From: Luteitalea sp.
GTDB lineage: Bacteria; Acidobacteriota; Vicinamibacteria; Vicinamibacterales; Vicinamibacteraceae
Assembly (NCBI GenBank): GCA_009377605.1
Contig: WHTT01000052.1
Coordinates: 1 to 48,156, forward strand
DNA length: 48,156 nucleotides
Reading direction: 5' to 3'
Position 1 is the first letter of the stretch. Every line of letters begins with the position of its first letter. The notes beneath the pieces were generated by a model. It saw only the letters and a list, made by a program, of their open reading frames with translations, ran no database searches and was not told where the DNA came from. This document shows positions 1 to 48,156 of this stretch, one piece after another. Both the position numbers and the translations under genes were made by a program.

Positions 1-108
1 GCCCAACGCGTCGGCCTCTGCCCCCGCCCACAATCGCGTCAGCCGCTCATCCATAACCGGGCTCAGGGCGACGAACTTGGTGCGAATAATCGCTTCTTCA
101 TCAACCAT
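1..108 (-). CDS. ISAzo13-family transposase, N-terminal fragment (cut by window edge)
   Basis: Only the first 36 codons are in the window, starting at an ATG whose complement is at 106-108. The peptide begins MVDEEAIIRTKF and continues through LDER-like and RLWAGAEADALG motifs. This is the usual opening of ISAzo13-type (Rhodopirellula-type) DDE transposases: a KF-L-P-DER-RR-WA-AEA-ALG pattern before the helix-turn-helix. The enzyme would cut and rejoin the ends of its own element. No catalytic residues are inside the window, so activity cannot be judged. Confidence 0.6.
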   Translation of the reverse strand, partial: MVDEEAIIRTKFVALSPVMDERLTRLWAGAEADALG

Positions 109-216
109 GCACCCGATAGCAGATCACAGGTTGATCGTCATGTCGATTCCTTTGTCTTCGCACAACCCACAGAACGCGACCATGAACGTTCGAACAACTT
201 GATTCTGCACGGGTCC
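1..216 (-). mobile_element. 5' end of an ISAzo13-type insertion sequence (runs off the left edge)
   Basis: The start of a transposase reads leftward out of the window from position 108. About 110 bp of non-coding DNA lie upstream of it. The probable element end is near 216, where the minus strand begins GGACCCGTGCAGAATCAAGT, next to a TAA trinucleotide. A similar sequence (GGGCCTGTCAGG-GAATAAGT) begins at 48107, also next to TAA. The terminus and the family are inferred from the transposase N-terminus and this resemblance; the inverted repeats were not compared with a reference. Confidence 0.5.
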
Positions 217-284
217 TAAGGCTGGCCTCCCGCGCCGTGCGACGCCTCCGGCGGAGGGTGTCCGCGCTATAGCCTGGGAGAAGA

Positions 285-1832
285 GTGAGAGTACGGATGC
301 CATCTAGGCTCGTCCCCAGCCGACGGGAGCTGCTGCGCACTGGTGGCGCGCTGCTCCTCATGACGGCTGCGCGTGCGGCGCTCGGCAATAGTCGCCAGCA
401 GTCCAACAGCACCCGAAGCACCACATCGCTCGCCGACACCGGACCCGCCTCGGATATGCTCGATATCGGTCCGTGGGCCGGCATCAACGCCAACACGCAC
501 TTCTTCACCGATGACGAGTACGTCGACGCGGCGAATCGACTGATCCGCGAGCTCAATCTCGGCACCGTTCGTATGGCGATGAACAACGTCGGCGGCCGAG
601 CCCAGAGTGCCTCCTTTCGCTGGAGCCGCCGGGAGCGTGTCGTCGATGCTCATCTGGACGCTGGTCTCGTCATTCATTGCCCGATGAACCCGACACAGCA
701 TGTCGAGAAGGGCAACTCAGGAGCTGCATGGCGCGCCAATTGGCGTTGGTTCTGCCGTGGCGTGTTCCGGCACTATCGAGCCCGCATCTTCTACTTCTCG
801 GGAACCAATGAGCCGGATCGTGGCGGGCCAAGAATCTCGATTGGCGACTTGATCGACATGGAACGGATTTGGCGCGAGGAACGCGATGAATGGCATCCGA
901 AGGCCATCCTCGAGAGCGCGCCGGTGAGTGCCCCGAACGTGCGCTACCTGCGAAACATGATCAACGCGGGGATCACGCGGAACGTCGACTTACTCGGGAT
1001 CCACCACTATGGCGCAGGCCAGACCGATGAAGACGTCTTGAGCACACCGTGGCGATGGATGAAACAGGCGCATGCGCGGTTCGGATACCCTATCCTCCCG
1101 ATCTCGTCGAGCGAGACCGGGGTGGACATGACGGCGCCGCACCCGACTCGCTGGAGTGATCGTGAATATCAGGCCAAATGGGTGGCCCTCAACCGCATTC
1201 AACAGAAACGGTACGGCCTCGCGACGACCAAGTACTACAGCATCGGCAGTACGGGCGGAAGCAAATGGGATGTCGCGCACGTCAAGCGGTCCCCTCCGTA
1301 TGCGATTACGCGATGGCAGCCGTACTTTGCGACCGTCAGCAAGGTCGAAATCGAGCGCGGCCTCCGGAACGCCGGCTTCGAGAGCCGGAATGATCCGGAC
1401 AGCGATTGGATCGTGTACTGGCGGATGCCACAGACAACCCCGCTTCCCGCAGAATATGCGCGTGTCGACTTTCTGACCGACGGCGCGGATGCGCGGACCG
1501 GACCCGGGTACCTGCGACTCACGGCTGGTGCGACGAATCGAGTTCGGCAGGTAGTCGACCTGCTGAAGCCGGGGCAACGCTACACGCTGAGCGCCTGGGC
1601 CAAGATCTCCGCGCCTGGCGCGACGGCGACGCTGCGGGCGCTCGGCTTCGATCACCTGGATGGTGAGCGGGAAGCGGCAGAGATCACAACCGTGAGCGGA
1701 GCGTATCAACACCTGAACGTCACGTTCACGCCAAGGCGAAGCTGGGTTGTAATCAGCCTCGAGAGCACCGGTGGTGCGGGGTCACAGTTCGTATATTGGG
1801 ACGACGTTGCGCTCGAAGTTGGGCGCGGGTGA
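285..1832 (+). CDS. Tat-exported clan GH-A-like glycoside hydrolase with C-terminal carbohydrate-binding-like domain
   Basis: Protein of 515 residues, probably an exported polysaccharide-degrading enzyme. Residues 12-34 form a twin-arginine type signal (SRRELLRTG followed by an Ala/Leu-rich stretch). Residues 60-350 resemble a TIM-barrel hydrolase. TNEPD at 174-178 fits the acid/base Asn-Glu pair of clan GH-A, and SSSETGV at 274-280 supplies a plausible nucleophile Glu277. Residues about 363-512 (from NAGFES to FVYWDDVALE) look like a CBM4/9-type jelly-roll domain. GTG 285 is chosen because GGGAG lies 4 nt upstream; ATG 297 is the alternative. The GH family and substrate are not identifiable by eye. 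It could equally belong to an exopolysaccharide locus whose other genes lie beyond the insertion sequence. Confidence 0.65.
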   Translation: MRVRMPSRLVPSRRELLRTGGALLLMTAARAALGNSRQQSNSTRSTTSLADTGPASDMLDIGPWAGINANTHFFTDDEYVDAANRLIRELNLGTVRMAMNNVGGRAQSASFRWSRRERVVDAHLDAGLVIHCPMNPTQHVEKGNSGAAWRANWRWFCRGVFRHYRARIFYFSGTNEPDRGGPRISIGDLIDMERIWREERDEWHPKAILESAPVSAPNVRYLRNMINAGITRNVDLLGIHHYGAGQTDEDVLSTPWRWMKQAHARFGYPILPISSSETGVDMTAPHPTRWSDREYQAKWVALNRIQQKRYGLATTKYYSIGSTGGSKWDVAHVKRSPPYAITRWQPYFATVSKVEIERGLRNAGFESRNDPDSDWIVYWRMPQTTPLPAEYARVDFLTDGADARTGPGYLRLTAGATNRVRQVVDLLKPGQRYTLSAWAKISAPGATATLRALGFDHLDGEREAAEITTVSGAYQHLNVTFTPRRSWVVISLESTGGAGSQFVYWDDVALEVGRG

Positions 1833-2026
1833 TATGGGGCGCCGAGGAACCGTGCTCGACAGCCATGACACGGGCCGGGGACTCACGTTGTGGGAGGCGC
1901 TCTGGGTGCTCAGCACGGACAGGGCTCCGCTGGCAGGTCCGATTCGACGATAATGACTACGCGTTGGCCACGCGTCGTTTCTGGTGGCGAGCTGGGGCAG
2001 CCGCACGGCACGAAGGAATCGGCCCG

Positions 2027-2737
2027 ATGAATGTGGACGAACTACTCGCGAATCCGCCTTCCCTGCACGTCAGAGCAGGGCAACCATTCTCCTACAGCAT
2101 CAGCCAGGCTGTCTTGCGGGAGTTGGATCGAAGACTGCCGGCCGAGGCTCGCACGCTCGAGACCGGGGCTGGGGTGAGCACGCTCTTTTTCGCGGTGAAG
2201 GGATGGCGGCATATTGCGATCGCGCCAGACGAGGGGCTGTTCGAGCGCATCCGGGCCTGGTGCGCGGCCCACGCGACGAGCGTCGACCACCTGCGGCTGA
2301 TCGCCGAGCCGAGCGAGCGCTGCTTACCGAGCTTGCAGTGCGAGAAGCTGGATGCCGCCCTCATCGATGGGCGACACGGCTTCGCCGCGCCATTCATCGA
2401 TTGGCACTATACCGAGCCGTTGCTCAAGATGGGCGGCTTGCTCGTGGTGGACGACACGCATGTCTGGACGGGAGGCGTGCTCCGGGACTTTCTGAAACAA
2501 GATGCAGCGTGGGAATTTCTGCGCGAGCTCGATGGACGGACCGCGCTCTTTCGGAAGCTGGCGGAAGGATCGACCACGCGGGAATGGCGGCAGCAACCGT
2601 ACGTGCTGGCTCGAAGCACTGAGATGAGCCCGGCCCAAACCGCCCTGCGGTTGGTCCGGTCTGGCAACTGGGCAGAGTTGTGGGGAAAGGTCCAGAAGCG
2701 CCTTCGCGGACCTCGTCACCATCCACGGACGGCGTGA
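2027..2737 (+). CDS. Class I SAM-dependent methyltransferase-like protein
   Basis: Protein of 236 residues with a Rossmann-type core. TLETGAGVST near residues 44-53 fits methyltransferase motif I (the SAM-binding glycine loop). LDAALIDGRHG and GGLLVVDDTHVW fit the later strands IV-V of small class I enzymes that act on sugars or hydroxylated substrates. The start at ATG 2027 is supported by AAGGA 9 nt upstream; the frame is open back to 1796 but that extension is low-complexity Arg-rich and unlikely to be translated. It lies 194 nt after the glycoside hydrolase on the same strand, suggesting a shared glycan-related role. The substrate is unknown. Confidence 0.55.
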   Translation: MNVDELLANPPSLHVRAGQPFSYSISQAVLRELDRRLPAEARTLETGAGVSTLFFAVKGWRHIAIAPDEGLFERIRAWCAAHATSVDHLRLIAEPSERCLPSLQCEKLDAALIDGRHGFAAPFIDWHYTEPLLKMGGLLVVDDTHVWTGGVLRDFLKQDAAWEFLRELDGRTALFRKLAEGSTTREWRQQPYVLARSTEMSPAQTALRLVRSGNWAELWGKVQKRLRGPRHHPRTA

Positions 2738-2861
2738 ACATCCCTCTACCATCACTTCTTCGTCCCGGAGTGTTGGAGCAGGCCCCGAACGCCGAGAAGC
2801 GCCGGCAGTATCCGCTCGCTGCCCTGGCGCGGGAACGACCTGCAGAGGGTGAGCGGTAGCA

Positions 2862-2879
2862 CGGCGGAACGAACCGCCG
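2862..2879. terminator. GC hairpin between convergent genes
   Basis: A perfect 6-bp stem (CGGCGG / CCGCCG, loop AACGAA) lies between the methyltransferase gene and the convergent ilvC. There is no T-tract, so it is only a candidate termination structure. The rest of 2738-2885 shows nothing else. Confidence 0.3.
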
Positions 2880-2885
2880 CGAGGA

Positions 2886-3923
2886 CTACGCAACCGACGT
2901 CGGCTGGTTCATCTCGTCTGGCGTGTGTTTGACCGGGTCGAGGAACGGCATCATGTCGCGGAGACGTGCGCCGACCTGCTCGAGCGTTTGTTGCTGCTCG
3001 GTTCGGCGAACCTCGTTGAACCACGGGCGACCCTTTTCGTTCTCCTCGATCCACTTGCGCGCGTACGTGCCGTCCTGCACCTCTTTGAGCAGCTGCTGCA
3101 TGGCGCGGCGTGTCTCATCGGTGATGATCCGCGGCCCGGCCGTGTAGTCGCCGTGCTCGGCGGTGTCGCTCACCGAGTAGCGCATGTAGTTGAGACCGCC
3201 GCGGTACATCAGATCGACGATGAGCTTCAGCTCGTGCAGGCATTCGAAGTACGCGATCTCCGGCTGATAGCCGGCCTGGACCAGCGTTTCGAAGCTTGCC
3301 TTGACCAGGGCGCTCACACCGCCGCAGAGCACGGCTTGCTCGCCGAACAGGTCGGTCTCGGTCTCTTCGGCAAACGTGGTCTCGATGACGCCCGCGCGCG
3401 CCACGCCGAGCGCCGCCGCATACGAGAGCGCAAGCGCCTTGGCTCGTCCGGTCGCGTCCTGATGCACGGCGAGAATTGCCGGCACGCCGCCGCCTTCGAT
3501 AAAGACTTCGCGAACACGATGGCCCGGCGACTTGGGCGCGATCATCGTGACGTCGACATCGCCAGGCGGCACGATGGTGCCGAAGCGAATGTTGAAGCCA
3601 TGCGCGAACATCAACATCTTGCCCGCCGTGAGATGGGGCGCGACGTCACGCGTGTAGAGCTTGGACTGCGCCGTGTCTGGCGCAAGAATCATCACCACAT
3701 CCGCCCACGACACCGCATCCGAGATGCTGGCGACCTCGAGTCCCGCGCTCTGCGCCACGGCGGCCGACCGGCTGCCGGGCCGCAGGCCGACGCGCACCGC
3801 AACCCCGCTGTCCTTGAGATTGAGCGCATGGGCGTGTCCCTGGGACCCGTAGCCGATGATGGCGACGTTCTTGCCCTGGATGAGTGAGAGGTCAGCGTCT
3901 TTGTCGTAGTAGATATTGGCCAC
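2886..3923 (-). CDS. ilvC: Ketol-acid reductoisomerase (class I)
   Basis: Protein of 345 residues catalysing the Mg- and NAD(P)H-dependent isomerisation and reduction of acetolactate or acetohydroxybutyrate, the second common step of valine/isoleucine/leucine synthesis. The N-terminal Rossmann domain has the nucleotide loop [13 protein letters not shown] at residues 24-36. The knotted helical domain carries the metal-binding segment [14 protein letters not shown] (about 188-201) and [14 protein letters not shown] (about 225-238). Length matches short class I enzymes. It starts at GTG 3923 with GGAG 8 nt upstream. It is the last gene of the minus-strand ilv operon, separated from ilvN by a palindromic repeat. 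Confidence 0.97.
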
Positions 3924-3968
3924 GTTACAGTCTCCAATTCGGACCTAAACTCTTTTGAATGGACAGTC

Positions 3969-4049
3969 GTAGCGCAGGCCTTTAGGCCTGCCTGGCCTGC
4001 AGTTGGCAGGCCTAAAGGCCTGGCGACGGGCGTCCGCGACGGCCGCTAC
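3969..4049. repeat. Nested GC-rich palindrome with GTAGCG...CGCTAC ends
   Basis: Outer ends are GTAGCG (3969-3974) and CGCTAC (4044-4049). Inside are two palindromic arms, GCAGGCCTTTAGGCCTGC and its relative GGCAGGCCTAAAGGCCTG, separated by a few bases. The CTA at 4046-4048 is the TAG stop codon of ilvN on the minus strand, so the repeat supplies the gene end. It belongs to the same family as 18715-18751. Confidence 0.75.
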
Positions 4050-4606
4050 ACGGAATATGAAACCGACACATCGTCGGTCGGGTGCTCGGTGTGGCTCGCG
4101 CCGTTGCTGACCGAGACGCCTTCGGTGGATGTGGCGCCGCCTCGCACCATCGCAATGGTCCCGGTCCGCGCCATCTCGAGGACGCCATATGGCCGCAGCA
4201 CCTCGACGAAGCTGTCGATCTTCTCCTCGGTGCCGGTGCTCTCGACGACCAGCGAGCTGGGAGATACATCCACCACACGCGCGCGATACACCTCCACCAG
4301 CTGCATGAGGTGCGCCCGTGTCTCCGGTGTGGCGCTGACCTTGATGAGCGCCAGATCGCGCAGCACGGTCGGGGTGCTCGTGACGTTGTCCACCCGCAGC
4401 ACGTTGATCAGCTTGTAAAGATTGGCCTCGACACGGCGAGCGCCGAGCTCGTCGGTGTCGACGACAATCGTCATTCGGGACACGCCAGGCACCGCGGTGT
4501 GGCCGACCGTCAGCGATTCGATGTTGAAGCCACGGCGACGAAACAACGACGCCACTCTGGTCAGCACACCCGGCACGTTTTCGACGAGGACGACGAAGGT
4601 ATTCAT
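4046..4606 (-). CDS. ilvN: Acetolactate synthase small (regulatory) subunit
   Basis: Protein of 186 residues. It begins with an ACT domain (VENVPGVLTRVASLFRRRG, residues 8-26) that in this family binds valine and transmits feedback inhibition to the catalytic subunit. GHTAVPGVSRMTIVV and the following second ACT-like half are also typical of IlvN/IlvH. Its ATG overlaps the ilvB stop by four bases (ATGA at 4603-4606), so the two subunits are translationally coupled. The TAG stop comes from a palindromic repeat. The last ~15 residues (from about 172) are Ser/Thr/His-rich and may be a late addition. Confidence 0.95.
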   Translation of the reverse strand: MNTFVVLVENVPGVLTRVASLFRRRGFNIESLTVGHTAVPGVSRMTIVVDTDELGARRVEANLYKLINVLRVDNVTSTPTVLRDLALIKVSATPETRAHLMQLVEVYRARVVDVSPSSLVVESTGTEEKIDSFVEVLRPYGVLEMARTGTIAMVRGGATSTEGVSVSNGASHTEHPTDDVSVSYSV

Positions 4607-6309
4607 ACGTCCGCTCCCGTTTCGACAATCGCGCTGGGCCGCCGAATCATCGCGTCCAGGTCCGCACCGGCAGGCACCATCGGAAACACCGAATCCTCCT
4701 GCTCGACCTGGAAGTCGATGACCGACGTGCCCTCCGACTCACGCGCCGCCTGCACCGCCGGCACGACCTCGGCGCGCGACCGCACGCGCGCGCCCTTCAG
4801 CCCAAACGCTTCGGCCAGCTTCGCGAAGTCGGGATTGACCAGCGGCGTGGCGGCGTAGCGGCGCTCGTAGAAGAACTCCTGCCACTGGCGCACCATGCCG
4901 AGATAGCCGTTGTTGATGATCGCGACGTTGATGTCGATGTTCTCCTGGGCAATGGTTGCCAGCTCGGCCATCGTCATCTGGAAGCCCCCGTCGCCCACGA
5001 CCACCCAGACCTCTGCGTCCGGCCGGCCGACCTTCGCGCCAATGGCCGCCGGGAGCGCGAAGCCCATGGTGCCGAGGCCGCCGGACGTGATGAGGGTGCG
5101 CGGTCGCTCGTGATGATAGTACTGGGCCTCCCACATCTGGTGCTGTCCCACGTCGGTCACGACGATCGCCTCGCCGTTGGTCGTCTTCCAAATGTCATGG
5201 ATGACGTGCGCGGCGTAGAGATGTCCGTTGTCGGGAAGGTTCTGGATGTCGCGTACCGCGCTGTCGCCTTTGAGGTGCGAGATGTGCTCGGTCCACTCGG
5301 TGCGATCGCAGGCGTCGATGTAGGGGAGCAGCTCCTCCAGGACATCCCTGAGATCCCCGACCAGGCCGACGTCCACCTTGACGTTCTTGTTGATCTCGGC
5401 CGGATCGATCTCGATGTGGACCTTGCGGGCATGCGGCGCATACGTCTTCAAGTTCCCGGTCACGCGGTCGTCGAAACGCATGCCGAAGGCGAGCAGCAGG
5501 TCCGCTTCCTGGATCGCCGTGTTCACCCAGGCCTCGCCGTGCATGCCCATCATGCCCAGGTTCAGCGGGTGGCTCGCCGGGAAGCCGCCAAGACCGAGCA
5601 GCGTCATGGCGACGGGGATGTGCGCATGCTCGGCGAAGCGATGCACCACATCCATCGCGCCGGACAGCAGGATGCCGTGGCCCGCCAGAATCACCGGGCG
5701 CTTTGCCGCGCGGACCAGCTCCGCGGCTCGCTCGAGATCCGACGTGGACGGCCAGTGGTTGGGCCGGTAGCCGGTGAGCTTCGGCTCCGGGGGCCACTCG
5801 AACTCGCACGAGCTCTGCTGCGCGTCCTTCGTGATGTCGAGGAGGACCGGGCCGGGCCGGCCGGAGCGCGCCACGTAAAATGCCTCGCGAACCATGCGTG
5901 CGACCTCGTCGGGCCGCGAGACGAGGTAGTTGTGCTTGGTGATCGGCAGCGTAATCCCAGTGATGTCGGTCTCCTGGAATGCGTCCGAGCCAATCAACTT
6001 GCTGCCCACCTGGCCGGTGATGCAGACAATGGGAGAGGAGTCCATCATGGCGGTGGCGATGCCCGTCACCATGTTGGTGGCACCCGGACCGGACGTGGCG
6101 ACGGCGACGCCGACGCTGCCCGTCGCGCGAGCAAAGCCGTCTGCCATGTGCGTTGCACCCTGCTCGTGCCGGACCAGGATGTGCCGGATGGGGTAATCGA
6201 GCATGGCGTCGTACGCGGGCAGGATCGCGCCACCGGGGTAGCCGAAGACGCAGGTCACGCCCTCACGCACCAGCGATTCCCACAGGATCTGGGCTCCGGT
6301 TTTCTTCAT
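4603..6309 (-). CDS. ilvB: Acetolactate synthase large (catalytic) subunit
   Basis: Protein of 568 residues, a thiamine-diphosphate and FAD enzyme condensing two pyruvates, or pyruvate with 2-oxobutyrate. Visible motifs are FGYPGGAILPAYDAM near the N-terminus, the catalytic-Glu segment HEQGATHMADGFARA, and the ThDP/Mg motif GDGGFQMTMAEL followed about 25 residues later by NNGYLGMVRQWQ. The start is set at ATG 6309 (MKKTGAQI), with GGAG 9 nt upstream. The frame is open further to 6402 but that part crosses a palindromic repeat and does not look like protein. Forms the holoenzyme with the overlapping ilvN. Confidence 0.96.
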   Translation of the reverse strand: MKKTGAQILWESLVREGVTCVFGYPGGAILPAYDAMLDYPIRHILVRHEQGATHMADGFARATGSVGVAVATSGPGATNMVTGIATAMMDSSPIVCITGQVGSKLIGSDAFQETDITGITLPITKHNYLVSRPDEVARMVREAFYVARSGRPGPVLLDITKDAQQSSCEFEWPPEPKLTGYRPNHWPSTSDLERAAELVRAAKRPVILAGHGILLSGAMDVVHRFAEHAHIPVAMTLLGLGGFPASHPLNLGMMGMHGEAWVNTAIQEADLLLAFGMRFDDRVTGNLKTYAPHARKVHIEIDPAEINKNVKVDVGLVGDLRDVLEELLPYIDACDRTEWTEHISHLKGDSAVRDIQNLPDNGHLYAAHVIHDIWKTTNGEAIVVTDVGQHQMWEAQYYHHERPRTLITSGGLGTMGFALPAAIGAKVGRPDAEVWVVVGDGGFQMTMAELATIAQENIDINVAIINNGYLGMVRQWQEFFYERRYAATPLVNPDFAKLAEAFGLKGARVRSRAEVVPAVQAARESEGTSVIDFQVEQEDSVFPMVPAGADLDAMIRRPSAIVETGADV

Positions 6310-6348
6310 GGTTCTCGTCTCCGCGAGGAACTTATCGTCTCCTCGCAT

Positions 6349-6370
6349 CGCCCGACCTGAAGGTCGGGCG
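6349..6370. repeat. Perfect GC-rich palindrome between ilvD and ilvB
   Basis: CGCCCGACCT at 6349-6358 and its exact inverse at 6361-6370, with a 2-nt loop (GA). This is the same CCTGAAGG-centred type of palindrome as the one at 18725-18748. In the operon transcript it would fold into a strong hairpin in the 82-nt gap between ilvD and ilvB. There is no U-tract, so it may act as an RNA-stability element rather than a terminator. Confidence 0.7.
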
Positions 6371-6391
6371 CGCAATGCCGTCTCCGGTATC

Positions 6392-8080
6392 TCACGTGCC
6401 ATTTGCCGACGTCACCGCGCCGTGGGACGCCGACGACACGAGTCGCGCGTACTTCGCGAGCACGCCGGACGTATAGCGTGGCGGTGGCGGCGTCCACTGG
6501 GCCAGCCGCGCCTTGATCTCCTGGTCGCTCAACTCGACGCCAATCGTTCGCTGGTCGGCATCGAGGCTGACGACATCGCCGTCTCGGAGCGCGGCGATGG
6601 GGCCGCCGACCGCGGCTTCGGGTGCCACGTGTCCAACCATCAGGCCGCGCGTCGCGCCAGAGAATCGGCCATCGGTGACGAGCGCGACGGCGTCGCCCAA
6701 CCCGGCGCCCATCAGCGCACCGGTCACGGCCAACATCTCTCGCATCCCTGGTCCACCCCGTGGTCCTTCGTTCCGGACGACGACGACGTCGCCCGCGTGG
6801 ACGGCTCCCTGTTGAATCGCCTGAAAGGCGCTCTCTTCGCTCTCGAACACGCGAGCCGGGCCTCGGTGCTGCAACCGGTTGTGACCAGCGATCTTCACCA
6901 CGCAGCCGTCCGGCGCCAGGTTGCCCTTGAGAATCACGAGCCCGCCCCGCGGCTTGAGTGGATTCTGCACCGCGCGCACGACCTCCTGGCCTGGGCTCTC
7001 GGTGGCGAGCGTCGCCTCCTCGGCAATCGTCTTGCCGGTCACCGTCACGGCATCGCCGTGGAGCAGGCCCGCCTCGGCCAAGCGCTTGGCCACGAGACGC
7101 TGTCCACCCGCGCGGTAGAGGTCGTGTGCCACGAAGCGGCCGCCTGGCTTGAGATCACAGAGCAGCGGCGTGCGTGTGCCGATGGTGTTGAAATCCTCGA
7201 TGTCGAGCGTCACATCGGCCTCGCGTGCAATGGCGAGCAGATGCAGCACGGCGTTGGTCGATCCGCCGCTCGCGAGCACGCCGGCAATGGCGTTCTCGAG
7301 CGATTGGCGCGTCAGGATGTCGCTTGGACGCGCGCCGTCGCCGAGCCGCGCCATGACGAGCCGGCCCACTTCGCGCGCGGCGACATCCTTCTCCGTGGAC
7401 GTGGCCGGAATCCCGGCGCTGCCCATGGGGGTCACGCCGAGGAACTCACAGGCCGTCGCCATCGTGTTGGCGGTGAACTGTCCGCCGCAGGCCCCGGCGC
7501 CCGGGCAGGCGTGGTCCTCGAGATCTGTCAGGTCGCGCTCGCTCAGCTGCCCCGCACCGAAGGCACCGATGGCCTCGTACACGTCCTGGATCGTCACGTC
7601 GTGCCCGTGAAAGCTTCCCGGGGCGATCGAGCCGCCGTAGAACACGACGCCCGGCAGGTTGAGGCGCGCCAGCGCCATGACCGTGCCAGGAATGGTCTTG
7701 TCACAGCCGCACAAGAGCACCAGCGCGTCGAGATGGTGGCCGCGGGCGACGAGCTCGATTGAGTCCGCTACGACTTCGCGACTCACGAGCGAGGCGCGCA
7801 TGCCTTCGACGCCCATCGAGATGCCGTCCGAGACCACCACCGTGTTGAACTCGAGCGGTGTGCCGCCCGCCTCGCGGATGCCCTCTTTCACGGCGGCCGA
7901 CAAGCGGCGGAGATGGAAGTTGCACGGGCCGATCTCGGTCCACGTGTTGGCAATGCCGACGAGCGGACGCTGCAGGTCGGCGTTGGTGAGACCGCACGCC
8001 TTGAACATCGCACGCGCACCGGCCCGCGTCGGACCATCGAGCATGATCGCGCTACGATGTCGAGGATCGATCGTTGTCAT
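6392..8080 (-). CDS. ilvD: Dihydroxy-acid dehydratase
   Basis: Protein of 562 residues, an iron-sulfur enzyme dehydrating 2,3-dihydroxy-3-methylbutanoate or the methylpentanoate to the branched-chain 2-oxo acid. Cluster ligands are seen in [11 protein letters not shown] and [17 protein letters not shown]. The C-terminal swivel domain has [12 protein letters not shown] and [20 protein letters not shown] with the conserved catalytic serine. The start at ATG 8080 ([10 protein letters not shown]) forms a TGATG overlap with the pheA stop. An upstream extension to 8296 is open only because it shadows pheA. It lies 82 nt upstream of ilvB. Confidence 0.96.
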
Positions 8081-9090
8081 CAGCGGCTCGCAGACGAAGT
8101 TGGTGTTGGTGCGGAGGTGGCGGCCGTTGACGCTGACTCGGCCATTGCGATGGAACTGGCCACGCGCACCAACTTCGATGGGTAGGAGCCGAGCACGCGC
8201 AAAGAAGGGGCAAACTCGGCGAGGTGGGTCACGGCGCGACCACACCGGAGCTCGTGCGTGCCTACCGCAATTTCGGCGTAGAACAAGTATTCCCACGGAC
8301 GGCCCGGAATCGGCCGTGACTCGAGCTTCGTCAGGTCGATGCTACGCAGCGCGAAGACGCTCAGCGCCTTGAAGAGCGCACCCGGCTCGTTCGGGACCGT
8401 GAACACGATGGTCGTCTTGTTGGCCGGCGCGCCGTCCGGCGGCTCGGCGCCAGCGCGGCCCACCACGAGAAAGCGCGTGACGTTGTCTTGGAAGTCCTGA
8501 ATCGCGGTCTCGACGACCTCGAGACCGAAGACCTCCGCGGCTCGTTCCGAGGCGATCGCCGCGGCGCTGCGGTTGCCGCTGTCCTTGATCAACTTCGCGC
8601 TGCCGGCGGTATCGTAGGTGGCCACCACCTCGATGCCGGGCAACCGACGCAGGAAGCGATCGCACTGGGCGAGCGCCTGAGGGTGCGAGTAGATCTGCTT
8701 CACGTCGGAGAGCGACGCCCCCGGGAGTGCCAGCAAGCTGTGGACGACCTTCAGCTCGAGATCACCGATGATCTTGAGCTCGTGCTCGAGCAACAGGTCA
8801 TAGTTGCGGTGGATCGTCCCGCCAATCGAGTTCTCGATCGGCAGGACGCCAAAGGTCGCTCGACCGGCCTCGACCGCGCGAAACACGTCATCGAAGCCAG
8901 GACAGGGCATGAGCGCGCAGCCTGGCTGGAATTGCAGCGCCGCCGCTTCACTGAATGCGCCGGCTTCGCCCTGGAACGCGATGATCAATGGAGCCTCGTC
9001 CGTAAGAAACGGGGACAACCCTCGTTTTTCGGGATCTGACGCTGGCGAAGACGAGGACAGTCTCGTTTTCGCGCTTCCCTTACCGAACAA
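8080..9090 (-). CDS. pheA: Prephenate dehydratase
   Basis: Up to 336 residues, converting prephenate to phenylpyruvate in phenylalanine synthesis. The catalytic domain begins [16 protein letters not shown] (about residue 36), contains [20 protein letters not shown], and closes with [17 protein letters not shown] and the threonine motif [10 protein letters not shown] regulatory ACT domain follows ([29 protein letters not shown]). No chorismate mutase domain is present. The start is uncertain: the frame opens at TTG 9090 without a good ribosome site, and in-frame TTG codons after the 9046-9071 hairpin would remove a Ser/Lys-rich leader. First gene of the operon; its stop overlaps the ilvD start. 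Confidence 0.93.
9046..9071 (-). promoter_or_regulatory. Hairpin at the 5' end of the pheA frame
   Basis: Arms 9046-9055 (CGAAGACGAG) and 9062-9071 (CTCGTTTTCG) pair with one G-T wobble across a 6-nt loop. It lies within the first codons of the longest pheA frame, upstream of two other possible TTG starts, so it may belong to an untranslated leader. Any regulatory role is inference. Confidence 0.3.
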
Positions 9091-9175
9091 TCTTCTCAGA
9101 CCGCTCGGTAGTCGTCAAATTTATAGTTCTTAGCGAACAATAATCACTGGTTATATGTGACGCCGCGTATCCCGT

Positions 9176-9181
9176 TATAAT
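9176..9181 (+). promoter_or_regulatory. -10 element of the hisS promoter
   Basis: A perfect TATAAT at 9176-9181 in an AT-rich island (9100-9181) unlike the surroundings. It lies 24 nt before the hisS ATG, which predicts a leader under 20 nt and fits the lack of a Shine-Dalgarno sequence. No strong -35 is seen. The same island must also hold the promoter of the divergent pheA operon. Confidence 0.55.
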
Positions 9182-9205
9182 CCAACCGACTGGCCACTGC
9201 TCTTT

Positions 9206-10672
9206 ATGCCTGCCACGCAGCCCGCGCGCGGAACGCGCGACTTCTTGCCAGACGAGGTACGCCGGCGCACGCACGTCATTGGCGTCGTACGCGAAGTCTA
9301 TGAGCGATACGGCTTCGAGCCGCTCGAGACGCCCGCGGTGGAGAACCTCGAGACGCTGCTGGGGAAATATGGAGAGGAGGGGAACCAGCTCATCTTCAGG
9401 GTATTGCGGCGTGGGAGCGACTTGAACGACGTATTGCTCAAAGCAGTCATCGAGCCGCTCAGGGGGGGGCCGTTTGGCGAAGAGGGGGAGGCGAAGCTCG
9501 CGGAGATGCGACGCACTGCCGCGCGCGCGCTTCCCGACTTGGCCCTGCGCTACGACCTCACCGTACCGCTCGCGCGGGTGGTGGCCGAATATCGCGGCAA
9601 GCTGCCGACCTTCTTCAAGCGGTATCAGATCCAGCCAGTGTGGCGCGCGGACCGCCCCGCGCGCGGCAGGTTTCGCGAGTTCTACCAGTGCGACGTCGAC
9701 GTGCTCGGCTCGCGCTCCATGGTCGTTGAAGCAGAACTGTGCGCCGCGGCGAGCGACGCGCTGGCGACGCTGGGCTTTCGCGATTTCGTCGTGCGCTTGA
9801 ACCATCGGCAGGTGCTCGCAGGCATTCTCGACGCGGCCGGCGTAGAGAGCGGCGCGCATGACGCAGCGCTGGTCGCGCTGGACAAGCTGGACAAGATTGG
9901 GCGCACGGGTGTGGCCGGCGAGCTGGCGTCACGTGGCATCGATGCGTCCGCGGGAGAGCGCCTATTGGAGCTGTTTGCGGAGCTGTCGACCAAGGCAGCG
10001 CAGCCCGCGGCAGTGCAGAACGCGGCGACCGTGGCGCGCATGCGAGCCTTCGTCGGCGCGCACGCAGACGGCGCCCGCGCCATCGCGGACCTCGAGGCGA
10101 TCGTGCGGCTCGTCGAGTCGACGGCGGCGGCGGGCCGCGTGCACATCGATGCCAGCCTTGCCCGCGGGCTCTCCTACTATACGGGCGCGATCATGGAGAT
10201 CAATGTCCCTGACCTGGCGGGCAGCCTCGGCGGCGGCGGCCGTTATGACAACCTGGTTGGCATGTTCCTCGGCCAGGAGGTCCCCGCCTGCGGTTTCTCG
10301 CTCGGGCTCGAGCGCATCATCGTGGTCATGACCGAGCGCGGGATGTTTCCAGAGCGGCTGACGTCGGCCCCCGCGGACGTCATGGTCACGATCTGGAGCG
10401 ACGAGGCCATGGCCGAGACGCTCGCGCTCGCCCACGACCTCCGTCGCGCGGGCCTTCGTGTGGACGTGTACCCGGAGGCGCAGAAGCTTGGGAAGCAAAT
10501 GCGGTACGCCTCGTCGCGCGGCGTGCCGTGCGTCGCCATCCTGGGTGACGAAGAGCGCGCACGCGGCGAGGTGTCGATCAAGGACATGCGCAGCGGCGGG
10601 CAGCTCGGCGTGAGAAGATCCGAGGCGGCCGGTCAGATTCGAAGACTCCTGTCGATGCCCGATGCAGAATGA
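9206..10672 (+). CDS. hisS: Histidyl-tRNA synthetase
   Basis: Protein of 488 residues that charges tRNA-His, class II. It opens GTRDFLPDEVRRR. Motif 1 is around ERYGFEPLETPAVEN, motif 2 around FKRYQIQPVWRADRPARGRFREFYQCDVD, the histidine-binding signature is LARGLSYYTGAIMEI, and motif 3 is GFSLGLERIIVV. A C-terminal anticodon-binding domain follows (DVMVTIWSDE to QLGVRRSE). It is longer than typical bacterial enzymes (~420), with extra sequence near residues 85-115 (HRS subtypes with inserts are known). Divergent from pheA. Confidence 0.96.
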   Translation: MPATQPARGTRDFLPDEVRRRTHVIGVVREVYERYGFEPLETPAVENLETLLGKYGEEGNQLIFRVLRRGSDLNDVLLKAVIEPLRGGPFGEEGEAKLAEMRRTAARALPDLALRYDLTVPLARVVAEYRGKLPTFFKRYQIQPVWRADRPARGRFREFYQCDVDVLGSRSMVVEAELCAAASDALATLGFRDFVVRLNHRQVLAGILDAAGVESGAHDAALVALDKLDKIGRTGVAGELASRGIDASAGERLLELFAELSTKAAQPAAVQNAATVARMRAFVGAHADGARAIADLEAIVRLVESTAAAGRVHIDASLARGLSYYTGAIMEINVPDLAGSLGGGGRYDNLVGMFLGQEVPACGFSLGLERIIVVMTERGMFPERLTSAPADVMVTIWSDEAMAETLALAHDLRRAGLRVDVYPEAQKLGKQMRYASSRGVPCVAILGDEERARGEVSIKDMRSGGQLGVRRSEAAGQIRRLLSMPDAE

Positions 10673-10734
10673 GACACTCGATGCCGCCGCTCGGTCCTGG
10701 ACGCTGACGATTGGGCGCGAGAACCCTTGAGGCG

Positions 10735-10766
10735 CCGAAAACTTGACTCGTTGAGTCAAGTTTCGG
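10735..10766 (+). terminator. Long hairpin after hisS
   Basis: A 9-bp perfect stem ACTTGACTC / GAGTCAAGT (loop GTT) is extended by CCGAA / TTCGG with one bulged A, giving about 14 pairs. It sits 62 nt after the hisS stop and 69 nt before aspS. No U-run follows. It could be a terminator for hisS, a processing site, or a dyad operator in front of aspS. The rest of 10673-10834 shows only a short GCGGCC...GGCCGC dyad. Confidence 0.5.
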
Positions 10767-10834
10767 GGCTCGCAAGTGAGCGTCGGGGAGCGCGGCCCGA
10801 GGCCGCGGTCCGCTAGAACTTTCAACGAGACTAC

Positions 10835-12595
10835 ATGGAACCCCTAGGACACCTCAATCGCACGCACACCTGTGGCGCCTTACGCTCGTCCGACACCGGG
10901 CGCGATGCCGTCTTGCTGGGCTGGGTGCATCGCGTCCGCGACCTCGGCTCACTCATCTTCATCGATGTCCGCGACCGCTACGGTGTCACACAGGTGGTGG
11001 CGCGAGACGACGAAGAGCTCGTGGCGCGCGTGCGGCGGTTGCGGCCCGAGATGGTCGTGGCCGTATCTGGCAGCGTCGCACCGCGCGCTGCCGACACGCT
11101 CAACCCCAAGATCGAGACGGGCGACGTGGAGGTATTGCTTCGCGAGCTGCGCTTGCTGAGCGACGCGAAGCGCCCGCCCTTTCAGATCGCGGACGAGACC
11201 CCGGTTGCTGAGGAGACGCGGCTGCGCTATCGCTATCTCGACTTGCGCCGATCACGCATGCAACGCAATCTCGCACTGCGACATCGGGTCAGTATGGTGA
11301 CGCGTCGCTATCTCGACGAGCACGGCTTCCTCGAGATCGAGACGCCCATTCTCACCAAGTCGACGCCGGAGGGCGCGCGCGACTACTTGGTGCCGAGCCG
11401 GGTGCGCCCGGGCGAGTTCTTCGCGTTACCGCAATCGCCACAACTGTTCAAACAGATCCTCATGATCGCGGGCTTCGACCGCTACTTTCAGATCGTCAAG
11501 TGTTTCCGAGACGAGGATCTGCGCGCCGATCGCCAGCCGGAGTTCACGCAGGTGGACGTGGAGATCTCGTTTGCCTCCGAGGATCTCGTCTTCACGCTCA
11601 TCGAAGGGCTCATGGACGTGATGTGCCGCGAGATCGGACACGAGGTGACGGCGCCTTTCCGGCGCATGACCTACGACGAAGCGGTCGCGCGCTACGGCAC
11701 CGACAAGCCGGACTTGCGATGCGGCATGCCCATCGAGGATCTCTCGCAGCTCTTTGCGGATACTGCATTTGGTCCGTTTCGAGAGGCGCTGGCCGACGGG
11801 GGTGTTGTCCGCGGCTTCGTCGTCCCGCGTGCCGCGTCCTGGTCACGGAAGCAGCTCGATGACCTGGTGGCCGAGGGGCAGGCGCTCGGGGCACAGGGCC
11901 TCGTTTGGGCGCGCCTCGGCGAAGGCGAGATCAAGAGCAACGCACGCGCCGTGGGCGAGCCCATGCTGCGTGCCGCACTGACGGCCGCCGGCGCGGCCGA
12001 CGACGGCGTGCTCGTGCTCGCGGCAGGCCAGCCGGCCGCCACCTCCGCGCTCCTGGGGCAGCTCCGGCTTTCGCTCGCGCGTCGATTGGACCTGCTCGCG
12101 CCAGGGGGGTATGAGTTTCTCTGGGTGGTCGGCTTTCCCTTGTTCGAGTGGGACGGCTCAGCGGAGCGATACGTCTCGATGCATCACCCTTTCACGTCGC
12201 CGGCCGAAGCGGACCTGCCGCGTTTGACCGAGGCGCCCGCCGCGGCGCGGGCCCGAGCCTACGACCTCGTCTTGAACGGCAGCGAGATTGGCGGCGGGAG
12301 CATTCGTATTCACGATCCGGCGGTGCAGCGCGAGATCTTCCGGCTCTTGAACATGACCGACGAGGAGGCGCGGCTCCGATTCGGCTTTTTCCTGGATGCG
12401 CTCGAGTACGGCACGCCGCCGCACGGCGGCATCGCGCTCGGCTTGGATCGCATCCTCGCGATCTTGTGTGGCGAGTCGTCGATCCGGGAGGTGATTGCCT
12501 TTCCGAAGACCGCCGCCGCGGTCGACCTCATGGCTGGGGCGCCATCAATGGTCGGCCACCGCCAATTGCGAGAGTTACACTTGAAGAGCGAGTAG
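10835..12595 (+). CDS. aspS: Aspartyl-tRNA synthetase (bacterial type)
   Basis: Protein of 586 residues, class II. It has an N-terminal OB-fold anticodon domain (VLLGWVHRVRDLGSLIFIDVRDRYG, residues 25-49). The catalytic core has motif 1 in DEHGFLEIETPILTKSTPEGARDYLVPSR, motif 2 in YFQIVKCFRDEDLRADRQPEFTQVD, and motif 3 in GIALGLDRILAILCG. The bacterial GAD insertion lies between motifs 2 and 3 (about residues 290-430). Length is standard. Whether it also charges tRNA-Asn cannot be decided here; no gatCAB gene is in the window. The start MEPLGHLNRTHTCG is conventional. Confidence 0.97.
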   Translation: MEPLGHLNRTHTCGALRSSDTGRDAVLLGWVHRVRDLGSLIFIDVRDRYGVTQVVARDDEELVARVRRLRPEMVVAVSGSVAPRAADTLNPKIETGDVEVLLRELRLLSDAKRPPFQIADETPVAEETRLRYRYLDLRRSRMQRNLALRHRVSMVTRRYLDEHGFLEIETPILTKSTPEGARDYLVPSRVRPGEFFALPQSPQLFKQILMIAGFDRYFQIVKCFRDEDLRADRQPEFTQVDVEISFASEDLVFTLIEGLMDVMCREIGHEVTAPFRRMTYDEAVARYGTDKPDLRCGMPIEDLSQLFADTAFGPFREALADGGVVRGFVVPRAASWSRKQLDDLVAEGQALGAQGLVWARLGEGEIKSNARAVGEPMLRAALTAAGAADDGVLVLAAGQPAATSALLGQLRLSLARRLDLLAPGGYEFLWVVGFPLFEWDGSAERYVSMHHPFTSPAEADLPRLTEAPAAARARAYDLVLNGSEIGGGSIRIHDPAVQREIFRLLNMTDEEARLRFGFFLDALEYGTPPHGGIALGLDRILAILCGESSIREVIAFPKTAAAVDLMAGAPSMVGHRQLRELHLKSE

Positions 12596-12607
12596 GACGG
12601 CTCTGCC

Positions 12608-12636
12608 TTGACGCTCTCGGGTCCCCATGGTAGAGT
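12608..12636 (+). promoter_or_regulatory. Promoter for the phoH-ybeY-corC-era cluster
   Basis: TTGACG (12608-12613) and TAGAGT (12631-12636) with a 17-bp spacer match a sigma-70 promoter in 9 of 12 positions. It lies just after the aspS stop and about 40 nt before the phoH ribosome site. A second AT-rich candidate (TATACT, 12650-12655) has no -35 partner. Confidence 0.5.
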
Positions 12637-12663
12637 AACGAAGTCTTAATATACTGTAAATAA

Positions 12664-12676
12664 AGGAGATAATCAG

Positions 12677-12679
<3 letters not shown>
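12664..12679 (+). promoter_or_regulatory. Shine-Dalgarno followed by an AUC start codon (phoH)
   Basis: AAGGAG at 12663-12668 is the only strong ribosome site in this frame. The codon at normal spacing (8 nt) is ATC at 12677. No in-frame ATG, GTG or TTG exists between the upstream stop TAA (12647) and GTG 12782, although the intervening translation is clearly PhoH-like. Initiation at AUC is therefore the simplest reading; a base error in ATG is the alternative. Confidence 0.5.
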
Positions 12680-13642
<963 letters not shown>

Positions 13643-13685
13643 GTGGTGGGACGATGAAGGGTTGTCTCTCACCTCATTCTCGACC

Positions 13686-14174
13686 GTGAGCGCAGAACCC
13701 CCGTTAACCGTGACCGTGTGTGGGCCCGATGGCCGGCCTGCTCGTGCGCCTGGACTCGCGAGATGGCTGGTGTCTGTGGCACCGCGCGCCTGGCGAGGCA
13801 GCGTGACGGTTGTTCTGGTGAGCGACCGCCGGATGCGTACGCTCAACCGCGTGTGGCGCGGTGTGGATCGGACGACGGACGTTCTCTCGTTTCCCATGGC
13901 AAAGTCGCAGCGGACGCGCGAGCGCCCGCCGCGGACGCCGCTACTGGCGCACGTCGGAGACATTGTCATTGCCACCGGCGTGGCGGAGCGGCAGGCGCGC
14001 GAAGCAGGCCACAGCACGACGACGGAGCTCCGTGTTCTCGCGCTGCATGGCCTCTTGCACGTGTTCGGCTACGATCACAAGCGAGACAGCGGCGCGATGG
14101 CACGCCTCGAGCGCCGGTTGCGCCGCCGAGGCGGTCTGCCGCTCGGCTTGATCGAGCGAGGCGGCAGCACATGA
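13686..14174 (+). CDS. ybeY: Endoribonuclease / rRNA maturation factor YbeY
   Basis: Protein of about 162 residues, a zinc-dependent RNase acting in 16S rRNA 3' maturation and ribosome quality control. The metal site ALHGLLHVFGYDH gives the HGxLHxxGYDH signature, and RTTDVLSFPM is the other conserved segment. GTG 13686 gives the family's usual length; TTG 13662 next to GAAGGG is another option. The frame is open back to 13545 but that part overlaps phoH. Between the halves there is an Arg/Pro-rich insert (AKSQRTRERPPRTP). Its stop overlaps the next start (ATGA 14171-14174). Confidence 0.93.
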   Translation: MSAEPPLTVTVCGPDGRPARAPGLARWLVSVAPRAWRGSVTVVLVSDRRMRTLNRVWRGVDRTTDVLSFPMAKSQRTRERPPRTPLLAHVGDIVIATGVAERQAREAGHSTTTELRVLALHGLLHVFGYDHKRDSGAMARLERRLRRRGGLPLGLIERGGST

Positions 14175-15412
14175 TCCCGCTCCTCCTCTTCTTGCTCGGG
14201 TGTTTCGGAATCTACGTCGGCATCGTGCAGACGGCGTTCGTGGCGGTGATGCGATTTTCGCTCCGCATGGTCGCCGAAGGCAGCGGGAAGCGGAGCGTCC
14301 GGCGCTCCCTCGAAGATCCAAGCCGTCTCTTCATTCCGTCGCGCCTGCTGCTGGGGCTGGTGGACGTCCTGGCGGCCGTGCTGCTGGTCAGCCTGATCGG
14401 TGTCGGGCAGCGGCCGCACGGCTGGCTGTGGCTGCTGCTCTCGATGACCGCCTTCATCCTGGTGACGGAGCATCTCGTGCCACAGCTCGTGGTGCGCCGA
14501 GATCCGCCGAGGGTGCTGGAGGTGCTGTTGCCGTCGTTTCACTTCATTGCGGCGCCCTTGCGCCCACTGGTCGTGCTCATGCGGAGTGGACTGAACGGGC
14601 GCGAGCGTCCGGCCGCTCGCGGCGAGACGGAGGATACGGCGGAGCCCTCGCCGGCGGTCGCGGCCGACGCGGGCGCAGAGCGAGAGGTGGCCGAGGAGGC
14701 GCGAGAGGAACGGCGGCTATTCATCTCCATGGTCGAGTTCCAGGACCGTCTGGTACGCGAGGTCATGACGCCTCGTCCCGACATCGTGGCTGTCCGTGCG
14801 GATGCGACCATCGGAGAGCTGGACGCGCTGTTTCGCGATCAGCAGTACTCGAGGCTTCCCGTGTATCAGGAGAGCCTCGACACTATCCTCGGGTTCGTCA
14901 ACGTGAAAGATCTGCTGCTCGATGATCCGCGACGGCCGGAAGATCCCATCACACCGTTGATTCGCCCGGCACATGTCGTGCCGGAAACCAAGCGTGTGCC
15001 GGAGCTGCTCAAGGAAATGCAGCAGGCACACGTGCAGTCGGCGCTCGTCGTGGACGAGTACGGCGGAACCGCTGGCCTGGTCACCATGGAAGATCTCGTC
15101 GAGGAGCTCGTCGGGGAGATCCGCGACGAGTACGACGTGGAGGCGGAGCCGATCGTCGAGGAGCGGCAGGGCACGTTCGTCTTCAGCGGGAAGGTGGACG
15201 TCGACAAACTGGCCGAGCGACTCGGAGTCGACGTGGAACGGGAAGGATTCGAGACGGTGGGGGGATATCTTCTCAGCCGCCTCGGTCGCGTCCCGCAGGT
15301 CGGGGAGATCTTCGACATCGACGACCTGCACGTCGAGGTGCTCGAGGCGGAGCACCGGCGCATCCTGAAGGTACGGGTCAGAAGAGCGCTTGTGCCCAGT
15401 AGTGAATCCTGA
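14171..15412 (+). CDS. CorC/HlyC-type CNNM-CBS membrane protein
   Basis: Protein of 413 residues, a putative Mg/Co efflux or magnesium-homeostasis protein. It has an N-terminal membrane part (hydrophobic spans about 1-22, 58-78, 83-105, 115-135) degenerate relative to full CNNM domains. Then comes an Ala/Glu-rich linker and a CBS pair (VREVMTPRPDIVAVRADATIGELDALF and HVQSALVVDEYGGTAGLVTMEDLVEELVGEI). A C-terminal CorC_HlyC domain follows (FVFSGKVDVDKLAERLGV to HRRILKVRV). ATGA coupling to ybeY and TGATG coupling to era fit the conserved ybeY-corC-era order. Confidence 0.88.
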   Translation: MIPLLLFLLGCFGIYVGIVQTAFVAVMRFSLRMVAEGSGKRSVRRSLEDPSRLFIPSRLLLGLVDVLAAVLLVSLIGVGQRPHGWLWLLLSMTAFILVTEHLVPQLVVRRDPPRVLEVLLPSFHFIAAPLRPLVVLMRSGLNGRERPAARGETEDTAEPSPAVAADAGAEREVAEEAREERRLFISMVEFQDRLVREVMTPRPDIVAVRADATIGELDALFRDQQYSRLPVYQESLDTILGFVNVKDLLLDDPRRPEDPITPLIRPAHVVPETKRVPELLKEMQQAHVQSALVVDEYGGTAGLVTMEDLVEELVGEIRDEYDVEAEPIVEERQGTFVFSGKVDVDKLAERLGVDVEREGFETVGGYLLSRLGRVPQVGEIFDIDDLHVEVLEAEHRRILKVRVRRALVPSSES

Positions 15413-16302
15413 TGAGATCCGGCTTTGTCGCCCTTCTCGGTCGTCCCAACGCGGGCAAGTCGACGTTGCTGAACCGCGTCGTCGGGACGAAGCTCGCCAT
15501 TGTCTCCGACAAGCCGCAGACGACCCGCCATCGAATCCTTGGCGTGAAGAACTACCCGGACGGGCAGATCGTGTTCGTCGACACGCCGGGCGTGCATCGC
15601 CCGTTGCACCGGATGAACGTGCGCATGGTCGACGCCGCGCTGGGATCGGCCCGCGACGCGGACGTTGTCGTCATGCTCGTCGACGCGAGCGAGAGGACTG
15701 GCTCGGGTGACCGTTACATGATCGAGACGCTGCGCCAGGTGAACATGCCCGTGGTGCTGGCGCTGAACAAGATCGATCGGGTGGCCAAGCCGCGCTTGCT
15801 CCCACTCATCGAGTGGTACCGTCAGCAGCACGAGTTCACCGAGATCATGCCGCTCTCGGCGCTGACGGGCGACGGTGTCGACATCCTCGTGCAGGCGGTG
15901 CTCCGCCTCCTCCCCGAGAGCGAGGCACTCTATCCGGAAGACTACCTGACCGATCAATCCTCACGTCTGCTGGCGGCCGAGCTCGTCCGAGAGCAGGTGC
16001 TGCGCCACACACACGGCGAGTTACCGTTCACGACCACGGTGCTCGTCGATCGCTTCGAGGGCGAAGAGGAGGAGCGCGCACTCTTGCACATCTACTGCTC
16101 GATTGTCGTCGAGCGGCCCTCGCAAAAGGCGATCGTGATTGGCCGCGCCGGGCAGATGATCAAGCAGATCGGGACTGCCGCGCGCCATGAGCTCGAAGCC
16201 ATACTGGGCAGGCATGTCTATCTCGACCTACACGTCAAAGTGCGGGAAGACTGGCGCGACAACGAGCGCATCCTCAACGACGCCGGTCTGCCTGGGCGAT
16301 AG
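15412..16302 (+). CDS. era: GTPase Era
   Basis: Protein of 296 residues, a GTPase that binds the 3' end of 16S rRNA during 30S assembly. G1 is GRPNAGKSTLLNRVVG, the switch I region is KPQTTRHRILGV, G3 is VDTPGVHRP, G4 is LNKID, and G5 is SALTGDGV. The C-terminal KH domain shows AIVIGRAGQMIKQIGTAARHELE and the typical ending VHLDLHVKV-like (VYLDLHVKVREDWRDN). ATG 15412 overlaps the upstream stop. Its TAG stop is the first base triplet of a palindromic repeat. Confidence 0.97.
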   Translation: MRSGFVALLGRPNAGKSTLLNRVVGTKLAIVSDKPQTTRHRILGVKNYPDGQIVFVDTPGVHRPLHRMNVRMVDAALGSARDADVVVMLVDASERTGSGDRYMIETLRQVNMPVVLALNKIDRVAKPRLLPLIEWYRQQHEFTEIMPLSALTGDGVDILVQAVLRLLPESEALYPEDYLTDQSSRLLAAELVREQVLRHTHGELPFTTTVLVDRFEGEEEERALLHIYCSIVVERPSQKAIVIGRAGQMIKQIGTAARHELEAILGRHVYLDLHVKVREDWRDNERILNDAGLPGR

Positions 16303-16330
16303 GGCGCACTCCCAAAAGGGGCGCCCTACC
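16300..16330. repeat. TAGGGC...GCCCTA palindrome at the era stop
   Basis: TAGGGCGC at 16300-16307 pairs with GCGCCCTA at 16321-16328, enclosing a CTCCC-AAAA-GGGG inner pairing. The leading TAG is the era stop codon. It could fold in the transcript and end the phoH-era unit. The remainder up to mgtE (16331-16464) shows no clear element other than the mgtE ribosome site. Confidence 0.65.
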
Positions 16331-16464
16331 GCCGCTTTCTCCTCACCGACGTTACCGAGCCGTGTTACATTCAGGCGTTTGGGGTCGTTTTCCCAGGCGC
16401 GCCCATCGCACTCCGCATCCCCGTGCAAACCGCCTAGTGACCCCCCTTTCGCGGGAGATTCCTG

Positions 16465-17826
16465 ATGCCGCCGCGGAGACTGGACGTCGTCATCGACTCG
16501 GTCCGGCGCCTCCTTCGTATTGGCGCGACGGCCAACTTGCTCAACCTGCTACAGAAGCAGCATCCTGCCGATCTGGCTCAGGTGTTCGGCGAGCTGGCGG
16601 AACGCGATCGGCTCGCGGCGTTCAGCGTGCTCGTCGAGCGCAGCTCGCGCCTGGCGATGGAAGCGTTGAGCGAGCTCGGACCGGAATCGGGCGCGGCGCT
16701 GCTGGCGAACCGACCGGCCGAGGAGATCGCCCGGCTCATCCAGGAGCTTCCCTCGGACGATGCCGCCGCGCTGCTGGACTACCTGCCCGAGGAGCTGGCG
16801 AACACGGTGATCGACCTGATGCGCCGGAAGGAGGGCGCCGAGGTCGAGAGCTTGCTCGAGTACGAGGAGAACACGGCGGGCCGCATCATGAACCCGCACG
16901 TGTTCGCGCTGACCGAGGACCTCACGGTGGGGGAGGCTATCAGTGAGCTGCAGCGTGCCCGTGACGTCGAGATGGTCTTCTATCTCTACGTCGTGGACGG
17001 GCGGCGACATCTCGTGGGTGTCGTGTCGCTGCGCCGCTTGTTGCTCGTGTCACCGGAGACCCCGCTCAAGCGCATCATGGCGGCCGACGTCATCAGTGCT
17101 CGCGTCGATACGGATCAGGAAGAAGTGGCGCAGCAGGTCGCATCGTACAACCTGCTGGCGATGCCCGTTGTCGACCACGACAGCAAGCTCGTCGGCGTCA
17201 TCACGGTTGACGATGTCATCGACGTCATCAAAGACGAGGCGACCGAAGACATCTATCGGCTGGCGGGTGTATCGGGCGACGAGCGCGTGTCAACGCCGGT
17301 CCGTAGCGCGCTCCAAAAGCGCATGCTCTGGCTGGCGGTGAACCTCGTGATGGCGTTCATCGCCTCGACGGTGGTGTACTTCTTCCGGGACCAGATCAGC
17401 AAGGTGGCTGTGCTGGCAGCACTCATGCCAATTGTCGCCGGGATGGGCGGCAATGCCGGCACGCAGACGCTTGCGGTCGTCGTGCGGGGCCTGGCCCTCG
17501 GCGAGCTCACCTGGGCCAACACCTGGAAGACGCTCGTCAAGGAAGTGGTAATGGGGGCCGGCAATGGCCTCGTGATAGGCGGAGTGGCGGGCATCTGCGC
17601 CTGGCTGTTGTACGGCAATCCTTGGCTCGGGCTCATCCTCCTGATGGCCATGGTCGTCAACATGCTGGTTGCAGGTGCGGCGGGAACGCTCATTCCGCTC
17701 GGTCTCAAGGCGCTCAAGATCGATCCAGCCCTGGCGTCGAGCATTTTCATCACCACGTTCACCGATGTGTTCGGCTTCCTGACGTTCCTCGGGCTGGGCA
17801 CGTTCTTTCTGAACCGGTTGCTCTAG
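16465..17826 (+). CDS. mgtE: Magnesium transporter MgtE
   Basis: Protein of 453 residues, an inner-membrane Mg2+ channel gated by cytosolic Mg2+. Residues 1-130 form the superhelical N domain (LQKQHPADLAQVFGEL and LPSDDAAALLDYLPEE). Two CBS domains follow (YEENTAGRIMNPHVFALTEDLTVGEAI and VARMPVVDHD-like, AMPVVDHDSKLVGVITVDDVIDVI). Five membrane spans run from about residue 290, with the pore motif MPIVAGMGGNAGTQTLAVVVRGLALGE. Start ATG 16465 has GGGAG about 7 nt upstream. It sits between era and recO, which are often closer neighbours, and may work with the CorC-like gene upstream. Confidence 0.96.
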   Translation: MPPRRLDVVIDSVRRLLRIGATANLLNLLQKQHPADLAQVFGELAERDRLAAFSVLVERSSRLAMEALSELGPESGAALLANRPAEEIARLIQELPSDDAAALLDYLPEELANTVIDLMRRKEGAEVESLLEYEENTAGRIMNPHVFALTEDLTVGEAISELQRARDVEMVFYLYVVDGRRHLVGVVSLRRLLLVSPETPLKRIMAADVISARVDTDQEEVAQQVASYNLLAMPVVDHDSKLVGVITVDDVIDVIKDEATEDIYRLAGVSGDERVSTPVRSALQKRMLWLAVNLVMAFIASTVVYFFRDQISKVAVLAALMPIVAGMGGNAGTQTLAVVVRGLALGELTWANTWKTLVKEVVMGAGNGLVIGGVAGICAWLLYGNPWLGLILLMAMVVNMLVAGAAGTLIPLGLKALKIDPALASSIFITTFTDVFGFLTFLGLGTFFLNRLL

Positions 17827-17833
17827 ATGTGGC

Positions 17834-17854
17834 GAGGGGCCTTTTAGGACCCTC
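17834..17854 (+). terminator. Weak hairpin after mgtE
   Basis: GAGGG (17834-17838) pairs with CCCTC (17850-17854), with partial extension GCC/GGA, 8 nt after the mgtE stop. It resembles the short GC palindromes elsewhere in the window. Role as terminator between convergent mgtE and the toxin gene is inferred. Confidence 0.3.
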
Positions 17855-17891
17855 GGTCGGCGAGCGCGCCCCACCAAGGAAGCTTGGCCCC

Positions 17892-18305
17892 TTACTGCAC
17901 GGCCATCGGGATTGGCGTCCCGTTCGGCCTGCGCCAGATTGTGCGAAACTCGCGGTCGTAGGTCCAGACCTTGAGCTTTGCGTCGCGTCCCGACAGAACC
18001 GCAATGGACGCGTCGGCCCAGTCGGGCTCGTGATCGGCATATTTCACGAGCCAGCCGAGCACTTCCATCCAGAAGTCGAGATCGCCGCCGTCGGGCAGCG
18101 GTTCGATATCGAGCTCGTCGATCACTGCCCAAAGCCTTTGGCGCTGGGCTCGACGAGGTAGGTGGAAACAGGTCTCCACCAGCACGGCCTCGCACAGGCG
18201 AAAGTCGGCCTTTGCGAGAGCTTTCAAGTGCTTGCTCGCCGTTCGGTGTCGCGAATCATGTGGATCGCAGAGCGCCACCAGGGGTCCAGTGTCGATGAGA
18301 GTCAT
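17892..18305 (-). CDS. PIN-domain toxin (VapC-like RNase)
   Basis: Protein of 137 residues with a PIN-domain layout: Asp5 in TLIDTGPLVAL, Glu44 in LVETCFHL, Asp98 in DWADASIAVLSG, and Asp117 in VWTYDREF. These four acidic positions coordinate Mg2+ in VapC-type ribonucleases that cleave tRNA or rRNA. The start ATG overlaps the antitoxin stop by four bases (18302-18305), the arrangement of a type II toxin-antitoxin operon. All key acids are present, so it is probably functional. The target is not predictable. Confidence 0.82.
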   Translation of the reverse strand: MTLIDTGPLVALCDPHDSRHRTASKHLKALAKADFRLCEAVLVETCFHLPRRAQRQRLWAVIDELDIEPLPDGGDLDFWMEVLGWLVKYADHEPDWADASIAVLSGRDAKLKVWTYDREFRTIWRRPNGTPIPMAVQ

Positions 18306-18586
18306 CGCTTGCGCCGGAGCGTGCCGACGATTGCATGGCGAGCTTCTCTGCGGTCATGCACATCGTACGTCCGCGGTTGAACGCCCGGAGGATCGGGGTA
18401 CTGCTCGAAGATCCGCGTCATGATCGCCTCGACATCGCGGGGCCTTTCCGCGACGGTCACTGCCTCGAACTGCTCGTCGATGGCTTCACGCACGAGATCT
18501 GCGAGCACGACTCCCCGCTCGCGCAGCTTTCGAACTTTGCGCAGACGGTCCTCATCGAGCCGGACGTTGACAAGGCGAGAGCTCAT
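18302..18586 (-). CDS. Ribbon-helix-helix antitoxin
   Basis: Protein of 94 residues upstream of and overlapping the PIN toxin. The N-terminal SRLVNVRLDEDRLRKVRKLRERGVVLADLVREAIDEQF has the short beta strand followed by two helices of a CopG/Arc-type ribbon-helix-helix DNA-binding domain. The Arg/Pro-rich C-terminal half is expected to wrap and neutralise the toxin. An inverted repeat just upstream (18591-18611) is a plausible binding site for autorepression. Confidence 0.75.
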   Translation of the reverse strand: MSSRLVNVRLDEDRLRKVRKLRERGVVLADLVREAIDEQFEAVTVAERPRDVEAIMTRIFEQYPDPPGVQPRTYDVHDRREARHAIVGTLRRKR

Positions 18587-18590
18587 GCGT

Positions 18591-18611
18591 GTAAAGATAC
18601 CACGACTTTAC
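18591..18611 (-). promoter_or_regulatory. Promoter/operator of the toxin-antitoxin pair
   Basis: The inverted repeat GTAAAG (18591-18596) / CTTTAC (18606-18611) overlaps a minus-strand extended -10 (TGGTATCTT). It lies immediately upstream of the antitoxin ATG, with room for almost no leader. Autoregulation by the ribbon-helix-helix protein is inferred. Confidence 0.45.
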
Positions 18612-18618
18612 GTCATGA

Positions 18619-18666
18619 GGTAGGGCGCGCTGGCCGTCAGGGCCGCCTGGGCGAGGCGGCCCTACC
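18619..18666. repeat. GGTAGGGC...GCCCTACC palindromic element
   Basis: Outer arms GGTAGGGC (18619-18626) and GCCCTACC (18659-18666). Inside is a perfect hairpin GGCCGCCT / AGGCGGCC (18641-18648 and 18654-18661). Same family as the element at the era stop. It occupies part of the gene-poor stretch 18587-19072. Confidence 0.7.
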
Positions 18667-18678
18667 GAGTGGCCTGTA

Positions 18679-18870
18679 TCAGCTGAACCAGTAGCGCGCG
18701 TGGACCCAGGAGGTGTAGCGAGGGGCGCGCGGCCTGAAGGCCGCGCGCTACGTACCGCTGGCGACCGTGTGCTGGTCCGTGGCAAAGCCGAGGGCGCTGA
18801 ACGTCAGGAAGACGCCGGTCGAGAAGGTCACCAGCGAACGTGTGGGGACCGCCTCCCAGAAGCCATCATG
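18679..18870 (-). pseudogene. C-terminal remnant of a beta-barrel-like envelope protein, interrupted by a palindrome
   Basis: On the minus strand, a frame reading ...RSLVTFSTGVFLTFSALGFATDQHTVASGT stops at TAG 18750-18748. Skipping exactly 33 nt (11 codons) continues YTSWVHARYWFS and a TGA at 18681-18679. The alternating pattern and aromatic end resemble the last strands of an outer-membrane protein, though the family is not identifiable. The 33-nt insert is the palindrome at 18715-18751, whose own TAG creates the premature stop. No intact 5' part is visible, so the gene is decayed. Confidence 0.45.
18715..18751. repeat. GTAGCG...CGCTAC palindrome inside the remnant
   Basis: Ends GTAGCG (18715) and CGCTAC (18751) enclose the near-perfect palindrome GCGCGCGGCC-TGAA-GGCCGCGCGC (18725-18748). 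It is the clearest copy of the family also seen at 3969-4049 and, degenerate, at 23151-23180. Confidence 0.75.
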
Positions 18871-18948
18871 GTGCCGTGGCGCCGACCAAACGCGCCGTGG
18901 TGGAGCCGAGCGACCGAACACGGCGGCAGTGTACATGGGTTTGGCTGT

Positions 18949-18954
18949 TAGAAT
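18949..18954 (+). promoter_or_regulatory. Extended -10 upstream of recO
   Basis: TGTTAGAAT (TGn plus TAGAAT) at 18946-18954 is followed 32 nt later by AAGGAG. It is the best promoter candidate for the recO-glyQ-glyS run. No good -35 is present, as is usual with extended -10 promoters. Confidence 0.4.
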
Positions 18955-18993
18955 AGCGAGACGTAATCGGCCGCCGGTCGTTCCCAAGGAGTG

Positions 18994-19116
18994 ATGTGGT
19001 TCGACAGCCGGCCCCCTGGAGACGAAGCGCGGGCGAGGCGCGGGTGTCATTTCCAATGCCGGTGGGGACGCCATGCCGCTCTACTCGGGCGAGGCGCTGA
19101 TCCTGCGCACCTATAA
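18994..19116 (+). CDS. Possible 40-residue leader ORF overlapping recO
   Basis: ATG 18994 lies just after AAGGAG (18986-18991), the strongest ribosome site in front of recO. The 40-codon frame encodes a peptide with a CHFQC pair of cysteines and runs 44 nt into recO in another frame. It could be a translated leader that couples to recO, or chance. No family is recognised. Confidence 0.3.
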   Translation: MWFDSRPPGDEARARRGCHFQCRWGRHAALLGRGADPAHL

Positions 19117-19816
19117 GCTGGGCGAGGCCGACCGCATCGTCGTCTTCCTCACGCGCGACCGCGGTAAGAAGCGGGGCGTGGCGAAAGGAGCCCGACGGGC
19201 CCGGTCGCGGTTTCTCGGCACGCTCGAGCCGCTCACGCGCGCCAGCATTGCCTATTACGAGCGCGAGCACCGCGAGCTGGTGCGACTCGGTGAGGCGGAG
19301 TCACTCAGGTCGCCGCTTGTCGCGCAACAACCTGATGCCTTTGGTTATGCTGGGTACTTTGCGGCACTTCTCGATGAGTGGCTCCCGGAAGGAGACGTGC
19401 ACGAGCGCGTGTATCGCCTGGGCGTGGCGACGCTCGAGGCGCTCACCTCGACGGCGCCGCTCGACGTGCTCGGGCGGTACTTCGAGTACTGGTTGCTGCG
19501 ACTCCAGGGTGTGTACCCCTCGATCGAGGGGTGCGCGCGCTGCGGGCGTCCGTTCACGGAGGGCGCCCGTCTCGCGGCTCGGGGCCATCTGTTCGTCTGC
19601 CTGGCTTGCACGCCGGAGGACGGCGGCGTGAGACTCTCGCCCGAGGCATTCGACTTCCTGCGGCGGTTTGCCCGCGTGGCACCATCGGCGCTCGGAGGGG
19701 GCCCAGTGGGGCGGGGCGCCTTGGCAGAGCTGGACGCGGCTCACCGGGCCCTGCTCGCGTGGCATCTCGAGAAGGATCCGAGACCGGGTCGGGTGCTCAG
19801 GGAGATACAAGGATAG
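19073..19816 (+). CDS. recO: DNA repair protein RecO
   Basis: Protein of 247 residues that loads RecA with RecF/RecR and anneals single strands. The N-terminal OB fold starts EALILRTYKLGEADRIVVFLTRDRGKKRGVAKGARR. The helical middle contains the zinc site CARCGRPF...FVCLAC (four cysteines about 21 residues apart in pairs). Length is normal. ATG 19073 follows GGTGGGG at 6-nt spacing. The TAG stop abuts an inverted-repeat element starting TTCTTGG. Confidence 0.93.
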   Translation: MPLYSGEALILRTYKLGEADRIVVFLTRDRGKKRGVAKGARRARSRFLGTLEPLTRASIAYYEREHRELVRLGEAESLRSPLVAQQPDAFGYAGYFAALLDEWLPEGDVHERVYRLGVATLEALTSTAPLDVLGRYFEYWLLRLQGVYPSIEGCARCGRPFTEGARLAARGHLFVCLACTPEDGGVRLSPEAFDFLRRFARVAPSALGGGPVGRGALAELDAAHRALLAWHLEKDPRPGRVLREIQG

Positions 19817-19922
19817 TTCTTGGTCCTTGGTGCTTGGTGCGGCGCGCGGGCTCTGGGGCGCCGCAAGAGAACCAAGAACCAAGCACGAGGAACTAAGAAC
19901 GAAGCACCAAGAACCAAGAACC
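19814..19922. repeat. Inverted array of CTTGGT-type repeats between recO and glyQ
   Basis: The left arm is built of TTCTTGG/TCCTTGG/TGCTTGG units ending GCGGCGC. A ~12-nt core follows, then GCGCCGC and a right arm of complementary AACCAAGA/ACCAAGCA units ending at 19922. The arms can pair over most of their length into one long hairpin. The left arm begins on the recO TAG. The same unit type recurs at 42020-42165. Confidence 0.8.
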
Positions 19923-19929
19923 TTCGTCG

Positions 19930-20823
19930 ATGACACTGCAGGACCTCATCTTCAAGCTCTCACAGTACTGGGCCGCGCAAGGCTGCTTGATCCACCAGCC
20001 GCTCGACATCGAGGTGGGCGCCGGCACGATGCATCCGGAGACGTTTCTCCGCGTGCTGGGTCCGCAGCACTGGAAGGTGGCTTACGTGCAACCGTCTCGC
20101 CGGCCAGCCGACGGCCGCTATGGTGAGAATCCAAACCGTCTCTACAAGCACCATCAGTTCCAGGTCGTTCTCAAGCCCGCGCCCGACGATGTGCAGCAGC
20201 TGTACTTGCAGAGTCTCGAGGCGGTCGGCATCGATCCGCGTGTGCACGACATTCGATTCGAGGAGGACAACTGGGAATCGCCGACGCTCGGCGCGTGGGG
20301 TATCGGCTGGGAGGTGCTCTTCGACGGGCTCGAGATCACCCAATTCACCTACTTCCAGCAAGCGGGCGGCCTGGAGCTGGCGCCCATCGCGGCGGAGCTG
20401 ACCTATGGGCTCGAGCGCATCGCCATGGTGTTGCAGCGAGTCGACAACGTGTACGACCTGGCGTGGGCACCGGGCGTCAAGTACGGCGACGTGCGCCACC
20501 GCGACGAGGTCGAGCAGTCGCGATACTCGTTTGGAGAGGTTGAAGGCCTGCCACGCGATCGGTTTGCCGCATTTCACCGCGAGCTCTTCGAGCGCCACTT
20601 CGAGTTCGGGCGTGCGCTCGTGGAGGCGAATCTCGTCTTGCCCGCGCTCGAGCACTGCCTCAAGTGCTCTCACCTCTTCAATGTGCTCGATGCGAGCGGC
20701 GGTGTGGGTGTCACCGAGCGCACGGCGTACATTCTGCGCGTGCGACAGCTGGCCGTCGCTATCGCACGCGCCTACACCGAGGAGCACGCCGCAGCGCCTG
20801 TGCAGGAAACGAGCGAGACGTGA
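19930..20823 (+). CDS. glyQ: Glycyl-tRNA synthetase alpha subunit
   Basis: Protein of 297 residues, the catalytic subunit of the bacterial alpha2beta2 enzyme. It starts [22 protein letters not shown], with [47 protein letters not shown] and [25 protein letters not shown], all hallmark GlyQ segments. Length is standard. It lies 7 nt after a repeat array, and its TGA overlaps the glyS ATG (TGATG). Confidence 0.97.
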
Positions 20824-23087
20824 TGGACCGTGAGCTGTTGTTGGAAATCGGTGTCGAAGAGCTGCCGGCGTCCTGGCTGACGCCTCTGACCGACCAACTG
20901 GCGGAGCGGTTGTCGGCCGAGCTGTCCAGGTTTCGATTGGCGCCGGGTGCACCGGTCGAGACCTTCGCGACGCCCCGCCGACTGACCGCGACCGTGGCCA
21001 AGCTCGCCGAGCGGCAGTCGGAGCATGAGGAGACGGTGACGGGACCGCCCGTGGACGCGGCGTATGGCGCGGATCGACGGCCCACGCCGGCGGCGCTCGG
21101 TTTCGCGCGGAAGCACGGCGTGGAGGTGGGCGCGCTCGAGCACCTCGAGACCGCGCGCGGCACCTACCTCGCCGTGCGAAAGCGGGAGCGCGGCCGTGCC
21201 GCCGTCGATGTGCTGCCGAAGGTGCTGAGCGCCGTGCTCTTGGGGCTCTCGTTCCCGAGGCAGATGCGGTGGGACGCGTCGCTGGAAGGGACCACCGCGG
21301 TCAAGGGGACGTCGGGCAAGGAGGGCGCCGATCTGCCCTTCGGCCGGCCGATCCGATGGCTGCTTTTCCTGTACGGTGGGCGGGTGGTGCCGTTTGTCAT
21401 TCGGCGGACACCGCTCGCGCAGACCACGAGCGTGCAGGACGTGCGCTCCGGTGCCGTGACCTACGGTCACCGGTTTCTGGCGCTCAGTGGCCGGCCCGGG
21501 CGCACCATCAAGGTGCGCAGCTTCGCTGACTACCGGACCCGTCTGGGCGAGCATTTCGTGCTGTTGAGCCACCAAGAACGCTACCAACGGCTCATGCGGG
21601 AGCTGGACACGCACGCCCGGCGGCTCGGCGGGCGCGTGAGTGGGTCGGCGCAAGCCGCGCTGGTTGACGAGGTGGCCGACCTCGTCGAGTACCCTTGCGT
21701 CGTCGCCGGCGTTTTCGCGCCCGAGTTCCTCGATCTCCCGGCAGAAGTGTTGACCACGACGATGATCCATCATCAGCACTACTTTCCGGTTGCCGACGAG
21801 CAGAGCAAGCTGATGCCGGCCTTTCTCGCCGTGACCAACACCGAGTCCGATCAGGCACAGCGGATTGTCGTCAATGCCGAGCGCGTGCTGTCGGCGCGCC
21901 TGCGCGACGCACGGTTCTTCTGGGATGCCGACCGACGCACGTCGCTCGAGGCCAAGCTCGCTCGACTCGATACGTTGTTGTTTCACAAGCGGCTGGGAAG
22001 CTACCGCGCCAAGGCTGCGCGTCTGGAGCAGCTCGCGGGGTGGCTCGCCGGCGAGATGCTGGGCGGCGAGGAGATGCGTCGGCACGCGGCGACCGCCGGG
22101 CGCCTCGCCAAGGCCGATCTCACCACCGACATGGTGCGAGAGCTCACGGAGCTCCAGGGTACCATGGGTGGGATTTACGCGAGGGAGGAGGGCCAGCCGG
22201 AGGCCGTGTGGCGGGCCATTTCGTATCACTACCTTCCGGTGGGCGTCGAGGCCGACCTGCCGCCGACCCATGCGCAGCTCGGTCGGGCGGCCGTGAGCTG
22301 GGCGGCGGTGGCACTGGCCGACAAGCTCGACTCGCTCGTGGGTATGTTCGGCGCGGGTGAGACGCCGACGGGCACGCGCGATCCGTTCGGGCTGCGTCGC
22401 CAAGCTCAGGGACTCTTGAAGCTCCTCGTCGACCTGCCGGAGGTGGTGCACGTCGACACCGCGATAGCGCTCGATGCGCTCGTCGTCCAGGCGCGCCGCG
22501 TCCTGGCCGACGACCTCGGGTCGTCTTGGGCATCGGCGGCCGGCACCGCCGAGAGCGCGCTGGCAACCTTTCTGGTCGAGCGGCTTCGGTACCTCTTCGA
22601 GCGGCGCGGATACCGGTACGACGAGATCAACGCCGTGGTGCCCGCGGACGGCGAGCTCGGGGGGCTCAGCCCGCTCGCCGCGCGCCGCCGCCTCGAGGCG
22701 CTCCGGGCCTTGCGCGGCTCGCAAGACTTCGAGGCGCTTGCGGTGCTGTTCAAGCGGGTGAAGAATATCGCGCGCGAGCTGCCCGCGGACTCGCCACGTG
22801 ACACGTCGCTTCGAGCGCTGTTACGCGAGCCGGCGGAGGTGGCGCTGCTCGACGCGACCGAGGCGCGCCGCCCCGGCATCGAAGCGGCAATCGCGCGCGA
22901 GGATTTCACGTCTGCGCTCTCCGAGGCCGCCCTGTTTCGTCCGGCAGTCGACAAGTTCTTCAACGATGTGTTCGTGATGGTCGACGACCCGCCGCTCAGA
23001 GCCGCACGGTTGCGGCTGGTAGCGGACCTGCGCGATCTCGTCTTGGGCATCGCGGACATTTCTGAGATCGTGAGTAGTGGTCAGTGA
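20823..23087 (+). CDS. glyS: Glycyl-tRNA synthetase beta subunit
   Basis: Protein of 754 residues, the tRNA-binding partner of GlyQ. It begins ELLLEIGVEELPASWLTPL. Characteristic stretches are FATPRRLTA, IRWLLFLYGGRVVPF, TTTMIHHQHYFPV, LMPAFLAVTNTES, RVLSARLRDARFFWDAD, and the HD-like VREFTELQG-type segment ELTELQGTMGGIYAREEG followed by LADKLDSLVGMFGAGETPTGTRDPFGLRRQA. The C-terminal domain resembles the arginyl-tRNA synthetase anticodon domain. It is somewhat longer than the usual ~690 residues. An upstream open frame to 20664 only shadows glyQ. Confidence 0.97.
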   Translation: MDRELLLEIGVEELPASWLTPLTDQLAERLSAELSRFRLAPGAPVETFATPRRLTATVAKLAERQSEHEETVTGPPVDAAYGADRRPTPAALGFARKHGVEVGALEHLETARGTYLAVRKRERGRAAVDVLPKVLSAVLLGLSFPRQMRWDASLEGTTAVKGTSGKEGADLPFGRPIRWLLFLYGGRVVPFVIRRTPLAQTTSVQDVRSGAVTYGHRFLALSGRPGRTIKVRSFADYRTRLGEHFVLLSHQERYQRLMRELDTHARRLGGRVSGSAQAALVDEVADLVEYPCVVAGVFAPEFLDLPAEVLTTTMIHHQHYFPVADEQSKLMPAFLAVTNTESDQAQRIVVNAERVLSARLRDARFFWDADRRTSLEAKLARLDTLLFHKRLGSYRAKAARLEQLAGWLAGEMLGGEEMRRHAATAGRLAKADLTTDMVRELTELQGTMGGIYAREEGQPEAVWRAISYHYLPVGVEADLPPTHAQLGRAAVSWAAVALADKLDSLVGMFGAGETPTGTRDPFGLRRQAQGLLKLLVDLPEVVHVDTAIALDALVVQARRVLADDLGSSWASAAGTAESALATFLVERLRYLFERRGYRYDEINAVVPADGELGGLSPLAARRRLEALRALRGSQDFEALAVLFKRVKNIARELPADSPRDTSLRALLREPAEVALLDATEARRPGIEAAIAREDFTSALSEAALFRPAVDKFFNDVFVMVDDPPLRAARLRLVADLRDLVLGIADISEIVSSGQ

Positions 23088-23098
23088 TCCAAAGGTCG

Positions 23099-23180
23099 GA
23101 CAAGGGGCTGAAGACCCCTCGCTCCACACCAACGTACTAATCATCCAGAGGTAGCGCGCGGCCTTCAGGTCGCGCGAGCT
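23099..23180. repeat. Two GC palindromes between glyS and ppdK
   Basis: First, AGGGG-CTGAAGA-CCCCT around 23103-23119, a terminator-like hairpin 12 nt after glyS. Second, a degenerate member of the GTAGCG family at 23151-23180 (GTAGCGCGCGGCCTTCAGGTCGCGCGAGCT, split here as GTAGCGCGCG and GCCTTCAGGT-CGCGCGAGCT). No T-tract is present. Confidence 0.5.
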
Positions 23181-23238
23181 CCGCAATGAAGACGTGCAAG
23201 TCAGGCGCGGTTGAGTGCGCCATCGGATAGGAGACGTA

Positions 23239-26160
23239 ATGGCAAAGAAGCGAGGGAGCGTGAAAGGACGATCAGGACCGAAGGTCGGGCGGGCGCGAGC
23301 CGGGCTGCAGAAGCGACTGCCGGCAAAGGTCACCAAGCTGGTTGCCCGGCCTGCTGCGAAAGCAACGCGGACGGCGAAGGCCGCCGTGGTGCGTAGGAAA
23401 GCGGCTGGTAGGGACGCCTCGCCGAGGCGTCCGGCACTCGCCAATCGGAAACGCACGAAGTTCGTCTACTTCTTTGGAAGCGGCAAGGCCGAAGGTCACA
23501 AGGGCATGCGTGATCTGCTCGGCGGCAAGGGTGCCAATCTCGCCGAGATGACCAACGCGAGCCTCCCAGTGCCAGCGGGCTTCACAATCACCACCGAGGC
23601 GTGCCGCCAGTATTACGCCACTGGTCGCAAGACACCGGCCGCCGTCGACGCGGAGATGCTGACGAACGTCAAGAAGCTGGAGCGAGCGGCAGGCGCCGAG
23701 CTCGGATCGACCGAGAATCCGCTGCTCGTCTCCGTGCGTTCCGGCTCGAAGTTCTCGATGCCGGGGATGATGGACACGATTCTCAACCTCGGGCTCAACG
23801 ACGAGAGTGTCGAAGGTGTGAAGGCGCGGACCAGCAACGGCCGATTCGCCTTTGACAGCTATCGGCGCTTCATCCAGATGTTCGGGAACGTCGTCCTCGA
23901 GATTCCAAAGGAGACCTTCGAGCACGAGCTCGACGAGGTCAAGGAGGCGAGCGGGGCCCAGCTCGACACCGCACTGAGCGAGGATGACTTGAAGCAGGTC
24001 GTCGAGCGCTACAAGAGCGTCATCCGAAAGAAGACGCGGCAGGCGTTTCCGCAAGATCCTGCCGTGCAGCTTCGTATGGCGCGCGATGCCGTGTTTCGAT
24101 CGTGGAACAACCCGCGCGCGATCGAGTACCGACGCATCTACGAGATTCCGGACGACATCGGCACGGCGGTGAACGTGCAGGCCATGGTGTTCGGCAACAC
24201 AGGAGAGCGGTCTGCGACGGGTGTGGGATTCACGCGGAATCCCGCGAATGGTGCGAAGGAGTTCTTCGGCGAGTTCCTCGTGAATGCACAGGGCGAGGAT
24301 GTCGTCGCCGGCATCCGCACGCCGGAGCCGATAGCGGCGCTCGAAAAGGTGATGCCGAAGGCGTACAAAGAGCTCCGGCAGATCACGGCGCGGCTCGAGA
24401 AGCACTACCAGGACGTTCAGGATTTCGAGTTCACGATTCAAGACGAGAAGCTCTACATGCTGCAGACCCGCAGCGGCAAGCGGACCGGCTATGCGGCCAT
24501 CGTCATTGCCACCGACATGGTGCGGGAGAAGCTGATCTCGCCGCGGGACGCCGTGCTGCGTGTGGAGCCGGAGGCGCTCTCGCAGTTGCTCGCACCAGTC
24601 TTCGATCCGGCTGAGTGGAAGAAGCTGTCGGTCGCAACCAAGGGGCTGCCGGCGTCGCCTGGCGCCGCCTCCGGACAGGTGGTCTTCACGGCGGAGGAAG
24701 CGGAGGCGGGAGCAGCGGAAGGCAAGCACGTGCTGCTCGTGCGCAAGGAGACCGCGCCCGACGACATTCGCGGCATGTATCTCGCGCAGGGTGTGCTCAC
24801 GGCCACTGGCGGCATGACGTCACACGCGGCCGTCGTCGGTCGCCAGATGGGCAAGCCATCGGTGGTGGGTGCAGGTGATATCCGTATCAACGACATCAAG
24901 AAGACGTTCACGGTGAACGGCCACCTCGTCAAGGAGGGCGACTGGGTCTCGTTCGACGGCCTCACCGGCGAGGTGAAGCTGGGGCAAGTGGCCACGACAC
25001 CGAGCGATATCCTGCGCGTCGTGTCAGGCGACTTGAAACCGGAGCGGTCCGATATCTACCAGCGCTTTCGCCAGATTCTGGCGTGGGCCGACAAGTTTCG
25101 ATCCCTCGGTATTCGCGCGAATGCCGATCAGCCAGACCAGGCGGAGCTCGCCTATGCGTTCGGCGCCCGGGGCATCGGGCTGTGTCGTACCGAGCACATG
25201 TTCTTCGGTGAGAAGCGGCTGCCGCTCGTGCAGCGCATGATTCTCGCCGAGAACGAGGTGGACCGCCGAAAAGCACTCGATGGGCTGCTCCCGATGCAGC
25301 GTGACGATTTCTACGGCGTCTTCAAGGCGATGCACGAGTGTCCGGTGACCATCCGCCTCATCGATCCGCCGCTGCACGAGTTCCTGCCAAAGCGCGAGGA
25401 GCTCATGGTGGAAATCGCCAAGCTCGAGAGCGCGGGCGGCGACAGCGAGGAGCTGGAGAAGAAGCGCGAGCTCCTGGCGCGGGTGGAGCAGCTGCACGAG
25501 TTCAATCCGATGCTCGGCCATCGCGGTGTGCGGCTGGCAATCACCTATCCGGAGATCGCCGAGATGCAGGCGCGCGCGATTTTCCAGGCCGCGTGTCAGT
25601 TGAAGAAAGAAGGCTACAAGACCGTGCCGGAAGTCATGGTTCCGTTGGTGGGCGACGTACGCGAGCTGCGCGACCAGAAGGCCATCATCGACCGTGTCGC
25701 TGCCGAGGTGATGGGGGAGTACGGCGTCAAGGTGAAGTATCTCGTCGGGACGATGATCGAGGTCCCGCGCGGGGCGCTCACGGCAGATGAAATTGCCGCC
25801 GAGGCACAGTTCTTCTCGTTTGGCACGAACGACCTCACCCAGATGACCTATGGGTTCTCGCGTGATGACATCGGCAAGTTCTTGTCGATCTACCAGGCCA
25901 AGAAGATCCTGGATCGGGATCCGTTCCAGTCGCTCGATGCCACGGGGGTAGGCCAGTTGGTCGAGATGGGTTGTCGCAAGGGGCGGGCGGCACGGCAGGA
26001 CCTCAAGCTCGGTGTGTGTGGCGAGCACGGCGGCGATCCGTCATCGATCCACTTCTTCCAGAAGGTGGGCCTGGACTACGTGTCGATGTCGCCCTACCGC
26101 GTGCCGGTTGCGCGTCTTGCTGCGGCGCAGGCGGCGTTGCAGGTCAAAGTGGGGGACTGA
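23239..26160 (+). CDS. ppdK: Pyruvate phosphate dikinase with a basic N-terminal tail
   Basis: Protein of 973 residues interconverting pyruvate + ATP + Pi and PEP + AMP + PPi. The conserved enzyme starts at about residue 75 (KFVYFFGSGKAEG). The ATP-grasp domain has GGKGANLAEMT and SVRSGSKFSMPGMMDTILNLGLN. The phosphohistidine domain has GGMTSHAAVVGRQMGKPSV. The PEP-binding barrel has GLCRTEHMFF, GTMIEVPRGAL, FFSFGTNDLTQMTYGFSRDD and the catalytic cysteine in GVCGEHGGDP. Start ATG 23239 has AGGAG 5 nt upstream, so the first 74 residues, rich in Lys/Arg/Ala, are translated. Part of this tail is encoded by a palindrome (GGACGCCTCGCCGAGGCGTCC, 23411-23431). The tail's role is unknown. Confidence 0.96.
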   Translation: MAKKRGSVKGRSGPKVGRARAGLQKRLPAKVTKLVARPAAKATRTAKAAVVRRKAAGRDASPRRPALANRKRTKFVYFFGSGKAEGHKGMRDLLGGKGANLAEMTNASLPVPAGFTITTEACRQYYATGRKTPAAVDAEMLTNVKKLERAAGAELGSTENPLLVSVRSGSKFSMPGMMDTILNLGLNDESVEGVKARTSNGRFAFDSYRRFIQMFGNVVLEIPKETFEHELDEVKEASGAQLDTALSEDDLKQVVERYKSVIRKKTRQAFPQDPAVQLRMARDAVFRSWNNPRAIEYRRIYEIPDDIGTAVNVQAMVFGNTGERSATGVGFTRNPANGAKEFFGEFLVNAQGEDVVAGIRTPEPIAALEKVMPKAYKELRQITARLEKHYQDVQDFEFTIQDEKLYMLQTRSGKRTGYAAIVIATDMVREKLISPRDAVLRVEPEALSQLLAPVFDPAEWKKLSVATKGLPASPGAASGQVVFTAEEAEAGAAEGKHVLLVRKETAPDDIRGMYLAQGVLTATGGMTSHAAVVGRQMGKPSVVGAGDIRINDIKKTFTVNGHLVKEGDWVSFDGLTGEVKLGQVATTPSDILRVVSGDLKPERSDIYQRFRQILAWADKFRSLGIRANADQPDQAELAYAFGARGIGLCRTEHMFFGEKRLPLVQRMILAENEVDRRKALDGLLPMQRDDFYGVFKAMHECPVTIRLIDPPLHEFLPKREELMVEIAKLESAGGDSEELEKKRELLARVEQLHEFNPMLGHRGVRLAITYPEIAEMQARAIFQAACQLKKEGYKTVPEVMVPLVGDVRELRDQKAIIDRVAAEVMGEYGVKVKYLVGTMIEVPRGALTADEIAAEAQFFSFGTNDLTQMTYGFSRDDIGKFLSIYQAKKILDRDPFQSLDATGVGQLVEMGCRKGRAARQDLKLGVCGEHGGDPSSIHFFQKVGLDYVSMSPYRVPVARLAAAQAALQVKVGD

Positions 26161-26325
26161 CCAGGGTGACAAGGTGATGGGGTGACAAGGTGATGGGGTG
26201 ACTCGGTTACCGGGGTGAGCATCGAGTGACGTTGCCGCCGTCCACCTGATGTCCACCCCGGTAACCGAGTTACCCCCTCACCTTGTCACCCCCTCACCCC
26301 CTCACCCCCTCACCCCGGCCGCCAA
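26161..26325. repeat. Large inverted array of GGTGA-type repeats between ppdK and the antiporter gene
   Basis: The left arm contains GGTGACAAGGTGATGG units ending in ACTCGGTTACCGGGGTG (about 26203-26218). The right arm begins CACCCCGGTAACCGAGTTAC (26257-26276) and continues with CACCTTGTCACCCCCTCACC units. The arms are near-perfect complements over about 50 bp around a ~40-nt core. The right arm encodes the last codons (GEGVRG) and the TGA stop of the minus-strand antiporter gene. It may serve as a bidirectional terminator. Confidence 0.85.
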
Positions 26326-27997
26326 GCGGCGCATACCGTTCTTCTCGAACCGCATCTGCTACGCTCAGCGTGTCTTCCGGTGAGACGCCGAGATGCGCGA
26401 GAGCCGTCCGTGTCATCTCCAGCCCTGCCTCGAACTCCGGCTGCACGACTTCTGACACCCCCAGCTCACGAAGCGCATGAACGGCCTCGAATCCCTCGGC
26501 GCGTGCCACGAGACGAACCGATCGATTCAGGTCCTGGGCGTGGCCGACGACCGAGCGTGCAACGGTGAACGATGGTGTGGTCACAATCAAGAGGCGAGCA
26601 GTACGCGCCCAGGCGGCCTCGAGAACTGTCGGTTGTGCGGCGTCACCGTACACGACTGGATGACCAGCCTGACGCGCGAGCGCGACACGTCGAGAATCGA
26701 GCTCGATGAGCACGAACGGCAGACCGAGTCGTGCGAGCACCTCCGCAATACTCAGACCGACGCGTCCGGCGCCGGCAATGACGACGTGCTCCTGGAGCCC
26801 TGCGCGAGGGAGGTTGATGGTTTGCACCGGCTCGGCGCCCCGCCGGTGCTTCATCCACTCGTAGATCGGCGCCGTGAGCCCTGAGACGAACGGCGTCAGC
26901 ACCATCGTTACCAGCGCGGTATTGAGGACGAGCGCGTACAGCTCGCTCGAAATGGACTGCGAGGTAATGCCCACTCGCGCCAGCACGAACGCGAACTCGC
27001 CAACCTGAAACAGACCCAGGCCGACCGCAAGGGGGACCACATTCCGGTAGCCGAACAGCCGGACGACGAGGCTGAAGATCACACCCTTGCCGGTGCCGAC
27101 GAGGCAGACGAGCACGAGCACCATGGGGAGCTGTGCGAGGAGCAGCGCCGGCTCGAGCAACATGCCGACCGACGCAAAGAAGAGCATGCTGAAGAGGTCA
27201 CGCAGCGGGATGATGTCGCTCAGCGCCTGATGGCTATACTCGGACTCGCTCAGGACCATGCCGGCCACGAACGCGCCCAGCGCATACGAGAGACCGAAGA
27301 GATACGTCACGTATCCAATGCCGAGGCCGATCGCCGTCGTTGCCAGCAGAAACAGCTCGCGGGAGTTCCACCGGACGATCCGCGCCATCAGCCATGGGAT
27401 GAGGCGCGTGCCCACAAGGACCATCAGGGCGAGAAACACGGCGGCCCTGAAGGTTGCCCAGCCCACGGCCGCGAGGCCCGCCTGGGGCTGTGCGAGCTTG
27501 GGGAGGACGATCATCATCGGCGCGACCGCGAGGTCCTGGACGATGAGCATGCCCAGCATGACGCGGCTGGACAGCGTGCCCATCCGGCCTTGCGCTTGGA
27601 GCGTTTTGAGCAGCACCATCGTGCTCGATACCGAGACGAGTGCGCCCAGCCAGATCCCGTCCACCCAGGACCAGCCGAGCCAGCGTGCCGTGAGGGCGCC
27701 TAGCGCGATGGTTGCCCCGATCTGCAGCGGCGTGCCTGCCAGCGCCACGCCCCGCACGGGCGTCAGCTCCTTGAACGAAAACTCCAAGCCCAGCGCGAAG
27801 AGGAGCAGCGCCACGCCGACCTCGGCCAGCAGCTCGACGTCGTGTGGGCTGCTCACTGTCAGGCCGCCCGTATGCGGGCCCACCGCCACGCCGGCGATGA
27901 TGTAGCCGAGGATGAGCGGTTGGCGGAGCTGTTGCGCCACGAGGCCGCCAAGAAGCGCAGCCACGAGCACGATCGTGAGATCAGCCGCAATGCCCAT
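26294..27997 (-). CDS. KefB/YbaL-type cation:proton antiporter with RCK domain
   Basis: Protein of 567 residues in the CPA2 family. About 12-13 membrane spans fill residues 5-385 (starting [35 protein letters not shown]). A cytosolic RCK/TrkA-N domain follows with the nucleotide loop [17 protein letters not shown] and the acidic end of strand 2, VLIELD, implying NAD(H) control. It probably exchanges K+ or Na+ for H+ across the inner membrane. Start ATG 27997 (MGIAADLT) is chosen; the longer frame to 28270 shadows mutL. The C-terminus and stop come from a repeat array. Divergent from mutL, 36 nt apart. Confidence 0.9.
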
Positions 27998-28033
27998 GCG
28001 TCGCCCCGATTGTAATGGGGTTTGTCCGCTAGA

Positions 28034-29872
<1,839 letters not shown>

Positions 29873-29975
29873 GGGCACCTACCTAGAGCCGCGCCGACGT
29901 GGTCGGTGCCGGGCGCCGTCGTGCGGCAGCGGCTATACTGGCGGGTGTCACGAGACGCGAAAGAGAGAGGGAGCT

Positions 29976-30476
29976 ATGCCGCGGAGTCGGACCAAGAGAG
30001 CGACGTTTCTCATCGAGGACCAGGCCAAGCGAAGGAAGATCGTCGAGCTGCTGACGCGCGCCTACTGGATGGAGCTCGAGACCGTGATGAACTACTTGAG
30101 TCACTCCGTCAACCTCGACGGCGTGCGCGCCGAGGAAATCAAGAAGAGCTTGGCGCAGGACGTCACGACGGAGCTTGGCCACGCCCAGCAATTCGCGCGC
30201 CGCATCAAGACGCTCGCCGGCGTGACACCGGGCAGCTTTGCCTTCAAGCCGGATCAGAAGTACCTGCAGCCAACATCCGACACGACGAACGTCGAGGTGG
30301 TCATCGAGGGCGTCATCGAAGGAGAGAAGCAGGCGATCGCGCACTACAATCAGGTGATTGCCTTCTGCGACGGCGTCGACTACGTCACGCAGGACATGGT
30401 GATTCAGATCCTTGGCGACGAGCAAGAGCACCTGCGTGAGTTTCTCGGGTTCTTGAGAGAGTACGAGAAGAGCTGA
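29976..30476 (+). CDS. Ferritin-like di-iron protein (bacterioferritin/Dps-like)
   Basis: Protein of 166 residues predicted to be a four-helix bundle. Candidate iron ligands are Glu in YWMELETVMNYLSH, Glu and His in TTELGHAQQFARRI, Glu in GVIEGEKQAIAHYN, and Glu and His in LGDEQEHLREF. The spacing fits ferritin-like superfamily proteins (one ligand helix per motif). No signal peptide. It would store or oxidise iron in the cytosol. A TATACT at 29934-29939 may be its -10, and a GGGAG lies just before ATG 29976. It stands alone between mutL and the convergent rarA. Confidence 0.75.
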   Translation: MPRSRTKRATFLIEDQAKRRKIVELLTRAYWMELETVMNYLSHSVNLDGVRAEEIKKSLAQDVTTELGHAQQFARRIKTLAGVTPGSFAFKPDQKYLQPTSDTTNVEVVIEGVIEGEKQAIAHYNQVIAFCDGVDYVTQDMVIQILGDEQEHLREFLGFLREYEKS

Positions 30477-30510
30477 AGCCACGCAGGTTGGGCAAAGAGT
30501 ATCAGAAGAA

Positions 30511-30548
30511 GGAAAGGAACCGGAGGAAAGGTCCCGCGTTCCTTTTCC
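30511..30548. terminator. Hairpin between convergent genes
   Basis: GGAAAGGAAC (30511-30520) pairs with GTTCCTTTTCC (30538-30548) with one bulge and a 17-nt loop. On the plus strand the second arm carries a TTTT run. It probably terminates the ferritin-like gene, and possibly the opposing transcript. Confidence 0.45.
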
Positions 30549-30551
30549 GAT

Positions 30552-30685
30552 CTAGCCGCGCAGGAAAGCCTGGTACTCGCGGACAGCGCGAGTCATGGGA
30601 AAGATGTCGATGAACCGCAAGAGTTCTGTGAGGTCGAGGTCGGGAAGGAGCTCGCTCTTTTCAAGGCGCAGGTAGTTGCCCCAGT
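30552..30685 (-). pseudogene. C-terminal gene fragment (possibly Uma2-like) abutting rarA
   Basis: A frame on the minus strand reads NWGNYLRLEKSELLPDL-DLTELLRFIDIFP and ends QAFLRG at TGA/TAG near 30552. The recognisable part begins almost exactly at the rarA stop and has no start codon of its own outside rarA. The pattern LPDLDLTELLRF resembles the C-terminus of Uma2-family (DUF820) proteins. It is best read as a leftover 3' fragment; the assignment is tentative. Confidence 0.3.
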
Positions 30686-32064
30686 TATCTGGAGCTCTTC
30701 TTCTGTCGGGCCGCCTGCCACCGCTCGATCCGCTCACGGATCTCGCGCTCGAAGCCGCGATCGGTTGGCTGGTAATACTTCCGTGCTCGGAGGGTCGGTG
30801 GGAGACAGTCCATCCCCGTCACCGCCTCGTCTGCATCGTGCGCGTACTGATAGCCCTTGCCGTACCCGAGCTCGCGCATGAGGCGTGTAGGAGCATTCCG
30901 GAGGTGCAGCGGCACGGGCTCCGCGACGTCGCGCTGCGCATCCTCTGCGGCACGGGTGTACGCCGCGTATGTCGCGTTGCTCTTGGGAGCGGTCGCCAGA
31001 TAGATCGCCGCTTGTGCGAGCGCCGTGTTCGCTTCCGGCATTCCCAGGAAGTGGGCGGCATCCTTGGCAGCCACCGTGACCTGGAGCGCGTGCGGGTCGG
31101 CGTTCCCGATGTCCTCCGATGCAAACCGCACGAGGCGCCGCGCAAGATAGAGTGGGTCCTCGCCAGACTCGAGCATGCGAGCGAGCCAGTACACGGCAGC
31201 GTCTGCATCGCTGTTCCGGAGTGACTTGTGCAGCGCGGAGATCAGGTTGTAATGCTCTTCGCCAGTCTTGTCGTAGAGCAGAGCGCGCCGTGCAATGAGA
31301 CCAGCCAGCATCTCGCGATCGAGCCTGTGGGACGCGGCGGTGCCAGGAGCCTCCTGCCCTCGCGCTCCGACGATGCCCGCGGCCAACTCGAGCACGTTGA
31401 GCGCCACGCGTGCGTCACCGTTGGCGTACCGAGCAATGGCCTCGACCACGCCCTCTTCGATGTCGAGATGCTGCCCGCCCAGCCCGCGGCCCTCATCCTC
31501 GACCGCATGCTGCAGCACTGTCACTAGGTGCGAAGACTCGAGGGGCCGCAACACAAATACCTTCGAGCGGGACAAGAGGGCGGCATTGACCTCGAACGAG
31601 GGATTCTCGGTCGTGGCGCCGATGAGGACGATGTCGCCCGCCTCCACGCGCGGGAGGAAGGCGTCCTGTTGTGCCTTGTTGAACCGGTGGATCTCATCGA
31701 CGAACACGATAGTCCGCTGATGCTGGCGAGTGCGGTGGCGTTCGGCCTCCGCCATGACCTCCTTCACATCGCGAATACCGGACAGGACGGCGCTGAACCC
31801 GATGAATCGCGCTCGCGTGACGGTTGCGACGAGCCGGGCGAGGGTCGTCTTGCCGGAGCCGGGCGGTCCCCAGAGAATGACCGACTGGAGCACGTCGTTG
31901 AGGATGGCTTCGCGGAGCGGTGTGCCCGGCGCGAGCAAATGTTCCTGCCCGACGACCTCGTCCAGCGTGCGCGGCCGCATGCGCTCCGCCAGTGGCGCGG
32001 GAGCACGCGCGGATGCCTCCACTGGCGGTCCTTCGTCAGGGAACAGCGGTGAGCCTCGGGTCAT
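30685..32064 (-). CDS. rarA: Replication-associated recombination ATPase RarA (MgsA)
   Basis: Protein of about 459 residues, an AAA+ clamp-loader-like ATPase acting at stalled replication forks. Visible are RPRTLDEVVGQEHLL, Walker A WGPPGSGKTTLARL, Walker B IVFVDEIHRFNKAQQD, sensor 1 IGATTENPSFEVN and the arginine-finger segment ALLSRSKVFVL. The C-terminal tetramerisation region has HYNLISALHKSLRNSDADAAVYWLARMLESGEDPLYLARRLVRFASEDIG and ENAPTRLM-type NAPTRLMRELGYGKGY. ATG 32064 (MTRGSPLF) is chosen; a start at 32103 is possible. It overlaps the methyltransferase gene by 29 nt. Confidence 0.95.
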   Translation of the reverse strand: MTRGSPLFPDEGPPVEASARAPAPLAERMRPRTLDEVVGQEHLLAPGTPLREAILNDVLQSVILWGPPGSGKTTLARLVATVTRARFIGFSAVLSGIRDVKEVMAEAERHRTRQHQRTIVFVDEIHRFNKAQQDAFLPRVEAGDIVLIGATTENPSFEVNAALLSRSKVFVLRPLESSHLVTVLQHAVEDEGRGLGGQHLDIEEGVVEAIARYANGDARVALNVLELAAGIVGARGQEAPGTAASHRLDREMLAGLIARRALLYDKTGEEHYNLISALHKSLRNSDADAAVYWLARMLESGEDPLYLARRLVRFASEDIGNADPHALQVTVAAKDAAHFLGMPEANTALAQAAIYLATAPKSNATYAAYTRAAEDAQRDVAEPVPLHLRNAPTRLMRELGYGKGYQYAHDADEAVTGMDCLPPTLRARKYYQPTDRGFEREIRERIERWQAARQKKSSR

Positions 32065-32884
32065 GCGGGAAGTATCCTCGTTGCCGCGCCGCTTCAAAGA
32101 CAATCAGCGCGCCGGCCACAGCCACGTTCAGCGATTCGACGGGCGGCCGCATGGGGATGGTCAGCGTCTCGTCTGCTTTGCCGAGCATGGCCGCGTCGAG
32201 TCCGCGCCCTTCGCCGCCCAGCAGCACGGCGGTTGGGCGCGTGAGATCGCAGGCGCTCAGCATCGTCTGGCCACGCGGGATCGCGGCGACGAGGCGGAGA
32301 CCGAGCCGGCGGAGCATGTCGACGGTGCGCTCGATCGAGCGCTCGCGCACCACCGGGAGGCGAAAGGCGCTGCCCATTGCTCCACGCAGCGCTTTCCAGC
32401 CGAGCGGGTCTGCCGTGTCGCCGCTGGCGACGACCCCGTCCGCGCCGCCGCCCTCCGCCACCCGCACCAGCGCACCCAGGTTGCCGGGGTCTTGGACGCT
32501 CACTGCGACGACCACCAAGGCAGGAGAGCGCGAGGTGAGCGCCTGCCAGCCGGCGCTTTCCACGCGCGCCAGGGCAACCACGCCTGAAGGAGTCGTCGAC
32601 GGGCTCATCGCCCGTAGCACCTCCTCGGTCGCTAGTATCACGCGAACACCGCGAGACTGGAGCTCACCCACCAAGGCCCGTTCTTCGTCGCGCTCGAGGG
32701 ATCGCTCGGAGCAGGCGGCAACGTCCACGGTGACGCCGGCGCTGAGCGCCTCTTCCACGAGTCGACTGCCGTCGAGGAGCGCCACGGTGGCCGGACGTGC
32801 CGCTGCCGCGCGCCGAAACGTCGCGACGAGCGTGTTGCGCCGGCTGATGATCGTCTCGAGCCGTAGCGCGGATGCACGCGACAT
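32036..32884 (-). CDS. SpoU-family rRNA/tRNA 2'-O-ribose methyltransferase
   Basis: Protein of 282 residues of the TrmH/RlmB group. A substrate-binding N-terminal domain (to about residue 110) is followed by the knotted SPOUT domain: VSVQDPGNLGALVRVAEG (motif 1), RGAMGSAFRLPV, LLGGEGRGL (motif 2) and IPMRPPVESLNVAVAGALIVFEA (motif 3). All SAM-binding segments are intact. The RNA target is uncertain (23S G2251-type or tRNA). It overlaps rarA and is divergent from greA. A tandem repeat lies in its upstream region. Confidence 0.9.
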   Translation of the reverse strand: MSRASALRLETIISRRNTLVATFRRAAAARPATVALLDGSRLVEEALSAGVTVDVAACSERSLERDEERALVGELQSRGVRVILATEEVLRAMSPSTTPSGVVALARVESAGWQALTSRSPALVVVAVSVQDPGNLGALVRVAEGGGADGVVASGDTADPLGWKALRGAMGSAFRLPVVRERSIERTVDMLRRLGLRLVAAIPRGQTMLSACDLTRPTAVLLGGEGRGLDAAMLGKADETLTIPMRPPVESLNVAVAGALIVFEAARQRGYFPHDPRLTAVP

Positions 32885-32920
32885 CTTTCCAAGGAGACTA
32901 TCACTTTGTCGCTTGCCCCC

Positions 32921-32968
32921 TAGATCCCTAGATCCCTAGATCCCTAGATCCCTAGATCCCTAGATCCC
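32921..32968. repeat. Six perfect tandem copies of TAGATCCC
   Basis: The 8-bp unit TAGATCCC is repeated six times without error at 32921-32968, followed by C/T-rich degenerate sequence to about 33000. It lies in the divergent region between the methyltransferase gene (start 32884) and greA (start 33125). The same word recurs in both orientations in 45388-45565. Perfect copies suggest recent or ongoing slippage. Confidence 0.9.
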
Positions 32969-33124
32969 TTCCTCCCTTGCCCCTTGGTCCCTTTCCCCCT
33001 TGATGCTAAGATGCCCCTGAGCAGGGCGAGGGAAGCGGACATAGCCGGCTTCTCCCGCCCTGCAAGTGTTTAGGCCGTTTGTGAAGTCGACGGCTTCGGC
33101 GATGATGCTTCGTGTTGAAGGCAG

Positions 33125-33595
33125 ATGAAGTCCCAGTTGGTCAAGCGGTTCGAAGAGGAGGTCCAAGCACTCGAGCGGGAACTCAAGCGAGACCTGCCGC
33201 AAGAAATCAAGCGGGCACGCGAGCTGGGAGATCTTCGCGAGAATGCGGAGTACCAGGCCGCCAAAGAGCGGCAGAGCCTGGTTCAAGCGCGTATTTCAAT
33301 GCTCCAGAAGCGCCTCTCCGAGCTCGCGATGCTGAACCTCGACAAGATTCCGCGGGACCGCGTGGCCTTCGGCTCGACGGTGCACGTGCGCGAGGCGGAC
33401 GGCACCGCACAAGTGTATACGCTCGTCATGCCCGAGGACGCGGACGCCGAGCGTGGCCTCGTCTCGACTGCTTCGCCCATCGGTCGAGCGCTGGTTGGGA
33501 AAGAGGAGGGCGACGAGGTCCGTGTACCCACGCCCAATGGCCAGCGGCTCTTCGAGCTCGTCAAGCTCGTCACGATCTACGACGGTAGCGAGTAG
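33125..33595 (+). CDS. greA: Transcript cleavage factor GreA-type
   Basis: Protein of 156 residues that enters the RNA polymerase secondary channel and stimulates cleavage of backtracked RNA. The N-terminal coiled coil (residues 1-75) carries the acidic tip motif GDLRENAEYQAAKERQ. The C-terminal FKBP-like domain contains VAFGSTVHV, TLVMPEDADAERGLVS and SPIGRALVGKEEGDEVRV. Length is normal. ATG 33125 has GAAGG 5 nt upstream. The pseudo-patatin gene follows at once. Confidence 0.95.
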   Translation: MKSQLVKRFEEEVQALERELKRDLPQEIKRARELGDLRENAEYQAAKERQSLVQARISMLQKRLSELAMLNLDKIPRDRVAFGSTVHVREADGTAQVYTLVMPEDADAERGLVSTASPIGRALVGKEEGDEVRVPTPNGQRLFELVKLVTIYDGSE

Positions 33596-33623
33596 CGCAG
33601 GTGAGTCGCGGCTGCGGCCACCG

Positions 33624-35048
33624 GTGTCATACTCGCCACGCCTGCGCACCGCGGTCGTGTTGACCGGTACGGGCACGGCAGGCGCGTACCACGCCGGCGT
33701 GTTGAAGGCACTCACCGAAGCAGGCGTCAAGATCGACATCGCCGCAGGGCGGGGCATCGGGGCAGCCGGTGCGATGCTGGCGGCGGTGGATGCCGGCAGC
33801 CGCCTGTGGGATCTCGACGGTCTCTGGGGACTCCCAGGCATCACCACACTATATCGCTGGAGACGAATGTGGGGCCTTGCTGGCTGGGCGCTGCTCGTGG
33901 CGTTTGGCGCGCTGGCGTTGCCGGTCGCCCTCCTCGTTCTCGGAGCGCTGCTCTACCCGATTGCACTCATCCTTCAGATACTCCAGGTCGACGGAAACGG
34001 GGTCGTCGCGCGGTGGTTCGTCGAGCTGCTCGCCACCAGCTTTCGGCGGGATCTCTTCGTCACCTACATTCCGCGCCTTGCGGTTCTGTCCCTGCTCGCG
34101 GCGCTGTTGGCGCTCGCCTGGGAGTGGCTGTACATCCACCTCGGTCGGCGGGCTCGGCGGCGCAGTCGGGGGCAGCCTTGGTGGCTGGCGCTTGGCGCGC
34201 CACTCGACGTCTCCCGGGCGCGCGCGCGCGTCGTCGCGAGCTTCTGGCAGTTCGTGCGTGGGGCCGCGGCGGTTGCGCAGCCCGGCCGCCGCGAGATCAG
34301 TCGGCGCTATTCGGAGCTGCTGCTCGAAGGCCTTGGTCAGCCAGGCTCGCGAGAGCTGATCGTCACCTGCCACGATCTCGATACCCATCGCGATCTCATT
34401 TTTGCTCTGCTGCAAGAGCCACATCGTCGTCGCTTCTTTCGAGAGGACGAGGCTGGCTTGGCGGGCAGGGCCGGCGAGGTTGTCGATCTTGCCGGCATCG
34501 GACGCGACCACGTGTTCGACGCGGTTGCCGGGGCGCTGGTCGTGCCGATGATCGCCGAGCCGCATCTGTTGACCTTCGCGCCGGAGAGCGTCTGGCGCGG
34601 AGAGCCCCACCGACTCACGGACCGTCCCGGTGGGCTGGTGCGCCTGCTCGAGGAGGTGTCGGCCGCCGGGGCAGAACAGGTGATTCTCGTGTCGGCGGCG
34701 CCGCCGCTCGAGCAGCCGCACCAACTGGCGTCGCGTCGAGTCCATCCGCGGGCATGGGCCGGCGAGTACCTCGCGTCGGTCGAGGCGGCGGCAGTTCGTG
34801 ATGCCACGACTGCGCTGTTCGATCGCTTTTCGGCGCTGTTCCACGTTCAACCTGCACACAACCCGCTGGGGCCCTTCGACTTCGGCGGGGTTTACGATGA
34901 GCGCTCGGATCGCCGTCACACGCTGCACGAGCTGATGCAGCGCGGGTACGAAGATGCGTACCGGCAGTTCATCGTGCCGGTCGTGGGCAATACCCAGGAG
35001 CTCCGAGCGGAGTTGTGGAAGCTGCGGCAAGAGGGAGGTTCGAGGTAG
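33624..35048 (+). CDS. Membrane-anchored patatin-like protein lacking the catalytic serine
   Basis: Protein of about 474 residues from GTG 33624 (open frame continues upstream inside greA). Residues 10-50 match the patatin phospholipase start: an oxyanion loop LTGTGTAGAYHAGVLKAL, then the nucleophile elbow. The usual GxSxG reads GRGIG (42-46), so Ser is Gly44. An integral-membrane insert follows: spans about 84-120 (likely a hairpin) and 151-171. The later half keeps patatin features, including FDFGGVYDERSD near the end where active enzymes have Asp-Gly-Gly. Without Ser it should not hydrolyse lipids in the usual way; it may bind lipid or act as a scaffold. The stop codon and last residues (GGSR) are encoded by repeat DNA. 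Confidence 0.6.
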   Translation: MSYSPRLRTAVVLTGTGTAGAYHAGVLKALTEAGVKIDIAAGRGIGAAGAMLAAVDAGSRLWDLDGLWGLPGITTLYRWRRMWGLAGWALLVAFGALALPVALLVLGALLYPIALILQILQVDGNGVVARWFVELLATSFRRDLFVTYIPRLAVLSLLAALLALAWEWLYIHLGRRARRRSRGQPWWLALGAPLDVSRARARVVASFWQFVRGAAAVAQPGRREISRRYSELLLEGLGQPGSRELIVTCHDLDTHRDLIFALLQEPHRRRFFREDEAGLAGRAGEVVDLAGIGRDHVFDAVAGALVVPMIAEPHLLTFAPESVWRGEPHRLTDRPGGLVRLLEEVSAAGAEQVILVSAAPPLEQPHQLASRRVHPRAWAGEYLASVEAAAVRDATTALFDRFSALFHVQPAHNPLGPFDFGGVYDERSDRRHTLHELMQRGYEDAYRQFIVPVVGNTQELRAELWKLRQEGGSR

Positions 35049-35215
35049 GAGGTAGGAGGTTCGAGGTTCGAGGTTCGAGGTAGGAGGTTCGAGGTTGGGG
35101 GCAGGTCAGAGGATTGGGGTAGCGGCCGGGGCTTCGGGTAGGAGTTCGAGAGGTGCGGGCAGGTCGCAGCTTAGAGGTTGGGGCTGTGAGGGAGCGGCAG
35201 GTTGGGGACGGGGTA
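35036..35215. repeat. G-rich tandem array (AGGAGGTTCG units) after the pseudo-patatin gene
   Basis: Units GAGGTAGGAG and GAGGTTCGAG alternate in tandem from 35036 to about 35095, then decay into GGTTGGGG-type repeats to about 35215. The first units encode the end and TAG stop of the upstream gene. No clear inverted partner is present. The purine-rich strand could form unusual structures. Confidence 0.75.
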
Positions 35216-35264
35216 GAGGCGTCCGGTGGCACGCTGATTGCTCTATTGATCGACATGCTGAGCA

Positions 35265-35479
35265 CCCAGCGCCCAAATCGTCAGAATCGTCTCGGGTGAA
35301 CAGGCGACCCTGGAGGACCTGGGAGCAAGAACGGCACGTTTCAGGGCACTGACAGGGTCACGGATCCGGTGCCCTTGGCCGACGGCGAGCGCCTCAAGCT
35401 GGGTTCCGTCTGGCTCACCTACCGCGCCTTACCCGTCACACAGGAGACCAGGACGGTCCGAGGCACGCCGCTTCTGTGA
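35265..35479 (+). pseudogene. FHA-domain gene remnant with a frameshift
   Basis: One frame reads IVRIVSGEQATLEDLG (about 35277-35324). After a shift of one base the text continues SKNGTFQGTDRVTDPVPLADG and ERLKLGSVWLTYRALP, ending at TGA 35477-35479. Together this is the second half of a forkhead-associated domain (LeDLGSKNGTF...PVpLaDGDrlkLGsv), a phosphothreonine-binding module. A single missing base within LGS-KNG explains the break. Its 5' part is gone, replaced by the G-rich array. Acidobacterial genes ending this way usually encode winged-helix regulators, but nothing of that remains. Confidence 0.65.
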
Positions 35480-35546
35480 GCCACAGCAGAGCCCGCCGCC
35501 CGTCCGACTCACCGGCCACAGCCGCAGGGACCAGAGATGTCTTGCG

Positions 35547-36104
35547 TCAGCGCACCAGACCCCGCCTGATCGCAAGCGCAACGGCCTCTGACTTCGAGTG
35601 GACGAGGAGCTTTCGATAGACGTGCATGATGTGAAAGCGGATGGTCTCGATGCTCAGGTCGAGCTCCGCCGCCGCGGTTTTGTAGCTATGCCCTTCAGTG
35701 AGTAGCTGGAGCACTTGCCTCTCGCGCGGCGTGAGCGCGCTGTCACTTGCCGGCATCGGCGCCGTGCGAGGGAGCAGCCCGACCTCAGCCGACGCTGGCG
35801 CACCGCTGTGATCACTCTCCTGGAGCGTGTCGACGGGCCGTGGTGGCGGCGTGTCTTTTCGCAAATAGCCTGTCACATAGCCGTTGAAGGAGCGCGTGCT
35901 GTCGTCGGGCAACGCCACGCTCACGGTGACGCGCTGGCCGAGAATCTCGTCGAAGTCGATGTCACGCGTGCTCAGCAAGTCGAGCTGATACTCGAGCCGT
36001 CGCCTTTTCTCGTCGCGCGCGTGCGTGCTATCGAGCAGCGGCACATCGCCACCGGGTGGTCTGGTGATATCCATCCCGCTGCGCATTTCCATTGCTTCAG
36101 GCAT
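35547..36104 (-). CDS. Chimeric protein: VgrG N-terminal segment fused to a LuxR-type HTH
   Basis: Protein of 185 residues from ATG 36104, with GGAG about 8 nt upstream. Residues 10-80 match the start of type VI secretion spike proteins (VgrG): GGDVPLLDSTHAR, then RLEYQLDLLSTRDIDFDEIL, GQRVTVSVALPDD and RSFNGYVTGY. The match stops exactly after GYVTGY. A Pro/Ser-rich linker follows (81-122). Residues 123-185 are a complete GerE/LuxR helix-turn-helix: LTPRERQVLQLLTEGHSYKT, IETIRFHIMHVYRKL, VHSKSEAVALAIRRG. No receiver or autoinducer domain is present. It lies between an FHA remnant and a propeller remnant. It may be a regulator made by gene fusion; target and signal are unknown. Confidence 0.7.
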   Translation of the reverse strand: MPEAMEMRSGMDITRPPGGDVPLLDSTHARDEKRRRLEYQLDLLSTRDIDFDEILGQRVTVSVALPDDSTRSFNGYVTGYLRKDTPPPRPVDTLQESDHSGAPASAEVGLLPRTAPMPASDSALTPRERQVLQLLTEGHSYKTAAAELDLSIETIRFHIMHVYRKLLVHSKSEAVALAIRRGLVR

Positions 36105-36429
36105 AGCGTTTCTCCAAACATCCGTCGAGCATTTGCGGTCGTGAGCGAGTCCTTGGCCCACTGCCGTGGCCCGCTCAACGTGTCGATCCCGAATAGGGTG
36201 GCTCGACGCGTCTCTGGAAGTCTTGGGAGTTCCATGGGAAAACGCTTGGATTCTTCTGGGGTGCGGAATCGTGCCCGCGTCTGTCGGGCGTCACAATGGC
36301 TGAGCTGTAGCGGCGGGCGCGCTGGGTGGCGCATGGTACCATTTCCGTTCGTGCAGTCTGGGGGAGGCCGTTTCGAGAAGGCTCGTGAGACATGCAGGAT
36401 AGGCCCGACGCCGAAAGGGCAGCACACGG
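36105..36429. other. Non-coding stretch upstream of the chimeric regulator
   Basis: About 325 nt with no convincing gene on either strand. It must contain the promoter of the minus-strand chimera, but no clear -10/-35 pair is seen. Base composition is a little lower in GC than the flanks. Confidence 0.4.
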
Positions 36430-36561
36430 GACGGCGGGTACGACCTGTTCGCCATGAACCGCAACGGCAGCACCGTCCGTAACCTGGGCGCCGGGGCCGA
36501 CCCGGCCTGGCAGCCAAGCCCGGCGTTGGTGGGCCGGCGTCGGTGGGGCCCCAGTGACTAA
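36430..36561 (+). pseudogene. C-terminal fragment of a TolB/PD40-type propeller protein
   Basis: The frame from about 36439 reads YDLFAMNRNGSTVRNLGAG and then ADPAWQPSPALVG, ending at TAA 36559-36561. The pattern (Y)DLFxMNxNGSxxRxLxxGADPAWxP is one blade of a WD40-like (PD40/TolB) beta-propeller. No start or earlier blades remain. It overlaps the convergent DHH gene by a few bases. Confidence 0.55.
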
Positions 36562-37988
36562 CCTCGGGCCTGCAGGGCGGCGACTTCCTTTGGCTTGCCG
36601 TTCTGTTCGTGCAGGAAGCTGTGAGTGAGGTCGCTCAGGCGGCGTGCGATCTCTTCCGGCGTTCGGGCGCCATGCTTCTCGACGAAGGCCTCGAACGGCA
36701 CCACTGCCTTGGCCAGTGATCGATGCCCGCCTGCGCTGCCTAGGTCTGCAAAGAAGCGCTTGACGAACTCACCGGCATTGCGCGCGTACCCGAGATTGCG
36801 CAGCGAAACAACTAATTTGTCGCCCACGATCCCGGCGATGGCGGCCCAGCGCGTGTCTTCGAGCTCGAGGAAGAAGTCGGCCGCGTAGGTGATGAGATCC
36901 TCGCGCGGCGCCTCGCCGAGGCAGCCGCAAAAGACTTGGTCCTCGTGGACGCTGGCCGCGAGCGCCCGCATGACGTACTCCAACCGCTCGTGCGTGATCT
37001 CCGCGCCTTCCATCTTGCGGATGAGGGCTGGGTCCGCCAACGGGTAGAGATTGGTGAAAGCTTCGAGATCCTGCCGGTTCGTATGGCGCGCGAAGAAGAG
37101 GGTGTCAGACTTGATGGCGTACAACATCGCCGTCGCCGTACGCTCCGAGACATCGAGATCGACGGCGCGCATGTGCTCCCACAGGATCGTGCTCGTCGAG
37201 CCGTAGTCTGGACGGATGTCCTTGAAGACCGCGTTGTAGCCGGTCTGCTCTGGGTGGTGATCGATGACGAGGTCCACGCGGTTGAGGCCATCGAAATAGT
37301 GCGGCTGCACGTCCACCGTCGCGATACGATCGTAGTGCTCGAAGTCGGCGGGCGTGACCCCGTCCACCGGGATGTCGAGCAGGCGTGCCATCCGTAGGTT
37401 CTCGGGGCGGGTCATGGGCTGCACCGCGCCGATGGTGCAGGTGGCGCGGCGGCGACGCAGGATGTAGCGAAGTGTCAGGCCGCTGGCGAGGGCATCCGGG
37501 TCGGGATCGTTGTGGAGGAGAACGAGCACGCGGTCCGCATCCTCGAAGTAACGCTGGTACTGCTGAACGCGCGCGCGTGTCATGGACCGGCTCAGCTCTG
37601 CAATGAGGGTCGGCTCGGTGAGCTCGGCGAGCGTGAACTGCGTGACCTCCGGGTACCGCTGTCGAACGTCGTCGGCGGCGCGTGTCGACGCGCCGGTGGA
37701 GAGGACATAGGTGAGGGAGCCCCCGGCGTCGCGGACCGCCTCGATCAATCGCCTCAAGCTCCGCCGCCGGTGGTCCTCGACGATCACACAGGTCTGCGGA
37801 GAGAGGTCCGCCTTTAGATAGGTGTCGACTCGACAACAGTCTGCGGCGGTCACGCGGATCCCGGCGTCGTGTAAGCGACGAGCCAGCGCGCGATTTTCAA
37901 CGAGGAAGTCGACGTCGAAGGTTGAGCTGAGAATCCGGTCGAGCGTCCGGACCATCAGCTCGGTCTGACAAATGGCGAGACACTTCAT
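36558..37988 (-). CDS. DHH-family phosphoesterase with N-terminal TrkA-N-like domain
   Basis: Protein of 476 residues. Residues 1-140 resemble an RCK/TrkA-N fold but lack the glycine loop. The DHH domain starts about residue 150: LLHNDPDPDALASG (motif I), then Asp in IATVDVQPHY, the name-giving IDHHPEQTGY, and the fourth motif around SDTLFFAR. The DHHA1 domain ends in SAGGHRSLAKA. Such enzymes hydrolyse nanoRNA, pAp or cyclic dinucleotides with Mn2+; the N-terminal domain suggests ligand control. It resembles NrnA/GdpP-type proteins without membrane spans. A perfect TATAAT and a leader hairpin lie upstream. Confidence 0.85.
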   Translation of the reverse strand: MKCLAICQTELMVRTLDRILSSTFDVDFLVENRALARRLHDAGIRVTAADCCRVDTYLKADLSPQTCVIVEDHRRRSLRRLIEAVRDAGGSLTYVLSTGASTRAADDVRQRYPEVTQFTLAELTEPTLIAELSRSMTRARVQQYQRYFEDADRVLVLLHNDPDPDALASGLTLRYILRRRRATCTIGAVQPMTRPENLRMARLLDIPVDGVTPADFEHYDRIATVDVQPHYFDGLNRVDLVIDHHPEQTGYNAVFKDIRPDYGSTSTILWEHMRAVDLDVSERTATAMLYAIKSDTLFFARHTNRQDLEAFTNLYPLADPALIRKMEGAEITHERLEYVMRALAASVHEDQVFCGCLGEAPREDLITYAADFFLELEDTRWAAIAGIVGDKLVVSLRNLGYARNAGEFVKRFFADLGSAGGHRSLAKAVVPFEAFVEKHGARTPEEIARRLSDLTHSFLHEQNGKPKEVAALQARG

Positions 37989-37998
37989 AGCCAGCGAA

Positions 37999-38028
37999 GC
38001 CCCTCGGGCGCATCATCGCCGGAGGGGC
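37999..38028 (-). promoter_or_regulatory. Leader hairpin of the DHH gene
   Basis: GCCCCTC (37999-38005) and GAGGGGC (38022-38028) form a perfect 7-bp stem with a 16-nt loop. It lies between the TATAAT and the ATG on the minus strand, so it would be in the 5' leader. Function unknown. Confidence 0.4.
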
Positions 38029-38037
38029 CAAACTCGT

Positions 38038-38088
38038 ATTATACCGCAGGTCCTCCTATGCCAGGCCGGCGGCGGACTGCGGTATGCT
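38038..38088. promoter_or_regulatory. Divergent promoter dyad between the DHH and VWA genes
   Basis: The minus strand has CTGCGGTATAAT (-10 at 38043-38038). The plus strand has CTGCGGTATGCT (-10-like at 38083-38088). The two form an inverted repeat (ATACCGCAG 38041-38049, CTGCGGTAT 38077-38085) with overlapping -35 regions. This suggests two opposed promoters sharing control. Confidence 0.45.
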
Positions 38089-38163
38089 GTGCGTCTGTGC
38101 TCGTGGACTCGAGGAGCCGGTATCGGGGCCGGTGTCGGGGCTGACTTGAGCGCCCATTTAGAA

Positions 38164-38197
38164 GGGCCGATTGCGGGGCCGATTGCAGTGCCGATTT
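38164..38197. repeat. Short tandem GGGCCGATTGC repeat
   Basis: GGGCCGATTGC occurs at 38164-38174 and 38176-38186, followed by a third partial copy (GTGCCGATT). It lies in the leader of the VWA gene. Similar GGGGCCGGT words precede it from about 38117. Confidence 0.5.
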
Positions 38198-38236
38198 AAG
38201 GCGGGGAGGGACAACCGTCGCCTTCGGTCGAGACCC

Positions 38237-39148
38237 ATGCGTGAGCTCTTGGCAAGCGTCTTCGTAGCGGTGCTGGCGGCGCCAGCTTCCGCACAGGTCG
38301 TCTATCGGACCGTGGCGGACCCCATCGTCCGCGTGAGCGTGACGGTGGTCGACGACGACGGGGCGCTGGTGAAGGGCCTCACGTCCGAGGACTTCGTCGT
38401 GCTCGAGGACGGGCGCCCGCAGACCGTCCGCTTGTTCGCGCACGGTGACGACCTGCCGGACAACCTGCCCTTCCACGTTGGTCTCCTCCTCGACACGAGC
38501 GGCAGCATGGAAGATGACATTCGCTTCGCGCGCACGGCCGCCATCAAGTTCCTCAGGCTCCTGCCCGAGGCGGACGACATGACCCTGGTCGATTTCGCCA
38601 CCGAGGTACGCCTGGCGCGGTTTGAGCCTCGTGACTTTCCACGGCTGGTCGAGCGCGTTCGCGGGCGACACACCGAGGGATGGACGGCGCTGTACGATGC
38701 GTTGAGCGTCTATCTCCACGGCGCGTTCGATCAGGACGGCGACAAGATCCTGGCCCTGTACACCGATGGCGGCGACACGTCCAGCACGGCGACCTTTGCG
38801 GACGTGCTGGATCTCGTGCGCACCTCTGATGTGACCATCTACGCGATAGGCCTGCTGGAGCACCAGGTGTCGAGCGTGCGACTGGAGCAGCGGCTTCGCC
38901 TGCAGCAAATCACCGAGGAGAGCGGCGGCCAAGCGTTCTTCCCGCTCTCGGCACGAGAGCTCGACGATGCGTATGCGCGGCTCCTCGCGGAGGTCGAGGG
39001 CCGCTACATCCTCGGCTACATCTCGACAAACCAACGACAGGACGGCACGTGGCGAAAGCTGCAAGTGCGCCTCAAGCAAGGCGCCGCGTGCGACGCGAAG
39101 CTGCGGACGCGCAAGGGCTATTTTGCGCTCTACCGCGAGGACCAGTGA
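38237..39148 (+). CDS. Secreted VWA-domain protein (acidobacterial VWFA-related type)
   Basis: Protein of 303 residues. A signal peptide covers residues 1-20 (MRELLASVFVAVLAAPASAQ). A short beta domain follows (IVRVSVTVVDDDGALVKGLT, EDFVVLEDGRPQTV), the layout of the VWFA-related family common in Acidobacteria. The von Willebrand A domain carries the metal site LLDTSGSMEDD, plus a distal Thr/Asp (HTEGWTALYDAL) and LALYTDGGDTSS, so MIDAS residues appear complete. It probably binds a protein partner at the cell surface or periplasm. ATG 38237 is chosen from the signal peptide; the frame opens at 38171. Confidence 0.85.
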   Translation: MRELLASVFVAVLAAPASAQVVYRTVADPIVRVSVTVVDDDGALVKGLTSEDFVVLEDGRPQTVRLFAHGDDLPDNLPFHVGLLLDTSGSMEDDIRFARTAAIKFLRLLPEADDMTLVDFATEVRLARFEPRDFPRLVERVRGRHTEGWTALYDALSVYLHGAFDQDGDKILALYTDGGDTSSTATFADVLDLVRTSDVTIYAIGLLEHQVSSVRLEQRLRLQQITEESGGQAFFPLSARELDDAYARLLAEVEGRYILGYISTNQRQDGTWRKLQVRLKQGAACDAKLRTRKGYFALYREDQ

Positions 39149-39236
39149 TTCTTTGATACGATTCGAGCTGGAGTGCGGGCCCTTGTCGAGGTCGTCACGA
39201 TTCGTTGTCTGTGGCTGAATCCCGAATCCTGATTTT

Positions 39237-41252
39237 ATGTCGTCCCGGTACGACCGCTTCGATCTGGTCACCGACTTCGAGCTGCGCGGCGATCAGCCGC
39301 GCGCCATCGACGAGCTCGTGACCGGCCTCGAGCGTGCGGTGCCGTGTCAAACGCTGCTCGGTGTCACAGGCTCGGGCAAGACCTTCACCATGGCGCAGGT
39401 GGTCGCCCGCGTCAACCGCCCGACGCTGGTGATGGTCCACAACAAGACGCTCGCTGCGCAGTTGTATCAGGAGTTTCGGCGCTTCTTCCCCCACAACGCG
39501 GTCGAGTACTTCGTCTCGTACTACGACTACTACCAGCCGGAGGCCTACGTCCCGTCCACCGACACCTATATCGAGAAGGAAGCCACGATCAACGACGAGA
39601 TCGACCGGATGCGGCTGTCGGCGACACGGTCGCTGTTCGAGCGCCGCGACGTCATCATCGTCGCGAGCGTCTCGTGCATCTACGGTCTCGGCTCGCCCGA
39701 GGCCTACTACGGGATGGTGCTTCCGCTCGAGCGCGGCCAGCGGATCGAGCGCGACCGCATCCTGCGGAAGCTGGTGGATATTCAGTACGAGCGCAATGAT
39801 CTGGAGTTCGGGCGCGGGACGTTCCGTGTCCGCGGCGACGTCATCGAAGTGTTTCCGTCGTACGAAGAGCAGGCGGTCCGAATCGAGCTCTTCGGTGACG
39901 AGGTGGACGAGCTCCTGACGATTGATCCGTTGACGGGCCGTACGCTCGAGCGGCACAGTCGCCTGGCCATCTATCCGAAGTCGCACTTCGTGACACCGCG
40001 CGAGCGGCTCACGCCGGCGATCGCGTCGATCAAGGAGGAGCTCACCGAGCACCGCGGTCGGCTCGAGGCCGCGGGCAAAGTGCTCGAAGCGCAGCGGCTC
40101 CACCAACGAACGATGTTCGATCTGGCGATGCTGAAGGAGATCGGGTACTGCCACGGCATCGAGAACTACGCCCGCCATCTGACGGGGCGCACGCCTGGCG
40201 AGCCACCGCCCACGCTGCTCGACTACCTGCCGTCGGACGCCCTCACCATCGCCGACGAAAGCCACCAAACGATTCCGCAGATCCGAGGCATGTACTTCGG
40301 CGACCGTTCGCGGAAGGAGATGCTGGTCGAGTACGGCTTTCGTTTGCCCTCCGCGCTGGACAACCGGCCGCTCAATTTCGACGAGTGGCGCGCGCGGGTG
40401 GATCAGATCGTCTTCGTCTCGGCGACGCCTGGGCCGTACGAGCTGCAACAATCGGGAGGCGTCGTGGTCGAGCAGATCGTGCGTCCAACCGGTCTCGTCG
40501 ATCCGCCGCTCGAGGTCCGGCCGGTGCGCGGTCAGGTCGACGATCTGCTGCACGAGATTCGCCAGCGGGCGGCCGCGAGGGAGCGGGTCCTCGTCACGAC
40601 GCTGACCAAGCAAATGGCCGAGGACTTGACGCAGTATTACCAGGAGCTGGGCGTGCGGGTGCGCTACCTGCACTCGGACATCGACACGCTGGAGCGTGTC
40701 GAGATCCTCCGCGATCTGCGGCGCGGCGCCTTCGACGTGCTCGTGGGCATCAACTTGCTCCGAGAGGGGCTCGACCTTCCGGAGGTCTCGCTCGTCGCGG
40801 TGCTCGACGCCGACAAAGAGGGATTTCTCCGTTCGGCCGGGTCGCTCATCCAGACCGTCGGCCGCGCTGCCCGCAACGTGAACGGCCGCGCCATCCTGTA
40901 TGCCGACAGCGTCACCGACTCGATGCGTCACGCGATCGGCGAGACCGAGCGGCGCCGCGCGGTCCAGGATGCCTACAACCACGAGCACGGCATCACGCCG
41001 ATGTCGATCGTGAAGCAGATTGACGACGTGTTGTCGAGTGTCTACGAGCGCGACTACACCTCGGTCCCGCTGGCGGAGAATCGCGATGAGGAGACGTTCC
41101 ACTCCGAGGCCGACCTGCGCGCCGCGATCGGCCGGGTGGAAGCCGACATGCGGTCTGCCGCCGCCAACCTGGAGTTCGAGCGTGCCGCCGCGCTGCGCGA
41201 TCGCGTGAAGAAGCTGCGCGGCTTGGTGCCCGGCGCCGTGGGGGTGCCGTGA
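39237..41252 (+). CDS. uvrB: Excinuclease ABC subunit B
   Basis: Protein of 671 residues, the damage-verifying helicase-like subunit of nucleotide excision repair. It starts [20 protein letters not shown]. Walker A is [12 protein letters not shown], the beta-hairpin region is [25 protein letters not shown], then [15 protein letters not shown]. Helicase motifs V-VI are [29 protein letters not shown] and [12 protein letters not shown]-terminal UVR domain follows ([17 protein letters not shown]). Length is standard. Its TGA overlaps the mlaE GTG (GTGA at 41249-41252), coupling repair to a lipid-transport operon. Confidence 0.97.
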
Positions 41253-42019
41253 CGCCACTGACCGAGTGGTCCAAGAAAGCGCTGCTGGAGCTCCAGGAAT
41301 ACGTCAAGCTGTGTGTTGCCGTCTTCCGCGGGTCCGTGACGCGCCCGTTCTACTATCGTGATGTCGTCGAGCAGTTCGACGCCATTGGCGTGGCCTCGCT
41401 CACCGTCGTTCTCCTGACCGGTCTCTTCACCGGGGCAGTGCTCGCCCTCCAGACCGGCATGACACTCGATCAGTTCGGTGCGCGCTCGGTCGTCGGCCGG
41501 CTCGTGAGCGCGGCGATGGTGAAGGAGCTGGGCCCGGTGCTCACGGCCCTCATGGTGGCCGGACGCGTCGGCTCCGGCATCGCCGCGGAGCTCGGCTCCA
41601 TGGCAGTGACCGATCAAATTAGCGCGCTGCGTGCGCTCGGTACGGATCCGATCCGTAAGCTCGCGGTGCCGCGGATTCTCGCCGGCCTGTTCATGGTGCC
41701 CGTTCTGACAGTGGTCTCTGCGGGCATCGGGATGGTCGGGGGTTGGATCATCGCGGTCACACAACTACGCGTGGCCTCCAGCGTCTACTGGACGGCGGTC
41801 GTCGATGGGCTCTATATGGAAGACCTCTGGATGGGGATGATCAAGCCGTTCTTCCTGGGCTTCGCGATCGTCAGCATCGGCTGCCACGTCGGGCTGCGGA
41901 CGAGCGGCGGCACGCAGGGGGTCGGCCGCGCCACGACCAATGCGGTCGTGGCTTCGCAAGTGGCCGTGTTGGCCATCAATTTCTTCGTGACGAAGCTGTT
42001 GACGACGGTGTTGTATTAG
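41249..42019 (+). CDS. mlaE: MlaE-type permease of an MCE lipid transporter
   Basis: Protein of 256 residues with about five membrane spans. The family core [18 protein letters not shown]-like ([22 protein letters not shown]), [45 protein letters not shown] and [25 protein letters not shown] are the hallmark MlaE segments. In the Mla system it sits in the inner membrane with MlaF and MlaD to move phospholipids. Start GTG 41249 overlaps uvrB. Its TAG stop abuts a repeat array separating it from mlaF. Confidence 0.94.
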
Positions 42020-42165
42020 TTCCTGGTTCTTAGTTCTTGGTGCTTGGTGCGCCTATGGCGAAGTGGTCGGTTGGGAATTCGTGGGATAGCGCTTCGACGC
42101 CGCAATATCGGCCCGGGTTTCTCTCGCCGCACCAAGCACCAAGGACCAAGGACCAAGGACCTGCC
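42020..42165. repeat. Inverted array of CTTGGT-type repeats inside the mla operon
   Basis: Left arm TTCCTGGTTCTTAGTTCTTGG-type units run from the mlaE stop to about 42050. A ~75-nt core follows, then a right arm CGCACCAAGCACCAAGGACC units (42129-42163). The unit matches the array at 19814-19922. It lies between two operon genes and stays open in the mlaF frame, so a fusion product from ATG 42055 is possible. Confidence 0.8.
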
Positions 42166-42213
42166 TCGCCGACGCTGGAAGAGGCTCTCGCGGCCCCCGG
42201 TGCGCCGGTCGTC

Positions 42214-42993
42214 ATGTTCGACAAAGTGTCGCTGGCCTTCGACGACCTGGTGGTGCTGCGTGAGGTCAGCTTCACGCTGCTGCACGGGCACACGAAGATC
42301 ATCCTGGGCGCAAGCGGCGCCGGGAAGTCGACGATCCTCAAGCTCATTCTGGGACTGCTGCGTCCGGACGCCGGCGTCATCTGGGTGAATGGCGAGCGTG
42401 TCGACTTGCTCGACGAGCGCGAGCTGATGGCCGTCCGCGCGAATCTCGGCATGGTCTTTCAGGAGGGCGCCCTCTTCGACTCGCTCACGGTGCGCGAGAA
42501 CGTGGGCTACAAGCTCTACGAAGAATCGGACCGTCTGCTGGAGGACGTCGATCGCCGTGTGGAGGAGGTGCTCGGATTCGTCGGCCTCAGCGAGCACGTC
42601 GAGAAGATGCCGTCCGCGTTGTCCGGCGGGCAGCGGCGGCGCGTGGCCATTGCGCGCGCCATGACCGCGAAGCCGCGTATTCTGCTGTACGACGAGCCTA
42701 CGACAGGCCTGGATCCGATCACAGCGCTGACGATCGACGCGGAGATCATCAAGCTGCGCGATCTGGAAGGCGTCAGCTCCATGCTCGTCACACACCAATT
42801 GCGCGACGCATTCCACGTCGCGGAGCATACGGCGGTTCGCGAGAATGGTCAGCCACGGATCCTTGCCGCAAGCCGCGACAAGTCGGCCGAGGCCGAGTTC
42901 ATGATGCTGCGTGAGGGTGATGTGGTCTTCGAGGGGAACGCTCACGAGCTACGGGCTTCTAGCGACCCCTACATTCAAAGCTTTCTCTCCTAG
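42214..42993 (+). CDS. mlaF: MlaF-type ATPase of an MCE lipid transporter
   Basis: Protein of about 259 residues from ATG 42214. It is a standard ABC ATPase: Walker A ILGASGAGKSTILK, Q-loop GMVFQEGALFDSLTVRENV (the FQxGALFDSLTV form is typical of MlaF), signature ALSGGQRRRVAIARA, Walker B ILLYDEPTTGLDP and switch His in MLVTHQ. Energises MlaE-D. The frame is open to ATG 42055 through the repeat array; that extension lacks family features, but no ribosome site marks either start. Followed 11 nt later by mlaD. Confidence 0.93.
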   Translation: MFDKVSLAFDDLVVLREVSFTLLHGHTKIILGASGAGKSTILKLILGLLRPDAGVIWVNGERVDLLDERELMAVRANLGMVFQEGALFDSLTVRENVGYKLYEESDRLLEDVDRRVEEVLGFVGLSEHVEKMPSALSGGQRRRVAIARAMTAKPRILLYDEPTTGLDPITALTIDAEIIKLRDLEGVSSMLVTHQLRDAFHVAEHTAVRENGQPRILAASRDKSAEAEFMMLREGDVVFEGNAHELRASSDPYIQSFLS

Positions 42994-43004
42994 GATCTAT
43001 CCAT

Positions 43005-44045
43005 ATGCCTCGCACCCGCTCACTCGCCTGGTCGGAGCTGAAGATAGGGTTTCTCGCTCTGGCCGCCATCGTCTTGGCGGTCTTTCTGGTCTTTCTGGTC
43101 GGCGGCCAAGGTGGGCTCTTTGCTCGCGAGTACCATCTCAAGTCGCGGTATACAAACGTGATGGGACTCAAGGAGGGAGGCCTCGTCCGCCTGGGCGGCG
43201 TGGAGGTGGGCCAGATCGAGAGAATTGAGTTTGCCGGCGCGGAAATCGAGGTCACGATGACGCTGCAGCAGGCGATGCAGGACAAGGTGACCACGGGCTC
43301 GCGCGCGGCGATTGGATCGCTCAGTTTGTTGGGGGAGGGCGTCGTCGACATCACCGCGTCGACCAGCGGTGAGCCGTTGTCAGAATGGAGCTACATCCCC
43401 ACCGCGCGGCAGGCGCCGCCGCTGGGCGACGTCGCGGCCGGCGCGTCGGAAGGCCTCGAGGAGCTCACGACGATCTTGCGGGGCGTCCGTCAGGGCGAGG
43501 GCACGATGGGGAAGCTGTTCACCGACGAAGCCGTCTACCGCGAGCTCAGTGGTCTGCTCGAGACGGCGGACCGCGTCGTGGCCAGCGTCAATCGTGGCCG
43601 CGGCACCCTTGGCCAGCTGGTGAACGATCCGGCGGCATACAAGGCGTTGCGCGCCTCGCTCGAGGATCTCCAAGCGGCGACACGCCGGATCAACGCCGGG
43701 CAGGGCAGTCTGGGCCGCCTCCTCCACGACGACGCGTTCGCGCGGTCGCTGACGGCGACGACGAAGAACCTCGATGAGGTGACGGCGCGCATTTCGCGCG
43801 GTGAGGGAACCGCCGGCAAGCTCGTCACGGATGACGCCCTGTACAAGCGCCTGGCCGCGGTGAGCCAGGGGCTGGAGCGTCTCGTCGCCCGGCTGGAGGC
43901 CGGTGAAGGGACGGCAGGGCGATTGCTCCATGACCGGCAGTTGTATGAGAACATGGATGGAGCCGTGCGCGAGTTGCGGGGCTTGCTTGCCGACATCCGG
44001 AGCGACCCGAGGAAGTTCCTCAACGTCCGGGTCAGCATCTTTTGA
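43005..44045 (+). CDS. mlaD: MCE-domain lipid-binding protein (MlaD-like) with five 34-residue repeats
   Basis: Protein of 346 residues anchored by one N-terminal span (about 14-32). An MCE domain follows (residues 40-125: LKSRYTNVMGLKEGGLVRLGGVEVGQIERIEF and SLSLLGEGVVDIT). MlaD rings bind phospholipid in the periplasm. The C-terminal part has five glycine motifs at exact 34-residue spacing: GEGTMG (164), GRGTLG (198), GQGSLG (232), GEGTAG (266) and GEGTAG (300). Each is followed by L-x-x-D-x-x-x-Y/F-x-x-L. These probably form a helical or solenoid extension toward the outer membrane. Confidence 0.92.
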   Translation: MPRTRSLAWSELKIGFLALAAIVLAVFLVFLVGGQGGLFAREYHLKSRYTNVMGLKEGGLVRLGGVEVGQIERIEFAGAEIEVTMTLQQAMQDKVTTGSRAAIGSLSLLGEGVVDITASTSGEPLSEWSYIPTARQAPPLGDVAAGASEGLEELTTILRGVRQGEGTMGKLFTDEAVYRELSGLLETADRVVASVNRGRGTLGQLVNDPAAYKALRASLEDLQAATRRINAGQGSLGRLLHDDAFARSLTATTKNLDEVTARISRGEGTAGKLVTDDALYKRLAAVSQGLERLVARLEAGEGTAGRLLHDRQLYENMDGAVRELRGLLADIRSDPRKFLNVRVSIF

Positions 44046-44072
44046 GGGCCCCTGTCTTAGAGGAGGTTCGTG

Positions 44073-44351
44073 GTGGCACGCGACAACGACGGAAACGGCG
44101 GGTCTGTGGTGGTAGCGTTCTTCCTAGGGACGATGGTTGGTGCGGCTGCAGCGTTGTTATGGGCGCCAGGACCGGGTGAGGAGATGCGACGACGGCTCTC
44201 CGACCGTGCTCGCGAGGGGCGCGAGCGTGCCGCGGAAGCGGCGCACATAGGACGGGAGTTCGTCCATAAACAGCGCGAGACGGTCTCGGCCGCAATCGAC
44301 CGTGGCAAGGAAGCCTATCAAGAGGCGCGTAGCCCGAAGGAGCCGGCGTGA
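44073..44351 (+). CDS. YtxH-like small membrane protein
   Basis: Protein of about 92 residues. A short N-terminal span with the GVVVAFFLGTMVGAAAALLWAPGPGEEMRRRL pattern (seen here as SVVVAFFLG-TMVGAAAALLWAPGPG) is the YtxH signature: one glycine-rich helix, then APxxGxExR. The rest is a charged amphipathic helix. AGGAGG at 44061-44066 favours GTG 44073 over 44070. Its stop overlaps the next start (GTGA). Position suggests a helper of the MCE transporter; the role is unknown. Confidence 0.75.
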   Translation: MARDNDGNGGSVVVAFFLGTMVGAAAALLWAPGPGEEMRRRLSDRAREGRERAAEAAHIGREFVHKQRETVSAAIDRGKEAYQEARSPKEPA

Positions 44352-44770
44352 GCGAGTGGAGCACGATACTGCTTGGCGTCATTGCTGCGTCGACGCTGGT
44401 CATGGCGCTCATCCAGGTTGGGGCGATCGTGTATGCGGCGCGCACGGCGCGCCGCGTCGAGGCGCTCATTACCAAGGTCGAGCACGACGTGCGGCCGCTC
44501 GTCGAGCGCGCCAACCAGCTAGGCGTCGACGCCGCACGGATCTCGGGGCTCGCGGTGGGACAAGTGGAGCGTGCGGATCGACTCATGGGCGACATGGCAC
44601 AGCGCGTCGATACGACGCTCGGTATCGTGCAGAACGCCATTGTCGCGCCGGTTCGCGAAGGCGCCGCTGTCTTCGGAGCTTTGCGTGCGCTGCTCGACAC
44701 GATGCGCTCGTTCCGCCGACGGCCGGCGGGAGCGCGCGGCGACGAGGACGACGCGCTGTTCATCGGCTGA
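44348..44770 (+). CDS. DUF948-like membrane-anchored coiled-coil protein
   Basis: Protein of 140 residues. One N-terminal span (ILLGVIAASTLVMALIQVGAIVYAA) is followed by a long helical region rich in Val/Glu/Arg, as in DUF948 and apolipoprotein-like proteins, and a charged tail. It overlaps the YtxH-like gene and completes the mla run. It may brace the transporter across the periplasm; this is inference. Confidence 0.6.
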   Translation: MSEWSTILLGVIAASTLVMALIQVGAIVYAARTARRVEALITKVEHDVRPLVERANQLGVDAARISGLAVGQVERADRLMGDMAQRVDTTLGIVQNAIVAPVREGAAVFGALRALLDTMRSFRRRPAGARGDEDDALFIG

Positions 44771-44837
44771 GCAGGAGCGTACGGCGTTGTGACTCTCGGG
44801 TTCTCAAGGGGAGCGCTCATCGTCAAGGGGGGATACG

Positions 44838-45383
44838 ATGTCGAAACCGTCGTGGAGAAGTGTGTGGCTGGCCGGGCTGGGTGTGCTGCTCGCGGTTCCT
44901 GCGGCGGCGCAAGCGCCCAAATCTGCGGACCTCGCGCTCGCGTTGGGCAAGAAGATGAGCGCGGCCAAGCTGACGTATCTCGTTGCACCGGATGTCGAGG
45001 CGCCCGACCAGTTCGTCGGGGCGTTTCATATACCGGAGGTGGAGCTGCGTGTCGTGGCTGCGCAGTACACTGCGCCAGCGCTCCTCAAGGAGCACGTGCT
45101 CAAGGAGGAGCATCAAGAGGCCTACATCGAGCTGAGCAGCGGGTCCGAGCTCGAGTCCCGCACGTTCGTCGATGACATTAGCGCCGACGGGCTCCGTGCC
45201 GACCCACCCAAGGGACTGGCAGGCGATACATACCAAGTGGGAAATACCACGGTGACCTTCAATAAGGACTGGAAAACCCAGGAGCTGACCGAGGCTGCCT
45301 ACAAGGAGGCGTTCAGCAAGGCGGAGGCGGAGTACGTTCGCGTCCTTACCATCCTGACAGGAAAAGTAGGACAGTCGCAGTGA
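44838..45383 (+). CDS. Secreted protein of unknown function
   Basis: Protein of 181 residues with a clear signal peptide (residues 1-25, ending AAAQA). The mature part is Lys/Glu-rich and mixed alpha/beta (ADLALALGKKMSAAKLTYLVA, EVELRVVAAQYTAP). No cysteine or lipobox is present. No family is recognised. AGGGGGG precedes ATG 44838. It follows the mla genes by 67 nt and may be co-transcribed with them. Confidence 0.7.
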   Translation: MSKPSWRSVWLAGLGVLLAVPAAAQAPKSADLALALGKKMSAAKLTYLVAPDVEAPDQFVGAFHIPEVELRVVAAQYTAPALLKEHVLKEEHQEAYIELSSGSELESRTFVDDISADGLRADPPKGLAGDTYQVGNTTVTFNKDWKTQELTEAAYKEAFSKAEAEYVRVLTILTGKVGQSQ

Positions 45384-45387
45384 CGGA

Positions 45388-45565
45388 AGGGATCAAGGGA
45401 TCTAGGGAGCTAGGGATCAAGGGATCAAGGGGAGCTCGAACAACGGGGGGCGCTAAGCGATCAACGTCGTAGCCTCTCCGCCCACCTTCCCTAGATCCCT
45501 TGATCCCTTGATCCCTAGCTCCCTAGCTCCCTTGATCCCTAGGAAACCCTAGGAAACCCTAGGAA
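45388..45565. repeat. Inverted array of GGGATCAA/TAGATCCC repeats
   Basis: The left arm (45388-45437) has GGGATCAAGGGATCTAGGGA-type units. The right arm (45490-45565) has CCTAGATCCCTTGATCCC units plus three copies of CCTAGGAAAC. The core is about 50 nt. Arms are complementary over 40-50 bp. It separates the convergent secreted-protein and outer-membrane-protein genes and may end both transcripts. The unit is related to the tandem at 32921-32968. Confidence 0.85.
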
Positions 45566-45569
45566 ACGC

Positions 45570-46067
45570 TTACCTCCACGTGTAGCCAACCCCGAACTTC
45601 AACCTGGGGCTGTCGATCGCGCCGATCTTGAGCTCCGCGAAGAATCCGTTGTCGAACAGGACGCCTCCGAGGAGGTTGACGCCGGCCTCGGTCTCGGAAT
45701 CGACGTCCTCAGCATCCGGATTGAAGTTGAGCACCGATGGACCGCCGCCGACGTACACGTCGAAATTAGGTAGATTACGGATAGGCAAGTAATACGCGAA
45801 CTCGAAGTTGAAGGCCGCAGTCGTCAAATCGTCGCCCAAGCCGATCTCGACGTTCGGGCGGAATGTGAGTCGCTCGGTCAGCTCCGGCGTTTCGTAGTGA
45901 AGGCCAAAGTAGAACTGATCGGCGAGGCTGTCGGCGCTGACGCCGCCTCGGACACCAATGCCGCTGGCCTGCGCCGCGGCCGTCGAGGGCAGGAGTGTGC
46001 AGGCCGCCAGCAGCACAGCGACCGTCGGGAGCGGAACACGGCGAAGCAGATCGAAGCACAAACGCAT
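45570..46067 (-). CDS. Small outer-membrane beta-barrel protein
   Basis: Protein of 165 residues. A signal peptide covers about 1-33 (VAVLLAACTLLPSTAAAQA). The mature chain alternates polar and hydrophobic residues in about eight strands (GIGVRGGVSADS, FYFGLHYETP, FRPNVEIGLGDD, FNFEFAYYLPI, FDVYVGGGPSVL, GVNLLGGVLFD, FFAELKIGAI). It ends KFGVGYTWR, which fits an OmpA/OmpW-like 8-strand barrel. AGGAGG lies 10 nt before ATG 46067. Function not predictable. Confidence 0.75.
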   Translation of the reverse strand: MRLCFDLLRRVPLPTVAVLLAACTLLPSTAAAQASGIGVRGGVSADSLADQFYFGLHYETPELTERLTFRPNVEIGLGDDLTTAAFNFEFAYYLPIRNLPNFDVYVGGGPSVLNFNPDAEDVDSETEAGVNLLGGVLFDNGFFAELKIGAIDSPRLKFGVGYTWR

Positions 46068-46089
46068 TCTTTCGATTCCTCCTAGAGAG

Positions 46090-46156
46090 AAAAAGGGGAC
46101 AGGCCCCTTTTCTTTGGTGGCGCGAGTCTTGGAAGAAAGGGGCCTGCCCCCTTTTT
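46090..46156. repeat. REPIN-like pair of inverted REP sequences
   Basis: AAAAAGGGGACAGGCCCC (from 46090) and GGGGCCTGCCCCCTTTTT (to 46156) are inverted relatives, each with its own stem, 22 nt apart. This is the layout of REP doublets moved by RAYT-type (IS200-like) transposases. No such transposase is in the window. The T-run of the second copy could also terminate transcription. The following 46157-46348 shows no gene. Confidence 0.7.
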
Positions 46157-46348
46157 ACATCTATGATGCTAGCAAGCCCCGTGCCGGTTTGTCTGCATGG
46201 CCTTGCAGCGATCCCGGCGGCACATATGGCTGAGTTTGAGCGGCATTTCGGCCAATCGGACGGGATTTTGCATTAATGATCGTGCATTTTGGATTTTGTC
46301 TCGGCGAGATCGACTCCACAGCCAAAGACAGATGACAATAGACGCAAG

Positions 46349-48106
46349 ATGCTGCAACGGTCTGAATCTTCGCCCATGAGCCTTCGTCTGCTCTCGGATC
46401 GGCAAGCGGCGTTACTCGCTGAGGAGCGCCGAACACTGGCCGCGGTCCGGGAAGCGCTCGAGCGGTTCGGTGCATCGGACGAGGATCGTGCGATTCTCAA
46501 CCGGGCCATCGAGCAGCTCGACGACTTCTTCCTCCTCGTCGTGGTCGGCGAGTTCAACGCGGGCAAGAGTGCGTTCATCAACGTCCTCATCGGGCAGGAT
46601 GTCCTCGAAGAGGGCGTCACGCCCACGACCGCACAGATCACGGTGCTGCGCTACGGAGAGACCATGGCGCAGGACGGCCCGGGAAATGGGGTCGTCACCG
46701 TGCGCGCACCCGCCGAGCTGTTGCGAGAGGTGCACCTGGTCGACACGCCCGGCACCAACGCCGTGGTGCCGGAGCACCAGACGATTACGGAGCGCTTCGT
46801 GCCGCGCGCGGATCTCGTGTTGTTTCTCACGAGTGTCGACCGCCCCTTTACGGAGAGCGAGCGCGCGTTTCTCACGCTCATTCGCGATTGGGGCAAGAAG
46901 ATCATTGTCGTGCTCAACAAGATCGACATCCTGGAGCGCGAGGAGGAGATCGGCAGGGTCATCGACTTCGTGGAAGAGAGCGCCGAGCGTCTGGTTGGCA
47001 TCAAGCCGCCGGTATTCCCGGTGAGCCTCCGACTCGCCCGACGCGGCCGTCGTGAAGACGCGGCGGTCTGGGAGGCGAGCCGGTTCGCGCCGCTCGAAGG
47101 GTTCCTGCGCGAGACGCTCGAGGACCGCGAGCGGGTGCGCCTCAAGCTCTCGAGCCCGCTCGGCGTCGGTGGGCGGCTGGCCGACACGCTGCTCGGGCAG
47201 GTGCGGGAGCGATTGGGGCTTCTCGGCGACGACCTCACCCTCTTGGAGGACGTCGATCGGCAGCTCGCCGTGTACCGCGAGGACATGACGCGCGATTTCC
47301 GCTTCCGTATTGCGGACATCGACAATCTGTTGCTCGGGATGGAACAACGCGGCCATGCGTTCTTCGACGAGACACTGCGGGTGGGCCGCGTGTTCGACCT
47401 CCTCAACCGGAGCCGAACGCAAGAAGCGTTCAAGCGTGAGGTCGTGGCCGACACGCCAGAGCAGATCGAGCGCCGCGTGTCGACGTTGATCGACTGGCTC
47501 GTCGACGCCGATTTCCGGCAGTGGACGGCCGTGAACCAGCACCTGCACGAGCGCCGCCGCCAGCATGCGGAGCGGATCGTCGGCGGCAGCGAGCAGTTCC
47601 ACCACGACCGGGCGCGGCTCATCGACGGCGTCGGCCGGCAGGTGCAGCGGGTCGTCGACACCTACGATCGTACCCGCGAGGCGGCCACGATCGCGGACAA
47701 GGCGCGTGATTCGGTCGCCGCCGCCGCCGCGTTGCAGGTGGCGGCGGCCGGCTTGGGAGCGGTCGTCACGATTGCTGCGACCACGGCCGCCGCTGACATC
47801 ACGGGCATTGTGCTGGCCGGGGTCTTGGCGGCGGTCGGCCTCTTCGTGATCCCCGGGCGCCGCCACCGCGCAAAGCAGGAGATGCGACAGAAAATCACGC
47901 TGCTCCGCGAGCAGCTGTCGCGCGCGCTCCATCAGCAGTTCGAGACGGAGATCCAGACCAGTGTGGTGCGAGTCGAGGAGAGCATCGCCCCGTACTCACG
48001 GTTCGTGCGTGCAGAGCGGACCAAGCTTGCGGACGCGCAGCAGACGCTGGACGTCTTACTCGGGAGCATGAACGCGCTGCGTGCACAGATCGAGGACGTA
48101 CCCTAA
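46349..48106 (+). CDS. Bacterial dynamin-like GTPase
   Basis: Protein of about 585 residues. G1 is VVVGEFNAGKSAFIN (from residue 65), the Thr of G2 is in GVTPTTAQIT, G3 is LVDTPGTNAV, and G4 is VLNKID. Helical stalk segments fill residues 225-430. A hydrophobic hairpin (AAAALQVAAAGLGAVVTIAATT to GIVLAGVLAAVGLFVIPG, about 445-500) is a membrane paddle, and a final coiled coil follows. Such proteins remodel or repair membranes. The start may be ATG 46349 or ATG 46376; neither has a clear ribosome site. The stop TAA abuts a possible insertion-sequence end. Confidence 0.85.
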   Translation: MLQRSESSPMSLRLLSDRQAALLAEERRTLAAVREALERFGASDEDRAILNRAIEQLDDFFLLVVVGEFNAGKSAFINVLIGQDVLEEGVTPTTAQITVLRYGETMAQDGPGNGVVTVRAPAELLREVHLVDTPGTNAVVPEHQTITERFVPRADLVLFLTSVDRPFTESERAFLTLIRDWGKKIIVVLNKIDILEREEEIGRVIDFVEESAERLVGIKPPVFPVSLRLARRGRREDAAVWEASRFAPLEGFLRETLEDRERVRLKLSSPLGVGGRLADTLLGQVRERLGLLGDDLTLLEDVDRQLAVYREDMTRDFRFRIADIDNLLLGMEQRGHAFFDETLRVGRVFDLLNRSRTQEAFKREVVADTPEQIERRVSTLIDWLVDADFRQWTAVNQHLHERRRQHAERIVGGSEQFHHDRARLIDGVGRQVQRVVDTYDRTREAATIADKARDSVAAAAALQVAAAGLGAVVTIAATTAAADITGIVLAGVLAAVGLFVIPGRRHRAKQEMRQKITLLREQLSRALHQQFETEIQTSVVRVEESIAPYSRFVRAERTKLADAQQTLDVLLGSMNALRAQIEDVP

Positions 48107-48156
48107 GGGCCTGTCAGGGAATAAGTGCACCATTCTGGCTGCCGATGCATCCCGTC
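48107..48156. mobile_element. Possible insertion-sequence terminus (runs off the right edge)
   Basis: From 48107 the sequence GGGCCTGTCAGG-GAATAAGTGC resembles the probable end of the left-edge element (minus strand from 216). Both are next to TAA. It could be the end of a second ISAzo13-type element. Only 50 nt are visible. Confidence 0.3.

What the first reader, a model, noticed from the sequence alone, without database searches (positions are those of the whole stretch)
35547..36104. VgrG N-terminal segment fused to a LuxR-type DNA-binding domain
Seen: residues 10-80 carry the opening of a type VI spike protein (EYQLDLLS, ILGQRVTVSVALPDD, SFNGYVTGY), then a Pro-rich linker, then a complete GerE/LuxR HTH (LTPRERQVLQLL to AIRRGLVR). 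A single strong ribosome site precedes the fused frame. Known: VgrG N-termini form the gp27-like base of the spike; LuxR HTHs bind DNA as dimers. Inference: a domain fusion has turned a secretion-structure module into an oligomerisation or sensing part of a regulator, possibly tying T6SS assembly state to transcription. I know of no described family with this layout.
Basis: partly seen in the sequence, partly recalled or inferred. Interest (0 to 1): 0.75.

Follow-up and report, generated by a model that had tools for sequence, protein, structure and literature searches.

The report
Chimeric spike-fragment and DNA-binding gene
In one bacterium the start of a secretion-spike gene has been joined to the tail of a two-component response-regulator gene, and the pattern of mutations suggests that the cell keeps the DNA-binding tail while the spike piece is mostly just a borrowed front end.

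Summary
The fused frame is real: 185 codons on the minus strand, 36104-35547. Residues 1-78 come from a vgrG (79% DNA identity to vgrG genes of this genome and a congener). Residues 79-185 come from a NarL/FixJ-type response regulator (76% DNA identity to one elsewhere in this genome). The join is sharp (35872/35870) and falls inside the receiver domain; the 'Pro-rich linker' is the decayed receiver tail. Among the 7 family genomes held (this one included) only this one has the fusion. In 5 relatives a PLP-enzyme gene occupies the site; here about 1.5 kb of fragments and repeats replaces it.

The VgrG piece is ~15% of the hub domain (profile positions 7-51 of 305). On the chimera's own branch it shows relaxed constraint, as does the receiver tail, while the GerE domain stays conserved (codon ML, tail versus GerE, p 5e-6 to 8e-6; simpler tests p about 0.013). 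Best reading: a receiver-less, constitutive LuxR-type regulator or competitor of its parent, with the vgrG start as a passive leader. The proposed T6SS-sensing module is not supported. Main rival: a decaying chimera in a scrap region. Lineage-specific, modest interest.

The parts
35547..36104 (-). Chimeric gene, 185 codons, ATG at 36104, stop at 35549-35547
   Evidence: unbroken frame; from residue 7 on, alignment to the closest parents shows only in-frame length differences (one codon in the VgrG part, five codons in the linker)
35871..36104 (-). VgrG-derived segment, codons 1-78 (fragment of the gp27-like hub domain)
   Evidence: Pfam GPD 36.2 bits; 79% DNA identity to G001:C11 vgrG from 36130 to 35872 and to G000:C156 vgrG
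36105..36130 (-). Ribosome-site region carried over with the vgrG start; no homology to the vgrG further upstream
   Evidence: match to the G001 vgrG begins at 36130
35868..35872 (-). Recombination junction: vgrG identity ends at GTGAC, response-regulator identity starts at GGCTA
   Evidence: ungapped codon display
35745..35870 (-). Remnant of receiver-domain tail plus interdomain linker (residues 79-120), with a 5-codon deletion after residue 109
   Evidence: relaxed on the chimera branch
35550..35744 (-). GerE/LuxR-type helix-turn-helix (residues 121-185; Pfam 123-178)
   Evidence: 61 bits; conserved on the chimera branch; modelled as four helices, pLDDT blocks 61-85 in residues 121-170; 69-aa tail matches NarL, GerE, VraR and FixJ chains
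35049..36557 (.). Stretch that replaces a PLP-enzyme gene present at this site in 5 of 5 relatives with the synteny (borders approximate)
35262..35476 (+). FHA-domain-like 3' remnant spread over two frames
   Evidence: PF00498 in frame 35300-35476, 19 bits, just under the cut-off of 20.7, E 0.002; the upstream frame got no match and is assigned by eye

Best explanation
A lineage-specific chimeric gene. An illegitimate join linked the ribosome site, start codon and first ~78 codons of a vgrG to the last ~107 codons of a NarL/FixJ-type response-regulator gene, cutting inside the receiver domain. The product has no phosphorylatable receiver (the phospho-acceptor region and most of the domain are absent) but keeps an intact LuxR-type helix-turn-helix whose recognition region is nearly identical to that of the regulator encoded at G000:C1. 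It most likely works as a signal-independent DNA-binding protein: it occupies the parent regulator's sites constitutively, as a repressor, competitor or low-level activator. The VgrG piece is a mostly passive leader. Shown: both parts, the junction, the loss of the receiver, constraint kept on the HTH but relaxed on the receiver tail. Inferred: expression, DNA binding, same target sites, constitutive action.
For: Parent assignment by DNA and protein; sharp junction. On the chimera branch: receiver tail+linker 21.5 non: 7.5 syn, GerE 7 non: 10 syn, with similar synonymous rates per site (0.22 and 0.20). Codon ML with five taxa: tail omega 0.57-1.16, GerE omega 0.08-0.13, common omega rejected in 3 of 3 topologies (p 5e-6 to 8.4e-6); three-taxon fit with shared times agrees (p 5e-6). 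Simpler tests point the same way but weaker: tail versus GerE codon-label permutation 250 of 20000; VgrG part plus tail versus GerE, Fisher on rounded counts p 0.014. Within the tail the replacements peak at residues 103-114 (10 non, 0 syn), where by position relative to NarL the parent should have the interdomain helix alpha-6 (inference). Precedent: the isolated NarL output domain constitutively represses frdA, and the alpha5-alpha6 loop restrains it (PMC4549865; abstract, passages and section 11 read).
Against: The gene sits among decayed fragments (FHA-like remnant, repeats), as debris would. No promoter-like site in 35040-36600 (the sigma-70 consensus may not apply). GerE omega = 1 is rejected in 2 of 3 topologies only (p 0.34 with the chimera basal), and GerE constraint could partly predate the fusion. 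The VgrG part is not clearly neutral (omega = 1: p 0.013-0.167 by placement, 0.065 in the best-scoring one). No ortholog was found to test retention. In NarL the output domain alone could not activate narG (PMC4549865), so a receiver-less form may do little at some promoters.
Confidence: 0.57

Rival explanations
1. Non-functional chimera: a chance product of fragment recombination in a scrap region, still open because it is young and the genome is G+C-rich; the GerE conservation reflects time before the join.
For: Neighbouring FHA-like remnant spread over two frames and repeats, PLP gene lost; long spurious frames are common here; another lone GerE 3' fragment in G001:C41; fusion not seen in relatives.
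Against: Same synonymous rate but about five-fold lower replacement rate in GerE than in the adjacent receiver tail on the same branch; tail and GerE differ in all 3 ML topologies; in-frame length differences only, from residue 7 on. If GerE had been drifting as long as the tail the two should match.
Confidence: 0.31
2. One reading: the VgrG segment is a folded oligomerisation or T6SS-sensing module that couples spike assembly to transcription.
For: Significant profile match; the core residues 37-79 have few replacements (6 non, 2 syn on the branch); omega of the VgrG part below 1 in the five-taxon point estimates.
Against: Only 45 of 305 hub-profile positions remain; the rest of the hub, the base_V part and the Gp5-type trimer needle present in the own-genome VgrG are missing; raised omega against background; no relative found with the layout.
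Confidence: 0.08
3. Assembly artefact: a misjoin of vgrG and regulator reads.
For: The genome is a 382-contig draft.
Against: The parent copies found are only 76-79% identical at DNA level and on other contigs; both flanks are syntenic with G001 on one contig; the join lies inside diverged, in-frame sequence.
Confidence: 0.04

Closest known systems
NarL/FixJ-type response regulators (Response_reg + GerE)
   Same: GerE domain, receiver tail motif GYLxKDTPP and direct DNA homology to G000:C1:143571-143907
   Different: Receiver domain lost apart from its tail; a vgrG start is in front
Stand-alone GerE-type regulators (GerE, PDB 1fse; PedR model NF052366, 74 positions)
   Same: HTH without receiver or ligand domain; the tail matches 1fse at E 3e-8 and NF052366 weakly (20.5 bits, cut-off 120)
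   Different: Carries ~120 extra N-terminal residues of foreign and decayed origin; arose from a response regulator of this genus
VgrG/TssI spike proteins
   Same: First ~78 codons including the start region
   Different: Lacks most of the hub, the base_V domain and the needle; cannot be a spike
Isolated NarL output-domain constructs (PMC4549865)
   Same: Receiver-less NarL-type HTH that acts without the signal
   Different: Engineered truncations, not natural chimeras

Membership tests
VgrG/TssI spike protein | Complete gp27-like hub domain (GPD, 305 positions) | tested here: not met
   positions 7-51 of 305 only
VgrG/TssI spike protein | base_V (OB-like) domain and Gp5-type trimer needle | tested here: not met
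   no match in the Pfam scan of the 185 aa; both present in the own-genome VgrG
LuxR-type (GerE) DNA-binding protein | Complete GerE HTH over the curated cut-off | tested here: met
   positions 2-57 of 57, 61 bits, cut-off 23.5
LuxR-type (GerE) DNA-binding protein | Binds DNA as a dimer | not testable with these tools
   no experiment; no complex model run
NarL/FixJ response regulator | Receiver domain with phospho-acceptor Asp | tested here: not met
   no Response_reg match in the chimera; the parent has it, 72.4 bits; the alignment keeps only the last part of the domain
Receiver-less GerE-only regulator (works like) | HTH kept under constraint without its receiver | tested here: met
   tail relaxed, GerE constrained on the same branch; but GerE omega = 1 is not rejected in 1 of 3 topologies
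Receiver-less GerE-only regulator (works like) | Expression and constitutive DNA binding | not testable with these tools
   needs experiment

The most novel reading that the evidence does not exclude
A T6SS spike gene's translation start has been captured to make a signal-blind copy of a two-component output domain, and the VgrG-derived leader still contributes something, such as docking to spike or baseplate proteins or setting dose with T6SS expression, so that a regulon became tied to the secretion system through a new gene.
Probability: 0.07. Interest if true: 0.7.

Novelty: new variant of a known kind. Interest (0 to 1): 0.33.

Why it matters
It is a clear case of what looks like a new bacterial regulator born by joining two unrelated genes at a short site, with the two halves then showing different selection. 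It would show how a phosphorylation-dependent regulator can spawn a signal-independent competitor in one step, using another gene's start. It also warns that a VgrG or GPD domain hit in a regulator need not mean a functional link to type VI secretion.

Tried and rejected
Search for the same fusion elsewhere. One genome-contig scan: 35 stretches matched a pattern, 1 encodes a relative, a response-regulator tail at the end of a Planctomycetota MAG contig (52% over residues 68-185). Viral contigs: 10 stretches matched a pattern, none a relative. Plasmids: 189 records match, 3 of them over 80% or more of the query, these three annotated as response regulators; of the 10 rows listed 5 are annotated so, 2 have no gene under the match and 3 lie in unannotated records; 179 rows not seen. 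Relatives: 60 genomes, own included, 51 with a match; the match list was cut by the tool; among the matches listed none but the window's own spans both parts. Family: 7 genomes, own included (E <= 1e-9): only the window's own spans both. Phylum draw of 396 genomes, own included, with the VgrG part alone: 20 of 396 match (19 besides the own); 23 matches, of which one is the chimera, 21 lie in frames of 565 aa or more, and one in a 206-aa frame that runs off its contig end; G001 is not among the genomes that matched there although it has vgrG genes, so it was evidently not drawn. In the own genome, GPD gives 4 matches at E <= 10, only the C156 vgrG and the chimera over the cut-off; GerE gives 16 matches.

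Promoter scan: none. The structure model from the single sequence was poor outside GerE, so no fold search was run. Omega of the VgrG part is unstable in three-taxon fits: 1.0; the profile is flat from about 0.2 to 5 for the same data, and with another vgrG as comparator it gives 0.24 with omega = 1 disfavoured (2d 6.97). The five-taxon fits give 0.29-0.35 in 4 distinct placements (a fifth run was the same unrooted tree). I therefore claim only relaxed constraint. Separate three-taxon fits of the other parts: tail 0.44 (omega = 1: p 0.17), GerE 0.088 (omega = 1: p 0.034). An internal ATG (residue 117, Leu in the two closest regulators) could start a 69-aa GerE-only protein, but I see no ribosome site in the 30 nt before it; left as an option. 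A PD40-like reading of 36403-36561 rests on recall and got no Pfam match.

Papers: seven searches, four of them with VgrG as a term, whose listings showed 20 of 31, 20 of 55, 10 of 41 and 12 of 134 papers. In what was listed I saw no VgrG-GerE fusion. I read only listings, except PMC4549865 (abstract, passages, section 11), PMC5882156 (passages; GerE with 96 different companion domains) and PMC8276238 (passages). This does not prove that none is in print.

Full report
What is there. The finding's coordinates hold an unbroken frame of 185 codons on the minus strand (ATG 36104, stop ending 35547). Pfam finds Phage_GPD at residues 36-79 (36.2 bits, cut-off 30.1) and GerE at residues 123-178 (61 bits, cut-off 23.5). 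The PDB search with residues 1-97 returns four VgrG sequences first (E 1e-4 to 2e-4). Both halves are therefore real.

Where the halves come from. A whole-genome DNA search finds two gene-sized matches besides the locus itself: 79% identity to a vgrG at G000:C156:6107-6339 and 76% identity to a response-regulator gene at G000:C1:143571-143907; this search scored 40 of 103 candidates, and its other 54 matches are all to the repeat tract. The vgrG of the congener G001 (C11) matches from 36130 to 35872 and shares the ribosome-site region and the start MPxxMEMRxxMDIT. The own-genome VgrG has GPD, base_V and Gp5_trimer_C domains; the regulator has Response_reg and GerE. The codon display puts the join between GTGAC of vgrG (ending at 35872) and GGCTA of the regulator (starting at 35870), inside the receiver domain.

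Where it sits. The site lies between a patatin-like gene (33453-35048 +) and a DHH-type gene (36558-37988 -); these two names are my reading of the sequences, no family search was run on them. The flanks are syntenic in G001 (C3) and in G002-G005. In all 5 of these genomes a PLP-enzyme gene (390 aa in G001; name by eye) fills the gap. It is absent from the window, and the nearest own-genome homologues are 45% and 43% identical paralogues. G006 had no match to the DHH protein and was not informative. Here the gap holds the chimera, a GGTTCGAGG-type repeat tract and an FHA-like remnant spread over two frames. So the gene is a newcomer in a rearranged stretch.

Who has it. Among 7 family genomes, own included, only this one has the fusion; the only other genome of the genus held has the two parents apart. 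Wider searches found no second case (details and limits under tried and rejected). Absence elsewhere is bounded by these collections.

Which half is kept. On the chimera's own branch, by parsimony against two comparators, changes are 18 replacement: 5 silent in the VgrG part, 21.5: 7.5 in the receiver tail and linker, and 7: 10 in GerE; silent rates per site in tail and GerE are alike (7.5 of 34.0 and 10 of 49.7). A codon model with five taxa gives the tail omega 0.57-1.16 (background 0.06) and GerE 0.08-0.13 (background 0.05); a common value is rejected in 3 of 3 topologies (p 5e-6 to 8.4e-6). GerE omega = 1 is rejected in two topologies (p 0.0003) but not when the chimera is placed basal (p 0.34). 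Simple tests agree but are weaker: tail versus GerE by codon-label permutation, 250 of 20000; VgrG part plus tail versus GerE by Fisher on rounded counts, p 0.014. The VgrG part has omega 0.29-0.35 against 0.075 background (p 0.002-0.005); omega = 1 gives p 0.013 to 0.167 depending on placement, 0.065 in the best-scoring one, and three-taxon fits are unstable. So constraint is relaxed there, though strict neutrality is not established; its replacements cluster in residues 22-36 (9 of 18). The segment borders were chosen from the domain map, not scanned. The branch may include time before the join.

How it most likely works. Receiver domains of this family can restrain the output domain. For NarL, the isolated output domain represses frdA regardless of nitrate but cannot activate narG, and the alpha5-alpha6 loop restrains it (PMC4549865: abstract, passages, section 11). 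In the chimera the receiver is gone, and the stretch corresponding by position to the alpha5-alpha6 loop and helix alpha-6 has lost five codons and taken 10 replacements and no silent changes in residues 103-114. The recognition region (SIETIRFHIxHVYRKL) differs from that of the G000:C1 regulator at one position in 16; calling it the recognition region is recall. The simplest mechanism is a signal-independent protein that competes at the parent's sites, more likely repressing than activating. That is inference; expression and binding are untested. The vgrG fragment supplied the start and ribosome site; no homology to it upstream of 36130 shows that it brought a promoter.

The inference of a VgrG oligomerisation or sensing module is not supported, though not excluded. 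The most serious rival is a dying chimera in a scrap region. The value lies in a clean, testable example of how a receiver-less regulator may be born.

Noticed in passing
35035-35150 (+): Tract of GGTTCGAGG / GGTAGGAGG-type direct repeats at the end of the patatin-like gene; 54 further matches in the genome besides the locus and the two parents (40 of 103 candidates scored).
   Followed up: partly
35262-35476 (+): FHA-domain-like 3' fragment spread over two frames, next to the chimera; best own-genome relative is 45% identical at G000:C107.
   Followed up: partly
36403-36561 (+): Frame reading GGYDLFAMNRNGSTVRNLGAGADPAWQPSP resembles the end of a PD40/TolB-type propeller protein by recall; no Pfam match and no other copy in G000 or G001 at E <= 0.01.
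   Followed up: partly
L060:7994-9166 (-): PLP-enzyme gene (Cys/Met metabolism type by eye) at this site in 5 of 5 relatives examined but missing in the window's genome.
   Followed up: partly
L029:3107-3247 (-): A lone GerE 3' fragment in G001 without a receiver part, in a 71-aa frame: tails of this regulator family may be scattered in the genus.
   Followed up: partly
35754-35756 (-), codon 117: A Leu codon of the two closest regulators is ATG in the chimera just before GerE, a possible internal start for a 69-aa HTH-only protein; no ribosome site seen.
   Followed up: no
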